Assembly (NCBI GenBank): GCA_021775805.1
Contig: JAJFHD010000015.1
Location: 1 to 64,000 of the forward strand
Direction of reading: 5' to 3'
DNA length: 64,000 nucleotides
DNA from: Alphaproteobacteria bacterium
GTDB lineage: Bacteria > Pseudomonadota > Alphaproteobacteria > Rhizobiales > JAJFHC01
Shown here one piece after another: positions 1-64,000 of this stretch; position 1 is the first letter of the stretch; every line of letters begins with the position of its first letter. Under the pieces are notes generated by a model. The model saw only the letters and a list, made by a program, of their open reading frames with translations. It was not told the DNA's origin and searched no databases. A program made the position numbers and the translations under genes.

Positions 1-1991
1 TCCTCGGTCGTGCGAATGCGCGGCGGGGTGCCTTGGGCAAACGGGTCGTTGGCGCCCATAGCCTGGGTCTCTATCCGGCAGTCGTCGCACATCTTGATGA
101 GCTGGATGGTGTCTTCGTTCTGGAACATGGAATGCTGCCCGCCCAGCTTGGCGAGCACATGTTCAACCGAACTTTTTGTGCCGAACGGTTTGCCGCAGCT
201 GACGCACTCGAACGGTTCTTCCTCATTGAGCACCGTGGCAACCAGGGCCTCGGGCGTCAGGTCAAGGCTTGGCTCGAGCGAGATAACGTTTTCCGGGCAA
301 GTGGTCCGGCAGAGACCGCACTGGACGCAGGCCTGTTCCAGAAAACGGATTTGCGGCTTGTCCGGGTTGTCGTGAATGGCATTCGCCGGACAGGCACTGA
401 CACACGCCAGACACAAAGTACATCCGGCGGCGTTGACCTGAATGCGTCCATAAGGGGCATCGTCGGGCAAAGGAATACGCGTTTGCGGTAACGGCGCCTG
501 TTCGTTCAACCGTCCGAAGGCGGTGCGCGCGATGTCGCGTTTACCGCCCACCGCCAGGAATTCCGCAGGTTTGAGTTCCCGATGTACTGGCGTCTGGTAG
601 AGCATGGTCTCCAGGGCATCCGGATCCTGTTCGACCAGCAGGTTCACCCGTGGTGCGTCGCCGTAACCCATCGCCGACATGACGGTGTTGACCAGATCGA
701 TCTGGCCCTCAAGGCCGCTCAACTCGTCACGCCGTTCGGGGGATGCGAGAACAGTAATGGCTTCTACGCCGGCGGCGAGAACCGAGGCCATGACATCATG
801 CCCGAGGCTTGTTACCTCATTGACGGCGAACGGCAGGACATTCGCCGGAAGCCCGCGTCCGTAGCGGGCGGACGCGGCGATCAGGGCGGTACCGTGTTTG
901 TCGTCATGAACCAGAAAGTGGGGGTTCGTGCCGCCGGCTGACTTGAACGCGCGGGCGAGCAACTGCGCACGGGCGATGACGTCGACGCGTCCGGGATAGG
1001 TGTAGGACACCGCACCGGAAGGGCATACGGCGGCACACGACCCGCAGCCGCCGCAGACCGCGGGGTTGATCGAAACCAGGTCGCCGGCAGACGTGATGGC
1101 CGATGCCGGGCAGACGTCGAGGCAGCGCGTGCAGCCGGTTTTCTGGCTTCGGCTGTGCGCGCAGATTTCGCCGTCATAGATCACATAGAGCGGTTTTTCG
1201 AATTCGCCGACAAGGTCGACGATCTCGAACATGCCATTGGCGACGGCGGCCGGCTGACCGGGGTCGATATGGAAATAACCGTCCCTGTGACGTGGCGATG
1301 AAAACAGGGGCGCTGCCCCCGACATATCGAAAATCAGGTCGCACGACGATACCGCACCGTCGCGTGGCATCAGGAATTCCACAGATGATCGCGACGACGT
1401 GACCATCGGCGCATATCCGTTGACGGTAATTTCAAAGGCCCCGAAATGTCCGCTGGCAGCCGTTATCTCTCCACGATAGATCGGAACCTCGATCTCCGAC
1501 GGCGGCAGGAGGTCGTCGGGCGAACTGAGCAGCAGCGTCACGTTAAGCCGGGCCGAAAGTTTATGGGCCACATCCAGCGCTGCCTGACCGGATCCGTAAA
1601 CCAGGCAGACACCGTCCGACTTGAGTGTGGTCATGCCCGCCGGCGCGACCTGCGCGGTTGCCTCGGCCAGAAGAGCGGCGATCTTGGGCAGCGACCGGCC
1701 TTTGGCATCCGACCAGCCGGCCCGTTCGCGAATGTTCGTGAAGGCGGGCAGTTCGGACTTGCCGCGTTCTTCGGCGAGTTCACGAAACAATGGCGCTTCC
1801 TGAGTACAGGCGACAAGCAGAGGCTTGTTTTCATCGAGGGCCTTTTCGAACACACCGATTTCGGTACGGCAAAGATGGCTGTGGACCCTGAGCGGCGCAT
1901 CTGAATTCAGGGCGGCACACAGCTTTTCACCGTCGATCTCCATGGTGTGTTCGCAATTGCACACGAGCACTGTGCGTCCATCAAGCTCCAT
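1..1991 (-). CDS. 4Fe-4S ferredoxin-like protein of the formate dehydrogenase accessory cluster (partial, 3' end outside window)
   Basis: About 663 codons are visible and the frame is open to the left edge, so the C-terminus is missing. The start ATG at 1991 is preceded by GGGAGAAG. Read on the minus strand, it has an early CNC motif (residues 11-13), a long middle part without known motifs, then two ferredoxin-type cysteine pairs: CTRCLDVC and CGGCGSCAAVC (about residues 287-323) and CTLCLACVSAC and CVQCGLCRTTC (about 524-556), enough for up to four 4Fe-4S clusters; two more CxxC pairs follow. Proteins of this build sit beside DUF3305 and DUF3306 genes in alphaproteobacterial formate dehydrogenase loci, and are thought to serve electron transfer or maturation. 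The divergent DUF3305/DUF3306 genes here match that setting; the dehydrogenase itself would lie left of the window. Confidence 0.85.
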   Translation of the reverse strand, partial: MELDGRTVLVCNCEHTMEIDGEKLCAALNSDAPLRVHSHLCRTEIGVFEKALDENKPLLVACTQEAPLFRELAEERGKSELPAFTNIRERAGWSDAKGRSLPKIAALLAEATAQVAPAGMTTLKSDGVCLVYGSGQAALDVAHKLSARLNVTLLLSSPDDLLPPSEIEVPIYRGEITAASGHFGAFEITVNGYAPMVTSSRSSVEFLMPRDGAVSSCDLIFDMSGAAPLFSSPRHRDGYFHIDPGQPAAVANGMFEIVDLVGEFEKPLYVIYDGEICAHSRSQKTGCTRCLDVCPASAITSAGDLVSINPAVCGGCGSCAAVCPSGAVSYTYPGRVDVIARAQLLARAFKSAGGTNPHFLVHDDKHGTALIAASARYGRGLPANVLPFAVNEVTSLGHDVMASVLAAGVEAITVLASPERRDELSGLEGQIDLVNTVMSAMGYGDAPRVNLLVEQDPDALETMLYQTPVHRELKPAEFLAVGGKRDIARTAFGRLNEQAPLPQTRIPLPDDAPYGRIQVNAAGCTLCLACVSACPANAIHDNPDKPQIRFLEQACVQCGLCRTTCPENVISLEPSLDLTPEALVATVLNEEEPFECVSCGKPFGTKSSVEHVLAKLGGQHSMFQNEDTIQLIKMCDDCRIETQAMGANDPFAQGTPPRIRTTE

Positions 1992-2195
1992 GCATCTTCT
2001 CCCAGGATTCGCTTGGAAAATACCGTTCCGCGAAGCCGCAACGTTGTCCGGCGGTATTGTCTAACATAGTCTGATTTCCCGGCGCGATTGTATGTTGTTG
2101 TCTCTGTCAGGCAATGCGTTATTTCGCATGGTGGTTTGACTGGATGCTCCATGCACTGTGTAATCGTTCAAGGTAATGCGGATACCGGGAATTTC
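1992..2195. promoter_or_regulatory. Divergent intergenic region between the ferredoxin-like gene and DUF3305
   Basis: This 204-base gap separates two divergent starts (1991 minus, 2196 plus), so it must hold both promoters. I cannot pick out clear -35/-10 pairs or an operator with confidence. Confidence 0.4.
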
Positions 2196-2768
2196 ATGGA
2201 AAAAACGCAGACAATTGACCTTGGCGTGGTGGTGGAAAAGCGCCGTATTGACCATCCCTGGCAGGAATGGAGCTGGTTGCCGGTTGCCGTCATTCCCGGT
2301 GCCCCGAAAGTCGAGGGCTGGACGGTGATGACGACGGATCCCGACTGTATCCAGTATCACGCGGCCACATTGCCGCTTGAGCTTCACCGCAAGGAGACCG
2401 AAGGATATCTGGTCAACCTGGCCGACCGGGTGCCCTCGGTTTACGTTGTCCTGCGTGACAATGACGATGACGACGAAGATGAAGAAGGCGGCGAAGACAC
2501 ACCGATGACAGTGCATCTGGTGAGTGCGTCGGCGTTCGACGCCCAGGACTATATGGATTCTGGCGAAGAAATCGTCGAGGCCGTTCCCATGCCGCCCGAT
2601 CTCATCGCCTGGGTTCAGGCCTTTGCCGACAAACATCACGTCGAAGAGAGATTCATCAAGCGCAAGAGGGATAAACTTAAGATCGAGGAAACGAAATTCG
2701 GCCAGGAACCCCTGGCCGAAATCAGAGTGCGCCAGCAACTGGACAAAGGTGACAACGGCAATGTCTGA
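2196..2768 (+). CDS. DUF3305 domain protein
   Basis: A 190-residue acidic protein. The frame is open further upstream, but ATG 2196 is chosen because it follows a CGGGA ribosome site and begins the conserved part (VVVEKRRIDHPWQEWSWLPV). The family is small, soluble and of unknown biochemistry; it co-occurs with DUF3306, a multi-cluster ferredoxin and formate dehydrogenase genes, so a role in assembling or feeding that enzyme is usually assumed. There is an acidic insert after residue 85 (a DDDDEDEE stretch). The stop overlaps the next gene by 8 bases (ATGTCTGA), which suggests translational coupling. Confidence 0.85.
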   Translation: MEKTQTIDLGVVVEKRRIDHPWQEWSWLPVAVIPGAPKVEGWTVMTTDPDCIQYHAATLPLELHRKETEGYLVNLADRVPSVYVVLRDNDDDDEDEEGGEDTPMTVHLVSASAFDAQDYMDSGEEIVEAVPMPPDLIAWVQAFADKHHVEERFIKRKRDKLKIEETKFGQEPLAEIRVRQQLDKGDNGNV

Positions 2769-3435
2769 CGAAAGCGAATTTCTGTCGCGGTGGTCGAAGA
2801 AAAAGCTCTCCGATAAGGAGATGGACGCCGACACCGATGGTGACACCGGTTTGGCGGCATCGAAATCGGCGGCACTCGGAGAAGATATCCAACCCTCTGA
2901 CGCGCCTGCGCTCCCGGAGCATGATGAAGAAACCGACGACGAACAGGAAGTCCCGCCGGCGCTGGCGGACATCGATATTGATTCCCTCGACTACGATTCA
3001 GACTACACCATGTTCATGAAGGAAAATGTTCCCGAAGCCCTCAAACGCCGCGCCTTGCGGCAGTTGTGGCGCTCCAATCCGGTGTTGGCCAATGTCGATG
3101 GCCTGAACGACTATGACGACGACTTCACCGACGCCGCCCTCGTGGTCAAGGGAATGCAGAGCGCCTACAAGATCGGCAAGGGATACCTCACCGACGAAGA
3201 CCTTGAAGAGGACCTTGAAGACGGCGTTGAGGAAGATGCCGAAGAACTCGTGTCCGAGGCGGATACGTCCCAGGACGGCGATCGAGACGGTGAGGACGAT
3301 GCACAGTCCGAAGGCGATGACCCGGCAACCGAGAGTGCTGTCGCCGAAGATACGCCCGGTGACTCAGGGCCAGCCGACAAGGCCCATGCCGGTATGGATG
3401 GCGAACACGATATCGACGATACTCAGACGGGTTAA
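2761..3435 (+). CDS. DUF3306 domain protein
   Basis: A 224-residue very acidic protein that starts inside the end of the DUF3305 gene. The N-terminal part has the family signature FLSRWSKKK, and the middle has the conserved segment around VPEALKRRALRQLWRSNPVLA (about residues 89-110) and the DGLNDYDDDF element. The C-terminal third is low-complexity Glu/Asp and probably disordered. DUF3306 proteins are found next to DUF3305 and formate dehydrogenase genes; the molecular role is not known. The third gene of the apparent operon, an ankyrin protein, starts 3 bases after the stop. Confidence 0.85.
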   Translation: MSDESEFLSRWSKKKLSDKEMDADTDGDTGLAASKSAALGEDIQPSDAPALPEHDEETDDEQEVPPALADIDIDSLDYDSDYTMFMKENVPEALKRRALRQLWRSNPVLANVDGLNDYDDDFTDAALVVKGMQSAYKIGKGYLTDEDLEEDLEDGVEEDAEELVSEADTSQDGDRDGEDDAQSEGDDPATESAVAEDTPGDSGPADKAHAGMDGEHDIDDTQTG

Positions 3436-3438
3436 GCC

Positions 3439-4614
3439 ATGTTGAAGGCCCTGGCACACTGTGTGACGGTGGTGCTGGCGCTGGCTGTCCTGTCGGGGGC
3501 CGTCGCCGCCCAGACTGACGCAGCCCCTGGGGCCAGCGATGCGGAGGTTTTCATCGCCGGCGCCGCAGAAGACCGTATCGACGTGTTGCTGCACTTCCTG
3601 GAAAAGGGCCTCTCGCCGGACGTGGCCGGCAAGGGCGGTCACACGGCACTGATCGTGGCCGCTGGTCGTGGCGCCGGGAGTGCCGTGGGCTTTCTGCTTG
3701 ACCGTGGCGCCAACCCGAACCTGGCCAATGCGGAAGGCTGGACACCGCTCATGGAAGCGGCCTACCGGGATCAGGCAGCCGTTGTCGTGCGGTTGCTTGA
3801 CGCCGGTGCCGGTGTCGCTGCCGTCGACACGCGCAAGGGCGTGACAGCGCTTCATGTTGCCGCCCGTGGCCGCGAACCGGCCGTCGTCAGCCATCTGCTC
3901 AAGTCCGGCGCCGACATCAATGCCCGCACGGGTCCGGACAGCCGGACACCTCTCATGATCGCTGTCGCCAGCCGCAAAAAGAGGGCCGTCGAAATCATGG
4001 CGGAATTGATCGTGCAGGGCGCGGACATCAATCTGGCAGACAAGAACGGCTTGACCGCTGCAATGCTGGTTGCAGAGTTCGCCGACGCCCGCAGGCTCCA
4101 GGTGCTGCTGGACGCCGGTGCCGCGGTAAACCTGAAAGCCAATAATGGCCGTACACTCCTCGGAATCGTGGCAGGCGCCGGGCGTCTCGACGTGATTGAA
4201 AGCTTGCTGCAAAGGGGCGCCGAGGCCAATGTGCCGGGTGATGCCGCTCCGGTTGCCATGGCTGCAGCGTCCGGATGCGCACGATGCGTCGCGGCGCTCC
4301 TCGACGCCGGCGCTGCGCCCGACGCGCCGGGCCGTGCCGGTAAAACCGCGCTGATCATGGCCGCCGGCGGAAATTTTCTGGAACTCGTGGAAATGCTTCT
4401 CGAACGCGGCGCCAAGGCCAACGCCATCAACCCCAAGGATGGCACGACCGCGTTGATGTGGGCGGCAAATGCAGGGCATGTCGATGTTGTCCAACGCCTG
4501 CTTCGGTCGGGAGCGGATGTGGATCTGGTGGCCGACGACGGATGGACTGCCGTGCAGGCAGCGGAAATGGCAGGGCACGACGATATCGTGAAACTGTTGC
4601 GCGAACAGATTTGA
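3439..4614 (+). CDS. Secreted ankyrin-repeat protein
   Basis: A 391-residue protein with a cleavable signal peptide (hydrophobic core at residues 8-22, cleavage near VAAQT) followed almost entirely by ankyrin repeats of about 33 residues, recognisable from recurring G.TAL..AA, A...LL..GA and N/D.R...G elements (for example GGHTALIVAAGRG, GWTPLMEAAYRD, GTTALMWAANAGH). About ten repeats can be counted. Such exported ankyrin proteins bind partner proteins in the periplasm; no enzyme domain is present. Its position 3 bases after DUF3306 suggests it is made with the formate-dehydrogenase accessory proteins, possibly as a periplasmic scaffold; that link is inference. Confidence 0.85.
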   Translation: MLKALAHCVTVVLALAVLSGAVAAQTDAAPGASDAEVFIAGAAEDRIDVLLHFLEKGLSPDVAGKGGHTALIVAAGRGAGSAVGFLLDRGANPNLANAEGWTPLMEAAYRDQAAVVVRLLDAGAGVAAVDTRKGVTALHVAARGREPAVVSHLLKSGADINARTGPDSRTPLMIAVASRKKRAVEIMAELIVQGADINLADKNGLTAAMLVAEFADARRLQVLLDAGAAVNLKANNGRTLLGIVAGAGRLDVIESLLQRGAEANVPGDAAPVAMAAASGCARCVAALLDAGAAPDAPGRAGKTALIMAAGGNFLELVEMLLERGAKANAINPKDGTTALMWAANAGHVDVVQRLLRSGADVDLVADDGWTAVQAAEMAGHDDIVKLLREQI

Positions 4615-4637
4615 CCAGAGACCGTCCGGTCGAGGCG

Positions 4638-6248
4638 TCAGCCTCTCAGTGCCGCAAGCTGATCGCCATATCCCGATGCATCCACCCGCACATCGATCAG
4701 AACCGGGCCGTCAGCGGCAAACGCCTCGCAGAGAACCGGGCCCAGTTCATCGTGACGGCCAACCCGCCAGGCAGCGCATCCGAATGCGTCGGCCGCCCGG
4801 GCGAAATCGATCTCGCTTGTGCGCACGCCCCGGCATTGTCTCTGTGTTCTGGACTGCTTGATGTCGATCAGCGACAGGCTTGAATCGTTGAGCACGACAA
4901 CCACAAGACGGCAGCCGTGTTCCGCCGCGGTCGCCAGTTCACCCAGACACATGCCCATACCGCCGTCGCCGGTGACAGCCACCACCGGAACATCGGGCTC
5001 CTGAAGGGCCGAGGCAATTGCCGCCGGCAACGCATAGCCCATGGTTGAAAGGCCGTTCGACTTGAGCACGCCGAATGGACTCGATGCCATCCAGCAGGCC
5101 ATTGCACTGAACATGTGCGCGCCGGCGTCCACCGTCAGCCGGCAGTTCGCCGGTGCATGGGTTTCCAGTTCTTCGACAACGCTTTGTGCTGTGTGCCCCG
5201 AACCGGCAAGGCGCAACCGTGCCGTCATGTCATCTCGCAAGGCGGCAATTTCGCGATTGGACCACACGGACTGGCTCGATGCGGGGGCGATTGCTGCAAC
5301 GGTGTCCGCGAGCGCACCGTTTATCCGCAGAACATCTCCAAAATCCAGATCCGGCCCGTCACCGGCGCGCAGGTCTATGATGGGCGCCTCACTGGTCCAG
5401 GGGGCGGGTATCATCTCGACCGGATCAAAGCCAACAGGGATCACCAGGTCGGCACTTTCCAGAAGCGGCGCTTCCGCCCGTGCACCGGTGAACAATCCGA
5501 CCGCCAGGGCATGGCCGTCCGGCAGGACTCCCTTGGCCTTGTAGGTACACAGAACCGGGCAGGAAAGCGCCGTGGCCAGCCCGGCAAGCGCCTGAGGGCC
5601 GTTCCCCCAGCGGGCTTCCAGTCCGGCAATGACGACGGGCCGTTTCGACTGCGCAATCAACGCGCGTGCCCGATCAACTGCATTGCCGCCGATCGTGTTC
5701 TGAATCGATGGATCTGACGGTAGAATAGGATCTGCTAAGCGTACCGACCGGTCCGCATCCGCTGCAGTGAGGTCGATCTGGACGGGACCACGCGGATGTG
5801 TCAGTGCCTCGTCGATAAGTTCGTCAAACTTGGTTGCGGCATTCTCGGGCGTAAGCCGCGATTGCGATTTGCTTACCGGCGCATAAAGCGCATTCTGGTC
5901 AAACGACTGATGGAGAGACGATGCCGGCCCGTCGGTGAACAGGATCATCGGGGCTCTCTCAAGATGGGCGTAGGCGACACCGTTGACAGCACTCGCGGCC
6001 CCCGGCCCGACACCGGCCAGCATGACACCGGGCGCCTCGGTTATCTCACCGGTGACCGCGGCCATGATGGCGCCTGCGGTTTCGGTTCGCGTAAGAACAA
6101 ATTGTAGGCCGGCCCTGTCAGCCGCCTCAATCAGAGCCAGGCTAGAACCGCCGCCTGGAATGCCGAAGATACGTTTCACACCGCGCCGCACGAGTGTTTC
6201 AACAATGTGCTCGGCAACAGTGAGGTTTTCTGAAGTCGTATCTGACAT
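4638..6248 (-). CDS. Thiamine-diphosphate-dependent enzyme, acetolactate synthase-like
   Basis: A 536-residue protein (a GTG 11 codons further upstream is possible) with the three domains of the ALS/POX family. The N-terminal pyrimidine-binding domain has IFGIPGGGSS and the conserved glutamate in RTETAG (about residue 56) that activates the cofactor. The middle domain is FAD/ADP-fold-like. The C-terminal domain has the diphosphate motif GDGGMGMCLGE with NDSSLSLID downstream. The substrate cannot be read from sequence; proteins of this subclass include decarboxylases and ligases of 2-oxo acids. It stands alone, convergent with the ankyrin gene (23-base gap), with no small regulatory subunit beside it, which argues against a biosynthetic acetolactate synthase. 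Confidence 0.8.
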   Translation of the reverse strand: MSDTTSENLTVAEHIVETLVRRGVKRIFGIPGGGSSLALIEAADRAGLQFVLTRTETAGAIMAAVTGEITEAPGVMLAGVGPGAASAVNGVAYAHLERAPMILFTDGPASSLHQSFDQNALYAPVSKSQSRLTPENAATKFDELIDEALTHPRGPVQIDLTAADADRSVRLADPILPSDPSIQNTIGGNAVDRARALIAQSKRPVVIAGLEARWGNGPQALAGLATALSCPVLCTYKAKGVLPDGHALAVGLFTGARAEAPLLESADLVIPVGFDPVEMIPAPWTSEAPIIDLRAGDGPDLDFGDVLRINGALADTVAAIAPASSQSVWSNREIAALRDDMTARLRLAGSGHTAQSVVEELETHAPANCRLTVDAGAHMFSAMACWMASSPFGVLKSNGLSTMGYALPAAIASALQEPDVPVVAVTGDGGMGMCLGELATAAEHGCRLVVVVLNDSSLSLIDIKQSRTQRQCRGVRTSEIDFARAADAFGCAAWRVGRHDELGPVLCEAFAADGPVLIDVRVDASGYGDQLAALRG

Positions 6249-6377
6249 GGCAAATTTGGCACCCGGAGTTTCCCGCAGCACGTAACTTTAGCGATTTTGC
6301 CGTTTTTTGCATTCTCAAATGGAGGTCAGAGCGCAGAGTTTTCACAACCTGAGCTATAGCACTCTGCCATCGATGAA

Positions 6378-6914
6378 TTATTCCGCAAATTTTGCGCCGG
6401 CTGGCTGGTCTTCGACAGGCTCCACCAATTTTGGAAACTGACTGGTAACCTCAGGGTCTCCCCACCACATCCAAACAGTTTTCAGCACGCCGCCACCCAC
6501 ATTTATCATGCGATGGACAGCATAGGGCTTGGCGTAGATTGCCGTTCCGGGCGTCGCTTTGAAAGTCTTGCCATCGACAGTCCATTTCGCTTCACCACTG
6601 ATCACGTAGTATACTTCCGGTGATGGGTGGTTGTGCCCAACATATACCGCGCCAGGAGCGAACTCTGCCTCACCGAAATAGACATTCTTGCCTTGAACAG
6701 GAGAGTTTTCACCGCCAACAAGTGTCTTGTATCTAAACGCCTCGGCGAACGCTGCACCGGAATAACTCTCCGGAGGTGCAGTCCACTTTACATCACCGGC
6801 GTTTACATGCGGTCCATCGGCGGCCCGAACGCCCTCGGCCGTGACAGAAGCAATCAAAGCGACGATTGCGCCAAGAATAAGCTTCGGGCTGCGTCCGCTA
6901 CCTCGAACTTTCAT
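6378..6914 (-). CDS. Secreted cupin-domain protein
   Basis: A 178-residue protein. ATG 6914 is chosen over the upstream in-frame start because it follows AGGAAAT and begins a signal peptide (KLILGAIVALIASV, cleavage near VRAAD). The mature part is a single cupin barrel: motif 1 has GHNHPSPEVYYVISG with two His and a Glu as likely metal ligands, and motif 2 has AKPYAVHRMINVG. Periplasmic cupins of this sort have been linked to sugar or small-acid binding or dioxygenation; no function can be assigned. Codon use is AT-richer than neighbours and both flanking gaps are AT-rich, which may hint at a separate history. Confidence 0.75.
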   Translation of the reverse strand: MKVRGSGRSPKLILGAIVALIASVTAEGVRAADGPHVNAGDVKWTAPPESYSGAAFAEAFRYKTLVGGENSPVQGKNVYFGEAEFAPGAVYVGHNHPSPEVYYVISGEAKWTVDGKTFKATPGTAIYAKPYAVHRMINVGGGVLKTVWMWWGDPEVTSQFPKLVEPVEDQPAGAKFAE

Positions 6915-7038
6915 TGAATATTTCCTGTGATTGTCCTGCAGCACCTTCAGCAATCAGCGTAGTGAAAGAAAGCCATCGAAACAATCCGGCAACTCTGACA
7001 CCTTTCCTCAGGTACTGAAGGCGCCAAACTTTCCCGAG

Positions 7039-7989
7039 CTAGGACGTATACAATTCACCACAAGCTTTTGTGCCGTCTGCCGTGATCTCAGCATCCGGAT
7101 CACCCGTGTGACCATAACTTGACCATGCCGAAAGGCCGAGCTTCTTCAGCCTTTCAATCGAACAGCGTTCAAAAACTTCCGGACGTAAACCGCGCGAATA
7201 ATTTTCCAGCGTCCGGAATTGCGGGCCACAGCTTACTGTGGTCACGCCAAAACGGGACTCATTGGTTGTGTTGGGAGCTGCGCCGTGCCAAAGCCGCGCA
7301 TCAAACACAAATGCCGTACCTGCAGGGCCGGTCGCAGGCACTGATAGAATTTTATGGGGCACAGATGCATCTGGCTCTCGACCGCTCAGATGGCTGCCCG
7401 GTACAACCCGCGTGGCGCCGTTGTCCTCCGTGAATTCCGTGATCATCCACATGGCGTTGACGGCCGCAGCAGGTGCGATTGGACGGTTAGCCGGTGAAGG
7501 ATCGAGGCAACTTCCTTGCGCGCGCGCGAAGCCTGACGACTTCGGATTTGGCTCAGTCGGGAGCACTGGCTGTGGCATCCACCACTGGTCGGTGTGCAGA
7601 GGCATCGTGCCAGCACCGGGGTGCTGTATTTGCGCGTCAACACATGAGGTCAAAAAACCTGGACCAATAAGATGCTCCACGAGGGCGGTGTAGAGTTCGT
7701 GTTCTACAAGCTCAAAAAACACATCGCCCTTATTGAGTAACATGCCGACCCACTGGTTAACCGGGTCAGTATTGGCGGGATTTTTCATGTTGTGTTGCGT
7801 ACGCTCCACCGCTGCTTGTTCAAACAATCGGTTTTGAAGGTTTTTCAGTCTTTCATCCTCAACGGCACGATCAACAATGCAATAGCCGAAACGGTCCAGG
7901 TTCGTTTTCAGGGTTTTGAGGTCCTGGGTTGGTGCAGGTAACGCCTCTTCATTCCATGGCTGCCCTACCGAAGTGTTCCGGGACGTCAT
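7039..7989 (-). CDS. Phytanoyl-CoA dioxygenase (PhyH) family Fe(II)/2-oxoglutarate enzyme
   Basis: A 316-residue single-domain protein; the ATG two codons upstream (7995) is possible, but 7989 has better spacing from AGAGGA. Ligands of the facial triad are visible: H and D in MPLHTDQWW (about residue 140) and the distal His in RLWHGAAPN (about 237), followed by an Arg (NESRFGV) that would hold 2-oxoglutarate. RVVPGSH between them is typical of PhyH proteins. Bacterial members hydroxylate diverse small molecules, so the substrate is unknown. It is followed downstream by the secreted cupin on the same strand after about 120 bases. Confidence 0.85.
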   Translation of the reverse strand: MTSRNTSVGQPWNEEALPAPTQDLKTLKTNLDRFGYCIVDRAVEDERLKNLQNRLFEQAAVERTQHNMKNPANTDPVNQWVGMLLNKGDVFFELVEHELYTALVEHLIGPGFLTSCVDAQIQHPGAGTMPLHTDQWWMPQPVLPTEPNPKSSGFARAQGSCLDPSPANRPIAPAAAVNAMWMITEFTEDNGATRVVPGSHLSGREPDASVPHKILSVPATGPAGTAFVFDARLWHGAAPNTTNESRFGVTTVSCGPQFRTLENYSRGLRPEVFERCSIERLKKLGLSAWSSYGHTGDPDAEITADGTKACGELYTS

Positions 7990-8313
7990 CTCCATATCCT
8001 CTCGTTTGACAGATTGGTGTCGTGGATCGAACGGAGCACCAGTATGCTGTACATTGTCGTCAATCTGGACAAGCGCCGAAGTTGAAAATTAGCCCTAGGG
8101 TCAATGAGGCACCATGGCGACAGGACGTCGCATGGAGGTTTGCACAACTGTTCTGGCACCATTTCCCCAATATCGCGGTCTCCTTGAAATGGGTCTGAAG
8201 TCAGGCGCCAACCGGACAATCTCTGAAGTGCCTTTGCGGTTCCGGTTTATGAGTTCACGGCCTAGAATGAACAGAACGATTTCACACCAGTCAACATTGC
8301 AAAGGTCTATTTC
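7990..8313. other. Intergenic region upstream of the PhyH gene and the DUF3144 gene
   Basis: About 320 bases between two divergent genes. Only weak short frames occur and none has a convincing start or composition. It must hold the promoters of both flanking genes; a good ribosome site (AAAGG) lies just before 8314. Confidence 0.4.
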
Positions 8314-8604
8314 ATGAACAGACAGGAACGGCGGGCGGAGCGCAGTGAGGGGAATCTCGATACCGCGGGCTTCCTCAAGGTCGCCGACAAATTCATCGAC
8401 GTGGCGAACCGGGAGAACAAGCGGGCCAACGCGACCCAGCTACATATGGCCTTCCTGTTTGCCTCAGCCCGGTACAGCGCCTACGTCGCCAATCACATCA
8501 TGGAAGTTGACGACCATGAAAAATTTGTCGACCGAATGGCCGGCGAGTACGTCAACATGCTGCGTCAGCATCTCGCGGACTCCGATCTGGAGGGCAAGGG
8601 CTAG
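8314..8604 (+). CDS. DUF3144 family protein
   Basis: A 96-residue, mostly helical protein. The central part (VADKFIDVANRENKR...THLHMAFLFASARYSAYV-like pattern, ending in a conserved D.E.F...M..EY motif) matches the small DUF3144 family, whose members are widespread in proteobacteria and have no known role. It has no signal peptide or membrane segment. AAAGG lies upstream at proper distance. It stands alone, convergent with the racemase-like gene 18 bases downstream. Confidence 0.75.
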   Translation: MNRQERRAERSEGNLDTAGFLKVADKFIDVANRENKRANATQLHMAFLFASARYSAYVANHIMEVDDHEKFVDRMAGEYVNMLRQHLADSDLEGKG

Positions 8605-8622
8605 AGTCCTCAGTTCAACCGG

Positions 8623-9300
8623 TCAACTCTCGCCAAGCGACGTGCGGACAAGAGCGTCTATGTGAACCTGCGCGCTGTCGATTGCCCGATACCCGCAGTC
8701 GTGCCCATCGAAGGCGAGGAAAAGATCGGTTCCCACCAGAACGACAGCGTCCGCTCCCTGCTCAGTGCAGAGTTTCCGGCCCATCGAAAAGAATATCGCA
8801 CGCTGTTCCTCCGTAACCATGCCTGCGGTCGCCATGGCGACATAGTTGGCGTGGGTGGTGTCGAGGTCATCGCCTTCAGGGTGAACGAACTCGGTCGCGG
8901 TAATCCCGCCATAGAGACCTGTCTCCATGACGGTGCGCGTGCCCAGAAGGCCGATTCGGGCGAACCCCTGTCGCGCCAGGAAGGCATTCAGTTCGGGAAT
9001 GGCGTTGACGAGCGGCAACGGCGATATGGCGTCCAGTTCCTTGATACAGAAATGGCCCGCCATTGAGGTGACTACGGCCGTGTCCGCCCCCGCCGCCTGC
9101 AGACGTTCCACGAATTTCAGGAAGCTCTGAGCCTGTTTCTGCGCCGCCCCGTCGGCAAAATTTCGCAGCAACTCGCGGGTGTCCGCGTGAACGATTGTGA
9201 GCTCCAATGGCCTGACCGCGCTTGCATGTGCCCGCACGAGACCCCGGTAATAGAATTCTGTTGCGGCAGGCCCAATGCCGCCGATTAAACCGATATGCAC
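8623..9300 (-). CDS. Aspartate/glutamate racemase-superfamily protein lacking both catalytic cysteines
   Basis: A 225-residue protein. GTG 9300 is chosen because AGGAG lies 7 bases upstream and the family's N-terminal IGLIGGIGPAAT follows at once; the longer frame would run into the HxlR gene. The fold signature is clear (GPAATEFYYR, HADTRELL, GLLGTRTVMETGLY). In cofactor-independent racemases two cysteines act as acid and base, in CNTAH-like and GCTE-like motifs; here the aligned sites read TSMAGHF and VGTDLFL, so neither cysteine is present (one Cys lies four residues after the first site). Racemase activity by the usual mechanism is therefore unlikely. It starts 13 bases after the HxlR gene ends, so the two are probably one transcript. 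Confidence 0.75.
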   Translation of the reverse strand: MHIGLIGGIGPAATEFYYRGLVRAHASAVRPLELTIVHADTRELLRNFADGAAQKQAQSFLKFVERLQAAGADTAVVTSMAGHFCIKELDAISPLPLVNAIPELNAFLARQGFARIGLLGTRTVMETGLYGGITATEFVHPEGDDLDTTHANYVAMATAGMVTEEQRAIFFSMGRKLCTEQGADAVVLVGTDLFLAFDGHDCGYRAIDSAQVHIDALVRTSLGES

Positions 9301-9313
9301 AGCTATTCTCCTG

Positions 9314-9691
9314 TCAGGAAACGTTTTTCGATTTGCCTTTGCCAGCCGACTTGCGCTCCTTGAGTGCATGACCGACGGCAACGAGGGCCTCAATGGCCGG
9401 CACGATCTGGTGGCCATGTACAGTCAGGGAATATTCCACCGAAGGCGGCGAGGTTGGCTTGACTTTACGGTTGACGACACCGCGATCCTCGAGTTCCCGC
9501 AAACGCGTCGTCAGAACCTTGGGAGAAACCGCCGGGATATCGATCCGCAGTTCGCTGAACCGCCGCGGTCCGCCGCTCAAGCTCCAGATGACATTCGGTG
9601 TCCACGCACCGCCGATGACCGACATGCATTCGGTCAAAGGGCAGGAATAGGGCGGCTCCGGGCTGTTGTTCTTGCGGATTTTCAGGGCCAT
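9314..9691 (-). CDS. HxlR-family transcriptional regulator
   Basis: A 125-residue winged-helix protein with the HxlR signature: a cysteine near the N-terminus (PYSCPLTECMSVIGGAW), then FSELRIDIPAVSPKVLTTRLRELEDRGVV as the recognition part and VEYSLTVHG in the wing. HxlR proteins are dimeric and often sense electrophiles, quinones or aldehydes through that cysteine. It is divergent from a glutathione transferase 132 bases away, the classical arrangement of a regulator with its target, and an inverted repeat lies between them. Confidence 0.85.
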   Translation of the reverse strand: MALKIRKNNSPEPPYSCPLTECMSVIGGAWTPNVIWSLSGGPRRFSELRIDIPAVSPKVLTTRLRELEDRGVVNRKVKPTSPPSVEYSLTVHGHQIVPAIEALVAVGHALKERKSAGKGKSKNVS

Positions 9692-9749
9692 CGTCAGTTA
9701 CCTTTGGTTACCATCTGGAAACTCAATTCTTTAATAACAAATCGATATT

Positions 9750-9768
9750 AAGTTTACAAAGGAAACTT
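9750..9768. promoter_or_regulatory. Candidate HxlR operator between the HxlR gene and the GST gene
   Basis: The inverted repeat AAGTTT-N7-AAACTT lies in the AT-rich gap between the divergent starts 9691 and 9824. The half-sites are perfect over 6 bases. HxlR dimers bind short inverted repeats of this kind near their own promoter; assignment here is inference from position. Confidence 0.4.
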
Positions 9769-9823
9769 CTGTTCATATTTGTTCGATCAGGTCATGGAAC
9801 CTGAACTGAACAAAGGAAGAATC

Positions 9824-10438
9824 ATGAAACTCTATTACAAGCCCGGCGCCTGTTCGCTCGCCGTACACATCGCTCTCAACGAAATCGATGCAGACTTTGA
9901 GTTGGAAAAAGTCGACACCAGTGCCCAGAAAACAGAGGTTGGCGCCGATTTCTCGAAGATCAACCCCAATGGCTATGTCCCGGCGCTGGCCATCGACAGT
10001 GGCGAAGTGCTGAGCGAGGGCGCTGCCGTGCTGCAATATGTTGCCCAGCAGAAGCCGGAGGCCGGTCTGGCGCCAGAAGCCGGTACCATCGAGAACACGA
10101 GATTGCAGGCGCTTCTGAATTTCGTCTCGTCGGAATTTCACAAATCGTTTGGCCCGTTCTTTTCCCCGGTTCCGCCCGAGGGAGAGGCCCGCGAGGCAGC
10201 CGTAGCCGGCGTTGCCCGGCGGATGGATTTCATAGAAAATTCGCTGAGCGACCGTCGGTCCTTTCTGCTGGGTGAAAACTTCTCTATCGCCGACGCCTAT
10301 GCATTCGTTGTTGCCTCGTGGTCGGGGCATGTGGGCATAGCGCTGGACCGGTGGCCAAATGTTACAGCCTACCTTCAGCGCATCGCCCTGCGACCGGCGG
10401 TGATCAAGGCTATGAGGTCCGAAGGCCTTCTCGCTTGA
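9824..10438 (+). CDS. Beta-class glutathione S-transferase
   Basis: A 204-residue protein; ATG 9824 follows AAGGAAG, and the longer open frame upstream is rejected. The thioredoxin-fold domain begins MKLYYKPGACSLAVHIAL, with the Cys10 typical of bacterial beta-class enzymes, and the cis-proline site is NPNGYVPAL (about residues 50-58). The helical C-terminal domain has the conserved N-capping region FSIADAYAF. These enzymes conjugate glutathione to electrophiles in the cytosol. The divergent HxlR regulator suggests induction by an electrophile or oxidant. Confidence 0.85.
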   Translation: MKLYYKPGACSLAVHIALNEIDADFELEKVDTSAQKTEVGADFSKINPNGYVPALAIDSGEVLSEGAAVLQYVAQQKPEAGLAPEAGTIENTRLQALLNFVSSEFHKSFGPFFSPVPPEGEAREAAVAGVARRMDFIENSLSDRRSFLLGENFSIADAYAFVVASWSGHVGIALDRWPNVTAYLQRIALRPAVIKAMRSEGLLA

Positions 10439-10531
10439 TCGTTTTCACCACACCCGAGGGCGGCGGCGGCATCGAACGGTGTTCGTGCGGAATGTTGCGG
10501 CTGCCGCCCTACGTCACTTGCGAGGATAGAC

Positions 10532-10945
10532 ATGACAACTCAATTCGATGCGGTGGTTGACGTGCTCCAGATCTACCTGGACGGCCTCTATCACAGCGAT
10601 ACGCAACTGTTGCGCAATGCCTTGCATCCCGGCGCGCGATACGTTTGTGCCACGGCCGATACGCTAATCGATCTTTCGATGGAAGAATACTTTCCCATTG
10701 TCGATGAACGCCCATCTCCTGCGGGTAACAACCAGCGGCGTGCCGACGAGATCGTCTCGATCGAGTTTGCCGGTCCGAAGACAGCCGCCGCCACCCTGCG
10801 ATGCGTGGTCGGCGAGCGGCATTTTACTGACTTCCTGACGCTCGTCCTTGTCGATGGGAGATGGCAGGTCATCTCGAAAGTGTTTCACTACGACGTCGTC
10901 GAACAAGCTGTTGACCACGAACACTCATCAGCAACACAACATTGA
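10532..10945 (+). CDS. NTF2-like (SnoaL/lumazine-binding type) small protein
   Basis: A 137-residue protein with the cone-shaped NTF2 fold pattern: an N-terminal helix pair (VLQIYLDGLYHSDTQLLRNALHP), a central ARYVC strand and a C-terminal strand series ending DFLTLVLVDGRWQVISKVFHYD. This pattern matches the putative lumazine-binding and nuclear-transport-factor-2-like family, members of which are dehydratases, isomerases or ligand binders. No catalytic residues can be named. It is followed 16 bases later by a tautomerase gene, so the two may act on related small molecules; that is inference. Confidence 0.7.
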   Translation: MTTQFDAVVDVLQIYLDGLYHSDTQLLRNALHPGARYVCATADTLIDLSMEEYFPIVDERPSPAGNNQRRADEIVSIEFAGPKTAAATLRCVVGERHFTDFLTLVLVDGRWQVISKVFHYDVVEQAVDHEHSSATQH

Positions 10946-10961
10946 AAGCCAAGGTACGCCG

Positions 10962-11186
10962 ATGCCCTATGTGAACATCAAGATTACCCGTGAGGGAGCG
11001 ACCCCTGAACAGAAAGCGGATCTCATTGAAGGGGTGACGGACCTGCTTGTCCGCGTCCTCGACAAGAACCCATCGACCACTTTCGTCGTAATCGACGAGG
11101 TCGATCTGGAAGACTGGGGCATCGGAGGCGTTACCGTCGACCGCTACCGCCGCGAGCTTCTCAACGAAAAGTCTCATCGACAATAA
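10962..11186 (+). CDS. 4-oxalocrotonate tautomerase family protein
   Basis: A 74-residue protein starting MPYVNIKITREG. After removal of the initiator Met, Pro becomes the N-terminal catalytic base, the hallmark of this family; the ORF-wide length and the TFVVIDEVDLEDWGIGG segment with conserved Trp/Gly fit 2-hydroxymuconate-type tautomerases. The longer open frame upstream is discarded because it would bury the proline. Substrate unknown; it lies directly behind the NTF2-like gene. Confidence 0.85.
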   Translation: MPYVNIKITREGATPEQKADLIEGVTDLLVRVLDKNPSTTFVVIDEVDLEDWGIGGVTVDRYRRELLNEKSHRQ

Positions 11187-11216
11187 CAGTCGTGCCCACA
11201 ACGCGCGTTTGTTAGA

Positions 11217-12323
11217 GTGAGCGCCCATAACAGGGCGGGCACCGTGCAGAAGACTCAGGATTACGCTGATCTGACAACCCACAGACGACGGTCGGTGTTG
11301 CCTCCAGACCTGCAGGGAACGATTGTCGAGCTTACGCGGGAGTTGAATGCGGGTTCTGGCGTGCTAGCCCGCCTGTCTGACTACATTGGGGCAATCGAGA
11401 CTCTGCCGGCCTCATCGATCGCCCGTGCTGCAGACGAGATCGCCGATGTTGGCAAGCTTTATCGCCGCGCGGAAAGAGTGGGTGCATCTCGGGTGATTGC
11501 TTCGCTGCTGTCCTATCCGTCACTGCAAACCGATCTGCATGCCCTGGATAGGCACCCACGGCTCGGCCACCTCTACATGTTCCACCGCGACGGTCGGCTC
11601 AGGGAGGCCGTACTGAGGCGTCTCGACGATGTGCCGGACAGCCCTTTTACTTTTGCCTCCATCGTCTACCGGCTCAACGACTGGGTCGAAGAGGTGCGCG
11701 CCGCCGCCTTCGAGTGTGCAGAAAGACTGTTTCCCAAAACCTCTGCGGCGGTGATCGCCGAAGCGTCCCTGTTTCTGTTTGCACAACTGCCGTTGTTGCA
11801 AAGGTGGGGCCCAAAAGAACGCGCATTGCTTGAGGACACGCTCTACCGGACCGATGTCATGCAGGCCGTCGCCGAACGGCTGATTTCCGTGCGGACGGGC
11901 AAAACGGCGCAAGCTTTGCTTTTTGCCTTGAGCCGACCGGGTCTAGACTCTCTGCTGCCGCGCATGGCCCGCGACGCCGCCCAGCCGATGGTTCGCGCCG
12001 TCTCGCTGGAAACGCTCCTGAGCCGGAGCGCCCGCTGGCCGGTGGGGTACGGTCATGAATGGGTCGACAAGTCCCTTGGTATCCGAAGGCGGGTTCGCCT
12101 TTTCGAGCATCGCGCGGTCGAGCACCAACTCGACCTCGAAGAACTGTTACATCAGGGCGTCCAGGACCGGGCTGCTGTGGTTCGAAGAGCTGCCGTCAGT
12201 GCGATGATCAGATTACGGCACGATCTGGCACCAGCCATGACTGACGTGGCGCACAACCTTCTTCAGGACAAGTCCTCATCCGTGCGATCGCGGGCGAAAT
12301 TCTTCCTCGACAACCTGCCATAA
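11217..12323 (+). CDS. Helical-repeat (HEAT-like) protein of unknown function
   Basis: A 368-residue soluble protein, start probably GTG 11217. No family was recognised with certainty. From about residue 120 on the sequence consists of helix pairs with the HEAT pattern (WVEEVRAAAFECAERLF, AQPMVRAVSLETLLSRS, RAAVVRRAAVSAMIRL, KSSSVRSRAKFFLDNL), each carrying the typical V/A-R-x-x-A signature. Such proteins are scaffolds for protein contacts. No signal peptide, membrane segment or metal site is seen. It stands between the tautomerase and an aminotransferase on the same strand, with gaps of 30 and 111 bases. Confidence 0.6.
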   Translation: MSAHNRAGTVQKTQDYADLTTHRRRSVLPPDLQGTIVELTRELNAGSGVLARLSDYIGAIETLPASSIARAADEIADVGKLYRRAERVGASRVIASLLSYPSLQTDLHALDRHPRLGHLYMFHRDGRLREAVLRRLDDVPDSPFTFASIVYRLNDWVEEVRAAAFECAERLFPKTSAAVIAEASLFLFAQLPLLQRWGPKERALLEDTLYRTDVMQAVAERLISVRTGKTAQALLFALSRPGLDSLLPRMARDAAQPMVRAVSLETLLSRSARWPVGYGHEWVDKSLGIRRRVRLFEHRAVEHQLDLEELLHQGVQDRAAVVRRAAVSAMIRLRHDLAPAMTDVAHNLLQDKSSSVRSRAKFFLDNLP

Positions 12324-12434
12324 GGTCTCAGAAATGCGGGAGTCTGTGAAGGTTACAGATTGACCATGGACGATTGCGGATAACTGACATATGTCTGGCA
12401 TGATTTGCTTCGGGACGCGTGAAAGGACACTCAC

Positions 12435-13808
12435 ATGCTCAAGAACGACCAGCTCGATCAATGGGATCGGGACCATTTCTTTCACGCCTCGACTCACCTG
12501 GCGCAGTTTGCCAGGGGCGACTTGCCCAACCGCGTGATCACCGGCGGAGACGGCGTTTACATCAATGACCGCGACGGCAACAGGTTGCTGGACGCGTTTG
12601 CCGGACTTTACTGCGTCAATATCGGCTATGGCCGGGCGGAGGTCGCCGACGCGATCGCAAAACAGGCCAAGGAACTGGCCTATTATCATTCCTACGTGGG
12701 CCATGGCACCGAAGCCTCGATCACGCTGGCGAAGATGATCGTCGAGCGGTCGCCGGCGAACATGAGCCGGGTTTATTTTGGCCTTTCGGGTTCGGATGCC
12801 AATGAAACCAACGTCAAGCTGGTTTGGTACTACAACAACGTGCTTGGCCGCCCGGAGAAGAAAAAGATCATTTCCCGCTGGCGTGGTTATCACGGGTCCG
12901 GGCTGATGACCGGTTCGCTGACCGGCCTCGATCTGTTCCATAAGAAGTTCGATTTGCCGTTCTCCCAGGTGGTCCACACCGAGGCACCGTACTACTTCCG
13001 CCGCGAGGACCCTGCCATGAGCGAGGAGGAGTTTTCGGCTCATTGTGCGGTTGAACTGGAAAAGCTGATCGAGGCTGAAGGACCCGACACGGTTGCGGCG
13101 TTCATCGGCGAGCCTGTTCTGGGAACAGGCGGCATTGTGCCCCCGCCGGCCGGTTACTGGAAAGCCATCCAGGCTGTCTTGAAGAAGTACGACATCCTGC
13201 TGATTGCCGATGAAGTGGTCACCGGATTTGGTCGTCTGGGAACCATGTTCGGCTCCACCCACTATGGCATCGAGCCCGACATCATCACCATCGCCAAGGG
13301 GCTGACATCGGCCTATGCACCGCTATCGGGTTCGATCATATCCGAAGCTGTTTGGCATGTTCTCGAGCAAGGAACCGACGATTTTGGACCGATCGGCCAC
13401 GGTTGGACCTACTCCGCGCATCCAATTGGAGCAGCAGCGGGTGTCGCCAACCTCGCGTTGATCGATGAGCTGGGCCTCGTGGACAATGCGGCTGACACTG
13501 GAACCTACCTCAATCAGAAGATGAAGAAGGCACTTGCCGATCATCCTCACGTCGGCGATGTGCGGGGCGAAGGTCTGCTCTGCGCCGTCGAACTGGTCGC
13601 CAACAAGGAAACCCGGTCGTTCTTTGACCCCTCGCTCAAGATCGGACCTTCAATTGCCGCAGCCATGCTGAACCGCGGTGTCATCGCACGCGCCATGCCG
13701 CAAGGCGACATCATCGGCTTTGCCCCACCCTTGTGCATAACCCGCGAGGAAGTCGACATGGTTGTTTCCGTCGCGAAAGCTGCCGTGGAAGAAGTTGCCG
13801 GAGCATAG
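12435..13808 (+). CDS. Class III PLP-dependent aminotransferase, omega-amine:pyruvate type
   Basis: A 457-residue protein with the features of the SpuC / omega-transaminase group: GLYCVNIGYGR near residue 60, SGSDANETNVKL for phosphate binding (about 115-125), ADEVVTGFGRLG with the Asp that contacts the pyridine nitrogen (about 257), and the PLP lysine K288 in IAKGLTSAYAPLSG. These enzymes move an amino group from putrescine, beta-alanine, taurine or another terminal amine to pyruvate. The substrate cannot be told from sequence. A copper amine oxidase 8 kb downstream points in the same direction, amine catabolism, but the two are not in one operon. Confidence 0.85.
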   Translation: MLKNDQLDQWDRDHFFHASTHLAQFARGDLPNRVITGGDGVYINDRDGNRLLDAFAGLYCVNIGYGRAEVADAIAKQAKELAYYHSYVGHGTEASITLAKMIVERSPANMSRVYFGLSGSDANETNVKLVWYYNNVLGRPEKKKIISRWRGYHGSGLMTGSLTGLDLFHKKFDLPFSQVVHTEAPYYFRREDPAMSEEEFSAHCAVELEKLIEAEGPDTVAAFIGEPVLGTGGIVPPPAGYWKAIQAVLKKYDILLIADEVVTGFGRLGTMFGSTHYGIEPDIITIAKGLTSAYAPLSGSIISEAVWHVLEQGTDDFGPIGHGWTYSAHPIGAAAGVANLALIDELGLVDNAADTGTYLNQKMKKALADHPHVGDVRGEGLLCAVELVANKETRSFFDPSLKIGPSIAAAMLNRGVIARAMPQGDIIGFAPPLCITREEVDMVVSVAKAAVEEVAGA

Positions 13809-13824
13809 AAGTTTCAGCCGACCT

Positions 13825-14496
13825 CTATCTGACGCCACCGCCCTTCGCCTGTAAAGCCGCATACTCGGCGCGCATGGTCTCCCAGGTTTCAAACTTGTCG
13901 CGCAGCACCGGCCGCTGCCTGACAAGCTCGATGCATCGCCTCAGCGCCGGGTAGGGATCGAGGGCCTTGCCGGTATCAAGATAGGCCGCCCAGTAGGCCG
14001 TCATGAGGTCGACCAGGCTGAAGCGCTCTCCCAGATGAAACGGTCCACCGGTCGCCAGGCGTTGATCGATTACTGAAAGACAAACCATGGCGTCGCGGAT
14101 CGATTGCTGTTTTCTGGCCGGCGCGTCTTCTTCACGCATGACATATCGGTGCGGATAAAAATAGCGCTTCATCACCGGCTCCAACTCATCGGTCAGGTAG
14201 AACAGACCGCTGAGAAACTGTCCCCGTTCCGCCTCGTCAATCTTGGGGGCCAGATGAGCCAGCCCGTGGTGCTCCGCGAGGTAGAGACTGATGGCCGGCG
14301 TCTCATACAAGGTCTCGCCACCCGGCGTAATCAGCGCCGGCACCCAACCTGCGGGATTAACAGCGAGATACTCCGGCGCTCTGTGCTCCTGATTGACGAT
14401 GTCGATCTCGCGCAACTCGTAGTCAAGCCTGCCTTCTGCGAGAACCATCTCCACGATCAGGGCACGTGTGAATTGCCCACCATATAGAATGTACAC
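13825..14496 (-). CDS. Glutathione S-transferase family protein
   Basis: A 223-residue protein with an N-terminal thioredoxin-like domain (MYILYGGQFTRALIVEMVLAEG, cis-Pro site NPAGWVPAL near residue 50, ETPAISLYLAEHHG for glutathione binding) and a helical C-terminal domain with FSLVDLMTAYWAAY. Residue 9-10 is Phe-Thr, so a Thr/Ser-type active site is likely rather than the beta-class Cys. Function beyond glutathione-linked chemistry is not readable. It is convergent with the aminotransferase, 16 bases apart. Confidence 0.8.
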   Translation of the reverse strand: MYILYGGQFTRALIVEMVLAEGRLDYELREIDIVNQEHRAPEYLAVNPAGWVPALITPGGETLYETPAISLYLAEHHGLAHLAPKIDEAERGQFLSGLFYLTDELEPVMKRYFYPHRYVMREEDAPARKQQSIRDAMVCLSVIDQRLATGGPFHLGERFSLVDLMTAYWAAYLDTGKALDPYPALRRCIELVRQRPVLRDKFETWETMRAEYAALQAKGGGVR

Positions 14497-14619
14497 GAGC
14501 GGCTCCCCTGAAAACCGGTTAAACTGGCGCCAGGATATCCGAGATTGACCAGTCGGAAAATGCCGAATGCCAACATTGCCGGTATCGGTTTCGACGATGT
14601 GAGCAAGGGCCGTTCAACA

Positions 14620-15795
14620 ATGCAGACATGGACACCGCCAAATCAGCCCGCCGGGGCAGTATCGAGGATGTTCATTGCTGCGTTACGCGTTACCGTCGCG
14701 GCTTCGTTACTGGCATCAACACCGGTGCATAGTGCGTCGGACCGGTGCAAACGGCCTGAAGCGGTCTGTGATGTGCGTGAAGCGGTGTTCATGATTACCG
14801 CCTTCGACCCCCTGGCAAGTGCGGTGCGGATCGGCGAGAACACGCTTGTGACCAACCGTCATGCGATCGCCGACGCCACCTCCGTCGCGATCACCACCGG
14901 CGACGGGCGCAAGGTCCAGGGACGCGTCGTTCCCAGCGGTTTTCAGGCCGATCTGGTGTTGATCCAGTCTGACGATTTGGGATCGGGCAAGATTCTCCCC
15001 GTCGGCAAAGCGGATACAAACGGGCGTTTGTATGTTGTCGGGATCGACTTGCGGCGCGAGCGGCCGCGGGCGTATCCCGCCGGCAAGATTTTGTTGCCTG
15101 TCGCCGGCACACCGTTTGCCCGGCTCCACCACGATGCCTACAGTCAACGCGGCAACAGTGGCGGTGCGCTTGTGAACGAGGCGGGTGCGCTTGTCGGTAT
15201 CGTCGCGTCGGGCGGGGAGGGGCGTTTCGAAGCGATGCCTGTATCAATGATCAGCCGTCTCCGTGCAAAGAGCGGGCCGGGGTTCGAAGCCGCGAACGGA
15301 AAACTCGGCGAGGCCAGCAGGCTTTGCATGGAGGCCATGGGTTCGGTGGGCAACAGGCCGCTGCCAAGGACGGATGCAGAAACCATCGCCACAGCCTGTC
15401 TTGCCAGCAACAACCGCCAGCATTTCGACAACGCCGCACAGATATTGGGCGGCCGCCGCCACCTCGACCTGGCGATCGATTTGTCGAAAGAGGCTGTCGC
15501 CCGCGATCCAAACGCCATCAACAGCCGGATTACGCTGGTCACCAGCCTGCATTTCGCCGGGCTTTATGCCGACGAAGTCGAGCACCTGAAGTTTCTGGCG
15601 GACCATGTGCCGGACGAACCGTCCGTGGCGCGCTTTGCGGTTCAGGCGGGCAAATGGGCCGGCGCCGCAGATCTTGCTGAGCGCGGGCTGGAACTGATCC
15701 GCAAGCACAATCCGGCACAACTGGAGGCGGCCGAACGGTTTCTCAAGGCCGATCTTCCGGTCCCGAAGCCCCGCCCACTGAGGCCGGCGCCGTAA
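14620..15795 (+). CDS. Secreted trypsin-like serine protease with C-terminal helical repeats
   Basis: A 391-residue protein (start not certain; the frame is open to 14545, and ATG 14668 would also give the signal peptide). After the signal segment (MFIAALRVTVAASLLASTPVHS) comes a chymotrypsin-fold domain with a full triad: His in TNRHAIAD, Asp in FQADLVLIQ, Ser in QRGNSGGAL. From about residue 230 the sequence changes to helix pairs that look like TPR/Sel1-type repeats (LDLAIDLSKEAVARDPNAINSRI). The Ser-protease domain resembles DegP/S1C or S46-like periplasmic proteases without PDZ domains. It is convergent with a subtilisin-like gene 5 bases away, an unusual pairing of two exported serine proteases. 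Confidence 0.8.
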   Translation: MQTWTPPNQPAGAVSRMFIAALRVTVAASLLASTPVHSASDRCKRPEAVCDVREAVFMITAFDPLASAVRIGENTLVTNRHAIADATSVAITTGDGRKVQGRVVPSGFQADLVLIQSDDLGSGKILPVGKADTNGRLYVVGIDLRRERPRAYPAGKILLPVAGTPFARLHHDAYSQRGNSGGALVNEAGALVGIVASGGEGRFEAMPVSMISRLRAKSGPGFEAANGKLGEASRLCMEAMGSVGNRPLPRTDAETIATACLASNNRQHFDNAAQILGGRRHLDLAIDLSKEAVARDPNAINSRITLVTSLHFAGLYADEVEHLKFLADHVPDEPSVARFAVQAGKWAGAADLAERGLELIRKHNPAQLEAAERFLKADLPVPKPRPLRPAP

Positions 15796-15800
15796 TGCAA

Positions 15801-17198
15801 TCACTCTATGGCCGGGTTCGGTATCCAGCCATGCTTCACCGGTTTTTGCGAAGACGAAAGCGGTGTCGCGAGGTCCACAATTTCCGACTTGAGCCTGCGC
15901 GCATCCCATTCCGGATTGTCGGCACTGAGCCGGGCGGCAAGCGCTGCCACCCTGGGCACGGCATAGCTTGAGCCGGAGGCCCTGCGGCGGGCGCCGAGGT
16001 GATCGGTCACGGGTATGCGTTCGCCCGGAACCGCAACGTCCACGTGAACAGTCCCCCAGTTGGAGCCGGCGGCGATGCGCCCGAACGCGTCGCTCGACGT
16101 CACTGTCAGAATGTTGTCAAGGTCCAGGCTTGCGGGAAAGACAGGGCTTGTATCGATGTCGCGGCCGTCGTTGCCGGCAGACACAACGAAGAGAATTTGC
16201 GGATTGTCCCGGGCGGCGGTCTCGAATGATGTCCAGTGACTTTTCTTTGCGCTGCCCAGCGGCATCGCGGCAATGCGTGCTGGACCCTGAGCTGCAAATC
16301 TGACCAGATCGCCGAAGCGGCCAAAGGCTCTGCCGGGGTAGCGCAGGGGAACGATGATTGCGTCCGGCGCCTCCTCAAGAACGATGCTGGCCACGGCCGT
16401 GCCGTGGCGCCGTGGAAAATAGACGGATGCTGTCGGGTCAAGATCGAAGGGTCTGGTATCGTTGTCCGCAAAGTCGAAGGCAATCGGATGACCATTTGCA
16501 TCCCGGGCCAGCCTGTTGCCGAACAACGGCAGCAGGTAGTTGATGCCGGTGTCGATCAGTGCCACGGCGACACGGAGGTCGTCTGCTTGCGCACCGGCTG
16601 ACCGGGGCATTGGCGGGTTTAGATCTTCCTCTGTGCCGCGAGACAGAGGATCGCCGGAATAGTGTGTCAGGAAGATTGCCCGCCCGTCGCGGTCATGTGC
16701 CGCCACCCGGGCCAGGTCTGTGGTGCAGGCCGGTGTCGTCTGAACGAACACGCCTCCGGCCCTGCCGCGCGGAGCGTCCTCGACGAGCACGCGCAGGCGC
16801 TGCCCCGATACGCCGGTCCGCCCCCCGGCGATCGTCACGTGCCGGCCTGAGGTTGCGGCATAAACTTTGCGGCGTGATGTGTCTTCAATGACCTTAAGAC
16901 TTTCGCCCTGTTCAATGAGGCTGTGTTTTCGGGCCAGATCGGCAATTTCGTTGATTGCCGATACCATACTGCGACACAGGCCGCGCGCGAACCGGGCTAC
17001 ATGTTCGGGATCGCCTTGTCCGTAGCTGGTTGCGGGGAAACCGATCAGCAGGCAGATGCAAACCAGAGTTTCAAGGCCCCGGCACGTAGTTCGGGAAGAA
17101 CAACTGCTGACCGTTGACCCTGTAGCGCCTGATAACCGACTGGCCTTCGGTGGACGTGATCCAGTCCATGAAACTCTGCGCACTGGCAATCTGGACAT
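15801..17198 (-). CDS. Secreted subtilisin-like (S8) serine protease
   Basis: The catalytic domain has the complete S8 set: Asp in VALIDTGINY, His in RRHGTAVASIV, the oxyanion Asn in VVSAGNDG and Ser in ASGSSYAVPRVAALAA. The start is unresolved: ATG 17198 overlaps the upstream tungstate-binding gene by 128 bases, and the signal-peptide-like core (LVCICLLIGFPATSYG) begins only near residue 45, so translation may really begin near 17066 at a non-ATG codon, or coupled to the upstream gene. Between signal and protease domain lie about 130 residues with paired cysteines that could be a pro-region. Exported protease of unknown target. Confidence 0.8.
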   Translation of the reverse strand: MSRLPVRRVSWTGSRPPKASRLSGATGSTVSSCSSRTTCRGLETLVCICLLIGFPATSYGQGDPEHVARFARGLCRSMVSAINEIADLARKHSLIEQGESLKVIEDTSRRKVYAATSGRHVTIAGGRTGVSGQRLRVLVEDAPRGRAGGVFVQTTPACTTDLARVAAHDRDGRAIFLTHYSGDPLSRGTEEDLNPPMPRSAGAQADDLRVAVALIDTGINYLLPLFGNRLARDANGHPIAFDFADNDTRPFDLDPTASVYFPRRHGTAVASIVLEEAPDAIIVPLRYPGRAFGRFGDLVRFAAQGPARIAAMPLGSAKKSHWTSFETAARDNPQILFVVSAGNDGRDIDTSPVFPASLDLDNILTVTSSDAFGRIAAGSNWGTVHVDVAVPGERIPVTDHLGARRRASGSSYAVPRVAALAARLSADNPEWDARRLKSEIVDLATPLSSSQKPVKHGWIPNPAIE

Positions 17199-17904
17199 GG
17201 GGATGTCGTTCCGGGTTGACGAGGAGAATACCGTACTGGTTCACGAGGCGCTTGTCGCCTGACACCAGGGCTTCAAGCGCTTGTTTGTTGGCAAAGGCCG
17301 ACCAGGTCGCTTCATCGACCAGCACGTAGGCCCCGAGGCCGGACGCCACGTTCAGGGTTGCCCCCATGCCGGCGCCGGTTTGCCGGTACCACGATGTTTC
17401 AAGATCACCAGGAATGACGCCTGCGGCCATCCACAACGATTTTTCCTTTGCGTGTGTGCCGCTATCGTCGCCGCGGCTGACGAATTGGGTCCGGGTTTCG
17501 CGAATATGCAAAAAAGCGGATGCGGCGTCTTTCATGCCGCGTATACCGGCGGGATCGTCGCCGGGACCGGCAATGATGAAGTGATTGTACATCACGTCGC
17601 GGCGTTCCGAAGCGTGTCCGTCTGCCAGAAACGCCAGTTCCTGCGTCCGTGCATGAACCAGTACGGCGTCGACATCGCCGCGCTGCGCAAATTTCAGCGC
17701 CGCCCCTGTGCCTGCAACCACCAGATCGACATGTATCCCCGTCTTGCCGGTGAATGCCGGCAGCAAGACCTCGGCAAGGCCGGAATTCTCGACGGTCGTC
17801 GTGACAGCCAGTTTTATGCGTTTGGCGTCACCGGCAGGCGACGCGGCCACGAGCAGCCCTGAAGCCGCACAAACAAGGCAAAGATAGATACAGAGTCTGT
17901 TCAT
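17071..17904 (-). CDS. Periplasmic tungstate-binding protein, TupA-like
   Basis: A 277-residue protein with a signal peptide (RLCIYLCLVCAASGLLVAA). The mature sequence has the TupA signatures: TTTVENSG, VVAGTGAALKFAQRGDVDAVLVHA, VMYNHFIIAGPGDDPAGI and SRGDDSGTHAKE, which line the oxyanion site. TupA captures tungstate for the TupBC permease and ATPase and so supplies tungsten-dependent formate and aldehyde dehydrogenases. No permease or ATPase gene is next to it, so it must work with a distant transporter or serve another purpose. The formate dehydrogenase accessory genes 13 kb to the left make the tungsten/molybdenum link attractive but unproved. Confidence 0.85.
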   Translation of the reverse strand: MNRLCIYLCLVCAASGLLVAASPAGDAKRIKLAVTTTVENSGLAEVLLPAFTGKTGIHVDLVVAGTGAALKFAQRGDVDAVLVHARTQELAFLADGHASERRDVMYNHFIIAGPGDDPAGIRGMKDAASAFLHIRETRTQFVSRGDDSGTHAKEKSLWMAAGVIPGDLETSWYRQTGAGMGATLNVASGLGAYVLVDEATWSAFANKQALEALVSGDKRLVNQYGILLVNPERHPHVQIASAQSFMDWITSTEGQSVIRRYRVNGQQLFFPNYVPGP

Positions 17905-18088
17905 GGTTCACGTGCGCAGGCGCAAAGTGGATGGGTCGGAATGTGGTACCTCCTAACAGATAGCAATTCAAGAAGGCGCCTGTGACCCGTACGATTCCGA
18001 ATGTACAAACCGCCGGCATTGTCGTTAGACTGGCGCTCGATTCTGGATCGTCCGGCAGGCCGGATGGCAGGTTTAATGCGGAGAGACC

Positions 18089-18340
18089 ATGTCTGAAGAA
18101 AAAAGCATTCCAGCGCAACTGGCGCCCTATAAAACTGCCGTGGAGGAGGGCAGGCGCTATTTCTGGTGCGCCTGCGGGCGTTCGCAGAAGCAACCGTTAT
18201 GTGATGGTTCCCACAAGGGAACCGGCCTGGAGCCTATGGCCTATGTGGCGGACAAAACCGGCGATGTCTGGTTCTGCGGATGCAAGGCAACCGGCAAGAG
18301 CCCACTGTGCGATGGTTCCCATAAGACCCTCGAAAGCTGA
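18089..18340 (+). CDS. CDGSH iron-sulfur protein with two CDGSH motifs
   Basis: An 83-residue cytosolic protein with two tandem zinc-finger-CDGSH sites: CACGRSQKQPLCDGSH and CGCKATGKSPLCDGSH. Each Cys3His1 set binds a redox-active 2Fe-2S cluster in mitoNEET-type proteins. Two-motif versions are common in proteobacteria; proposed roles are electron or cluster transfer. It has its own start (ATG 18089) and is convergent with a small cytochrome c gene, 13 bases apart. Confidence 0.9.
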   Translation: MSEEKSIPAQLAPYKTAVEEGRRYFWCACGRSQKQPLCDGSHKGTGLEPMAYVADKTGDVWFCGCKATGKSPLCDGSHKTLES

Positions 18341-18353
18341 TTGGGAAATCGGA

Positions 18354-18725
18354 TTACTTTTTCAGGGTTGCGGCAAAGGCAGCAATGTTTTCCACATCGT
18401 CCAGTGTCAAAGTGATGCGGTGGGCATTGTCCGGCAGGTCTGTCAGCCGTGGCGTGTCCTTGATTTCGATGACCAGGCCATGAGGGCGGCGGAGGTAGAA
18501 TGACGCGAATCGGTCCTGGTAGTCTTCGAATGCGTTGACCAGAAGCTGAAACGAGGGTGTGCTTTCAATTCCGCCCATCCGGTTGAAATCACCGACCACA
18601 TGGCATCTTGTGCAATGAAGTTTTGCGATTTCCCCGCCCTTCGCCGCGTCTCCCGCAGCCGCCACCGGCCCGGCAGCACACAGACCTGCAAGCAAACCGG
18701 CGATTGCTGTAGCCCATGACCGCAT
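18354..18725 (-). CDS. Small periplasmic class I cytochrome c
   Basis: A 123-residue protein with a signal peptide (AIAGLLAGLCAAGPVAAA) and one haem c site CTRCH at about residue 38. A methionine ligand is not obvious; MGGIES shortly after the haem site and later hydrophobic helices fit a compact class I fold. GGGGAG precedes the start ATG 18725. Partner and pathway unknown. Confidence 0.8.
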   Translation of the reverse strand: MRSWATAIAGLLAGLCAAGPVAAAGDAAKGGEIAKLHCTRCHVVGDFNRMGGIESTPSFQLLVNAFEDYQDRFASFYLRRPHGLVIEIKDTPRLTDLPDNAHRITLTLDDVENIAAFAATLKK

Positions 18726-18878
18726 TTGAATTCACTCCCCTTGTGTATCCGGCAGGCATCGAAAGTTTAGCCGCAGAAGCACCGCGCTGCCAAGACGGCT
18801 GATACGCTCGTGTGTTGGTGGAAGCGCGGACTTGGCGTATGAGTGCACGATGCATGTTCCAATGTTGAAGGAAGTTCC

Positions 18879-19910
18879 ATGACTATTCAAAGACGGCGCG
18901 TTGAACTCATCAAGCGGCCGGTCGGTTTGCCCATGCCGTCCGATTTCGATATCTGTGAAAAGCCGGTGCCCGACCTGGGGCCGGATCAGGTGCTGTGCCG
19001 CACCATCTACCTGTCACTCGACCCCTATATGCGCGGCCGGATGTCGGATGCAAAGTCCTATGCCGAGTCGGTGCAACTGGGCGATGTTGTGACCGGCGAG
19101 GCGGTTTCAGAGGTTCTGGAAAGCACGTCGGACAAGTTCGCGCCGGGTGACATTGTCGCCGGCATGAACGGCTGGCAGTCACACGCGGTGCTGGATGCCG
19201 GGGATGTCCGAAGGGTCGATCCCGCCGCGGCACCGATTTCGACCGCGCTCGGTGTTCTGGGAATGCCGGGGCTGACCGCCTATGTCGGACTCCTGGACAA
19301 AGGCCAGCCAAAGGAAGGCGAGACGCTCGTGGTCTCGGCTGCGACCGGTGCCGTGGGCGCCAATGTCGGCCAGATCGGCAAGCTCAAGGGCTTGCGTGTC
19401 GTGGGCATCGCAAGCACAAGGGAAAAGTGCGATTATGCGGTCAACGAACTTGGCTTCGACGCCTGCGTCAGCCACCGCTCGGATACCCTGCGCGAAGATC
19501 TCAAGGCGGTCTGCCCCGACGGCATCGATATCTATTTCGAAAGTGTTGGCGGTGCGGTTCAACAGGCCGTGTTGCCCTTGCTCAACGTACACGCCCGGGT
19601 TCCGGTTTGCGGACTCATTTCCTGGTACAATCTGACGGTACTGCCCGATGGGCCCGACATGGTGCCGGGGTTGATGCGTCAGGTTCTGACTAAACGGCTC
19701 ACCATATCCGGTTTCATCATTTTCGATCATTACGACCGTCATCGGGACTTCATCCGTGATGTCGGCGGTTGGATCCGCGACGGCAAACTGAAATACCGTG
19801 AGGATATCGTCAATGGCCTGGACAATGCGGTCGAAGCCTTCCAGGGCCTGATGGAAGGGCGCAATTTCGGCAAGCTTGTGATCAGGGTGTCCGAAGATCC
19901 AACGGCATAG
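18879..19910 (+). CDS. NADPH-dependent oxidoreductase, MDR superfamily (YncB/CurA-like)
   Basis: A 343-residue zinc-free medium-chain reductase; ATG 18879 follows GAAGGAAG. Signatures of the leukotriene-B4-dehydrogenase / prostaglandin-reductase group are present: LSLDPYMRGRM near residue 45, GMPGLTAYVGL, the nucleotide-binding VVSAATGAVGANVGQIGKLKG and the C-terminal LTKRLTISGFIIFD. Such enzymes reduce alpha,beta-unsaturated ketones and aldehydes with NADPH. A VOC-family gene follows after 51 bases on the same strand. Confidence 0.85.
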   Translation: MTIQRRRVELIKRPVGLPMPSDFDICEKPVPDLGPDQVLCRTIYLSLDPYMRGRMSDAKSYAESVQLGDVVTGEAVSEVLESTSDKFAPGDIVAGMNGWQSHAVLDAGDVRRVDPAAAPISTALGVLGMPGLTAYVGLLDKGQPKEGETLVVSAATGAVGANVGQIGKLKGLRVVGIASTREKCDYAVNELGFDACVSHRSDTLREDLKAVCPDGIDIYFESVGGAVQQAVLPLLNVHARVPVCGLISWYNLTVLPDGPDMVPGLMRQVLTKRLTISGFIIFDHYDRHRDFIRDVGGWIRDGKLKYREDIVNGLDNAVEAFQGLMEGRNFGKLVIRVSEDPTA

Positions 19911-19961
19911 CTGACCGGTTTCCGGATCGTCTGAAAGTCTCAGAACCGGCGGGAGAGGGCA

Positions 19962-20342
19962 ATGGACTACTCCAAGGCAGGCATAATTCTCAACACCGGG
20001 AAATACCCCGAATGCGTGAAGTTTTACGGCGAAGTCGTAGGATTGGAGACACTTTATGAGATCGACAGACCCGGGGAAAAACTGACCTGCTTCGATCTGG
20101 GTGGTGTCTATCTGATGGTCGAACCCGGCGGTATCTCGAGTCCTATCGTGAAAACGACGAGCCAATGTCCGACAAAGTTTCGGTTCAATGTAGCGGATGT
20201 TGAAGCAGTTTGTGCCGATTTGGAAACCAAAGGGGTGGAGCTTGAAATCCGGCAACACCCGTGGGGCACTGTCGCTGAATTCAGCGATCCTGACGGCAAT
20301 CGCTGCGCCCTGAGATCCGATGAGGGCTTTGGCGCGGCTTGA
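19962..20342 (+). CDS. VOC (glyoxalase/dioxygenase fold) family protein
   Basis: A 126-residue single-module protein. It has paired beta-alpha-beta-beta-beta patterns: GIILNTGKYPECVKFYGEVVGLE in the first half and RFNVADVEAVCADLETKGVELE, then EFSDPDGNRCALR, in the second. The metal-ligand positions are only partly conserved, so lyase, isomerase or binding functions are all possible. It sits 51 bases after the MDR reductase. Confidence 0.75.
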   Translation: MDYSKAGIILNTGKYPECVKFYGEVVGLETLYEIDRPGEKLTCFDLGGVYLMVEPGGISSPIVKTTSQCPTKFRFNVADVEAVCADLETKGVELEIRQHPWGTVAEFSDPDGNRCALRSDEGFGAA

Positions 20343-21290
20343 TCAGGACCGTGCGGTCTCAAACTGCCGTGTCAGAAATCCGGCAATCTCGCGCAAGGAT
20401 TGGTCCGCTTCGGGAATCTCATCGTAAAACTCGAAAACGTGCCAAAGCCCGTCCCAGATGCGCAGGTCTGTGTCGACACCCGCTGTTCTCAGCACCTGCG
20501 CCAGACGCGCGCATTGGCTCATCAGAAGATCGCGGCTGCCGGTGGTGATCAATGTTGGTGGAAAGCTTGGATCAAAATCACCGTACAGCGGGGAAATGTC
20601 GGGCGTCTCCAATGCGTAGTCGCCGGCATAGAGCTTGGTATAGGCGTGCAGAAACCGCTCCGTCAGTGTCGGGTCCCGGCCGTCATTGCCCCGGACCGAG
20701 TCGCCGCGGTTTGACAGATCGCACCAGGGAGACAGAAGGGCGGCGGCGTGAGGCATCGCTAAACCTGCCGCACGCGCCCGGAGCATGACCGCAAGGGCCA
20801 GATTGCCGCCTGCGGATTCACCCGCAACGGCAAGAGTTCGGCCGTCCAGACCGGCGGACAGGCTCTCGAAAACCGCAAAACCGTCATCCGTCGCTGCCGG
20901 CCACGGATGTTCCGGTGCCAGCCGGTATTCAGGCAAAATGAACCGGGCGTTTGCATAGGCCGCAAGAGCGGCACTGACGATAAGGTCCTCAAAGGCGCTG
21001 CCGGTGACGTAGCCGCCGCCGTAGAAATAGAGCACGACGTGGTCCGGATCACATCCTTCCGGTACGATCTCAAGACACGGCACCCCCCCAATGATCAGTG
21101 AAATAGGAGACAGGGAAAAACGCTCAAGCGTTCGTTGAGCGCGGGGCGTAAACAGTGCCGTGGCATCGGCGCGCCATTGGGCAACGGTATCGTGCGTTGG
21201 GCCGGGGCCCGCGGGGTCCACGGGATTGGCGTCGACGAACCGTAGCGCCTCGGTGCTGGCGAGAGCTGTCTTCTTGATGTCCCGGCTCAT
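20343..21290 (-). CDS. Alpha/beta hydrolase, hormone-sensitive-lipase (GDXG) type esterase
   Basis: A 315-residue protein with Ser in GESAGGNLA (nucleophile elbow), Asp in ITTGSRDLL and His in DGLWHVFEF. The oxyanion loop, normally HGGG, reads YFYGGGYVTGS, so a Tyr replaces the His. ATG 21290 is chosen over GTG 21296 for ribosome-site spacing. These enzymes hydrolyse short acyl esters. It is convergent with the VOC gene (stop codons adjoin) and divergent from the copper amine oxidase. Confidence 0.85.
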   Translation of the reverse strand: MSRDIKKTALASTEALRFVDANPVDPAGPGPTHDTVAQWRADATALFTPRAQRTLERFSLSPISLIIGGVPCLEIVPEGCDPDHVVLYFYGGGYVTGSAFEDLIVSAALAAYANARFILPEYRLAPEHPWPAATDDGFAVFESLSAGLDGRTLAVAGESAGGNLALAVMLRARAAGLAMPHAAALLSPWCDLSNRGDSVRGNDGRDPTLTERFLHAYTKLYAGDYALETPDISPLYGDFDPSFPPTLITTGSRDLLMSQCARLAQVLRTAGVDTDLRIWDGLWHVFEFYDEIPEADQSLREIAGFLTRQFETARS

Positions 21291-21369
21291 TGACACCTGC
21301 CTTTCCTGGGTGGTTATTCAAACCGAATTTGATTGACTCGACTCCAGCACCAATCCAGAAATCTGATCC

Positions 21370-23247
21370 ATGACCAAGCACCCGCTAGACCCCTTGACCG
21401 CCAGCGAGATTCAGTTGGCCGTCCGGGTTGTTCGAGACAAGTCCGGTCTGGATCATACAGGCTGGTTCGAGACTGTCACGCTGGATGAACCGGACAGGAC
21501 CGAGCGACAGGCCCAACGCAACAGCGAGACGGTCGCGCGCCGCGCCTATGTCTGTTGTTATGAACCCTCAAGCAACCGGACCCTGCGCGGCACCGTCTGT
21601 CTCGATCATGGAAAGTTGCTTCAGTGGGAACATGTTGAAGGAGCTCAGGCGCGTATCGTTTCCGATGAATTCGATGCGGGCGACCGGATCGTCAAGGCCG
21701 ATCCGCGCTTTCGCGAAGCCTGTGTCCGGCGCGGGATCACAGATCTCGACACTGTGCTTGTGGAAACCTGGGCCGCCGGCAATTTCGGAGACGGGGACGA
21801 AGAGGGCAGGCGCATCGCCTATTGTCATTGCTGGGTCATCAACGATGCCGGCGACAACCGTTATGGCCGACCGATCGGCAAGCTGCACCCGGTCGTTGAC
21901 CTGCAAAGCGGTAAGGTTGTCAGGATCGACGATTTCGGTGTCGTACCCTTGCCTCCGGACACCGCGTCCATAAGGCCGGTTCAGAACCTGCGTGAGGATC
22001 TCAAGAGGATCGACATTACCCAGCCCGACGGCCCGAGCTTCGAAGTGGATGGCTATCACGTCAAATGGCAGCGCTGGCAGGTTAGGGTCGGCTACAATCT
22101 GCGTGAAGGTCTGGTGCTGCACGATATAGGATATCGGGATGGCGGCCGGGTCCGGCCGATCATGCACCGGGCGTCGATGGCGGAGATGGTGGTGCCATAC
22201 GGCGATCCTTCGCCTGGAAATTTTCGACGCAATGCCTTTGACACAGGCGAGTACGGCATTGGCCCGGCGCTCGACTCCCTGAAACTTGGATGTGACTGTC
22301 TGGGTCACATCCATTATTTCGACGTCTGTTCCCATGACTGGCACGGCACGCCGCACGAGATCGAGAATGCCGTGTGCATGCACGAAGAAGATTTCGGTCT
22401 GCTGTGGAAACATACCGACGCCCAGACCGGAAAGATGCGTGCGGTGAGGTCGCGCCGGCTGGTTATCTCGACCATCGCCACCATCGGAAATTATGTCTAC
22501 GGCTTCTTCTGGTACTTCTATCAGGATGGCAAGATCGGCGTTGAAGTCAAGGCAACCGGCATACCGTTTCCCTCTGCCATAGCGCCTGGCGAGGAATCCG
22601 CATTTGGCGCGATCATTGCGCCCGGAATTGAGTCACACGTTCATCAGCACGTTTTCAGCTTCCGTTTTGACATGTGTGTCGACGGCGACCGCAATTCCGT
22701 CGAGGAGGTTGAATTCGAAGCGGCACCGGTCGGTCCGGACAATCCTCACGGCAATGCCATTCGAATTCTGGAGCGGCAGTTGACAAGCGAACGGCAGGCC
22801 CAGCGCGAGATCGACACGTCGCGGGCGCGCTACTGGAAAATCACCAACCCAGGCCGCAAAAACCGGTTCGGCAAACCGACCGCCTATAAACTCGCCCCCG
22901 GCGCCAATGCCCTGCCGTTGCTCGATCCTCAATCACCGGTCGCAAAGCGGGCAGGCTTCATGTTCAGGCATTTCTGGGCAACCCGATACGCTCCCGACGA
23001 ACTCTATCCGGCAGGTTGGTTCCCCAACCAGAGTACTGGCGGCGGCGGATTGCCGGAATGGTCGGCGGCCGACCGGCCTTTGTCGGACACTGATGTGGTC
23101 GCCTGGTACACGCTCAATTTCCATCACCTTCCCCGGCCGGAAGACTGGCCGGTGCAACCGGTGGTCTATGCCGACTTCCACTGGATGCCGGACGGCTTTT
23201 TTGACGAGAACCCGGCCCTGGACGTGCCGCCAAACGATCAGTTGTGA
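21370..23247 (+). CDS. Copper-containing primary amine oxidase
   Basis: A 625-residue enzyme with N2, N3 and catalytic domains. The catalytic-base Asp291 is in FDTGEYG, followed by LKLGCDCLG; the precursor of the topaquinone cofactor is Tyr375 in TIGNYVYGF; copper ligands are His425 and His427 in VHQHVFSF and one of the His at 585-586. It oxidises primary amines to aldehydes with release of ammonia and peroxide. The residue after the cofactor Tyr is Val, where the family normally has Asp, Glu or Asn. No signal peptide is seen, as in Arthrobacter-type enzymes, so it is probably cytosolic. It stands alone, 79 bases from the divergent esterase. Confidence 0.9.
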   Translation: MTKHPLDPLTASEIQLAVRVVRDKSGLDHTGWFETVTLDEPDRTERQAQRNSETVARRAYVCCYEPSSNRTLRGTVCLDHGKLLQWEHVEGAQARIVSDEFDAGDRIVKADPRFREACVRRGITDLDTVLVETWAAGNFGDGDEEGRRIAYCHCWVINDAGDNRYGRPIGKLHPVVDLQSGKVVRIDDFGVVPLPPDTASIRPVQNLREDLKRIDITQPDGPSFEVDGYHVKWQRWQVRVGYNLREGLVLHDIGYRDGGRVRPIMHRASMAEMVVPYGDPSPGNFRRNAFDTGEYGIGPALDSLKLGCDCLGHIHYFDVCSHDWHGTPHEIENAVCMHEEDFGLLWKHTDAQTGKMRAVRSRRLVISTIATIGNYVYGFFWYFYQDGKIGVEVKATGIPFPSAIAPGEESAFGAIIAPGIESHVHQHVFSFRFDMCVDGDRNSVEEVEFEAAPVGPDNPHGNAIRILERQLTSERQAQREIDTSRARYWKITNPGRKNRFGKPTAYKLAPGANALPLLDPQSPVAKRAGFMFRHFWATRYAPDELYPAGWFPNQSTGGGGLPEWSAADRPLSDTDVVAWYTLNFHHLPRPEDWPVQPVVYADFHWMPDGFFDENPALDVPPNDQL

Positions 23248-23650
23248 AACAGGCCGAACCCAACTGCGTCCCCAACCGTTTGCGGCATGGAAGGCAAAAA
23301 ACGTATCTTATGGGATCTCGCGTTTGATCGAACTCGGCAACGATTTTCCAAGGATGCACGATGTCCTCAAAAACCGTCTAATACGTGCCTGGCACGCACA
23401 TCAAGAACACACAAGGGAATGAAGATGGTGAACGTCGATCGGGTCACTCGTTTCCCCGGCGCGATGCAGCACGCCAGTGCTGCTTCGCAGAACCGGGACC
23501 GCACCAATCTCAAAGGTCAGTGTTTGGAACGGTGCCGGGGCCCGGAGGAAGGTAGGCCGATCGTTGCGCGCGAAAGACTTTAGGTCCCGGGTCGGTCAGA
23601 GCCCCGCCCGAACCCAAACCGTTTCAACCAGGCGGGTAAGAGATGGGGTT
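23248..23650. other. Intergenic region after the amine oxidase gene
   Basis: About 400 bases without a convincing gene. A short frame beginning near ATG 23424 behind AAGGG (about 50 codons, polar) is possible but has no recognisable features. A 13-base palindrome (CGTGCC-T-GGCACG) lies at 23384-23396. I see no terminator-like hairpin with a T-run. Confidence 0.35.
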
Positions 23651-24016
23651 TCACGCGTCAAGCGCCGCCGCCCCGTCCGTTTCCTCGGCCTCACGGCGGC
23701 GCTTGAAGGCGTCGCCCCATTGGCGCATCTGCAGCAGCAGGCCCTCGAGCGAATGCCCGAACTCGGTGAGCCGGTACTCGACCCGCGGCGGCACTTCCGG
23801 GAAAACATGGCGCGAAATGACGCCATCGGCTTCCAGTTCGCGCAATTGCAGCGTGATCATGCGCTCTGTCGCATTGGGCGTCATGCGGCGCAGCACGCCG
23901 AAGCGCTTGGGACCGTCGAGCAGGTGAAACAGCAGCACCGGCTTCCAGCGCCCGCCGATGACAGCAAGCGTGGCTTCCACGGAGCACCCAGTCTTCCAGT
24001 CGTAGCTTCTGGTCAT
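23651..24016 (-). CDS. HxlR-family transcriptional regulator
   Basis: A 121-residue winged-helix protein with the family's N-terminal Cys (KTGCSVEATLAVIGGRWK), FGVLRRMTPNATERMITLQLRELEADGVI as recognition part and VEYRLTEFG in the wing. Members sense quinones, aldehydes or other electrophiles. It is divergent from an MDR-type reductase 112 bases away, with a near-perfect inverted repeat in between, so that gene is the likely target. Confidence 0.88.
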   Translation of the reverse strand: MTRSYDWKTGCSVEATLAVIGGRWKPVLLFHLLDGPKRFGVLRRMTPNATERMITLQLRELEADGVISRHVFPEVPPRVEYRLTEFGHSLEGLLLQMRQWGDAFKRRREAEETDGAAALDA

Positions 24017-24031
24017 CGTGATCTTTTTCCA

Positions 24032-24051
24032 TACTTACAAAAATGTAGGTA
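24032..24051. promoter_or_regulatory. Candidate HxlR operator between the regulator and the MDR reductase
   Basis: TACTTACA-AAAA-TGTAGGTA, an 8-base inverted repeat with one mismatch, lies 15 bases before the HxlR start. Sites of the TACTTACA/TGTAAGTA kind are known for HxlR-family regulators. Position and symmetry make this a good operator candidate for control of both divergent genes. Confidence 0.6.
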
Positions 24052-24128
24052 CTTGCATATTTTGATAGAAACTTCAATATCGCCTGAACCATACAAACCG
24101 ACAGTACAATTTCACAGGGATCAAAATC

Positions 24129-25145
24129 ATGCGTGCATACGAGATTATCGAAGGCGAGGGCGTCGACTCGATTGCCCTGCGCGACCGGCCGGCACCAGTT
24201 GCGAGACAGGGACAAGTGGTTATCGACGTCAAGGCGTGTTCCCTGAATTTCAGGGATCTGAACGTGATACGCGGTGGTTATGGCGGTACCGACAAGCCCT
24301 TCGGTTCGATTCCGCTATCCGATGGCGCCGGCATCGTTGCGCAAATTGGCGACGGTGTCACGGATGTCTCTGTCGGCGACCGGGTCTCGCCTGCCTTCAT
24401 GCCGGGCCATCTGGACGGTCCCTTGACGGCGGAAAAACAGGCGGGCTCGCTTGGCGCACAGGTCGATGGCATGCTTGCCGAACAGGTGGCATTGCCGGCA
24501 AGCGGTATCGTGAAGATTCCCGATCACCTGTCCTTTGCCCAGGCCGCAACCCTGCCATGTGCCGCGGTAACCGCCTGGTACGCGCTGTTTGTCGGGGGCG
24601 CTCTGAAACCCGGACAGACCGTCTTGCTGCTGGGAACCGGCGGTGTCTCGATCTTCGCCCTGCAGTTTGCAAAACTGTCGGGCGCGCGTGTCATCATTAC
24701 CAGTTCAGACGATGCCAAACTGGAACGTGCCCGGCAACTTGGAGCGGACGACACCATCAACTACCGCAACACGCCCGACTGGCACGACGCGGTGCTGGCA
24801 CTCACGGGCGGGCAGGGTGCGGACATCGCCGTCGAGGTCGGTGGACCGGGAACACTCAACAAGACGCTTCAGGCGGTGCGTTTCAGCGGTTCGATTTCAC
24901 TGATGGGTGTGCTGACAGGCTTTGAAGACAAGGTCGATACCCTCTCCATTCTGCGCAAGAACATCAAGGTGCAGGGTACTTATGTGGGATCTGTCGCGGT
25001 AATGCGCGAGATGGTCAGGGCAATCGATGTCAACCGCATGCAACCGGTTGTCGACCGGGTCTTCGGTTTTGACGACGCCGCCGATGCCTTGCGTTTTCAG
25101 GAAAGCGGCGGGCATTTCGGCAAGGTTGCGATTTCGCTCGAATAA
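24129..25145 (+). CDS. NAD(P)H-dependent quinone/alcohol oxidoreductase, MDR superfamily
   Basis: A 338-residue protein with the GroES-like N-terminal half (CSLNFRDLNVIRGGYGGTDK, SDGAGIVAQIG) and a Rossmann half (VLLLGTGGVSIFALQFAKLSGARVI). The catalytic-zinc Cys and His of true alcohol dehydrogenases are absent, so a zinc-free quinone-reductase-like reaction is more likely. Divergent from its probable HxlR regulator; this gene pair looks like an electrophile or quinone response unit. Confidence 0.82.
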   Translation: MRAYEIIEGEGVDSIALRDRPAPVARQGQVVIDVKACSLNFRDLNVIRGGYGGTDKPFGSIPLSDGAGIVAQIGDGVTDVSVGDRVSPAFMPGHLDGPLTAEKQAGSLGAQVDGMLAEQVALPASGIVKIPDHLSFAQAATLPCAAVTAWYALFVGGALKPGQTVLLLGTGGVSIFALQFAKLSGARVIITSSDDAKLERARQLGADDTINYRNTPDWHDAVLALTGGQGADIAVEVGGPGTLNKTLQAVRFSGSISLMGVLTGFEDKVDTLSILRKNIKVQGTYVGSVAVMREMVRAIDVNRMQPVVDRVFGFDDAADALRFQESGGHFGKVAISLE

Positions 25146-25399
25146 CCGTCATCTTCAGGCCGGGCACCGATCGCGGTCCGTTCGGCAATCATGGAGAGGA
25201 ACTGTCTGAACTGAGGCGGCTTGCCGGCGACTGGAAAATGGTCGTTTCAACCGGTGCAGAAACATTTCCTGTTTGGTGCGTGGGGTCCGGAGGTTGTCAC
25301 ACCTGGAGTCCAAAGTACCGCTAGGAGACGTGAAGCCGCTGGCGTTATCATCTGCCCCGGCCATAGCCCGCTTCGAATTTGCCAAAGGCGCTCTGTTCC

Positions 25400-26515
25400 A
25401 TGAATGACCATCATCTGCACACACCTTCCGGCCGCCTGCGGGCGAGAGCGCTTGGATTGACGTTCGAGGGCACAACCGGAAAAAACAACACGATCACGGA
25501 CGTTGACGGCGTCGGCGTCGGCTACACGACGCTGATTGAAGGAAGCGGCGCCCTGGTCGTCGGGCAAGGCCCGGTCAGAACCGGTGTTACCGCCATCCTG
25601 CCGCGTCCCAAGGCGGATATCTGCATTCCGGTTTTCGCCGGATGCTTCAGCTTTAACGGCAATGGCGAACTCTCAGGTTCGCATTATCTTGAAGAGGTCG
25701 GCCAGTTCGCCCTGCCTTTAACCATCACCAACACGCATTCCTGCGGATTGGCGCGCGATGCCACGCTTCAATGGATAAACCGCGCTCAGCCCGACGCGTT
25801 CCGGGAGAGCTTCGGACTGCCGGTGGCGGCGGAGACCTATGACGGCTTTCTCAACGACATCAATGGCTTCCATGTCACAGTCGAACACGTGTGCTCGGCC
25901 ATCGAGGCCGCATCGTCCGGGCCGGTCGAGGAGGGTAGTGTCGGCGGTGGCACCGGCATGAAATGTTTCGGCTTCAAGGCGGGATCCGGCACGGCATCGC
26001 GCTCGGTCGCCCATGGCGCAGAAGCGTTTACGGTGGGTGCGTTCGTGCAAGCCAATTTCGGAGCGCGCTCCGACCTGACTGTACAGGGTAACCGGCTGGG
26101 GCTCACCCTGGTTGAGCCAGCACTGCGCCGCAACACACCGGACACCGAACTGGGTTCGATCATCGGCGTCATCGCTACCGATGCGCCATTGCTGCCCCAT
26201 CAGCTCAAACGGCTGGCACGGCGGGCAGCGCTCGGTATGGGACGCACCGGGGGAACCGGCAGCCATGGTTCGGGCGACATCTTTCTGGCCTTCTCCACGG
26301 CCAACGCCGCCGCCCTGGCGTCACAGCATGCCGCACTCCAGGATCTAAGCTTCATTCCCGACCAGCACCTCGACAGGCTTTTTGAGGCTGTCGTTCAAGC
26401 GACCGAGGAGGCAATTCTCAACGCCATCGTGGCCAACGAAGACATGGAAGGGCGCGACGGAAATTTCGTACCCGCCCTGCCTCACGGCGTGATCCGGGCG
26501 TTGACTGCCGGTTGA
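25400..26515 (+). CDS. P1-family (DmpA-like) aminopeptidase/hydrolase
   Basis: A 371-residue protein of the Ntn-like S58 family; ATG 25400 is preferred to the TTG 21 bases upstream. The self-cleavage site is ELGS-IIGVIATDAPLLPHQL: the Ser after Gly (about residue 253 from this start) would become the N-terminal nucleophile of the beta chain. Other family motifs are ITDVDGVGVGYTTL, TNTHSCGL, GSVGGGTGM and GSGDIFLAF. DmpA relatives release N-terminal amino acids or beta-amino acids from amides and peptides. Cytosolic, alone on its strand. Confidence 0.85.
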   Translation: MNDHHLHTPSGRLRARALGLTFEGTTGKNNTITDVDGVGVGYTTLIEGSGALVVGQGPVRTGVTAILPRPKADICIPVFAGCFSFNGNGELSGSHYLEEVGQFALPLTITNTHSCGLARDATLQWINRAQPDAFRESFGLPVAAETYDGFLNDINGFHVTVEHVCSAIEAASSGPVEEGSVGGGTGMKCFGFKAGSGTASRSVAHGAEAFTVGAFVQANFGARSDLTVQGNRLGLTLVEPALRRNTPDTELGSIIGVIATDAPLLPHQLKRLARRAALGMGRTGGTGSHGSGDIFLAFSTANAAALASQHAALQDLSFIPDQHLDRLFEAVVQATEEAILNAIVANEDMEGRDGNFVPALPHGVIRALTAG

Positions 26516-26625
26516 GAAGTTTCGGCTCTCGGTGGACCAAATCAGCCCATCGCCGGCGTGGGGCTGCGACGATGTTGAAACTGCGCGCAACCCGGCACGC
26601 GCCGGCTTCGGACTTTGGTCGTCTA

Positions 26626-26736
26626 GATCAGGATGAGTTATGGTTGAATCGACCATAACTCATGAAACCTGATCGCTCTCAATATCTTGGAGCGGGATGC
26701 GGGCGGAAAACCGCACACACTTTTCCTCATCCCGCT
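26626..26736. repeat. RIME-like intergenic palindromic repeat (two hairpins)
   Basis: Two strong hairpins lie side by side at the meeting point of convergent genes. The first (26626-26674) has arms ATGAGTTATGGT / ACCATAACTCAT around TGAATCG, plus an outer GATCAGG / CCTGATC stem. The second (26691-26736) has AGCGGGATG / CATCCCGCT with an inner CGG..CCG. The layout and the second hairpin's sequence resemble the mosaic palindromic repeats (RIME type) scattered between genes of rhizobial genomes; this match is from memory. The repeat ends directly at the stop codon of the DapA-like gene. Confidence 0.65.
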
Positions 26737-27648
26737 CTATGTGGCAACGAGCGTAGCCCTGGTCTCCAGTTCCCGGTCGATTGTCCGAGCCAGCCCCTTT
26801 GTTACGGGGATCATGGGAAGACGAACTTCCGGGCTGTCGATCAACCCTGTGCGCCACAACCAGTGCTTGACTGGCGCTGGGCTGGGTTCGGCAAACAGCA
26901 GTTCCGGCACCCTGGCAAGCCGCTTCCACTTTGCCAGCGTGTCTCCAAGGCCGCCGTCGCTCAAGCTGTCGCGAATATCGGCGAAGTCATCGGTCAGGAC
27001 ATGTGCGGAGGCCGTGATCCCGCCGTCGGCCCCTTGTGTCAGCGCGCTGAAGAACAGGGCATCCTCGCCGGTCAGGACAGAGAAATCGGCCGGCCGGCGC
27101 TGAAGGAGATCAAACGACTGGCTTGCATTGGCACAGCAATCCTTGACCCCGACGATGTTCTGGCGCTCCGCCAACTCCAACATCGCCTCGTTTTCAAGGT
27201 TTACCCCGGTGCGGTAGGGGATGTTGTAGATCAGGATGGGCCGTCCCGTCGCGTCCGCCACGGCTGAGAAATGCCTGATCAGGCCCTCCTGCGTGGGGCG
27301 GGTGTAGTACGGACAGGCGATCAGGTATCCATCGATGGGCCAGTTGGCCGTACGCTGCAACTGGCTAACGAGCTTACGGGTGTCGCTGCCTGAAATTCCG
27401 AGATAGATCGGCAAACCGCCACCGCTGTCAGCGACCTCATGGGCTGAGATGGAAACCAGCCGTTCGACTTCTTCTTCGTCCATTGTCAGGCCTTCGCCAG
27501 TGGTGGCGCAGAGGATCAATCCGTCAATCGGTCCTGACACGAAGTGCTTCAAAAGGCGCCGAAGCGATGTCTCGTCAAGGGCGCCGTCGAGAAACGGCGT
27601 GATCAGCGGCAACCACAGGCCCTGTAATCGTGCTTGAGTGTTGTCCAT
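26737..27648 (-). CDS. Dihydrodipicolinate synthase (DapA) family aldolase
   Basis: A 303-residue TIM-barrel class I aldolase; ATG 27648 follows AAAGGAG. The Schiff-base Lys is in IVGVKDCCAN, the catalytic Tyr in YNIPYRTGVNL, and the pyruvate carboxylate site is CATTGEGLT near residue 40. Family members join or split pyruvate and an aldehyde (DHDPS, N-acetylneuraminate lyase, KDG aldolases). The GTTGE-like motif (here ATTGEG) favours DHDPS-like chemistry, but the lack of lysine genes nearby leaves the reaction open. Confidence 0.82.
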   Translation of the reverse strand: MDNTQARLQGLWLPLITPFLDGALDETSLRRLLKHFVSGPIDGLILCATTGEGLTMDEEEVERLVSISAHEVADSGGGLPIYLGISGSDTRKLVSQLQRTANWPIDGYLIACPYYTRPTQEGLIRHFSAVADATGRPILIYNIPYRTGVNLENEAMLELAERQNIVGVKDCCANASQSFDLLQRRPADFSVLTGEDALFFSALTQGADGGITASAHVLTDDFADIRDSLSDGGLGDTLAKWKRLARVPELLFAEPSPAPVKHWLWRTGLIDSPEVRLPMIPVTKGLARTIDRELETRATLVAT

Positions 27649-27685
27649 TGGCTTTTGTCTCCTTTTGGCCGGAGACGGAGACCAC

Positions 27686-27714
27686 AAAAAACCCCGTCCG
27701 AACCGGCGGGGTTT
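27686..27714 (-). terminator. Rho-independent terminator between the cyclase gene and the DapA-like gene
   Basis: On the minus strand the sequence AAACCCCG ... CGGGGTTT folds into an 8-base stem with a 10-base loop and runs straight into six T residues. It lies 134 bases after the cyclase stop and 38 bases before the DapA-like start. Termination of the cyclase transcript is the simple reading; an attenuator of the downstream gene is an alternative. Confidence 0.7.
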
Positions 27715-27847
27715 AATTCGGTCTCTTGCGGCTTCTTTTTAGAGCGCGCAGCGATCCTCGGTCCCCACGATTGGGAGCCGTTTCAACTTCATGGATATGA
27801 AGCACGCAAGGATCATGAAACCTGTATCGCAACTATTCGGTTTGCGG

Positions 27848-29701
27848 TCAAGAATGACAAGATCGGCCGGCGTACACTTCCGGACGGGTCTGCTCGGTGA
27901 TGCGGTAGCAATTCATCGGTACCGCAAAACCAGACAGCATCACGGACTCACGATCCGGCATGCGATCGCCGAGCAGACGGACGACCGACGGATCCTTGAT
28001 CATCGTTTCCGACAAGACGATTTCCCCACCCCGGCTTTGTCCCTGCAACCTTGCCGCAAGGTTGATCGATGTTCCGAAATAGTCGAGCACACCGTCGGTC
28101 GTGACGGCGATGCAATGGCCTTCGTGGAGCCCGATCTTCAGTTCGATGCCGGCGTCCTCGCGGCCGGCATTGAATGCCGCCACATCGGCCTGGATCTCCA
28201 GCGCTGCGGAAAGACCATCCACACTTTCCGGAAACGATGCCATGACCGCATCGCCGATTGTCTTGACGACGGCGCCGTGCCATCTGCGGACCCGGGCGTT
28301 GATGAACTCGAAATGTTCCCGCACCAGAACATAGGCGCGGCTGTCGCCAATTTCCTCATATAGCGCTGTCGACCCCTTCAGGTCGGAAAAGAGTATGGCG
28401 ACCCGGCCGATCGCCACATCATCGCCAGGACGCAGCAACTGTTCCGGGCATAGATCGCGGAAGGCCTGGGCAGCGATCACCTTGGGACCGGTCAGGGCGA
28501 TGTCACTCCAGATTGTCGATTCTACGACCACCGTGCGCCGCTTGTCGTCTTGGTTGCGCATGACGATTTGACCGGCGGCCGACGGTGGTCCGGGTTCCAC
28601 GGTCGTGTCCTGAACGACGACCTCGGGGAAGGCGTCCCCATCAAAGTCGATTTCACTTGAGCCCCCCGCATCGAGAGTACGAATGCGGTATCGACCCGGC
28701 GGCAGCAGGGCCTCTTCGTTGCGAATCCCGCCCGGTTCGACGTCGCACTGGACTTTCACATGAGGCGTCGTGGCGGCGCCCATCATGCAGAAATCGCCGC
28801 TCGGGAGTTTCCGCAACCAGGGTTCCGGGCTGAAAACCAACTCCACGTTGTTGGTGAAGTCCCGTTCATAGTCGATGTTGCAGGCATCGCAATGCACCTC
28901 GCGTTCCAGGTCGGAGAGCACGTCAGTACTGGACTTTCCGCCCCGGCACCGCGGACACATGATCTCCCATCGCATTGACAACAGCCCTGCGGCATGTGCG
29001 GCAACGCAAACTTCGATCAACTGTTCCGGCGGCTCTCCCCAGTCCGCTGCCAGTTCGAGTGGGCGAACGCGCCGGAGGTCGAGCGGGTTGGCGGTGGCGA
29101 GATAGGTCGCCAGTCGGGACGCAAGGCCGTGTCCGTAATCGCTTTTGTCTATCTTTGCGACGGCATCTGCGATGCGGACGATGATGTCCCCGGACTGGGC
29201 CTCCGGTGCCATAGGTAAGGTCTTCTTCCCATCTGACTCCTTATTTTCAACAGACTCCGCAACCAGGCGTTCGAGCGTCTCCACGACCGGTTTTGTGGCC
29301 TTTTCGGCAAACCCTGCTAACACGAGAATATCGCCGACGACGGAAGACCAACGCACGAAGAATTCATAACGGACATGGGTGCCGATACCGTCCGGCGACA
29401 GGCGCACATCGAAATTCAACTCACGAATAGGACCGCTGTCGAAGAGCCGTTCCTGTCGCACATGCCGGTACTCCACCCATTCGCCAAAACCCTCCCGCCA
29501 GCGAAACGTGAAGGGCCCAACACGGCTATGCGCGTGCCGGATCACAGATCCGTCGGCCTGCAGCACATCCTCCGCGGTGTAGGGCGCGAACGGGGTGCCG
29601 ACAGCCTGGTTCAATCGCTCGGTGTCGCCGAAGATCGACCAGATTTCTTCCGGCGGCCGATCGAACCGGGACTCCATGATGATGGTGCGATGCCGTTTCA
29701 T
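27848..29701 (-). CDS. Class III adenylate/guanylate cyclase with N-terminal SRPBCC and DUF5939 domains
   Basis: A 617-residue soluble protein. ATG 29701 follows GAAGG. Residues 1-160 look like a START/SRPBCC ligand-binding domain (RFDRPPEEIWSIFGDTERLNQ). Residues about 190-400 match the DUF5939 region, with a zinc-ribbon-like MCPRC ... HCDAC pair. The C-terminal cyclase domain has both metal-binding Asp (AILFSDLKGST and VVKTIGDAVMASF) and DYFGTSINLAARL. It should make cAMP or cGMP under control of a hydrophobic ligand or of metal. No partner gene is adjacent; a terminator follows. Confidence 0.85.
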   Translation of the reverse strand: MKRHRTIIMESRFDRPPEEIWSIFGDTERLNQAVGTPFAPYTAEDVLQADGSVIRHAHSRVGPFTFRWREGFGEWVEYRHVRQERLFDSGPIRELNFDVRLSPDGIGTHVRYEFFVRWSSVVGDILVLAGFAEKATKPVVETLERLVAESVENKESDGKKTLPMAPEAQSGDIIVRIADAVAKIDKSDYGHGLASRLATYLATANPLDLRRVRPLELAADWGEPPEQLIEVCVAAHAAGLLSMRWEIMCPRCRGGKSSTDVLSDLEREVHCDACNIDYERDFTNNVELVFSPEPWLRKLPSGDFCMMGAATTPHVKVQCDVEPGGIRNEEALLPPGRYRIRTLDAGGSSEIDFDGDAFPEVVVQDTTVEPGPPSAAGQIVMRNQDDKRRTVVVESTIWSDIALTGPKVIAAQAFRDLCPEQLLRPGDDVAIGRVAILFSDLKGSTALYEEIGDSRAYVLVREHFEFINARVRRWHGAVVKTIGDAVMASFPESVDGLSAALEIQADVAAFNAGREDAGIELKIGLHEGHCIAVTTDGVLDYFGTSINLAARLQGQSRGGEIVLSETMIKDPSVVRLLGDRMPDRESVMLSGFAVPMNCYRITEQTRPEVYAGRSCHS

Positions 29702-29773
29702 GAAACCTTCGTTTGCTGCCTGGAAGTCCAATTCGGTGGCGGCTCCAGAGGACTGCTGATCATGGCGGATGTC

Positions 29774-29960
29774 TCATTCGTCTGGTACCGGCATCAGTGC
29801 CGTCACGACCGCGTCGGCCAGTTCCAGTGCTTTCAGCGCATCCATGGATTTCTTGCCTGGACGGGCCCCCAGGAAGATCCGGATGTTGCGTCCTGCCAGT
29901 GCATGATATTCTTCAGTGATACCGATAACGGTGTCCCTTCACCAGGTTCCAACCCGTCAT
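29774..29960 (-). pseudogene. Small frameshifted reading frame (about 61 codons)
   Basis: From ATG 29960 the frame reads MTGWNLVK and then stops soon. If one base is dropped in the GGG run (29935-29937) it continues as a natural-looking sequence (DTVIGITEEYHALAG, then RNIRIFLGARPGKKSMDA) to a TGA at 29774. The length, 187 bases, is one more than a multiple of three, as expected for a one-base insertion. Either a small decayed gene or a sequencing error in a homopolymer. I do not recognise the protein. Confidence 0.35.
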
Positions 29961-30019
29961 ATTGCTGTTTTTGAAGATACGGCAAGGCTTTGGCAAAGAA
30001 AATTCGATCGGTCCCTGGC

Positions 30020-30970
30020 TCAAGGGATGTTCGCGACCGGGAACGTGCGCCGCAGGGTTTCTCGCATGTAGTCGGCAAATCGGACCGGTTGTCCTCGGCC
30101 AGAACCCTTCAACGGTCCAACCGGTGCGTCTGCACCGGGATTGACAAAGAACGGGATGGAGTAACGGTCGCGGCCACCGCGGTTGATGACCCGGTGCGGT
30201 GTCGAGGAAAACCGGCCACCGCTCCAGGTCTGCAGGACATTGCCGATGTTGATCACGAAGGTATCCGGGATCGACGGGGCACCAATCCACTCGCCACTCT
30301 TGTTCTGGATCTCCAGCCCGTCCCCCTCGTCCTGCCAGAGAATCGTGAAAGCGCCGGAATCGGAATGAGGCACCACGCCAATGTGTTTCACGCTTTCCGG
30401 CGCCTCCTGGGGCGGATAGTGGTTCAGCTTAAGCAAGGACATCGGCTCTGAAAAGCATCGATCGAGCCCGTGGGGCTGCATGCCGAGTGCGGCGGAGAAG
30501 CCGCGTTGCAACGCCTTGGCCAGGCCTTCCACGGCCTCGAAATAGGCGGCCATGGCGTTCTTGAGGCCTGGCTGGTCTTCCGGCCACAGGTTGGGGCCCT
30601 GCAACGGCGTGCGGTCTGAGACGTGTCTTTCGTAGCCTACCCAAAAGCCCTCCTGATGGCTCTTGGCGGCCCGTTCTTCCCCTTCGTAGCTGCTGTAATC
30701 CAGAGGAAGATAGCCGCGCATCCTCGCATTGATCTTCCATTTGAGTTTTTCAGCCATCGGCCGATTGAAGAACTGCGATGCCTGGACCCTAAGATCGGAA
30801 ATCAACGTTGCCGGGACGCCATGATTGCGGACGTAGAAAAACCCGACATCCGTGCACGCGGTTGCAAGTTCATCGATGATCCCGCGGCTGTCATCGCCCG
30901 ACCGGAGGCCGGCACCGTCGATCTGCGGGATTTCGGAAAAATCCATTCGTCTGGAAAGCGGAATTGCCAT
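30020..30970 (-). CDS. 2-oxoglutarate/Fe(II)-dependent oxygenase, isopenicillin-N-synthase family
   Basis: A 316-residue protein; ATG 30970 is chosen because the preceding 73 codons of the open frame lack family similarity. The N-terminal DIOX_N part has FFYVRNHGVPATLI, and the catalytic core has His-x-Asp in VPHSDSGAFTILWQD (about residues 205-207) and the distal His in FSSTPHRVINRGGRDRYSIPFF with the 2-oxoglutarate-binding Arg-x-Ser. Bacterial relatives oxidise varied small molecules including ethylene-forming-type and thymine/pyrimidine substrates; none can be assigned. Alone on the strand. Confidence 0.85.
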   Translation of the reverse strand: MAIPLSRRMDFSEIPQIDGAGLRSGDDSRGIIDELATACTDVGFFYVRNHGVPATLISDLRVQASQFFNRPMAEKLKWKINARMRGYLPLDYSSYEGEERAAKSHQEGFWVGYERHVSDRTPLQGPNLWPEDQPGLKNAMAAYFEAVEGLAKALQRGFSAALGMQPHGLDRCFSEPMSLLKLNHYPPQEAPESVKHIGVVPHSDSGAFTILWQDEGDGLEIQNKSGEWIGAPSIPDTFVINIGNVLQTWSGGRFSSTPHRVINRGGRDRYSIPFFVNPGADAPVGPLKGSGRGQPVRFADYMRETLRRTFPVANIP

Positions 30971-31202
30971 GGCTGGTTGGTCCTTGGGGCCTTCGAAGGG
31001 TTTGACCGTTTTCACCGGATAGGGCCGGTATGGTTCGAAAATCTGGCACAAACGCCTGGTTTCTCCAAGCCCTGTGACAGTCACTCCACTATGGCGGCGA
31101 TTTTCATAATGTGGCTTCGGCCGGGTCGGGATTGGAGGGAACGGCTGTTGCAATCCGTGGTGGGACGCCGATTTTTGCGGCTCCGGCACTGTTCAACCAA
31201 CA

Positions 31203-31239
31203 GAAAAGGAGCAGGCAGCCGGGGGCACTGCCTGCTCCT
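31203..31239 (-). terminator. Strong rho-independent terminator after the small secreted protein gene
   Basis: A perfect 12-base stem (AGGAGCAGGCAG / CTGCCTGCTCCT) with a 9-base loop, followed on the minus strand by TTTTC. It lies 75 bases after the stop of the 83-residue secreted protein gene and marks the end of that transcript. Confidence 0.8.
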
Positions 31240-31312
31240 TGTGCTCGACGGCTGGTCAAAACGGGGGTCGTTGGACCGGCCATCAAGATCGGGGAGGACC
31301 CTGTTGCAAAGT

Positions 31313-31564
31313 TCAGCGGCCGGCGGGGCCGTATCCTTCTCTGGAGGTGTCGCGGACGTAGATCCCGAAATTCTGCCTTTTGCCGGCTCGTGCGGGGCTG
31401 ACGACGACGCGGTTTGGTTTGCGCTTTGTGACGTGTACTTTCTGCGTCGACTGTTTCTTGTAGGTGTTCTGTGAATTGACATAGCTGTCTGCCTGAACCG
31501 TGACGACAGACGACGCGGTGAACAGGGCAATAGCGGTAAGGCCTGCCTTGAGGTAGGAATTCAT
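31313..31564 (-). CDS. Small secreted basic protein
   Basis: An 83-residue protein. AAGGAG stands 7 bases before ATG 31564. A signal peptide (YLKAGLTAIALFTASSVVTVQA) is followed by about 58 residues rich in Lys, Arg, Ser, Thr and Asn (KKQSTQKVHVTKRKPNRVVV). No cysteines and no recognised family. The perfect ribosome site, the clean signal peptide and the strong terminator behind it make it a real gene. Confidence 0.75.
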   Translation of the reverse strand: MNSYLKAGLTAIALFTASSVVTVQADSYVNSQNTYKKQSTQKVHVTKRKPNRVVVSPARAGKRQNFGIYVRDTSREGYGPAGR

Positions 31565-31703
31565 TGCCGATCTCCTTTGGTTGGCTTGTCTGAGACCTCA
31601 GATAAGCATTCAACCGGAAATCGAAAGGCCGCTCGCGCGCAAGTGATGAAAGAGTGACACCACCGATTGGCGAAGTTGGAAACGATGTCTTCGGCCAGTG
31701 CGC

Positions 31704-32408
31704 TCAGCGGTCGAGAAACCGGGCAAACTCTTCTACCGGCGCCCGGTCGGTTTCCAGCGTGTTCTCGACAGCCGTGGTGTCGGCATAGCCAAGCGACATG
31801 CCGCAGATGACAATCTCGTCCTCGCTGATGCCCAGTTCCTGCCGGATGATCTTGTGATAGGGCGCGAAGGCGGCTTGCGGACAGGTGTCGAGGCCAAGGC
31901 CGCGGGCGGCAATCATGATATTTTGCATAAACATGCCGTAGTCGAGCCAGCTGCCGATCTCAAGAGCCCTGTCGATCGTAAATATCATGCCGACAGGGGC
32001 ATCGAAAAACACATGATTCCGTGCGTGCTGGACATGCATGCGCTCGGCGTCGCCTTTGACGATGCCGAGCAGACCGTACAGGTCCCAGCCGACTTTTCTG
32101 CGGCGGCTCTGATAGGGTTCGGGAAACCTGTCGGGGTAGTATTTGTATTCCTGTCTGTGATCGTCGCCACCGGCGTCGAACGCCTCCAGAATGGCGGCGG
32201 ATAGCCGTTGCTTGGTGTCACCCGTGACCACCGTGACCTTCCACGGCTGCATGTTCGTGCCACTGGGCGCACGGCTCGCTACGCGCAGAATGTGCTCGAT
32301 TGTCTCGCGCGGGACCGGATCGGCCTTGAAGGCGCGCCGCGAACGCCGCGACGTAATCGCCTCGTCTACAGCTTCGGCTGCAGCGGAAGCGTTAACACAT
32401 GCGTCCAT
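31704..32408 (-). CDS. Nitroreductase-family FMN oxidoreductase
   Basis: A 234-residue protein with the nitroreductase signature: SRRSRRAFKADPVPRETIEHIL and ASRAPSGTNMQPWKVTVV at the N-terminus (FMN phosphate and isoalloxazine contacts), WLDYGMFMQNIMIAARGLGLDTCPQAAF in the middle, and ICGMSLGYAD near the end. These dimeric flavoenzymes reduce nitroaromatics, quinones or enones with NAD(P)H; the substrate here is unknown. Confidence 0.85.
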   Translation of the reverse strand: MDACVNASAAAEAVDEAITSRRSRRAFKADPVPRETIEHILRVASRAPSGTNMQPWKVTVVTGDTKQRLSAAILEAFDAGGDDHRQEYKYYPDRFPEPYQSRRRKVGWDLYGLLGIVKGDAERMHVQHARNHVFFDAPVGMIFTIDRALEIGSWLDYGMFMQNIMIAARGLGLDTCPQAAFAPYHKIIRQELGISEDEIVICGMSLGYADTTAVENTLETDRAPVEEFARFLDR

Positions 32409-32477
32409 GAATGTGGTTTCCGCTTGTCTGGATTGGAGTTCCGGAAAGTCTCAGTGTCAGGCAGGAATCGCGCGTGA

Positions 32478-32735
32478 TCAGTTACTCTTGTTCCGGTCGC
32501 GTTCGAAGCCTTCCTTGCTGGTATCCCGGTCGCCATCGGTGGTGAAGATGATGTCGCCACGGACGGGATAACCCCAAACGAAACTGCGGGTTCCCTGGCC
32601 GTACTGTGTGTCAAAGGTCTCAACCTTGAGAAGCGGCGGCGCGGTTCTGGGAAGCTCCTTTGCCTCGGCAAATACCGGCCCCGCGCCGAGAAGCGTCAAG
32701 GCCAATGCGGTAAGGACAATATTGGACATCTGCAT
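32478..32735 (-). CDS. Small secreted protein of unknown function
   Basis: An 85-residue protein; ATG 32735 (or ATG 32729) follows AGGAAGG. A signal peptide (SNIVLTALALTLLGAGPVFA) precedes about 62 residues with conserved-looking aromatic and acidic positions (FDTQYGQGTRSFVWGYPVRGDIIFTT). No cysteines and no family recognised. It lies between the CoA ligase gene and the nitroreductase gene on the same strand. Confidence 0.65.
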   Translation of the reverse strand: MQMSNIVLTALALTLLGAGPVFAEAKELPRTAPPLLKVETFDTQYGQGTRSFVWGYPVRGDIIFTTDGDRDTSKEGFERDRNKSN

Positions 32736-32798
32736 GGTTCGATCAACCTTCCTGATTGGAGCCGGGCTGGAGTCCGGGAAATTCAACACCATTATACA

Positions 32799-34463
32799 TC
32801 ATGCCTGGACGTCTGGCAGGCACTTTTTGCCAATGTGATGCAAAATGTCCCGTCGCAAGATTTTTCCGGTTGCCGTTCTGGGAAGCGACTCCACGAAGAT
32901 GATTTTGCGCGGGTATTTGTAGGGCGCGATGTGGGCTTTGACATGGCGTTGCAGGTCAGCGGTAAGTTCGTCTCCCGGCGCTTCATGCGCCGCTACGACG
33001 ACAGCGGTGACAATGTGGCCCCGATCCGGATCCGGTGTGCCTGCAACGACGCATTCGCTGACGGCGTCGTGGCACAGCAGGGCGTCTTCGACCTCCATGG
33101 GGGAAATATTGTATCCAGCGGACACGATCATATCGTCGCGCCTGCCGGCAAACCGGAAATATCCGTTCCTGTCGCGGGACACAAGATCGCCGGTAATCGT
33201 CCAGCCGTCGTGAACCTGATCAACCTGCCGCGGGTCGTCCAGATACCGGCACCCGGTGGGGCCACGGACAAGCAGCATGCCGGGCACATCGTCAGCCACG
33301 TCAATGAAATCCTCGTCGACCACGCGCGCTTCGTAGCCGGGAATGATCTTGCCGGGAGATCCGGGAACTATTTGATCGCCGGCAGCACCGATAAAAGCGT
33401 GCAGCATTTCCGTAGACCCCAGGACTTCCGTGAGCAGATGTCCGGTGCGCACTTGCCAGTCCCGTGAAACCGCCGCCGGCAGGTGTTCGCCGGAAGACAC
33501 GCAAACCCGCAGGCACGAGATGTCCTGGTCCTCGAGATGAGCGAGAAGGCTGCGATACCCTGTTGCCGCTGTGAACAGGATCGTCACCCGGTGCCGCTCA
33601 ATCAGGGCGAGCAGGTTCGCCGGCTCCCGGTCGCGTGTCAGGACCGCGGTTGCCCCGTAACGGACAGGGAACAACAGTAGGCCCCCGAGACCGAACGTGA
33701 AGGCGAAAGGAGGCGTGCCGGCAAAAACATCCGCAGGAGTCGGTTTCAGAATGTGTCGGGGCATGCATTCGCAGACCGCCAGGACATCTCTGTGAAAGTG
33801 AATTGTTCCCTTGGCCGCCCCCGTCGTGCCGGAGGTAAAGCCGATCAGGGCAGCATCGTCGCGCGACGGCTGAAACACGTTGAAGCCGAGAGGTTTGAGC
33901 CTGGAACGGTTCTCCAGATCTGCGGGATCCTCACCCGATCCGCCGAAATAGACCACATGTTGAAGGGATGCATCTTCTCTGGCGCACCGTTTCATGTCGT
34001 CAGCCAGGGCAACATCGCAGAAGGCGTGGGACACCTTTGCCTTGGACACCACCGCGGCCACCTCGCCTGCCCGCAACAGGGGCACTGTGACAACCGCAAC
34101 GCCGCCGGCCTTGAGAATCGCAAACCAGATGGCCGCGGACATCGCGGCGTTGGGTGCGCGCAGCAGCACTCGGTTGCCTGATTTCAATCCCAGGTCGTCG
34201 ATCAGCACTTGGGCGATCTGATTTGACCGTTCGTCCAGTTCCCGGAATGACCACCGGTCATGGCCATCGATGATCGCTGTCCGGTCTGGCCCGCCTGCGC
34301 TGATACCCGACTGCAGGATGTGCTGGGCGGCGTTAACATCCGGCGGGAACTGAAGGTGCGGCAAGTCAAATCTGCAATCAGGGCTGCAACTGGCCGGAGG
34401 CAGGTTTTGCCGGACAAAAGGGTCGTCATAGCGTGACGGCAGAAGATTGCCTCGTTCGCTCAT
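32799..34463 (-). CDS. Acyl/aryl-CoA ligase, benzoate-CoA ligase-like
   Basis: A 554-residue AMP-forming ligase. ATG 34463 overlaps the upstream stop in ATGA, a coupled start. Core motifs: GFTSGTTGAAKGT for ATP binding, the acyl-pocket region TPPFAFTFGLGG, VLGSTEML, DGWTITGDL, and the C-terminal Lys in PRTATGKILRR that catalyses adenylation. The long N-terminus and AFTFGLGGLLLFPVRYGA resemble benzoate- and 2-aminobenzoate-CoA ligases. With the OYE-type flavoenzyme before it, it probably activates an aromatic or cyclic acid that the flavoenzyme then reduces, or the product of that reduction. Confidence 0.82.
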   Translation of the reverse strand: MSERGNLLPSRYDDPFVRQNLPPASCSPDCRFDLPHLQFPPDVNAAQHILQSGISAGGPDRTAIIDGHDRWSFRELDERSNQIAQVLIDDLGLKSGNRVLLRAPNAAMSAAIWFAILKAGGVAVVTVPLLRAGEVAAVVSKAKVSHAFCDVALADDMKRCAREDASLQHVVYFGGSGEDPADLENRSRLKPLGFNVFQPSRDDAALIGFTSGTTGAAKGTIHFHRDVLAVCECMPRHILKPTPADVFAGTPPFAFTFGLGGLLLFPVRYGATAVLTRDREPANLLALIERHRVTILFTAATGYRSLLAHLEDQDISCLRVCVSSGEHLPAAVSRDWQVRTGHLLTEVLGSTEMLHAFIGAAGDQIVPGSPGKIIPGYEARVVDEDFIDVADDVPGMLLVRGPTGCRYLDDPRQVDQVHDGWTITGDLVSRDRNGYFRFAGRRDDMIVSAGYNISPMEVEDALLCHDAVSECVVAGTPDPDRGHIVTAVVVAAHEAPGDELTADLQRHVKAHIAPYKYPRKIIFVESLPRTATGKILRRDILHHIGKKCLPDVQA

Positions 34464-35941
34464 TCGTCCGGGCTCGTGTCCGTATCCGGCCAACGCGGTG
34501 CGACCAGCCTTCTCTTGCCGTCTTTTGATTTTGGAACACCGGCTTCATCCAGATCCTGGCGGTCCCACAGCTTGCAGGTGACCTGTTTGTGTTTCTGGTC
34601 AAGCCCTTCGCAATAATTGGTGTATTCACACGAACGCACCTGTGCGCCGCAGCCCCGGCTCAGTTTCAGGAACCAATCCGGGTCGGCCAGGCTCTGACGG
34701 GCCGAGCCGATGATGTCGGCCTCGCCGTTGCGCAGAATGCCCTCGGCCTGGTCAAAGCCGTGAATACCGCCGGCGACGACCACGGGTGTCTGGTAACCGG
34801 CAGCGCGGATTGCCGCCCGGATGCGGGCCGTCGGTTCGATGTTGCGGCCGAATGGCCCGAATGAGTCCGAGATATGACCGGGCATGCACTCGTATCCGCT
34901 TGGACCGGTGTAAGGGTAGGCTGCCTGTCCAACGCCCGGTTGTTTGGCGTCCTCGAAACGCCCGCCCCGCGACAGCGACAGGAAATCCATGCCGGCTTGT
35001 GCGAAGGCCGTGCCGAAATAAGCGGAGTCTTCGACGCTGTTGCCGCCGCCGATGCAGTCTTCACTGAGAAACCGGCAGCCCACCACGTAATCCGTCCCGA
35101 CCGTCGAGCGCACGGCTTCATAGACCTCCAGGGGCAACCTTGCCCGGTTTTCCCGGGAACCGCCGTAACCGTCATTGCGGGTGTTTCGCGCCGAGAGAAA
35201 GGATGCCATCGTGTAGGCATGGGCGTAGTGCAGTTCGACACCGTCAAAACCTGCCGCTCGGGCCCGGCCCGCGGCCGACGAGAACAATTCAGGTAACGTT
35301 TGGGGCAGATTGGCAATGTGTTCAAGATGGGTGTCGGTTACCCGTTCACGGTAGCCCATGCGCAGGGATTCGAGTTCGCGTTCGTTCAGTATGCCGTCGA
35401 GTTCCTGGTCGTCCAGAGACAACAGGTGCTGCCTGATCTGAATGTCATTGAGATCAAGGACGCCGAGGCTGCCGAGGGCTTTGCGGTGTTGGTCGGTGAT
35501 TTCGAGGAACCGGCTGAAGAATTTCTCCCGCACCGGCCGCCGTTTTATGGCGAGGAAATCGATCAGCTGAATGAACAGTTTTGTCTGGCCGTCGCTTTCC
35601 TTCCGGACCCGGTCGGTCAACCGGCACAGACCGTCCAGGAATCGGTCGTCTCCGATCCGCAGCAGGGGTCCGCTGGGCACGTCACGGATTCCGGTTGCTT
35701 CAACCACCAGCCCGCCGGGCCGGCCTTTGGCAAATCGCCCGTACCAGTCCAGCACGTCTTCAGTCACCCAGCCGTCGTCGGAGGCCCGCCAGGGCACCAT
35801 GGCCGGCACCCAGGTCCTCTGTCTAAGCGTGACCGGGCCTATTGTCACCGGCGAGAACAGCATAGCGCGTCGAGCCGTTTCCCTGTCAGGGACCGAGCCG
35901 GGGCGGGGTTTGTAAATGATGCGTTCGGATGGTTTCCACAT
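34460..35941 (-). CDS. NADH:flavin oxidoreductase, old-yellow-enzyme family
   Basis: A 493-residue TIM-barrel flavoenzyme. The barrel begins LFSPVTIGPVTL near residue 28 and continues with WVPAMVPWRA; GFDGVELHYAHAYTMASFLS and NTRNDGYGGS RENRAR carry FMN and substrate contacts (the family's H-x-x-H is HYAH here). VVVAGGIHGFDQAEG and IIGSARQSLADPDW bind the FMN phosphate. A C-terminal Cys set (CGAQVRSCEY...C) may hold an iron-sulfur cluster, as in 2,4-dienoyl-CoA-reductase-like members. The start ATG 35941 lies 7 bases behind a -10 box, so the message may be leaderless. First gene of an operon with the CoA ligase. Confidence 0.8.
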   Translation of the reverse strand: MWKPSERIIYKPRPGSVPDRETARRAMLFSPVTIGPVTLRQRTWVPAMVPWRASDDGWVTEDVLDWYGRFAKGRPGGLVVEATGIRDVPSGPLLRIGDDRFLDGLCRLTDRVRKESDGQTKLFIQLIDFLAIKRRPVREKFFSRFLEITDQHRKALGSLGVLDLNDIQIRQHLLSLDDQELDGILNERELESLRMGYRERVTDTHLEHIANLPQTLPELFSSAAGRARAAGFDGVELHYAHAYTMASFLSARNTRNDGYGGSRENRARLPLEVYEAVRSTVGTDYVVGCRFLSEDCIGGGNSVEDSAYFGTAFAQAGMDFLSLSRGGRFEDAKQPGVGQAAYPYTGPSGYECMPGHISDSFGPFGRNIEPTARIRAAIRAAGYQTPVVVAGGIHGFDQAEGILRNGEADIIGSARQSLADPDWFLKLSRGCGAQVRSCEYTNYCEGLDQKHKQVTCKLWDRQDLDEAGVPKSKDGKRRLVAPRWPDTDTSPDE

Positions 35942-35947
35942 GGCTCA

Positions 35948-35983
35948 AGTATAGGCAATTTATTTTATATGTAAAATAGATTG
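35948..35983 (-). promoter_or_regulatory. Promoter with palindromic operator of the OYE/CoA-ligase operon
   Basis: On the minus strand TTTACA (35975-35970) and TATACT (35953-35948) are 16 bases apart, a good sigma-70 promoter, placing transcription start at or near the ATG 35941. Over the -35 box and spacer lies the palindrome CAATTTATTTTA-TATG-TAAAATAGATTG (35956-35983), 12-base arms with one mismatch. A MarR- or TetR-like repressor is the likely binder; no such gene is next to it. Confidence 0.6.
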
Positions 35984-36045
35984 CGCGTTTCACGCTCGCC
36001 AAATTACCGTGGGAAAGATTGTCGCCGGCCCGGCAAGGTGGCAGT

Positions 36046-37878
36046 ATGCGCCGTTTGCGTCAGTCGGAAAACATCATGGCAGAAACCGGAGTCATTCAGA
36101 CCAGGACGATTTCGCGCAGTGGCCTCGCGGCTCTCGTGGCCGGTGCCTGTCTGGTTTTTGCCGCAACGCTGTGGAAATCCTACGACCTCGCCGGCACATA
36201 CTACGAGCGTCAGCTTCGCGAGGACTCCGGACCCAAGCTTGAACTCTATGTATCCAGCCTCAATGGCGTGCTGGACAAGTATGGCATCCTGCCGGAGATC
36301 ATTTCCCGTGACCCGGCCGTGCGCTCTGCACTGGTTGATCCCGGTGACCAGCCGACTCTGATGCGCGCCAACACCGTGTTGAAGATACTGCAGAAAAAGA
36401 TCGGTGCCCTGGACGTTTACGTCATCGATCGCACGGGCCTGACGATTGCTGCCTCGAATTATGGTTTGCCCAAGACGTTCGTCGGCAACAATTATTCGTT
36501 CAGGCCCTATTTCCGCCAGGCGATAGAAGGAAGCCAGGGACGTTATTTTGCTGTTGGAACGACCACCGGAAAGAGGGGCTACTTCATGTCTTCCGCCGTC
36601 CGTCTGGATGGCCGGATTGAAGGGGTGGTGGTTGTCAAGGTCGATCTCAGCCAATTCGAAAGCAGGTGGGCGCCCACAGAAGACCAGGCCGTCTTTGTCA
36701 CCGACGAACATGGCGTCGTCATCCTGGCTGACAATTCCGACTGGCTCTACCGCAAGATCCGGGACCTGACTCCGGCAGAGGTCAAACGCATCGACAGGGA
36801 GCGAAAATATGCCGACAAGGAACTGACCCCGCTGCCGGTCCGCATGAACGATCACGTCTCTGTCCAGACGACGTTGCCGGACCACCGTTTCAGTTTGTAT
36901 TTGCTGACGTCGAAGTCGCGCATCGCCCGCCAGGTCTGGAATGTCGTACTGACCGTCTGCCTGACCCTGCTCCTGCTGGCAGTCGTGTCCTACGCCCTTT
37001 ATCTGTGGCACCGCCACCATCTCCGGGAATTGAACTATCAGACCCAGTTGAACAGCGAGCTTGAAGTCAGGGTCGACGAGCGCACCCGCGAACTGCGGCA
37101 GACCAATGTCAGTCTCCAGCGCGAGATTGTCGACCGCCAGGCCGCCGAAGCCGACCTCCACAAGGCTCAGGACGAACTTGTTCAGACCGGCAAACTGGCG
37201 GCCCTTGGAACCATGTCCGCCAGTATTTCCCATGAACTGAACCAGCCATTGGGCGCCATAAACTCCTTCGCTGCGAACGCCCGGTTGCTGTTGAAACGCG
37301 AGCGGCCCGATGAAGCCCAGAAGACCCTGCAACACATCAGCGATGCCGCCGGTCGTGCCGCAAGAATTGTCGAGAATCTGCGTGCTTACGTCCGCCGTGA
37401 GCGAAAGGCACCGGTGGAGGTGGACTTGGCCGAGGCCTTGTACAAGGCTCTGACCGAAGCCGAACCGCTGTTCAAGAGCCACAATGTCGATGTCGAGTGC
37501 CAGGTTTCCCCTGACCCATTGCCGGTGCGCGGCGGTCCGGCCCGTATTGGCCAGGTTTTCGGCAACCTGATAACCAATGCCGTCCTGGCCATGATCGAGT
37601 CGCAGCCCCGGGCGTTGACACTTTCGTCACAGGTCAGGGAAGGGGAGGTCGATGTGTTCGTTACGGACACTGGACCGGGCTTCTCCGATGAGGCGCTGCT
37701 CCGCGGCAAGGAACCGTTTTTCACCACCCGTGCCCAGGCTGAGGGACTCGGTCTGGGGCTTGCCATTTGCGAAAACATCATGGAAACCCTCGATGGAACC
37801 ATCCATATCAGCAATTCGGCGTCCGGTGGCGGTTGCGTACGGTTGACGTTCAAGGGCATTGAGCGGCGCCCGCTATGA
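36046..37878 (+). CDS. Membrane sensor histidine kinase, DctB-like
   Basis: A 610-residue kinase (start uncertain; ATG 36076 also possible). One membrane helix near the N-terminus (LAALVAGACLVFAATLW), a periplasmic double-Cache-type domain of about 250 residues (DVYVIDRTGLTIAASN ... GRYFAVGTTTGKRGYFMSSAV), a second helix (VVLTVCLTLLLLAVVSYAL), a coiled coil, then HisKA with His396 in SASISHELNQP and HATPase with DTGPGFSDEAL and GLGLGLAI. The layout is that of DctB, which senses C4-dicarboxylates. The regulator gene overlaps its stop (ATGA). The genes downstream encode a branched-chain/amide type ABC importer rather than a dicarboxylate carrier, so another ligand is likely. Confidence 0.85.
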   Translation: MRRLRQSENIMAETGVIQTRTISRSGLAALVAGACLVFAATLWKSYDLAGTYYERQLREDSGPKLELYVSSLNGVLDKYGILPEIISRDPAVRSALVDPGDQPTLMRANTVLKILQKKIGALDVYVIDRTGLTIAASNYGLPKTFVGNNYSFRPYFRQAIEGSQGRYFAVGTTTGKRGYFMSSAVRLDGRIEGVVVVKVDLSQFESRWAPTEDQAVFVTDEHGVVILADNSDWLYRKIRDLTPAEVKRIDRERKYADKELTPLPVRMNDHVSVQTTLPDHRFSLYLLTSKSRIARQVWNVVLTVCLTLLLLAVVSYALYLWHRHHLRELNYQTQLNSELEVRVDERTRELRQTNVSLQREIVDRQAAEADLHKAQDELVQTGKLAALGTMSASISHELNQPLGAINSFAANARLLLKRERPDEAQKTLQHISDAAGRAARIVENLRAYVRRERKAPVEVDLAEALYKALTEAEPLFKSHNVDVECQVSPDPLPVRGGPARIGQVFGNLITNAVLAMIESQPRALTLSSQVREGEVDVFVTDTGPGFSDEALLRGKEPFFTTRAQAEGLGLGLAICENIMETLDGTIHISNSASGGGCVRLTFKGIERRPL

Positions 37879-39236
37879 CGGTTCAGCCGGCAGATGACGT
37901 CATCGCGGATGTTGGGCCCGAGGGACCGCCGGAGTATTCTCAGCCGGTGGTCCTCGTCGATGACGATCACCTGCAGCGAATCTCGGCAGCCCAGACACTT
38001 GAGCTCGCGGGTTTTGAGGTGGAAGCCTTTGCCGACCCGCAACTGGCAGTTCAAAGAATTGAGCGAGACTTCTCCGGAGTGGTCATTACCGACATGCGAA
38101 TGCCCGGTCTGGGCGGCATGGAAGTCCTGGCCGAGGTCCGGGCCAAGGATCCCGACCTGCCTGTCATTCTGATGACCGGATATGGCGACATTCCCCAGGC
38201 CGTCGATGCCATGCGCAAGGGCGCCTACGATTTTCTGGAAAAACCGTTTCGGCCCGACCGCCTCGTGGAAATCGTGACCCGTGCCTGGGAAAAGCGTGCC
38301 CTGGTGATTGAGAACCGTCACCTGCACCAGGCGCTGAAAGTGGCTAAGTCGAGCACGTCCTTTCTGGTCGGTATATCTCCTCAGATTGAGCGCTTGCGCA
38401 ACTTCATCCAGGAAATCGCAGCCGTTCCCGTGGATATTCTGGTGCGCGGCGAGCCCGGGATTGAAGCCGAGCAAGTGGCCCGCGCGATCCACGCCGCGTC
38501 GCCGAGCCGTGACGGGCCCTTTGTCGGCGTCCTTTGTGCGGGGCTGACAGAAGGTCAGGCCAGTCTGGAGCTGTTCGGCAGCGTTCGTTCCGGCCGGTCC
38601 GCAAGCGCCGGGCGTGTCGCCCAATCTGCGGGCGGTGTCCTCTATCTGGAAGATGTCGACCAGTTGCCTGATCCCGTGCGCCATCGCGTCGAAGGCGCAA
38701 GCCGGGACGGCAGCCTGAAGGCCCGCCTCGTCATGTCACAGATCGGCCGGCACTCCGGTCAAAGCGACGATCCCGTTGAATCGCTCGCCGGGATCGGCGG
38801 GACGATATCCTGGGCGGTCGTAGAGGTCCCTCCCGTGCGGTTGCGCGGCCAGGATCGCATACATCTGTTTCAACATTTTCTCGACAATGCCGTCATTCGG
38901 TTCGCCGTCGACCCGCCGCATCTTTCTGAAGCGGAAACCAGAGAGATCCTGCTTTGCGACTGGCCGGGAAACCTGCCGGAAATAAAGGCCCAGGCAGAAC
39001 GTTTCGCACTTGGCATGGGCCTCACGATTTCACGCAGTAAGGCACCTCAGCCAACCGGTGAAGCTCTACCCGATCGTGTTTCAGCATTCGAACGGATCCT
39101 GATTGACCAGGAGCTTCGCCGCAATGACGGCTCGATCAAGGCCACTTACATGGCTTTGGGCATTCCCCGCAAGACATTGCAGGACAAGATGAAGAAATAC
39201 GGCCTCAAGAGAACCGAATATTCGGCACAAGGCTGA
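37875..39236 (+). CDS. DctD/NtrC-type response regulator with degenerate AAA+ domain
   Basis: A 453-residue protein overlapping the kinase stop by 4 bases. The receiver domain is intact (DD at 29-31, phosphoacceptor Asp73 in VVITDMRMPG, Lys123 in LEKPF). The central domain aligns with sigma-54 activators but has lost key parts: the Walker A stretch reads GEPGIEAE (192-199) where GETGTGKE is normal, and the region after LELFG has SVRSGRSASAG in place of the GAFTGA loop. A Fis-type helix-turn-helix closes the protein (GSIKATYMALGIPRKTL). It probably regulates without ATP-driven sigma-54 opening, as a repressor or a sigma-70 activator. Confidence 0.85.
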   Translation: MTVQPADDVIADVGPEGPPEYSQPVVLVDDDHLQRISAAQTLELAGFEVEAFADPQLAVQRIERDFSGVVITDMRMPGLGGMEVLAEVRAKDPDLPVILMTGYGDIPQAVDAMRKGAYDFLEKPFRPDRLVEIVTRAWEKRALVIENRHLHQALKVAKSSTSFLVGISPQIERLRNFIQEIAAVPVDILVRGEPGIEAEQVARAIHAASPSRDGPFVGVLCAGLTEGQASLELFGSVRSGRSASAGRVAQSAGGVLYLEDVDQLPDPVRHRVEGASRDGSLKARLVMSQIGRHSGQSDDPVESLAGIGGTISWAVVEVPPVRLRGQDRIHLFQHFLDNAVIRFAVDPPHLSEAETREILLCDWPGNLPEIKAQAERFALGMGLTISRSKAPQPTGEALPDRVSAFERILIDQELRRNDGSIKATYMALGIPRKTLQDKMKKYGLKRTEYSAQG

Positions 39237-39638
39237 CCTGAAGTTCGCCTCTTTGGGCCCGCAATGGGCGGATTTCCATCCACGGCTCGGTTGGGTCGAT
39301 TGCGAACCCCAATATTATTCTTTTTTTTCAGGTAGTTGCGGCATGCCAAGAAAGTCTTGACCCTGATGGAGTCCTTATAGAATATCCGCCTCAAGCGATG
39401 TGGACCGCCAACTGTACGTCAGATACATACGGGCAATCGTATCAATTCGGAGGGAGTGAAAGCGGCAATTGCCGTTATAGTTCTCAAAAAAGGAATGGCG
39501 GCCGACCTCGTCTCCATCTGCAAGCGAAGAGTGAAGCGATTCATTCGTCGTGGCGCAGTATCAGCAATGGCGGCAAGGTCTGTGCTCAAGCGCAGGCATT
39601 GCTGCCGATCAACGACCGTGAAAACCATGGGAGGAATC
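39237..39638. promoter_or_regulatory. Intergenic region upstream of the ABC importer operon, with a candidate promoter
   Basis: About 400 bases between the regulator and the binding-protein gene. A sigma-70-like pair TTGACC (39357-39362) and GAATAT (39380-39385), 17 bases apart, stands about 250 bases before the start; a T-rich tract (39320-39328) lies upstream. I find no clear sigma-54 site (GG-N10-GC with TGGCAC...TTGC). Short frames in the long leader look non-coding. The neighbouring two-component pair may act here. Confidence 0.35.
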
Positions 39639-40895
39639 ATGAAGTATTTCACAACGAAACGAACTGTCGTGAGCAAGGTCCTGTTCGGCGCAGGTTTGGC
39701 ACTGGCATTTGCCGTGCCGGGCACAGCGTCGGCCATGGATTGCGAGGAACTGAAGATCGGTTCTGCAATCTCACTGACCGGCAAGTATGCCACCAACGGT
39801 ATCCACGCCAAGAACGGCTACGAGTTCGCGATTAAGAAGATCGACGAAAACGGCGGCGTCAAAATCGGCGACAAATGCTACAACTTCAAAGTCACCTATT
39901 ATGACGATGAGTCCAAGGGCGACCGTGGCGCCACCCTGGCGGAACGTCTGATCAGTCAGGACAAGATTCAATATCTCCTCGGCCCATACTCATCAGGTCT
40001 GACCAAGGCAATCGCGCCGGTAACCGAAAAGTACAAGATCCCGATGGTTGAAGCCGAAGGCGCATCGCGTTCGCTGTTCAACAAGGGCTACAAGTACCTG
40101 TTTGCCGTGCTCTCCACATCGGAGCAGTATCTGGCATCTGCAGTGGCGCTTGCTGCCGAAATGGCTGAAAAGGAAGGCAAGAAGCCGTCGTCGGTCAAAG
40201 TCGCGGTTGCCGTCGAGAACGACCCTTTCTCTCTCGACATCCGGGCCGGTGTTCTGGACGATGCCAAGAAATACGGCATGCAGGTTGTGCTCGACGAAAA
40301 GCTTCCCCGTGATCTTTCCGACATGAGTGCGATCCTGACCAAGGTGCAACTGTTGAAGCCTGACGTGTTGATTGTCTCCGGGCACTCGAAGGGTGCGGCG
40401 ACAGCCGTGCGTCAAATCGGCGAGAAGAAGATCAACGTGCCGATGGTCGCAATCACCCATTGTGAGGCGGCTGACGTGACTGGCAATTTCGGTGCTTCCG
40501 CCAACGACATCCTGTGCTCCACCCAATGGGCGGAAACACTTAAATATGAAGACCCGATCTTCGGCACGGCTTCGAATTATGAAAAAGAGTTCAAGGCTGC
40601 TTTCACTGAATATGCCGACAAGAAGGTCCCTTATCAGACGGCCCAGGCTTCTGCTGCGGTTTACGTCTTCAAGGACGCTTTTGAACGCGCCGGATCGCTC
40701 GACAAGGAAAAAGTGCGTGATGCCCTTGCTGCGACCGACCTGAAGACCTTCTACGGTGGCATCAAGTTCTCTGAAGCTGGCAACAACATCGCCAAGCCTA
40801 TGGTGCTGCGCCAGATACAGGACGGCAAGTACAACGTGGTCGCGCCGTCTGCCTTCGCGTCACATCCGTTGAACTGGCCACGCAAGGCTCAGTAA
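39639..40895 (+). CDS. ABC transporter substrate-binding protein, branched-chain amino acid/amide type
   Basis: A 418-residue periplasmic protein; ATG 39639 follows GGGAGGAATC. Signal peptide: residues 1-33 (KVLFGAGLALAFAVPGTASA). The mature part has the type I periplasmic fold of the LivK/AmiC family: LKIGSAISLTGKYATNG, LLGPYSSGLTKAIAPVTEKYKIPMVEAEGA and YQTAQASAAVYVFKDAFERAG. Related proteins bind leucine, amides, urea or aromatic acids; the ligand is not readable. First gene of the importer operon; a 13-base-stem hairpin separates it from the permease genes. Confidence 0.88.
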   Translation: MKYFTTKRTVVSKVLFGAGLALAFAVPGTASAMDCEELKIGSAISLTGKYATNGIHAKNGYEFAIKKIDENGGVKIGDKCYNFKVTYYDDESKGDRGATLAERLISQDKIQYLLGPYSSGLTKAIAPVTEKYKIPMVEAEGASRSLFNKGYKYLFAVLSTSEQYLASAVALAAEMAEKEGKKPSSVKVAVAVENDPFSLDIRAGVLDDAKKYGMQVVLDEKLPRDLSDMSAILTKVQLLKPDVLIVSGHSKGAATAVRQIGEKKINVPMVAITHCEAADVTGNFGASANDILCSTQWAETLKYEDPIFGTASNYEKEFKAAFTEYADKKVPYQTAQASAAVYVFKDAFERAGSLDKEKVRDALAATDLKTFYGGIKFSEAGNNIAKPMVLRQIQDGKYNVVAPSAFASHPLNWPRKAQ

Positions 40896-40915
40896 ACTTC
40901 TTTCGCGACAAATCA

Positions 40916-40946
40916 GTACCCGGACATTCCTGCAATGTCCGGGTAC
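40916..40946 (+). other. Intercistronic stem-loop between the binding-protein and permease genes
   Basis: GTACCCGGACATT / AATGTCCGGGTAC form a perfect 13-base stem around CCTGC, 21 bases after the stop codon and 70 bases before the permease start. No T-run follows, so it is not a simple terminator. Such hairpins protect the 3' end of the abundant binding-protein message against exonucleases and set expression above that of the permeases. Confidence 0.75.
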
Positions 40947-41015
40947 TCACCATCGGCACCATTGCCGGCAATGCAGCCGCAGTGAACGCACCCGGTCAAG
41001 GGAGGGCCGGATCGA

Positions 41016-41927
41016 ATGGATCAGATTTACGGAAACATTTCCCTTCTTTTTGAATTTCCGGTCGTCAACCTGAAAATCATTCTCGATGGCATCATGATCG
41101 GCGCCCTTTTCGCGGTGGCAGCTTACGGCCTGGCGCTCGTCTGGGGCGTTATGAATGTTAAGAACCTCGCCCAAGGCGATTTCGTAATCGCCGGTGGTTA
41201 TGTGGCCTGGTGGCTGGCACAGCAAGGACTGCCGCCACTGCTTGGTGTTCCGATCGCTTTCATTGTTCTGTGGGGCATCGGATGGGTCATCTACAAGACA
41301 GTGATTGCCCGTGTCATCGGCCGCGATCTGTTCACCTCGCTATTGGCGACATTTGGGCTGGCCATCATGATTGCCCAGATTCTGAATCTGATGTTCGGTT
41401 CAGACACGCAAAGCATCAAGCTCGACTATCCGACACTGTATTTCTTCGACGATTTTGTCGATGTCCCCATCGCCAAGCTGGTCGGTGTTATCATGGCCTC
41501 CGCTCTGGCCATCGGAGTCGTCATTTTCATGAAACGCAGCCGCATGGGGCAGGCAATCCGCGCGACCGCCCAGAATGCCCGCGCCGCAAGGGTCATGGGA
41601 ATTGATACGGAAAAAGTCTATTCCTTTACCTTCTCTCTCAATGCCGCAATCTGTGGTGCGGCCGGTGCTATCATCGTCATGGTCTGGCTGATCCAGCCGT
41701 TCTACGGGATCACCTATTCCATCCGCTCCTTCGTGATCGTGACGGCGGCGGGATTGGGCAATCTGCCCGGGGTCATTGCGGCCGGCCTCGGCATTGGCGC
41801 ACTTGAGCAGTACGGAGCACACATATTCGGCATCGGATACCAACAGGCCATCGCGGTGCTTCTTCTTCTCCTCGTATTGATGATCCGGTTGGCACAGCAA
41901 CGCCGTGCCCGCCAGGTTCTGCAGTAG
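41016..41927 (+). CDS. Branched-chain/amide ABC transporter permease, LivH type
   Basis: A 303-residue inner-membrane protein with about eight membrane helices. Family features: GIMIGALFAVAAYGLALVWGVMNVKNLAQGDFVIAGGY at the start of the fold and the ATPase-contact loop around MGQAIRATAQNARAARVMGID. It pairs with LivM to form the channel. GGGAGGG lies near the start. The LivM gene follows after 12 bases. Confidence 0.88.
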   Translation: MDQIYGNISLLFEFPVVNLKIILDGIMIGALFAVAAYGLALVWGVMNVKNLAQGDFVIAGGYVAWWLAQQGLPPLLGVPIAFIVLWGIGWVIYKTVIARVIGRDLFTSLLATFGLAIMIAQILNLMFGSDTQSIKLDYPTLYFFDDFVDVPIAKLVGVIMASALAIGVVIFMKRSRMGQAIRATAQNARAARVMGIDTEKVYSFTFSLNAAICGAAGAIIVMVWLIQPFYGITYSIRSFVIVTAAGLGNLPGVIAAGLGIGALEQYGAHIFGIGYQQAIAVLLLLLVLMIRLAQQRRARQVLQ

Positions 41928-41939
41928 GGGGATGATGCG

Positions 41940-42983
41940 ATGAAAGTGAACATATCCATTCTTTACACGGGGCTTCTGGTGATCACGTTCGCCGCGCCCT
42001 TTGTCTTCCCCGACTACGGAACACAGCTGGCGACATTGTGGCTGATGATTATTGTGGCGCTCACCTGGGACATCACCGGCGGCCAGATGGGCTACAACTC
42101 GCTCGGCAACATCTTCTTCTACGGCACGGGCATGTACGTGACCGCCGTCGTCGCCATTGGCATGGTCTACAACGTCGCCGATTACACAAACGCGGCCGGC
42201 GGCGGCATCTTCAAGTTCACGGAAACGCAGTACTTCCTGGGCATGTTCCTCGGGTCGATCGCCGCAGGGATATTCTGCGCCGTGTGTGCGGTAATCATCG
42301 GTTACATCACATTCGGATTGCGCGGTCCCTATTTCGCCATCGGTACCCTCGGCGTGGCGATTGCCGCGGGCGAACTCGTGTCGAACTGGGACTGGGTTGG
42401 CGGCGGTCAGGGCATAGCCCTTCCGGTTTTTCCCGGCGACCTAGATGATGGCAAGATATTCTTCTACTTCGCCTTTGCCATCCTCGGTGTCCTGCTCTTC
42501 GCCTTTGTCAGATGGCTCTATCAGACCCGTTTCGGGGCAGCCTTGAATGCTATTCGCGACGACGAGGAAAAAGCCGAAGGCATGGGGATCCACACCCTGA
42601 CCTACAAGCTCATCGCCTGGGCGATCGCGGCGTTTTTCGTCGGTGTTGCCGGATCGATTTCCGCCTTCCAGTTGATTCATTTCGAGCCGCTTGAGACCGC
42701 CTACCAGACCATCAACTTAGGGATTTTCATGGTTGTTTGCGTTCTGCTCGGGGGCAAGGGCACCCTGTGGGGACCGGTGATCGGCGCCATCATGTTCCAT
42801 GTCTTCAAGGAAGTTACCTGGAACTATTTACTGGGGTGGCAATGGGTGGCGCTGGGTGCGCTTATCGTCGTCACGGTTGTCTATTTCCAGGATGGCGTTC
42901 TGGGATGGCTGAAACTCAAGAAACCTGAGTGGTTCGGCGTCCGCGTCGAGCAAAAGGACATGAGAGCGGAGGCCGCGGAATGA
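41940..42983 (+). CDS. Branched-chain/amide ABC transporter permease, LivM type
   Basis: A 347-residue inner-membrane protein with eight to ten predicted helices and the LivM contact region FGAALNAIRDDEEKAEGMGIH, plus GGKGTLWGPVIGA near the end. It forms the heterodimeric channel with the LivH-type permease. Its stop overlaps the ATPase start in ATGA. Confidence 0.88.
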   Translation: MKVNISILYTGLLVITFAAPFVFPDYGTQLATLWLMIIVALTWDITGGQMGYNSLGNIFFYGTGMYVTAVVAIGMVYNVADYTNAAGGGIFKFTETQYFLGMFLGSIAAGIFCAVCAVIIGYITFGLRGPYFAIGTLGVAIAAGELVSNWDWVGGGQGIALPVFPGDLDDGKIFFYFAFAILGVLLFAFVRWLYQTRFGAALNAIRDDEEKAEGMGIHTLTYKLIAWAIAAFFVGVAGSISAFQLIHFEPLETAYQTINLGIFMVVCVLLGGKGTLWGPVIGAIMFHVFKEVTWNYLLGWQWVALGALIVVTVVYFQDGVLGWLKLKKPEWFGVRVEQKDMRAEAAE

Positions 42984-43723
42984 CCGCCATCATCGAAGTC
43001 AAGAACACCAGCAAGGCCTATGGCGGCGTGATCGCAAACAAGGATATCTCCCTCAACGTCAAGGAGGGCGGCATCACCGGACTGATCGGTCCGAATGGGT
43101 CGGGTAAGACAACCTTGTTCAATTCGATTGTCGGCTATCACCCGATCGATGCCGGATCGATCAAGTTTCGCGACAAGGAGATTTCGAAACTCCAGGTTCA
43201 GGAAATTGCCCGTTTGGGGTTGCTGCGTACGTTCCAGCAGACCCGCATCTACAGCGCCATGAACGGTGTCGAGAACATGCTGATCTCCATGCCCCATCGC
43301 AAGATGGGTTATTCGGATATGTTCAGCCGAAACACCAAGGAAGATTATGAACGGGCGGACCGGCTTCTGGAATTCGTCGGCCTTTACGAGAAGCGTTTGC
43401 TGCGTTCCGGCTCATTGTCCTTCGGCCAGCAGAAATTGCTGGAATTTGCCATGGCGCTGATGAACGAACCGACGGTGCTCATGCTCGATGAGCCGACGGC
43501 GGGCATCAACCCGACCCTGATCAACGGTCTGATCGATCGCCTGAAGCGGGCAAACGAGGAGTTTGGTATCACCCTGTTCGTGATCGAGCACAACATGCGC
43601 GTCATCATGAACCTGGCGGAGCACATATATTGCCTGGCCCACGGTGAGATGCTGGCGAACGGGTCGCCCGATGAGATCCAGAACGATCAACGCGTCATTG
43701 ACGCCTATCTGGGAGCGCATTGA
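42980..43723 (+). CDS. Branched-chain/amide ABC transporter ATPase, LivG type
   Basis: A 247-residue ATPase; ATG 42980 overlaps the LivM stop. Walker A IGPNGSGKTT (about residue 36), the signature SFGQQKLLE (a variant of LSGGQ), Walker B VLMLDEPTAGINP and the switch His in FVIEHNMRVI are all present. It drives import together with the LivF-type ATPase that starts one base before its end. Confidence 0.88.
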   Translation: MTAIIEVKNTSKAYGGVIANKDISLNVKEGGITGLIGPNGSGKTTLFNSIVGYHPIDAGSIKFRDKEISKLQVQEIARLGLLRTFQQTRIYSAMNGVENMLISMPHRKMGYSDMFSRNTKEDYERADRLLEFVGLYEKRLLRSGSLSFGQQKLLEFAMALMNEPTVLMLDEPTAGINPTLINGLIDRLKRANEEFGITLFVIEHNMRVIMNLAEHIYCLAHGEMLANGSPDEIQNDQRVIDAYLGAH

Positions 43724-44619
43724 TGGCTGCGGAAAACGAAAACGGCGAAACTGGCGCACAAGCCGAAAAGGGCAAACGCACGAAGGGCTATGGCAGCGGC
43801 GACGTATCCACCGTCCTGTCGGTTGACGACGTTGCCCGTGAAGCCCAGAAGATTGCCGGCGATGCACCCACGCCGGCCGTGCTCGACGGGTACGTCAAGG
43901 GCGATACGTTCCTGTCGATCGACAATCTGCGTGCCGGCTACGGTGCCATGGAAATCCTGCACGATTTCAGCCTGCGGGTCGGTGCAGGACAGTCGCTCTG
44001 CCTGATCGGCCCGAACGGTGCCGGCAAGTCGACAGTGCTGCACTCGATCTTCGGATTCACCAACATCTTCGGTGGCGAGATTAGCGTACAGGGGCAAAAA
44101 GTAACCAGCAAGAAGCCCAACGAAAAGTTGCGCGATGCCGGCATCGCCTACATCCTTCAGGACAACTCGGTCTTTCCCAATATGACGGTCGAGGAAAACC
44201 TGTGGATGGGCGGCTTCCTCAAGGACCGGCCCGATGAGGCCAAGGAAGCAGCCGAAAAGGTGTTCCAGAAATACGACCGTCTTGCCAACCGTCGAAATCA
44301 GCCGGCGAAAGTCCTGTCGGGCGGCGAACGACGGCTGCTGGAAATCTCCCGCGCCCTGGTAATGAACCCGGAAATCCTGCTGGTTGACGAGCCCTCGATC
44401 GGTCTCGAGCCGCGTTACATTGACATGGTCTTCGAGATCCTCGACGATCTGCAGAACGCGGAAGGCAAGACCATCGTCATGGTCGAACAGAATGCCAAGA
44501 AGGGCCTCGACTTCGCCGATATCGGCTATGTGCTGGTTTCCGGGCAATTGGCCAAGGCGGGGCCGGGCAGCGAATTGCTCGATGATCCGGACGTTGGCCG
44601 CCTGTTCCTGGGTGGTTAG
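43723..44619 (+). CDS. Branched-chain/amide ABC transporter ATPase, LivF type, with N-terminal extension
   Basis: A 298-residue ATPase; ATG 43723 shares a base with the previous stop (TGATG). The ABC core begins only near residue 63 (FLSIDNLRAGYGAMEILH); LivF proteins are normally about 235 residues, so there is a 60-residue polar extension (Glu/Lys/Asp-rich, MAAENENGETGAQAEKGK first). Walker A IGPNGAGKST (from residue 96), signature LSGGERRLLE, Walker B ILLVDEPSIGL and switch His replaced by Gln in VMVEQNAKK, as is common in LivF. Confidence 0.88.
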   Translation: MAAENENGETGAQAEKGKRTKGYGSGDVSTVLSVDDVAREAQKIAGDAPTPAVLDGYVKGDTFLSIDNLRAGYGAMEILHDFSLRVGAGQSLCLIGPNGAGKSTVLHSIFGFTNIFGGEISVQGQKVTSKKPNEKLRDAGIAYILQDNSVFPNMTVEENLWMGGFLKDRPDEAKEAAEKVFQKYDRLANRRNQPAKVLSGGERRLLEISRALVMNPEILLVDEPSIGLEPRYIDMVFEILDDLQNAEGKTIVMVEQNAKKGLDFADIGYVLVSGQLAKAGPGSELLDDPDVGRLFLGG

Positions 44620-44640
44620 AGTGCCGCCTTGGCGGGATCG

Positions 44641-44668
44641 GCCTTTCTGCGGTCTCTGACCGAAAGGC
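44641..44668 (+). promoter_or_regulatory. Stem-loop covering the ribosome site of the ABM-domain gene
   Basis: GCCTTTC / GAAAGGC (7 base pairs) continue as GGTC / GACC after a 3-base bulge, with a 3-base loop. The 3' arm contains the only good ribosome site (AAAGG) for ATG 44676, so translation of the ABM gene may be held down until the stem opens. No T-run follows, so termination is unlikely. Confidence 0.4.
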
Positions 44669-44675
44669 GACAACA

Positions 44676-45005
44676 ATGAAAATCAGTAGCGGCCAGCAAG
44701 TCTGTACCGTCATCGTTACCGTCGATGGCGAAGGCGATGCCATGATGGAAGCCCAGACCCACGCTGCTGCGGGACTGGAGGAGTTTGCTCAATTTGATGG
44801 ATTCGTATCCGGGGCAACGCATTTCAGCACGGACGGAACCCGGATCGTTCAGTACCTGCAATGGCAGACACAGGCGCACCACGAGGCCTGCATGCAGGAT
44901 CCGCGTTGGGGAGAGTCGGAGTCCAGCCGGCGGTTTTTGGAGCTTGTGGGCAACGGCACGTTGACGGTCACCGTCAACGTGTTTGATGTGGTCGCAGCGC
45001 GGTAG
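44676..45005 (+). CDS. Antibiotic-biosynthesis-monooxygenase (ABM) domain protein
   Basis: A 109-residue protein of the ferredoxin-like alpha+beta barrel family: TVIVTVDGEGDAMMEAQTHAAAG, FDGFVSGATHFSTDGTRIVQYLQWQTQAHHEACMQD. Such dimeric small proteins act as cofactor-free monooxygenases, haem-degrading enzymes or have no known activity. It lies 56 bases after the ABC importer, perhaps as the last gene of that operon. A 25-base palindrome is embedded in its 3' end. Confidence 0.7.
   Translation: MKISSGQQVCTVIVTVDGEGDAMMEAQTHAAAGLEEFAQFDGFVSGATHFSTDGTRIVQYLQWQTQAHHEACMQDPRWGESESSRRFLELVGNGTLTVTVNVFDVVAAR
44957..44981. repeat. 25-base perfect palindrome inside the ABM coding sequence
   Basis: CACGTTGACGGT-C-ACCGTCAACGTG: 12-base arms with one central base, encoding part of GTLTVTVNVF. 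Because of the symmetry both strands encode the same peptide there. Function unknown; a hairpin near the 3' end of the message or a DNA-binding site are possible. Confidence 0.7.
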
Positions 45006-45363
45006 GCCGTTGGTTGCCGAGCGATGGCTGACCTCCAGATATCGTCATCCTTGGCCTCGACAGAGGCCGAAGAACCATTGGCAAAACCAAGTCTTGTGAC
45101 ATCTGCGATTGGACCCTCGACTCTGCTGACGCACGGCCAAGGGTGACGGAGAGAGATAAGCTTTCGCTGCATGCCGACGACGTAATGTCGAGATCTGCCG
45201 GCCCGGTCACGGTGTTTCCATAGTCCGTACACCAAATCCTGTCGTTCACGGTTTCATTCCTGTCGGCATGGGTTGAGATCCCACCTCAAAAATGGCGCGA
45301 TATCGCGGTAAAGTCCGGGAAGCCTCCCCTGATTGCCGGATAAACCCATTTGTGAGGTCCGTC
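45006..45363. other. Intergenic region before the serine dehydratase gene
   Basis: About 358 bases. On the minus strand a frame from GTG 45249 (with CAGGA upstream) and a second frame that covers its other half look partly coding, but they overlap the ABM gene antisense and would need a frameshift, so I do not call a gene. A GAGG ribosome site for the dehydratase lies at the right end. Confidence 0.3.
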
Positions 45364-46746
45364 ATGACCGCCAGTGTTTTCGATCTGTTCAAAATCGGTA
45401 TCGGTCCGTCGAGTTCCCATACGGTCGGCCCCATGGTTGCCGCCGGGACCTTCCTGCGTGATCTTCAGGCTGCAAATACGTTGGAACGGGTCGAGCGTGT
45501 TGTCGTTTCTCTGCACGGCTCGCTGGCCTTTACCTGCAAGGGTCACGGGACGGACCGGGCCATATTGCTAGGCCTGTCCGGTGAACGGCCCGACGAGGTC
45601 GATCCGGATGACGTAGAGGTGATCCAGGAACAGATCCGGTCGTCGCAGAGCCTGCGGCTGCTGGGCGGCCGCAAGATCGGCTTCAATGAACGCGAAGATC
45701 TTGTGCTGGATTTCAAGAATTTTCTGCCTGCCCACTCCAACGGTATGCGGTTCAAGGCGTTTGATGCAATGGGCACCGAACTGGCTTCTGAAGTTTTTTA
45801 CTCGATCGGCGGTGGGTTTATCGCAACCGAGGCGGAGCTTACGTCGGTTGCACCAATGATCCAGGACGATGTCCGCCTGCCGTTTCCGTTCAAGAGTTCC
45901 GCTGAAATGCTGGAAATGGGACAGGTGTCCGGCAAGACCATCACGACGATGATCATGGCCAACGAATGTGCCCGTCGCAGTGAAACCCAAGTTCGCGACG
46001 GCATCATGGCAATCTGGAATGTCATGACCGGATGCATCGATCGGGGCCTGACGGGCGAGGGCAAGCTGCCCGGCGGACTGTCGGTGCGCCGGCGTGCGGC
46101 AGGTATCCATCGCGAACTGATAACCGACGCCGGCCGCAACGCCAAACTGCCCCACGATTGCATCGACTGGACCAGCCTTTATGCGATAGCCGTCAACGAG
46201 GAAAACGCGTCCGGCGGCCGTGTCGTCACGGCGCCGACCAATGGTGCCGCAGGTGTGATCCCGGCGACCATCCGATACTATCGCGAGTTCTTTCCGGCGA
46301 GTTCGGACGACGGCATCATCGACTTCTTTCTGGCCGCAACCGCTGTCGGCAGCCTGATCAAGCAGAACGCTTCCATCTCCGGTGCCGAGATGGGGTGTCA
46401 GGGCGAAGTCGGGTCAGCCAGTGCCATGGCGGCTGCAGGTCTGGCGGCGGCTCTGGGCGGATCCAACGAGCAGGTCGAAAATGCCGCCGAGATCGGCCTG
46501 GAACATCACCTTGGCATGACCTGCGACCCGGTTGGCGGGCTGGTCCAGATCCCGTGCATCGAGCGCAATGCCATGGGGGCGGTCAAGGCCATCAATGCGG
46601 CATCTCTTGCCCTCAAGGGCGACGGCGAACACCATGTGACGCTCGATGCGGTGATCGAGACCATGCGCCAGACCGGTTGCGACATGGCCAGCAAGTACAA
46701 GGAAACCAGCCAGGGCGGATTGGCGGTCAACGTCGTCGCGTGCTAA
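45364..46746 (+). CDS. sdaA: L-serine ammonia-lyase (iron-sulfur L-serine dehydratase)
   Basis: A 460-residue single-chain enzyme that turns L-serine into pyruvate and ammonia. ATG 45364 follows GAGG. The beta part opens with [19 protein letters not shown], the alpha part has [18 protein letters not shown]. Cluster ligands are Cys345 in EMGCQGEVG, Cys387 in MTCDPVGG and Cys398 in QIPCIERN, which hold a catalytic 4Fe-4S cluster; the C-terminal Cys of VVAC can act as the inhibitory tail that occupies the active site, as in the Legionella enzyme. It stands alone and would be oxygen-sensitive. Confidence 0.95.
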
Positions 46747-46776
46747 GAATTCTTCTCTATTGCAAACTGTAACGTG

Positions 46777-47019
46777 ATGAGTTTCATGCCGGACAACAAC
46801 GAACTGCCGCCGCTGGTGCCGGAAATGGTCCGCTCCCTCGGTCTCCTGAAAGCTAGTCATGAGTTTTATGCCGATATTGTCGGCGCTTTGCGGGACAATA
46901 TTGCTAAAAATGGCGATCCCGACATTCCACAAATGGTAATGCGCTTCAACAAGGCATTGACTGAGTTTGCGCCGAGAGACCGCGAAATCAGGCAACTCCT
47001 GAATCAGTTCGACGCCTGA
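46777..47019 (+). CDS. Small hypothetical protein
   Basis: About 80 residues (GTG 46774 and ATG 46786 are other possible starts). No family recognised. The sequence is helical and acidic (VPEMVRSLGLLKASHEFYADIVGALRD), without signal peptide or cysteines. Composition looks coding and it fits tightly between the dehydratase and the peptidase on the same strand, but the ribosome site is weak. Confidence 0.5.
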   Translation: MSFMPDNNELPPLVPEMVRSLGLLKASHEFYADIVGALRDNIAKNGDPDIPQMVMRFNKALTEFAPRDREIRQLLNQFDA

Positions 47020-47120
47020 ACTTAAACGGACCCTAGCCTAACAAGACTCACAAGATTATGGTCACGACGCTTCCTGCGCCGGCCAATCCAAACACCAGAC
47101 AAAAGCGGAAATTAGCGAAC

Positions 47121-48509
47121 ATGAGCGACGATATTGCCCCGGTTCTCGACCACATCGACACAGGTCTCGATACCAGCCTGGAGCGCCTTTTCGAACTGGT
47201 GCGGATCGAGAGCATTTCCACCGATCCCGATTACGCGGCCGGTTGTCGCCAAGCCGCCGAGTGGATAAAAAAGACCCTCGATGGCCTTGGTTTTGAATCC
47301 TCCGTCCGCGATACTCCTGGACATCCAGTGGTAGTGGCACACTACAACCCGCCAAACCGGGACAACGCACTCCATGTTCTGTTTTACGGGCACTACGATG
47401 TCCAGCCTGTGGACCCGCTGGAACTGTGGGATTCACCGCCTTTCGAGCCACGCCTTGTTGATGTCGGCGGCACAAAACACATCGTCGCCCGCGGTGCCTG
47501 CGACGACAAGGGTCAGTTGATGACTTTTGTCGAAGCCTGCCGCGCTCATCTCGACATTCACGAATCGTTGCCGGTCCGCGTGACCATGGTTCTGGAAGGT
47601 GAGGAAGAGTGCGGCAGCATAAATCTGGACCCGTTTCTGGAAGCCAACCGGGACGAATTGTCGGCAGATGTGGCCCTGATCTGCGACACCGGCATGTGGG
47701 ATGCAAAGACGCCGGCCATTACAACCATGCTGCGCGGCCTGCTGGGGATTGAGGTCATTGTCACCGGTCCCAGTCTTGACCTGCATTCAGGTATTTTCGG
47801 CGGTGCGGCCCGCAATCCGATCCGAGTTCTCAACCGCATGCTGTCCGACCTTCATGACGATGACGGGCGGGTTCAGATTCCCGGCTTCTACGACGGTGTC
47901 GAGGAGCTGCCTGCCGCCGTGCGCGAACAATGGGACAATCTCGATTTCACGGAATCGGCGTTCCTCGGCGATGTCGGCCTCGGCGTGCCCGCTGGAGAAG
48001 CCGGGCGCAGCGTGCTGGAGCAGGTCTGGTCGCGACCCACATGCGAGGTCAACGGCATCATTGGCGGATATACCGGCGACGGCACCAAGACCGTCATTCC
48101 GTCGCGGGCGACAGCCAAGATATCGTGCAGGCTGGTGGGCAAGCAGGATCCCATCGCGATCCGTGACGCCTTCAAGCAGTTCATTCGGGACCGGTTGCCG
48201 GCCGACTGCAAGGTTGAGTTCATTGATCACGGGGCAGGGGCCGCGATTCAGATCGACGTCACGACTCCTTACCTGTCGAAGGCGGCGGCTGCCCTGAAAC
48301 AGGAGTTCGACCGTGACGCGGTTCTGATGGGTTGCGGCGGATCGATCCCGGTAGTGGAGAGTTTTCGCCGGATTCTGGGAATCGACAGCCTGCTGATCGG
48401 GTTCGGTCTCAACGATGACCGCGTCCACAGTCCTAACGAAAAATACAATCTGTCGAGTTTTCACCACGGGATTCGAAGCTGGGCCCGTGTGCTCGACGCC
48501 CTGCGCTAG
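47121..48509 (+). CDS. M20-family metallopeptidase (dipeptidase type)
   Basis: A 462-residue zinc peptidase; ATG 47121 gives the usual N-terminus (the frame is open to 47058). Metal-site residues: His in LFYGHYDVQP, Asp in ARGACDDKGQ, Glu-Glu in LEGEEECGS, Asp in ICDTGMW and the distal His in LSSFHHG. A dimerisation lid domain lies in the middle (about 200-320). Relatives are carnosine/anserine-type dipeptidases and deacylases. The downstream thioesterase gene starts 24 bases later. Confidence 0.88.
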   Translation: MSDDIAPVLDHIDTGLDTSLERLFELVRIESISTDPDYAAGCRQAAEWIKKTLDGLGFESSVRDTPGHPVVVAHYNPPNRDNALHVLFYGHYDVQPVDPLELWDSPPFEPRLVDVGGTKHIVARGACDDKGQLMTFVEACRAHLDIHESLPVRVTMVLEGEEECGSINLDPFLEANRDELSADVALICDTGMWDAKTPAITTMLRGLLGIEVIVTGPSLDLHSGIFGGAARNPIRVLNRMLSDLHDDDGRVQIPGFYDGVEELPAAVREQWDNLDFTESAFLGDVGLGVPAGEAGRSVLEQVWSRPTCEVNGIIGGYTGDGTKTVIPSRATAKISCRLVGKQDPIAIRDAFKQFIRDRLPADCKVEFIDHGAGAAIQIDVTTPYLSKAAAALKQEFDRDAVLMGCGGSIPVVESFRRILGIDSLLIGFGLNDDRVHSPNEKYNLSSFHHGIRSWARVLDALR

Positions 48510-48533
48510 AAGAGGACCGGGGAGTCTCGGAAA

Positions 48534-48965
48534 ATGAGCGAATTCTCGATCGGCGATGCCGAAGATGTCCTGTCACAAATGTTCGCCCCCTGGGTCCTGG
48601 ACCTGGGGCTGAGCGTCGATGCTGTTGGCGCCGAAGGGGCCGTGCTGCGGCTGCCGTTCTCCGACCGCATCTGCCGGGTTGGCGGCATGGTCTGCGGACA
48701 GGCCATGGTATCGGCGGCGGATACGGCGATGGTGATCGCCATTTCGTCGGCTCTCGGCGGTTTCCTGCCGATCGGGACGGTGGACATGACGGTCAACTAC
48801 ATGAGGCCGGCGTCCTCGACCGATTTGCTGATCAACGCGAAGGTCATGCGCCTGGGCAAGACAATGTGTTTCTGTAACGCCATGTTGACGACCGCGGACA
48901 CCGGTAAGGATTGTGCCCATGTGGTCGGCACATATGCTCTGCCGCCAAGGCCTCCGCAAGCTTGA
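48534..48965 (+). CDS. Hotdog-fold acyl-CoA thioesterase, PaaI family
   Basis: A 143-residue protein with the PaaI signature: VLRLPFSDRICRVGGMVCGQAMVSAADTAMVIAIS (the helix with the catalytic Asp) and IGTVDMTVNYMRPAS. GGGGAG precedes the start. It hydrolyses acyl-CoA thioesters, in PaaI those of phenylacetate intermediates. It is followed 14 bases later by a PaaG-like gene, the same pairing as in phenylacetate catabolism, although no other paa gene is here. Confidence 0.82.
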   Translation: MSEFSIGDAEDVLSQMFAPWVLDLGLSVDAVGAEGAVLRLPFSDRICRVGGMVCGQAMVSAADTAMVIAISSALGGFLPIGTVDMTVNYMRPASSTDLLINAKVMRLGKTMCFCNAMLTTADTGKDCAHVVGTYALPPRPPQA

Positions 48966-48979
48966 GGGAAAATACCGGG

Positions 48980-49768
48980 ATGAATTTTGAAGCAATCAAG
49001 TTCGATGTCGCCGGCGGGATCGCCCGAATCACGTTGAACCGGCCGGACGCGGCGAACGGGCTCACATTGACCATGTGTGAGGAAATCTACGAGGCGGCGG
49101 TCATCTGCGACCAGGACCCCGCCATCCGCTGCGTGCTGCTCACCGGCAACGGCAGGATGTTCTGTGCCGGGGGTGACCTGAAGTTCTTTGAACAGGCCGG
49201 TGAAAACATTGGCGCGACCGCAACGAAAATGACCCATAAACTGCACGCAGCCATCGCCCTGTTCAGCCGCATGGACGCCCCGGTGGTGGTGGCGGTCAAC
49301 GGAACAGCGGCTGGCGGCGGGCTCAGCATCGCGGTTTCGGGAGACATCGTAATGTCTGCGGAATCGGCCAAATTCGCCGTAGCGTACACTGCCGCCGCCT
49401 TGTCACCGGATGGCAGCTCGACGTGGTTTTTGCCGCGCCTGATCGGCCTCAGGCGTGCCCGCGAACTGATGTTGACGAATCGCGTGCTGACGGCGGCAGA
49501 GGCGGAAGCCTATGGCATGATCGATCGGGTCGTTGCCGACGAAGACTTGATGGACGAGGCCGAGGCGCAGGCCAGAAGATTTGCCGAGGGTCCGACCGGT
49601 GCCTATGGCTGCGTCAAGCGGCTGTTGCACGGCACTTTTGCCGAGAGTCTTGAAGGGCAGATGGAACTTGAAAGCCGGACGATCGCGGCACAATTGAAGA
49701 CGCCCGATGCCCGCGAGGGTCTCGCCGCATTCATCGCCAAACGCAAACCGGTGTTTGGCGGCTTCTGA
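48980..49768 (+). CDS. Enoyl-CoA hydratase/isomerase, PaaG-like
   Basis: A 262-residue crotonase-fold protein; ATG 48980 follows GAGGGAA. The oxyanion and CoA sites are GRMFCAGGDLKFFEQAG and VNGTAAGGGLSIAVSGDIV. At the second catalytic position it has AALSPDGSSTWFLPRLIG, with Asp as in PaaG isomerases rather than the Glu pair of hydratases, so double-bond or epoxide-oxepin isomerisation is likelier than hydration. Operon partner of the thioesterase. Confidence 0.85.
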   Translation: MNFEAIKFDVAGGIARITLNRPDAANGLTLTMCEEIYEAAVICDQDPAIRCVLLTGNGRMFCAGGDLKFFEQAGENIGATATKMTHKLHAAIALFSRMDAPVVVAVNGTAAGGGLSIAVSGDIVMSAESAKFAVAYTAAALSPDGSSTWFLPRLIGLRRARELMLTNRVLTAAEAEAYGMIDRVVADEDLMDEAEAQARRFAEGPTGAYGCVKRLLHGTFAESLEGQMELESRTIAAQLKTPDAREGLAAFIAKRKPVFGGF

Positions 49769-50340
49769 TTTTTTTGTGGGCATTGCGAAATTCGTATCAA
49801 GGAACGCTGCAGTTCATACGCGCAACAACGGTCGCATCATGCCGAAATTCCGCCACAACCTGTTGAAATCAATCTCATGAGCTCCTGCAATGGCCGTCCG
49901 GTGGGTCTGATTTGTGCCTTGTCGTTCGACAGCGGGTCACGGTGTTCGCAAGGTCGGTTTTGTACACCTCCGCGGCCGAATTCGCAGTGGACGCATTCAA
50001 ATGTTGGACTCCTCCGATGTTCTGTGACAGCATGCGACATATTGTGGGAGCAGACGCAAACTATAAAAGATGGAAATGCGGCTGTAGGCGGGAAACAGTT
50101 TTGAACATCGGAACACAAGAACAATAAGGAACCGATGTGTCGAGGGGACGGATCGATTGCATTCGAGAAAGCCGAGATCAGGCGCAGTGGGTAAAACCGA
50201 TTCTGTGTGCGTTGGCGCGTGTTTACCCTCATGTGGCAGTCCACTGCGCATGCCGATCATGCAACGCGACACTCTCCTGCACATCGTAATGACTCCGCGT
50301 AACGGATACGAGGAACGGACCAAACGGATGAAGACCTACC
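49769..50340. other. Long intergenic region before the Dpp-type operon
   Basis: About 570 bases. Short frames on both strands overlap one another and show no signal peptide, domain or ribosome site. This is where a peptide-binding-protein gene would be expected; I find none and no remnant of one. The promoter of the permease operon must lie here, but I cannot locate it. Confidence 0.4.
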
Positions 50341-51297
50341 ATGGATAAAATTTTGAAAATGATTGCCCAGCGACTCGGGCTGGGTTTTCTCGTTCTTTTT
50401 GTGGTCTCTCTGATCATATTTTTGGGCGTCGAACTGCTACCGGGCGACATTGCCCAGGAAATACTGGGACAGGCCGCAACCCCGGAGACAGTAGCCGCAT
50501 TCCGCAAGGAGCTTGGCCTCAATCTGCCGCCTCACGAGCGATACTTCAACTGGCTCATGAACATTATGCAGGGCGATTTCGGCAAATCTCTGGCAAATCA
50601 GCGGGAAATATCGGAGCTCATAACGGTTCGATTCCAGAACACGTTGTTCCTGGCTCTGGTTGCTGCAATCATATCCGTACCGATTGCGGTGGGATTGGGC
50701 CTGATGGCAGCGCTCTATCGCAACTCGTTCTTTGACCGTGCCGTCAACGTTGCGACCCTAAGCTCGATTTCCTTCCCGGAATTCTTCGTCGCCTACATCC
50801 TGATCCTGTTTCTGTCGGTCAATCTGGGCTGGTTTCCGTCCCTGTCGAATGTGGACATTGATATGTCATTGCCGGAGCGACTGTATCGAACCTTCCTCCC
50901 CGCAATGACTCTAACACTTGTGGTTGTCGCGCACATGATGCGCATGACCCGTGCCGCGATTATCAACCTTCTCGCCAGTTCCTACATTGAAATGGCCAAT
51001 CTGAAGGGCATACCGAAGGCACGCGTCATTCTGCACCATGCTTTGCCCAATGCCTGGGCGCCGATCGTCAACGTCATCGTGATCAACCTGGCGTACCTGA
51101 TCGTGGGTGTGGTCGTGGTTGAAGTGGTGTTCGTCTATCCTGGTCTTGGACAGCTGATCGTCGATTCGGTGCAGAAACGCGACATCCCCGTGGTGCAGGC
51201 CTGCAGCATGATCTTTGCTGCCACCTACATTCTTTTGAATCTTACAGCAGACATTTTGTCGATCCTGACAAATCCGCGTCTGCTCCATCCCAGATGA
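50341..51297 (+). CDS. Peptide/nickel-type ABC transporter permease, DppB type
   Basis: A 318-residue inner-membrane protein with six helices, beginning at ATG 50341. Family features: IIFLGVELLPGDIAQEILGQ, the periplasmic loop LGLNLPPHERYFNWL and the EAA loop MTRAAIINLLASSYIEMANLKGIPKARVI that meets the ATPase, then HHALPNAWAPIVNVI. It forms a channel with the DppC-type subunit 7 bases downstream. Confidence 0.88.
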   Translation: MDKILKMIAQRLGLGFLVLFVVSLIIFLGVELLPGDIAQEILGQAATPETVAAFRKELGLNLPPHERYFNWLMNIMQGDFGKSLANQREISELITVRFQNTLFLALVAAIISVPIAVGLGLMAALYRNSFFDRAVNVATLSSISFPEFFVAYILILFLSVNLGWFPSLSNVDIDMSLPERLYRTFLPAMTLTLVVVAHMMRMTRAAIINLLASSYIEMANLKGIPKARVILHHALPNAWAPIVNVIVINLAYLIVGVVVVEVVFVYPGLGQLIVDSVQKRDIPVVQACSMIFAATYILLNLTADILSILTNPRLLHPR

Positions 51298-51304
51298 GGT
51301 TGCT

Positions 51305-52213
51305 GTGACAGATAACACGGAAACTGACGAACTCGAGATCGATGCCAAAGTTGCGGCGCCGCGACGCGAACGCAACATGTTCAGAGACAGCATGCGCGAA
51401 CTGCGCAAGGCGCCTTTGACGGCAAAGTTCGGCCTTACGATCATCTTTCTTTATGTCTTTACCGCGATTTTCGCGCCATTTCTGACGCCATACAGCGAGT
51501 CTGAAATTGTCGGGTCCCAGTTTGAAGAATGGGGTGCCAACTTCATATTGGGCACCGACAACCTTGGCAGGGACATGTTGACCCGCTTGATATACGGTGC
51601 ACGAAACACGGTCGGTATCGCCTTTGTAACGACACTCCTGGCCTTCGCGATCGGCGGTGTTGGCGGTGTCATTGCCTCGACACTCGGCGGCTGGGTCGAT
51701 CAGATCTGCAGCCGCATCGTTGATGTTTTGATGGCGATCCCACAGCTCATCTTTGCACTGCTGCTTCTGACGATTTTCGGTACCTCTATCCCGGTGCTCA
51801 TCATTATCATTGCCGTGCTCGACTCCACCCGTGTTTTCCGGTTGGCTCGGGCGGTCTCGATGAACGTAGTAGTGCTGGATTTTGTCGAGGCGGCCAAGCT
51901 GCGCGGTGAGGGTATCTTCTGGCTCATGAGCCGTGAGGTCTTGCCCAATATCATGCCGCCGCTCGTGGCGGAATTCGGCCTTCGATTCTGTTTCGTGTTC
52001 CTCACCATTGCCGCGCTGAGTTTCCTCGGCCTTGGCATTCAGCCGCCAACGGCGGACTGGGGCTCCATGGTGCGCGACAATGCGACATTGATCACCTACG
52101 GCGATATCACACCTTTGTTGCCGGCAGCCGCAATTGCGCTGCTGACAGTTGCTGTGAACTTCGTTGTTGATTGGTTCCTTCATAAGACAAGTGGGCTGCG
52201 CGATGAGCACTAG
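51305..52213 (+). CDS. Peptide/nickel-type ABC transporter permease, DppC type
   Basis: A 302-residue inner-membrane protein, GTG start behind GAGG. It has the N-terminal amphipathic stretch (NMFRDSMRELRKAPLTAKFG), HILGTDNLGRDMLTRLIYGAR-like motif (here NFILGTDNLGRD) and the EAA loop VVLDFVEAAKLRGEGIFWLM. Its end overlaps the ATPase gene by 11 bases. Confidence 0.88.
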   Translation: MTDNTETDELEIDAKVAAPRRERNMFRDSMRELRKAPLTAKFGLTIIFLYVFTAIFAPFLTPYSESEIVGSQFEEWGANFILGTDNLGRDMLTRLIYGARNTVGIAFVTTLLAFAIGGVGGVIASTLGGWVDQICSRIVDVLMAIPQLIFALLLLTIFGTSIPVLIIIIAVLDSTRVFRLARAVSMNVVVLDFVEAAKLRGEGIFWLMSREVLPNIMPPLVAEFGLRFCFVFLTIAALSFLGLGIQPPTADWGSMVRDNATLITYGDITPLLPAAAIALLTVAVNFVVDWFLHKTSGLRDEH

Positions 52214-53885
52214 TGACGACACCAAGGATCGTGGTGAGAAGGGGGATACCCTTCTTGAGATCAAGGGCCTTAAGATTGAAGGTCAAAGTGACGATCAATG
52301 GCATGAAATCGTGCATGGAATTGATCTCTCCCTCAATCGGGGCGAAGTCCTTGGCCTGATCGGCGAGTCCGGGGCCGGCAAATCGACAATCGGGCTGGCG
52401 GCCATGGGCTTTGCCCGGCCGGGTTGCCGGATTACGGCCGGCGAGATCATATTTGATGGCCGCGATCTTGCAAAAGCCACTGAAGCTGAAAAGCGGCCCA
52501 TGCGCGGCGTGCGTATTGCCTATGTGGCCCAGAGTGCCGCGGCGTCGTTCAACCCCGCTCACAAGCTGATCCAGCAATTCACCGAAGGGCCGGTTCAGCA
52601 CAACGTTCGCTCGCAGTCGGAGGCTGAAGCCGACGGCATCGAGCTGTTCGAAAGGCTTCAACTGCCTGACCCTGAAACGATCGGATTCCGCTACCCGCAT
52701 CAGGTGTCCGGCGGTCAGCTCCAGCGGGCAATGACAGCCATGGCCATGGCCTGCCGCCCTGATCTCATCATCTTTGACGAGCCAACGACAGCCCTTGACG
52801 TGACAACTCAGATCGAGGTGTTGGCGGCGATCCGTGGCATCGTCGAGCAGTTCAACACTGCGGCCATCTACATCACCCATGACCTGGCGGTCGTGGCGCA
52901 GATGGCTGATAAGATCATGGTTTTACGATACGGCAATCTTGTCGAGGAGGCCGACACCCGGACGATGCTGTCCGACCCCAAGAAGAAATACACCAAATCC
53001 TTGTGGGCGGTCCGCAGTTTCACGACCGACGTGGTTGGAATCGGGGCTGGCGAGAAACCGCTGTTCCAGGTCAAGAACGTTACCGCCGGTTATGGGCCGG
53101 TGGACGTGCTCAAGAACGTCTCGCTGGACATCTACAAGAAACGCACGGTTGCCATCGTTGGTGAATCGGGATCCGGCAAGAGTACGACAGCACGGGTCAT
53201 CACCGGCCTTTTGCCGCCACGCCCCGGCAAAGGCGAGATCTTGTACAACGGGGAAGCGCTACCGGCAGACTACCGTAAACGGTCGCGTGATCAACTTCGC
53301 CACGCCCAGATGATCTATCAGATGCCGGACACCGCTATCAATCCGCGCCAGCGTATCCGCGACATCATCGGCAGACCGTTGGAATTCTATTTGGGCGTTA
53401 CCGGTGCCAAGAAAGAAGAACGCATTCGCGATCTCCTGAAACTTATCGAACTGGAGCCTGACGAATTCATTGATCGGTTCCCGGGCGAATTGTCTGGCGG
53501 CCAGAAGCAACGTATCTGCATAGCGCGAGCCCTTTCTGCCGAACCCGAATTCATCATCTGCGATGAAGTGACCTCGGCGCTCGACCAGATTGTTGCTGAG
53601 GGCATCCTGCGTCTTCTGGACGATCTGCAGAAGAAGCTTGAACTGGCGTACATGTTCATCACGCACGACATCGCCACTGTGCGCGCGATTGCCGATGAAG
53701 TTGTGGTGATGCTGCAAGGTGAAATAGTGGAGGCTGCACCTCGCGACGAGATGTTCCAGCCACCGCACCACGAATATACCGAAATCCTGCTGTCGTCAGT
53801 CCCGGAAATGGATCCCGACTGGCTCGACAATGTGCTTGAAGAGCGCAAGGACAAGGCACCGACCATCGAACTTGCCGGCAACTGA
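52203..53885 (+). CDS. Fused two-domain ABC ATPase (DppD-DppF type)
   Basis: A 560-residue protein with two complete ATPase modules. Module 1: Walker A IGESGAGKST (about residue 53), signature VSGGQLQRAMTAMAM, Walker B LIIFDEPTTALDV. Module 2: Walker A VGESGSGKST (about 319), signature LSGGQKQRICIARAL, Walker B FIICDEVTSALDQ. Both carry the H-loop (YITHDLAVVAQM and FITHDIATVRAI). Fused DppDF proteins (as in YejF or GsiA) energise peptide or glutathione importers. No binding-protein gene accompanies this operon. Confidence 0.88.
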   Translation: MSTSDDTKDRGEKGDTLLEIKGLKIEGQSDDQWHEIVHGIDLSLNRGEVLGLIGESGAGKSTIGLAAMGFARPGCRITAGEIIFDGRDLAKATEAEKRPMRGVRIAYVAQSAAASFNPAHKLIQQFTEGPVQHNVRSQSEAEADGIELFERLQLPDPETIGFRYPHQVSGGQLQRAMTAMAMACRPDLIIFDEPTTALDVTTQIEVLAAIRGIVEQFNTAAIYITHDLAVVAQMADKIMVLRYGNLVEEADTRTMLSDPKKKYTKSLWAVRSFTTDVVGIGAGEKPLFQVKNVTAGYGPVDVLKNVSLDIYKKRTVAIVGESGSGKSTTARVITGLLPPRPGKGEILYNGEALPADYRKRSRDQLRHAQMIYQMPDTAINPRQRIRDIIGRPLEFYLGVTGAKKEERIRDLLKLIELEPDEFIDRFPGELSGGQKQRICIARALSAEPEFIICDEVTSALDQIVAEGILRLLDDLQKKLELAYMFITHDIATVRAIADEVVVMLQGEIVEAAPRDEMFQPPHHEYTEILLSSVPEMDPDWLDNVLEERKDKAPTIELAGN

Positions 53886-53913
53886 ACAGCGATTTCGCTC
53901 CTACAAACTTCCC

Positions 53914-53941
53914 GAACGGCGCCTCATATCAGGCGCCGTTC
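53914..53941 (+). terminator. Bidirectional terminator between the Dpp-type operon and the CocE-like gene
   Basis: GAACGGCGCC / GGCGCCGTTC, a perfect 10-base stem with an 8-base loop, followed on the plus strand by CTACTTTTT. It includes the stop codon of the convergent hydrolase gene, so it can end both transcripts, although the minus-strand T-run is poor. Confidence 0.7.
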
Positions 53942-55933
53942 TACTTTTTCGTCCCACACTTTTTCGAAAACCTTCTCGTTGCCTTCCCAGGCTTCGACCC
54001 GCGCCTTGATGTGAAAGTGTGTCCGGTCAGCCCACATCTCCTGATAGGCCTCGGTACGAACGGCCCAGCCGTCATCGCGCGATAGCGTCTGCGTCCAGTG
54101 TGTTTCGGCCCTCGCGCAAAGCGGATCCTCAGGATGAATCGTGTAGGTTTCGCGTGCAACCGATCCGGTCGTGAGACCATGACCGTCGTCCCGGAATTCA
54201 CCAAAATCGCTCAGCAGTGTCATGCGGGTAGAGCCGTCCACCTGGTTGTACTCGATCGTCCGGCCATCTGCGGGTGCCCTGATTTCCGTTTCTGAAAGCG
54301 GCGGTGCGGACTCCGCAGGCAGCATTGTCAGGCTATCTTCAGGGGAGTTGCGAACCGGGATGTCCAGGGAAGAACTTTCTGTATGGACAGACACCGTGGC
54401 GACCTCGGGGGCCGGCCAGATCAAAGGCCAGTAGGCAGTGGAGACCGAAAGACGCAGCCGGTGGCCAGCCGGGACCACATAGCCGATATCGTCAAGCTTT
54501 ACCGTCACGCGGTACGCCTTGCCGGGTTCCAGAGGGGCCGGGTGTTCATGGCTGTCGCGATGACACAGGTTGAAGGCATGGTAGGTGATGCGGGTGGAGG
54601 CGCCATCCGGCCAGACATCGTTTAAACGGACGATCAGGTTTGCAACCGGTTTGTCGCACGATATGTCGAGTGTCGCGACCGGCGCGCCGACGACCGCCAT
54701 ATCCTGCGTGAGCGGCTCACTGTCGAAAGTGAGGGAACCGGAGTCGTCCCGGCGCTGATCGCCGGGAAACTCCGGCCCAAGCCAGATTATGCAATACTCG
54801 CCGCTGTCTGCGCCTGTCGTCTGCGGCGAACAGACGTCAAGCGTGCAAGGGGCGGCCGGTTCGTCCTGCAGACCGTCTGGACTGAGACAGAATTTCCTTG
54901 AGCCGACAGAAGATCCGGGCCACGCATCCTCGGCAACCCAGCAGCCGTCCCGGTGGTCATAAGAAGTCCGGGGCCGCACGGAATTCATCACGTATGTCCG
55001 GCAAAACGGGTCATCCCCGACACCGGTCTCAATGCCTTTGAGCCAGCGGTCCCACCAGCGCAGGGCCTCTTGCAGAAATCCGATCCGCGGGGACGGTGGC
55101 GCAAAATGCGGATACTTGTGCGCCCACGGGCCGATGATGCCCTTGGCCGGCGACGACAGGCCGTTCAGCAGCCGTGGAATGGCGTTCGAATAGGCATCGC
55201 CCCAGCCGCCAACCGCAAGGACCGCCGCCTTGATCGAGGCGAAGTCTTCACAGACGGAACCATGTTTCCAGTAGTCGTCGCGGAACGGATGCTCGAGCCA
55301 CGTTTTGATCAGCAAAGGCTGGTTTTCGAGCCGCTCCAGCCACAGGTCGCGCCAGGCATTGCTGACCAGGGCAGGGTCCGGCGGGCGCGATGAATAGGAC
55401 AGCATGGTGCCGGCCCAGCCGAGGTTCTCGTTAAGCAGGCAGCCGCCCTTGTAATGGATATCGTCGCCATAGCGGTCGTCGGTGGAACACAAAGTGACAA
55501 CGGCCTTGAGCGGTTCGGGATTGAGAGCGGCTACCTGCAGGCCATTGAAGCCGCCCCACGAGATGCCGATCATGCCGACAGTGCCGCTGCACCATTTCTG
55601 TGCAACAATCCAGTCGATGATTTCCAGGGCATCCGCCTGCTCCAGAGGCGCGTACTCGTCCCACATCAGACCGTCCGACTCGCCGTTGCCGCGCATGTCG
55701 ACGCGCAGGCAGGCATAGCCGTGCCCGGCAAAATAGGGGTGTGTGAGTTGATCGCGAACAGTTGTGCCGTCGCGTTTGCGATAGGGGAGATACTCCAATA
55801 TGGCCGGCACGGGATGGTCCTCGGCATCAACCGGAAGCCACATCCGAACTGCAAGCCTGCAGCCGTCCGCCAAAGTTATGTAAGTGTTCTCGATTTCGCG
55901 GATCGCATGTGGAAACGTTTCGACGACAGTCAT
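53924..55933 (-). CDS. CocE/NonD (S15-type) alpha/beta hydrolase
   Basis: A 669-residue protein; ATG 55933 follows CAGGGG. The hydrolase domain has Ser125 in GISWGGFNG, the Asp-rich region GGWGDAYSN and a His in GPWAHKYPHF; the C-terminal jelly-roll X-Pro-peptidase domain starts near residue 310 (RKFCLSP ... SLTFDSEPLTQDMAVVGAP). Members hydrolyse esters such as cocaine, acylated amino-acid antibiotics, or X-Pro peptides. No signal peptide. It is convergent with the Dpp-type importer, so it may act on the imported compound; this is inference. Confidence 0.88.
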   Translation of the reverse strand: MTVVETFPHAIREIENTYITLADGCRLAVRMWLPVDAEDHPVPAILEYLPYRKRDGTTVRDQLTHPYFAGHGYACLRVDMRGNGESDGLMWDEYAPLEQADALEIIDWIVAQKWCSGTVGMIGISWGGFNGLQVAALNPEPLKAVVTLCSTDDRYGDDIHYKGGCLLNENLGWAGTMLSYSSRPPDPALVSNAWRDLWLERLENQPLLIKTWLEHPFRDDYWKHGSVCEDFASIKAAVLAVGGWGDAYSNAIPRLLNGLSSPAKGIIGPWAHKYPHFAPPSPRIGFLQEALRWWDRWLKGIETGVGDDPFCRTYVMNSVRPRTSYDHRDGCWVAEDAWPGSSVGSRKFCLSPDGLQDEPAAPCTLDVCSPQTTGADSGEYCIIWLGPEFPGDQRRDDSGSLTFDSEPLTQDMAVVGAPVATLDISCDKPVANLIVRLNDVWPDGASTRITYHAFNLCHRDSHEHPAPLEPGKAYRVTVKLDDIGYVVPAGHRLRLSVSTAYWPLIWPAPEVATVSVHTESSSLDIPVRNSPEDSLTMLPAESAPPLSETEIRAPADGRTIEYNQVDGSTRMTLLSDFGEFRDDGHGLTTGSVARETYTIHPEDPLCARAETHWTQTLSRDDGWAVRTEAYQEMWADRTHFHIKARVEAWEGNEKVFEKVWDEKVERRLI

Positions 55934-56158
55934 CATCAACCCCTGAAACAATGGATCATCTTTGTCCGCGACAATGCTTCAATCGGAATTTGCGCACAAC
56001 ACGTTTCGCTGCCATTCGCAGAAATGACGGAATTGGTAGATCTGCCTTTTTCCGGTGCGCGAAATTCAGGTCTGCTTTTCGTTGACACGAGCCGGGTTGA
56101 TCGCGCTAATTGGCGCCGTCGCAAACCCGCACCGGGAACAAGCAAAAAGAGGGTAATC

Positions 56159-56788
56159 ATGATCGAACTCTACACATGGTCCACGCCGAACGGACGTAAG
56201 GTGTCCATCATGCTCGAGGAACTGGGCCTTGAGTACAAGGTCTTCCCGATCAATATCATGGAGGACGACCAGTTCGCGCCCGACTTTCTCAAGATCAGCC
56301 CGAACAACAAGATTCCGGCAATTGTCGATACCGACAACGGGCTTTCAATCATGGAGTCCGGTGCCATCATGCTCTATCTCGCTGAGAAGACCGGGCGCTT
56401 CATGCCGGCCGGAGACGAAAAGTGGAAAGCGATTGAGTGGCTGATGTGGCAGATGGGCGGCGCCGGGCCCATGCTTGGTCAGGCGCATCACTTCCTGCAG
56501 TTCAATCCGGGCAAGGCGCCCTATGCCGAGGAACGCTACGGCAATGAGGCCAAACGGCTCTATGGGGTGCTCGACAAACAGCTGGAGGAACAGGACTTCA
56601 TCGCCGGCGAATACTCGGTGGCCGACATGGCCACGTGGCCGTGGATTTCCCGTTTTGAATGGCAGAGGATAGATATCAACGCGTTTGCCAATGTGAAACG
56701 CTGGTACGTGGAAATTGCAAACCGCCCGGCGGTTCAGCGTGGTTACGTCGTACCGAAACACTTCGACATACCGATGCCGTCAAACTGA
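56159..56788 (+). CDS. Glutathione S-transferase, nu-class (YfcG/YghU-like)
   Basis: A 209-residue protein; ATG 56159 follows AGAGGG. The thioredoxin-like domain has the nu-class start YTWSTPNGRKVSIMLEELGLEYK (Thr-Pro-Asn at the active site), the cis-Pro site NNKIPAIVD and ESGAIMLYLAEKTG; the C-terminal domain has MWQMGGAGPMLGQAHHF and ADMATWPWISR. YfcG-type enzymes reduce disulfides with two bound glutathiones rather than conjugating electrophiles. Confidence 0.85.
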   Translation: MIELYTWSTPNGRKVSIMLEELGLEYKVFPINIMEDDQFAPDFLKISPNNKIPAIVDTDNGLSIMESGAIMLYLAEKTGRFMPAGDEKWKAIEWLMWQMGGAGPMLGQAHHFLQFNPGKAPYAEERYGNEAKRLYGVLDKQLEEQDFIAGEYSVADMATWPWISRFEWQRIDINAFANVKRWYVEIANRPAVQRGYVVPKHFDIPMPSN

Positions 56789-56814
56789 CACAAGGCATGT
56801 GACCGACCGACGGT

Positions 56815-57273
56815 TCAGTCGTGCCAGAGGCCGCGTTTTTTGGCCTTGGCGGTTTTCATGAGTGTGTGCAGACGTGGTGGCGCGTCACTGAGCACTTGCG
56901 CCCATCCGGTGTGGATCATGCCTTCGGTAAGATCATAGCCATCCGACAGGCACCTGGATCCGGCAAGACCGCCTGGTGCAGCGTTACAGACAACACGGGC
57001 GCCCGCCGTCAGATCCATGAGACCGGCGCGTGAAAGAATACCGCAGTCGCGTTGCTTGCCGCGAAGTTGGCAGGTGTCGCCTGGTTTCGGAGCCCGGATG
57101 CCATAGAGCCTGTGTGATTTTCCATCGACGATGATGACACTGCCCGACGTGACCACCGTGGACGCCTCTGCCGCATGCGTCGATCCTGTAAACACGAACG
57201 GTGAAAACGCCAAGCCAATCACTGCGCTGGCAAAAAAGCGGAGGCTGTTTCCCGAGCCTTTTGTCAAGATCAT
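56815..57273 (-). CDS. Secreted staphylococcal-nuclease-fold protein, degenerate
   Basis: A 152-residue protein with a signal peptide (RFFASAVIGLAFSPFVFTGSTHA). The thermonuclease fold is recognisable from VDGKSHRLYGIRAPKPGDTCQLRGK, GARVVCNA and GMIHTGWAQVL..., ending KKRGLWHD. The active-site parts differ from true nucleases: GIDAPE is GIRAPK, and the YGR segment after the catalytic strand is missing (CNAAPGGLAGSRC). It is probably not an active nuclease. It lies just after the cysteine-repeat cytochrome gene on the same strand, behind a terminator. Confidence 0.7.
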   Translation of the reverse strand: MILTKGSGNSLRFFASAVIGLAFSPFVFTGSTHAAEASTVVTSGSVIIVDGKSHRLYGIRAPKPGDTCQLRGKQRDCGILSRAGLMDLTAGARVVCNAAPGGLAGSRCLSDGYDLTEGMIHTGWAQVLSDAPPRLHTLMKTAKAKKRGLWHD

Positions 57274-57299
57274 TTAAGTCGAACTCCAGATACAATAAA

Positions 57300-57334
57300 C
57301 CCGTGCCTGCCATCGATTGTGAGGCAGGCACGGG
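57300..57334 (-). terminator. Terminator after the cysteine-repeat cytochrome gene
   Basis: CCCGTGCCTGCC / GGCAGGCACGGG form a perfect 12-base stem with an 11-base loop; on the minus strand TTTATTGT follows. It lies 18 bases after the stop codon of the cytochrome gene and 27 bases before the start of the nuclease-fold gene. Confidence 0.75.
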
Positions 57335-57351
57335 CTTGGGATCGCACAGTG

Positions 57352-58815
57352 TTATTTCTTGCGGTTTTCTTCAGGCATCAACATCATGTGGTCGTTCTCT
57401 TCAGCCGAAGAGTGACAATCATGACAGAACTTCAGACCGGCCGAGTTCTTGCCCTTGGTCCTCCCGAACGTGGTTCCGTTTGGCATCACCATCGTGTAAC
57501 GCCAGTCGGCAGTTGCCTTGTTCCAGCCTCTGACCATCTTCTCCATGATGAACAGCGGCCCGGCGGAACCGGCACCGGCCTTGGTGACTGAAAAACTATC
57601 CTTGGCCAGGATCGATCCGATCGGCATCCGCTTGATCTTCTCATATTGGACATAGGTCTTGGCTGACAGTTTGTTGCCGTAGTTGTTGACCTGACGCCCG
57701 CCATGGGTGTCGGACTGGTAAGGACCGGAACTGAACAGCCGCCACTTGCCATAACGCTTTGCCCAGCGGTCGCTTGATTTGGCGTAAGCAGCTTTCATTT
57801 CCTTGCCCAGACAATTGTACAGGTCGGCCGCTTCCTTCGCGGTCAACTCGACGGCTGCGCCTGCCGCACAGGGGTTGCACGGATTGCAAGGATTGGCTGC
57901 TGCGCAGGGGTTGCACGGGTTGCAGGCTTTGGCCGCAGCACAGGGGTTGCACGGATTGCAGGCCTTGGCCGCTGCACAAGGGTTGCACGGATTGCAGGCC
58001 TTGGCCGCTGCACAGGGGTTGCACGGATTGCAGGCCTTGGCCGCTGCACAAGGGTTGCACGGATTGCAGGCCTTGGCCGCTGCACAGGGGTTGCATGGAT
58101 TGCAGGCCTTGGCCGCTGCACAGGGGTTGCATGGATTGCAGGCCTTGGCCGCCGCACAGGGGTTGCACGGGTTGCAGGCCTTGGCCGCCGCACAAGGGTT
58201 GCATGCCGCGGCTTGCCTGATGCGTGGTACAAAACACTTCTTGCTGGCACTCCCGCCACCTGCTGCACATGGGTTGCAGGGGTTACACGGATTGCAAGCA
58301 TTTGCCGCACATGGATTGCACGGATTACAGGCCTTAGCCGCCGCGCATGGATTGCACGGGTTGCAGGCTTTGGCTGCAGCACAGGGGTTGCACGGATTAC
58401 AGGCCTTGGCCGCTGCACAAGGGTTGCACGGATTGCAGGCTTTAGCTGCAGCGCAAGGATTGCACGGGTTGCAGGCTTTAGCTGCAGCGCAAGGATTGCA
58501 CGGGTTGCAGGCTTTTGCTGCCGCACAAGGGTTGCATGGGTTGCAGGCTTTGGCCGCCGCACAGGGATTGCACGGATTGCAGGCCTTCGCCGCCGCACAG
58601 GGGTTGCACGGATTGCAGGCCTTCGCCGCCGCACAAGGATTGCACGGATTGCACGCCTTTGCCGCCGCACAGGGGTTACAGGCAGTACACGCCGCCGCAG
58701 CTGGGTTGGAATTGACAACCACTCCACCCGCCATGATGCCACCGGCTACCGTCACGCCCACGGCAATCGGAACCATGGCTGCTGTTGATAAAAGACGATT
58801 TCTGAAATCGCGCAT
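57352..58815 (-). CDS. Exported cysteine-repeat protein with C-terminal cytochrome P460-like domain
   Basis: A 487-residue protein; ATG 58815 follows GAGGGAAAA. Residues 1-45 hold a long hydrophobic signal segment ([20 protein letters not shown]) with a likely cleavage site in [10 protein letters not shown]. Two blocks then carry the dodecapeptide [12 protein letters not shown]: nine exact copies plus degenerate ends, a 19-residue linker ([19 protein letters not shown]), then seven exact copies plus degenerate ends, more than 60 cysteines. The last 170 residues resemble cytochrome P460 / cytochrome c'-beta ([34 protein letters not shown]) with one haem c site CHDCH at 464-468. P460 proteins oxidise hydroxylamine or bind NO. 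The repeat could bind metal ions or form a disulfide-linked array; this is inference. Confidence 0.85.
57855..58205 (-). repeat. 36-base tandem repeat, block 2 (membrane-distal)
   Basis: Seven exact coding copies of the [12 protein letters not shown] unit with degenerate ends, each 36 bases and nearly identical at the DNA level. Such arrays expand and contract by slippage or recombination. Confidence 0.85.
58262..58700 (-). repeat. 36-base tandem repeat, block 1 (next to the signal segment)
   Basis: Nine exact coding copies of the same unit plus [12 protein letters not shown] at one end and shortened units ([24 protein letters not shown]) at the other. Codons vary somewhat more than in block 2 (Leu-free, TGC for almost all Cys). 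Confidence 0.85.
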
Positions 58816-59070
58816 TAAATTTTCCCTCTTTCTACGTATTTCAGTACCGCCGCCGCAAAATAGGACGGCTGCGGAACTCCCTTCGACGAAATGCAATATC
58901 GAGAAAACTCTATCAGCGACGGCCGTTCAACGAGTTTCAATTAACATCACTTAAGTGTGATCTCGGGTCGAAATCTTGGGACCGCTATCTTTTCGTCAGA
59001 TTTGGACCGTACGCGGCCTATCGGGTCTGGAAGGCCGCTGCACGAGACGGGGATGCCGGAAATTCGAGTG

Positions 59071-60729
59071 TCATCGATTCAAGGCGTTGGCGCGGATGGC
59101 GCTCAGTGTCGTGCGCGGGTTGATCGCTTCCGGATCGGTCATCAGTTCGATCAATGCCGGTTTACCGGCTGACAGGGCCCGTTCGAAGGCCGCAGGGAAG
59201 TCGTCGGTCGATGTCACTTTCTCTCCGTGTCCGCCAAAGCTGCGTGCCATGGCGGCAAAGTCCGGGTTTGACAATGTGGTCCCGCTGACCCGGCCGGGGT
59301 ATTCACGTTCCTGGTGCATGCGGATCGTGCCGTACACACCATTGTTGGAAACCACCACCACGATCGGCAGGTCGTGCTGGACGGCGGTAGCGAACTCCTG
59401 AACCGTCATCATCAGGCAGCCGTCGCCGGCGAAGCACACCACCGGTGCCTCCGGGCAGACCAGCTTGGCTGCCACCGCCGCCGGAAGCCCGTATCCCATC
59501 GATCCCGATGTTGGTGCCAGTTGCGTCCGGAAATTCTTGAACTTGAAATAACGCCCGACAAACGCTGTGTAGTTGCCGGCGCCATTGGAAATGATCGCAT
59601 CCTCCGGCAACCGGTCGGAGACATGGGCGACAACCTGTTCCATCTTGACCGCACCCGGCGTCTCGGAAGGAACGCTCCAGGCATCGTAACTCTGCCGTGC
59701 GGCCATGGTACGCGCGCGCCATCGCGAAGTGTCGCCCAGCTCGAGATCGGCAAATCCTGCGGCGACCGAGCCCAGAGAGGCGTTGATCGCGAGATCCGGG
59801 CGATAGACCCGGCCAAGTTCTTCGGAGCCGGGAGAGATGTGGACAAACGTCTGGTCCGGGTTGGGAACCTTGATGAGCGAGTATCCGCCGGTCGTGAGTT
59901 CGCCCAGGCGTGGCCCCAACGCCACAAGCACATCGCTCTCGGATACCAACTTCAAAAGGTCGGGATTGGGTGCAAGTCCCATTTCCCCGACATAGTTCGG
60001 GTGACGGTTGTCGAAATAGTCCTGGTATCTGAACGCCGCAACGACCGGCATGTTGCTGCGGTGCGCGAAAGTCTGAATGCGGTGCCTGGATTCATTCGAC
60101 CACTGCGGCCCGCCGACGACCAGAACCGGACGCTGTGCGTTCCTCAACAGGTCGCCAACGCGCTCGAGGTCTTCGATCGATGCTTTCGGTCTGACATAGA
60201 CGGCCGGTTTTGCATCGGCGACCTCCGATGTGGCCGACAGCATGTCCTCGGGAAGGGCAAGCACGACCGGGCCAGGGCGTCCCGATGTTGCCAGGTGCCA
60301 GGCGTGACTCACATATTCCGGGATCCGGTCGGTGTCGTCTATTTGGGCCGCCCACTTGGCAAGCGGGCCGAACATCTGACGGTAATCGACCTCCTGGAAG
60401 GCTTCGCGGTCGACCATGCCGCGACCGATCTGTCCAACGAAAAGGATCATCGGCGTGGAGTCCTGATAGGCCACGTGAACCCCCGATGAGGCGTTTGTCG
60501 CGCCAGGCCCCCGGGTCACAAAGCAAACGCCGGGTCTGCCTGTGAGCTTGCCATAGGCATCCGCCATCATGGCAGCGCCGCCTTCCTGACGGCAGACCAC
60601 GGTGCGGATGTCGTTGGAGCCGTGAAGCCCGTCAAGCGCTGCAAGGTAGCTTTCGCCGGGAACACAAAACACCGTGTCGCAGCCGTTGAGAGCGAGCTGA
60701 TCGATCAGAATCTGGCCGCCGTGGCGCAT
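59071..60729 (-). CDS. Thiamine-diphosphate-dependent enzyme, acetolactate synthase-like
   Basis: A 552-residue protein; ATG 60729 follows AAGGGAAA. The pyrimidine domain has VFCVPGESYLAALDGL and the cofactor-activating Glu in CRQEGGAAMMADAYG; the C-terminal domain has the diphosphate motif VCFAGDGCLMMTVQEFATA with SNNGVYGTIRMHQE. Close to large-subunit-like proteins annotated as acetolactate synthase, but no regulatory subunit follows, and similar enzymes act on sulfoacetaldehyde, oxalyl-CoA or other 2-oxo acids, so the substrate is open. The cysteine-repeat gene follows after 255 bases. Confidence 0.82.
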   Translation of the reverse strand: MRHGGQILIDQLALNGCDTVFCVPGESYLAALDGLHGSNDIRTVVCRQEGGAAMMADAYGKLTGRPGVCFVTRGPGATNASSGVHVAYQDSTPMILFVGQIGRGMVDREAFQEVDYRQMFGPLAKWAAQIDDTDRIPEYVSHAWHLATSGRPGPVVLALPEDMLSATSEVADAKPAVYVRPKASIEDLERVGDLLRNAQRPVLVVGGPQWSNESRHRIQTFAHRSNMPVVAAFRYQDYFDNRHPNYVGEMGLAPNPDLLKLVSESDVLVALGPRLGELTTGGYSLIKVPNPDQTFVHISPGSEELGRVYRPDLAINASLGSVAAGFADLELGDTSRWRARTMAARQSYDAWSVPSETPGAVKMEQVVAHVSDRLPEDAIISNGAGNYTAFVGRYFKFKNFRTQLAPTSGSMGYGLPAAVAAKLVCPEAPVVCFAGDGCLMMTVQEFATAVQHDLPIVVVVSNNGVYGTIRMHQEREYPGRVSGTTLSNPDFAAMARSFGGHGEKVTSTDDFPAAFERALSAGKPALIELMTDPEAINPRTTLSAIRANALNR

Positions 60730-61301
60730 GACATTTCCCTTTGCATGATTCAAGCGGGCACACCCTAAACGAGCTGCAACGTTTGTCGAGTTTTGTGGTG
60801 GTGTATTCCACGATCCGCCGCCTCATGGTGCAACCCTGCGCACGAAGGAGAGGCTGGCGCCGATGCCGATCGGCAGCGAGCCCGCCAGATCTCGAACAGG
60901 CGGATCATACCAAATTCGCATGTAAAAGGCCGGACACTCCACAACGCAACGCCTGGAATGCCCGGCCAGGTCGGGCCGGCAAATCCAGCCCAGGTTGACA
61001 CCAGTTACGTCCAGTGCTTCTTGATTCTTTGGTCCGGCACACGGCAAGGCGGCTCTGAACGGCAATCGTGGTGCCCCCAAAGGCGGCCGGACTTCTCCCG
61101 GCCCCAGCCCTTCACCCGTATTCCCCAGCCCGCTCAACCTTGATTGCCGTCACTGCAATCAGGAACCGTGCACTGCCTGACATCCGGAGCCTAGTTTGGC
61201 AGTTAACAATTCGTCAATATTCAAAGTTTACAGAAGGTTAACGCCGGGATTGATGAGAGGGGTGTAATTTCGCCCCGGATCCCAGCATGAGAGGAGATGT
61301 C
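60730..61301. other. Intergenic region before the lytic transglycosylase gene
   Basis: About 570 bases between divergent genes. A minus-strand frame at 60823-61137 (104 codons) looks slightly coding but has no ribosome site or recognisable domain. AT-rich sequence with two GTTAAC sites (61202 and 61237 areas) and the ribosome site AGGAG lie near the right end, as expected for the promoter of the transglycosylase gene. Confidence 0.35.
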
Positions 61302-62126
61302 ATGAGAAAATACGGGTTGGTGTTTGGCGCGCTGGTTTTGACAATTGCGGTCCTCTCAGACACGACGCCGTCGTTGGCCAAATCCTGTGGCAACACAGCC
61401 GCCGGGTTCGGGTCCTGGCTTGCCGGGTTCAAGAAAAAGGCCGTGGCTCAGGGGCATTCCCGCCGCGTCGTTGAACGGGCTCTTAAAGGCGTGACCTATG
61501 ACCGCCGCGTCGTGCGCCTCGACCGGTCGCAGAAATCCTTCAAGCTGAGTTTCCGCCAGTTCTATGCCCGCCGGGTTTCCGGCGCCCTGATCAAGAAGGG
61601 CCGGCGCCTCATGAAAAAACATGCCCGGACTTTTGCCCGAATCGAGAAGAGATACGGTGTTCCCGCTGAAGTGATCATCGCCATCTGGGGGTTGGAAACG
61701 GGATATGGCGGCAACTCGGGCAAGATGTCTGTCATGCGTTCGCTGGCCACCCTGAGTTTCGATTGCCGCAGGTCGGCATTCTTCACCAATGAGTTGATGA
61801 GTGCCCTGACGATCGTCGGGCGCGGTGATATGGTGCCGGAACGGATGCGCGGTGCATGGGCAGGAGAGATCGGGCAGACGCAGTTCCTGGCTTCGTCCTA
61901 CGTCAAGTATGCGGTGGACTTTAACGGCGACCGCAGACGCGATTTGATCCGCAGCATTCCCGACGTTCTGGCCTCGACCGCCAACTACCTCCGGGCCTAC
62001 GGTTGGAAACGAGGCAAGGGTTGGGCGCCCGGATCGCACAACTACCAGGTTCTGCGCGGCTGGAACAAGGCCAAGGTCTATGTCCAGACAATCTCTGTCA
62101 TGGCAACCAGGCTTGCCCAACGCTGA
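61302..62126 (+). CDS. Lytic murein transglycosylase, MltB family
   Basis: A 274-residue periplasmic enzyme; ATG 61302 follows AGGAG. A signal peptide (KYGLVFGALVLTIAVLSD) precedes the SLT_2 domain. The catalytic Glu132 is in IWGLETGYGG, and GEIGQTQFLASSYVKYAVDFNGD with IPDVLASTANYL forms the rest of the groove. It cleaves the glycan strands of peptidoglycan with formation of 1,6-anhydromuramic ends. The C-terminal peptidoglycan-binding domain of longer homologues is absent. Confidence 0.9.
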   Translation: MRKYGLVFGALVLTIAVLSDTTPSLAKSCGNTAAGFGSWLAGFKKKAVAQGHSRRVVERALKGVTYDRRVVRLDRSQKSFKLSFRQFYARRVSGALIKKGRRLMKKHARTFARIEKRYGVPAEVIIAIWGLETGYGGNSGKMSVMRSLATLSFDCRRSAFFTNELMSALTIVGRGDMVPERMRGAWAGEIGQTQFLASSYVKYAVDFNGDRRRDLIRSIPDVLASTANYLRAYGWKRGKGWAPGSHNYQVLRGWNKAKVYVQTISVMATRLAQR

Positions 62127-62216
62127 ATATGCTGGCCGGGTCGAAAAGGAGAGTCGGTTGCCCTGCGCACGTTGTTGCTCTTACTTTCAGTGCCTGAATA
62201 AAGAGGAACAGACATA

Positions 62217-62537
62217 ATGATATATGACCACCGGACTTACACATGCCGTGCAGGAACCATTGCCCGGCATCTCAAACTTTACGATGAACTTGGCCGGTCA
62301 CCGCAATGGCGGATTCTCGGGCGCCCTGTGCTCTATGCGTCGACCGATGTTGGCGATGTGAACAGCTATGTTCATGTTTGGGCCTATGCGGACGCTACCG
62401 AGAGAGCCGAGAAACGTGCGGCAATGTGGGCGGATCCTGAATGGCTGGCCTACACGGTTAAATCAGCCGAGGCCGGATATCTGGTGAAGCAGGAAAACAA
62501 GATTCTGGTGGCCACATCTTTCTTTGAGACAGACTGA
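62217..62537 (+). CDS. NIPSNAP family protein
   Basis: A 106-residue protein with the NIPSNAP pattern: YDHRTYTCRAGTIARHLKLYDELG, a loop, VNSYVHVWAYADATERAEKRAAMWADPEWLAY. The ferredoxin-like dimeric fold is inferred from the family. Function unknown. The next gene starts 28 bases later on the same strand, so a two-gene operon is likely. Confidence 0.85.
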   Translation: MIYDHRTYTCRAGTIARHLKLYDELGRSPQWRILGRPVLYASTDVGDVNSYVHVWAYADATERAEKRAAMWADPEWLAYTVKSAEAGYLVKQENKILVATSFFETD

Positions 62538-62565
62538 TGCGTTTTCGGTCCGGTCGGTCATCCGC

Positions 62566-63600
62566 ATGAAGGAGCCAGTCCGCGTTTGCGTAGTCGGAAC
62601 CGGCTTTTTCAGCCGGTTTCACTATGACGCCTGGTCGCGTATCGCCGGGGTCGAAGTGGTCGCCCTGTGCGCCGAGACACCGGAGCAGGCCCGGGAGGCC
62701 TCCGAACGCCTCGGGGTCGAACGGTATTATAGCGACCTTGATCGTATGCTCACGGTTGAGACCCCCGACCTGCTCGACATCGTGACACCGCCACCGACGC
62801 ACAGAAGATTTATCGAGTGTGCTGTGTCCCGTGGCGTCGCGGTTATCTGTCAGAAGCCGTTCTGCACCAGCCTCGAGGAAGCGCAGGCCGTGGTTGATGG
62901 GATTGAGCGTGACGGCGGGTTTGTCGTTGTGCATGAGAATTTTCGCTTTCAACCCTGGTATCGCCAGATCCGAAGGCTTCTGGATGGCCGGGTTCTCGGC
63001 GACATCTATCAGGCAACGTTCCGCTTGCGCCCTGGCGATGGTCAGGGCCCTTCGGCCTACCTCGACCGCCAGCCCTATTTCCAGACCATGGAGCGGTTTC
63101 TGGTTCATGAAACCGCCATCCACTTCATCGATGTGTTCCGTTTTCTGTTTGGCGATGTCAAACAGCTTTACGCAAGCCTCTCACGGTTGAATCCGGCCAT
63201 CGCCGGTGAAGATGCAGGCGTCATCGTGATGGATCATGATAGTGGTGTCCGAACCCTGTTTGACGGCAACCGCCTGGTCGATCACGCCGCCGGCAATCAT
63301 CGTCTGACGATGGGCGAGATGCTGGTGGAGGGCGCCGACGCCGTCGCGCGGCTGGATGGCTGGGGCAGGCTTTGGCTAAGGGGTCACGGCGCGGCCGATG
63401 AAACGCCGGTTGCCTATGACTGGACCGACCGCGGGTTTGCCGGCGATTGTGTTTACAGCCTGCAGCGCCATGTGATCGATCATCTGCTCAACCAGACGCC
63501 GGTCAGCAACAGCGCCCGTGACTATCTTGCCAACCTCCGCCTCGAAGAGACCGTTTACACATCCAGCGCTGAAGGTCGCCGGATCGCGCTACAAGCCTGA
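62566..63600 (+). CDS. Gfo/Idh/MocA family NAD(P)-dependent oxidoreductase
   Basis: A 344-residue protein; ATG 62566 is chosen because the dinucleotide motif VCVVGTGFFSRFHYDAW follows at once. Further family elements are DIVTPPPTHRRF, the catalytic Lys in ICQKPFCTS and the C-terminal alpha/beta domain with FLVHETAIHFIDVFRFLFG. It oxidises or reduces a sugar, inositol or similar alcohol. It follows the NIPSNAP gene and is convergent with the HisA-like gene. Confidence 0.87.
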   Translation: MKEPVRVCVVGTGFFSRFHYDAWSRIAGVEVVALCAETPEQAREASERLGVERYYSDLDRMLTVETPDLLDIVTPPPTHRRFIECAVSRGVAVICQKPFCTSLEEAQAVVDGIERDGGFVVVHENFRFQPWYRQIRRLLDGRVLGDIYQATFRLRPGDGQGPSAYLDRQPYFQTMERFLVHETAIHFIDVFRFLFGDVKQLYASLSRLNPAIAGEDAGVIVMDHDSGVRTLFDGNRLVDHAAGNHRLTMGEMLVEGADAVARLDGWGRLWLRGHGAADETPVAYDWTDRGFAGDCVYSLQRHVIDHLLNQTPVSNSARDYLANLRLEETVYTSSAEGRRIALQA

Positions 63601-63621
63601 GGCGCATCCTGACGCCCGTCT

Positions 63622-64000
63622 TCAGGCACGGGCAACTTCAATGGCCTCGGCAAGCGTGAACGTTCCGCCGAACAGGGCCCGGCCCGTAATCGCGCCTGCA
63701 ATGTTGGGCAGATACCGCAAGGTCGAAACGTCGTCGAGCGTCTTCACCGTACCGCTGGCAATGACCGGCAGGATGATTTCAGTCGCGATTTCCGTCGTCG
63801 CCGCGAGACTGCTGTCAGGCAGGTCGTCGTCACGGTCGATGTCGGTAAAGATCAATCCGGCAACATCCATCGTCTCGAACTGGCGGGCAAATTCCAACGG
63901 CGAGAACATGGTGGTTTCGCGCCAGCCCTCTACCACAACCTTGCCATCACGCGAGTCGACGCTGACAGTAATCTTGCCGGGATATTTGGTGCAGGCCTCG
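63622..64000 (-). CDS. HisA-like isomerase (partial, 5' end outside window)
   Basis: The visible 125 codons are the C-terminal half of a HisA/HisF-type TIM barrel, and the frame is open to the right edge. Marks are VDSRDGKVVVEGWRET, LIFTDIDRDDDL, PVIASGTVKTLDDVSTL and AITGRALFGGTF, which align with the phosphate-binding loops of HisA (phosphoribosylformimino-AICAR-P isomerase). The usual RDG after the second catalytic strand is RDD here, and no hisF follows, so a HisA paralogue with another role (for example in pterin-type pathways) is possible. Confidence 0.75.
   Translation of the reverse strand, partial: EACTKYPGKITVSVDSRDGKVVVEGWRETTMFSPLEFARQFETMDVAGLIFTDIDRDDDLPDSSLAATTEIATEIILPVIASGTVKTLDDVSTLRYLPNIAGAITGRALFGGTFTLAEAIEVARA

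Follow-up and report, generated by a model that had tools for sequence, protein, structure and literature searches.

Apparently exported cysteine arrays fused to a cytochrome P460-type domain in an alphaproteobacterial protein family

The window analysed here, a stretch of 64,000 nucleotides of contig JAJFHD010000015.1, carries on its minus strand a repeat gene that an earlier note had placed at 57352–58815; both the position and the description were correct, the open reading frame being exact and encoding 487 amino acids. The encoded protein combines two cysteine-rich array blocks, separated by a short insert, with a C-terminal haem domain, and its features are as follows.

57352..58815, (-) strand: complete gene for the predicted exported CxxC-array/cytochrome P460 fusion, 487 aa plus stop, with exact ORF coordinates and homologues
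58690..58815, (-) strand: N-terminal signal peptide region, residues 1–42, judged by eye
58261..58689, (-) strand: array block 1, residues 43–185, 37 Cys (Cys count; TRF)
58207..58260, (-) strand: conserved 18-residue insert, residues 186–203, containing C194, with the motif C[FVY][VI]PR[LI] (homologue comparison)
57853..58206, (-) strand: array block 2, residues 204–321, 29 Cys (Cys count)
57355..57852, (-) strand: cytochrome P460 domain, residues 322–487, 3 Cys (PF16694; AF2; Foldseek)
57811..57813, (-) strand: domain Cys14 = C335 (LYNCL), which is proposed to form a disulfide with the insert Cys (covariation)
57601..57603, (-) strand: domain Lys84 = K405, invariant, aligned with the heme-crosslink Lys70 of NeP460 (alignment to 2je2/8gar)
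57541..57543, (-) strand: domain Glu104 = E425, invariant, aligned less certainly with the distal carboxylate Glu96 of NeP460 (HMMER alignment through a gapped region)
57412..57426, (-) strand: haem c attachment motif CHDCH (sequence; C, C and H invariant in the alignment)
56815..57273, (-) strand: next gene downstream, small SNase-like exported protein, below the Pfam cut-off but a conserved neighbour at 12/51 loci

By count, 66 of the 70 cysteines of the protein lie in the arrays, which contain 16 exact copies of a 12-residue unit and 20 occurrences of CNPCNPC; the earlier figures of more than 60 cysteines in two tandem blocks with at least 16 repeat copies are thus borne out. Of the 261 array residues, 25% are Cys and 18 are Lys; aromatic and acidic residues and His are absent. 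The gene product is apparently exported by a Sec-type signal peptide, as judged by eye and in agreement with the earlier reading, with no consistent twin-arginine motif among the signal peptides of the family, and a signal-peptide motif, LLS...P..G, was found by regular-expression count in 25 of 53 array-bearing P460 proteins versus none of 41 array-less ones.

The repeat was found to be a genuine coding feature. TRF reported a single 36-bp array of 22.4 copies in the gene, and all 21 occurrences of CNPCNPC-encoding DNA in the 6.6-Mb genome fall inside it, with none for reversed-pattern controls in the same genome. Among the 16 identical protein units, DNA variation is confined to third codon positions (10/10 variable sites). 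For all repeat units together, the sense frame has a pN/pS of 0.10 and one antisense frame a pN/pS of 0.11, so that the sense-frame value alone cannot exclude that antisense frame. In homologues, array and P460 domain share one reading frame in a single fused gene, and this, together with the third-position-only variation, rules out a low-complexity or antisense artefact. A 383-aa antisense ORF with its own 12-residue repeats crosses the array on the plus strand (57803–58954), an expected by-product of the repeat. As the earlier note had recognized, the arrays do not form a multihaem cytochrome c: they contain no CxxCH, and the sole such motif of the protein is the CHDCH of the domain.

The C-terminal domain is of the cytochrome P460 type, in agreement with the single-haem assignment made earlier. 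Scanned alone, residues 322–487 matched PF16694 with 37 bits against a gathering cut-off of 27, whereas the whole 487-residue protein gave no Pfam score, probably because its composition swamps the filter. The AlphaFold2 model of the domain has a pLDDT of 89.5, and its best Foldseek match is the P460 of Methylococcus capsulatus (6hiu; E = 3.7e-7, probability 1.00), with the P460/c′-β fold and about 20% identity in the fold match. A PDB sequence search with the domain was not significant in itself (E = 0.06–0.9 for P460/c′-β chains), and the assignment is therefore carried by the fold match and the Pfam score; a plasmid search with the domain returned no match. The CxxCH motif, K84 and E104 are invariant in an alignment of 28 domain sequences. 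K84 falls on Lys70 of N. europaea P460 (2je2, 8gar) and E104 falls on Glu96, in an alignment that crosses gaps and is less certain; in that enzyme the former forms the heme crosslink and the latter is the distal carboxylate (PMC11928373). Both of these residues thus appear to be present in the domain.

Judged from its homologues, the array-P460 design is a conserved family, with more than 60 alphaproteobacterial members from many orders, which answers the earlier proposal to look for the fusion in other alphaproteobacteria. When genome contigs and relatives were scanned, 83 loci yielded 51 P460 matches with arrays and 45 without, and later additions brought the former number to 66. The order of block 1, insert, block 2 and domain is common to most complete array members, and the N-terminal part of the homologues contains between 8 and 108 cysteines. 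Tandem repeats are unstable elements. In a tree of 103 sequences, the array label requires six changes (one of which is a contig-edge truncation, L070) versus 32.5 in shuffles, which indicates that the arrays have been kept through deep divergence. Across 105 array ORFs the median Cys content is 22% and the median content of acidic or aromatic residues 0%, with a Cys–Cys spacing of 3 dominating (967 cases); relatives replace CNPC by CGAC, CGPC or CSPC, and therefore the CxxC spacing is what is kept. Met or His spacers occur in a few arrays (L031, L037, L066, L169 and L206), amounting to 0.46% Met and 0.23% His overall. The family also includes array-only exported peptides of 74–140 residues, which adjoin DUF6969 genes and carry no P460 domain. 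A survey of 398 genomes across the phylum gave only three single matches outside the class, one of which is a real array joined to a SoxA/TsdA cytochrome c. In the non-alphaproteobacterial L206, where the array with this fusion partner is of the NPC type, there is also a second, Met/His-rich array ORF.

All 36 complete array homologues with the insert motif have the domain Cys (34 scored and two by reading), including L045 and L051, apparent exceptions in which the residue was found on reading (YDCL and FDCL). Among complete array entries lacking the insert, five have no Cys14 (two of them, L066 and L075, being identical in sequence) and one (L009) has it, while 32 array-less P460 proteins have none, the two exceptions being the truncated L070 and L079, which has an N-terminal Cys. 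From this co-occurrence a disulfide between the insert Cys and Cys14 is predicted, and it suggests that the insert docks onto the P460 domain. The CxVPR of the insert was also considered as an FGE target (CxPxR) and rejected: its Pro is shifted by one position, and the insert is present where no FGE is linked, so that the disulfide with Cys14 fits better.

Of 51 array-related loci, 26 have a DUF6969 (PF22308) gene in the neighbourhood, 19 have an FGE-like (PF03781) protein, 13 have small array-only proteins and 12, the window included, have the SNase-like gene. In a survey of 289 alphaproteobacterial genomes, with an array defined as at least three CNPCAA, 23 genomes were positive; DUF6969 was present in 21 of these 23 versus 40 of the 266 others (p = 5e-14), and the exported FGE-like subfamily in 15 of 23 versus 5 of 266 (p = 1.5e-15), both values ignoring phylogenetic relatedness. 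Of the latter five FGE-positive genomes, four have arrays of the CGAC or NPC type. The genome of the window contains an intact FGE-like orthologue at C141, unlinked to the array gene, and has no DUF6969 according to both a family search, run with no positive control, and an alignment search that found the family in 61 genomes. DUF6969 is also absent from the Kiloniellaceae neighbourhoods, where an array-less P460 and an Rrf2/SUF operon lie next door instead. A Sulf_transp (YeeE/TsuA-like) gene accompanies eight array-P460 loci and one further locus (L167). Among the annotated neighbours, a subset of all neighbours, we recognized neither a copper ATPase nor a CueO or Cus gene; rhodanese, a Sox operon and MNIO (DUF692) or DUF2063 genes were likewise not recognized there. 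At one array-only locus (L174, 2325–6618), genes for a VTT-domain protein and a pyridine nucleotide-disulfide oxidoreductase lie upstream and a histidine-kinase-like gene lies downstream; a similar kinase-like gene follows the arrays of L170 and L171.

The DUF6969 protein of L110 (3208–3948) and 26 relatives share an invariant histidine cluster, within an invariant set of His, Asp, Glu and Tyr residues (HYPxGD, YYYHxH and EHGHFH). The protein is probably cytosolic, since no signal peptide was seen by eye, and possibly represents a new enzyme family. Its model has a pLDDT of 82 overall with a good core and no PDB fold match at E ≤ 0.001; an MNIO-like barrel is supported neither by the fold search nor by a sequence match. 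Close to the C-terminus of the FGE-like protein lies an invariant GCGxCR, possibly a copper site like the Cys pair of FGE.

The reading that we tentatively favour, at somewhat less than even odds, is that the arrays work in the periplasm in the manner of a metallothionein or bufferin. As a sponge of high capacity, the two flexible CxxC arrays would bind a soft metal, most likely Cu(I), through their thiolates and may buffer or supply it near the haem. The P460-type haem c domain tethered to them would act on hydroxylamine, NO or another reactive nitrogen compound, and the stand-alone array peptides would be such sponges in untethered form. A soft metal, and copper in particular, is suggested by the composition of the arrays, by the Met and His spacers of some relatives and by the FGE-like partner; Met and His are typical ligands of periplasmic copper proteins, and FGEs are cuproenzymes. 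The association of arrays with DUF6969, the precedent set by bufferins and a Cys parity that does not require all cysteines to pair are further points in favour of the sponge. Of the Cu(I), Zn or Fe–S centres raised in the earlier note, a soft metal is accordingly retained as a possibility, whereas Fe–S centres are disfavoured by the apparent Sec signal, as judged by eye. Counting against a copper sponge are the lack of a recognized copper-transport gene among the annotated neighbours, the small number of Met/His spacers and, in the window genome, the missing DUF6969 and the unlinked FGE-like gene, and the Sulf_transp and SUF/Rrf2 neighbours and the SoxA/TsdA fusion point to sulfur or redox chemistry instead.

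Each of the known systems resembles the protein in part. It shares with cytochrome P460 (PF16694; N. europaea 2je2 and M. capsulatus 6hiu) the fold, the CxxCH, the position of the crosslink Lys and the probable distal carboxylate, but adds N-terminal arrays with more than 60 cysteines. Metallothioneins share the high Cys and Lys content, the CxxC motif and the lack of aromatic residues and His, whereas the array protein is apparently exported, is long, has a regular CNPC repeat and is fused to a haem domain; of metallothionein-type motifs its arrays have CxxC only and no CxC. No known metallothionein family was matched: the full protein gave no Pfam match and only an unrelated NCBIfam match below the cut-off, and a stand-alone array gave only a sub-cut-off match to zf-CXXC. 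The copper storage proteins Csp1 and Csp3 also have many Cys and, as is proposed here, bind Cu(I); they are four-helix bundles with Cys pointing inwards (PMC5171941), whereas the array is an Ala/Asn/Pro repeat. Bufferins are exported Cu-binding Cys modules, sometimes fused to Cytochrom_C and FGE (PMC12452194). Bufferins (Buf1/Buf2) and MNIO-modified copper RiPPs resemble the arrays in being Cys-rich modules that are exported, in being fused now and then to cytochrome c and FGE-sulfatase domains and in having a cytosolic partner gene, but the Cys motif of the arrays differs, no MNIO/DUF2063 was recognized among the annotated neighbours and the partner DUF6969 has no PDB fold match; no match to the Buf1/Buf2 precursor family was found in Pfam or NCBIfam.

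One alternative is that the arrays are substrates of post-translational modification, the cytosolic DUF6969 and/or the exported FGE-like protein modifying the Cys of exported precursors as MNIO enzymes do with bufferins, with the P460 fusion being one long precursor. FGE-fold proteins act on Cys or sulfur, the invariant residues of DUF6969 suggest a metalloenzyme, the signal-peptide motif is conserved, the three components co-occur strongly in the 289 genomes and DUF6969 adjoins array peptides that have no P460; we nevertheless consider this explanation unlikely, as the window genome and the Kiloniellaceae neighbourhoods have no DUF6969 and its predicted fold, matching nothing in the PDB, is unlike the MNIO TIM barrel. 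A related proposal, doubtful but with a somewhat better prospect, is that DUF6969, the exported FGE-like protein and the CNPC-array proteins constitute a cassette not described before. The Cys arrays would be modified or metallated by a new family of enzymes before or after export, and the fused payloads would be P460 domains and, once, outside the alphaproteobacteria, a SoxA/TsdA cytochrome c.

Three further explanations were considered. The earlier suggestion of a cross-linked disulfide rod, here a structural rod or cell-wall tether displaying the P460 domain, would suit the extreme repeat and the oxidizing periplasm, and a Chelativorans homologue (L051, 5185–6570) has a peptidoglycan-binding domain (PF01471) between array stretches. 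The total of non-haem Cys is odd in 28 proteins and even in 27, so the cysteines need not all pair; this absence of parity bias disfavours the fully cross-linked form, with intermolecular links still compatible, and the stand-alone peptides with nothing to tether and the Met/His-spacer variants also make a rod improbable. That the array Cys hold persulfides or disulfides, as a sulfane-sulfur or redox reservoir exchanging with sulfur transport or the haem, is suggested by the Sulf_transp genes, by SUF/Rrf2 in Kiloniellaceae and by the SoxA/TsdA fusion, but seems quite improbable, given that no rhodanese or Sox operon was recognized among the annotated neighbours and that the window locus has none of these sulfur-related genes next door. 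Ferredoxin triads resemble CxxCxxC and a SUF operon adjoins some loci, yet an array of Fe–S clusters on these triads is very improbable: export is apparently of the Sec type, with no twin-arginine motif by eye, so that clusters would not be loaded beforehand, the spacing of a fourth ligand varies (4, 5, 6 or more) and the FGE/DUF6969 association would be left unexplained.

Cytochrome P460 is already known, while the fusion, the stand-alone arrays and the cassette appear to be undescribed: the open-access literature searched yielded no account of DUF6969 or of the arrays, whether fused or stand-alone, and the words fusion, fused and domain are absent from a 2025 P460 review. The arrays lacking P460, the association with DUF6969 and the FGE-like protein and the statistical pairing of the insert and domain cysteines go beyond the first reading of the sequence. 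P460 haems oxidize hydroxylamine and play a part in the emission of NO and N2O, and the characterized forms have been reviewed with no fused array described (PMC11928373). The lineage-wide fusion of such a domain to dozens of exported Cys, shared with stand-alone peptides and the DUF6969/FGE-like pair, suggests that alphaproteobacteria have an unrecognized metal or thiol system in the periplasm. Since named isolates, among them Pelagibius litoralis, Hoeflea poritis (L028, where DUF6969 is linked), Nitratireductor sp. XY-223 and Chelativorans alearense, have homologues, direct testing is possible.

Other P460 genes were seen during this work. The genome of the window has two more, a tandem pair at C87 (L116, 6975–8449; G000:C87:17412-18418), with a gene that by eye is truncated-haemoglobin-like just downstream. 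At another locus (L076, 745–2022), an adenylate/guanylate cyclase domain is followed by a P460-like domain that scores slightly under the Pfam cut-off, and the protein is a possible haem-based sensor.
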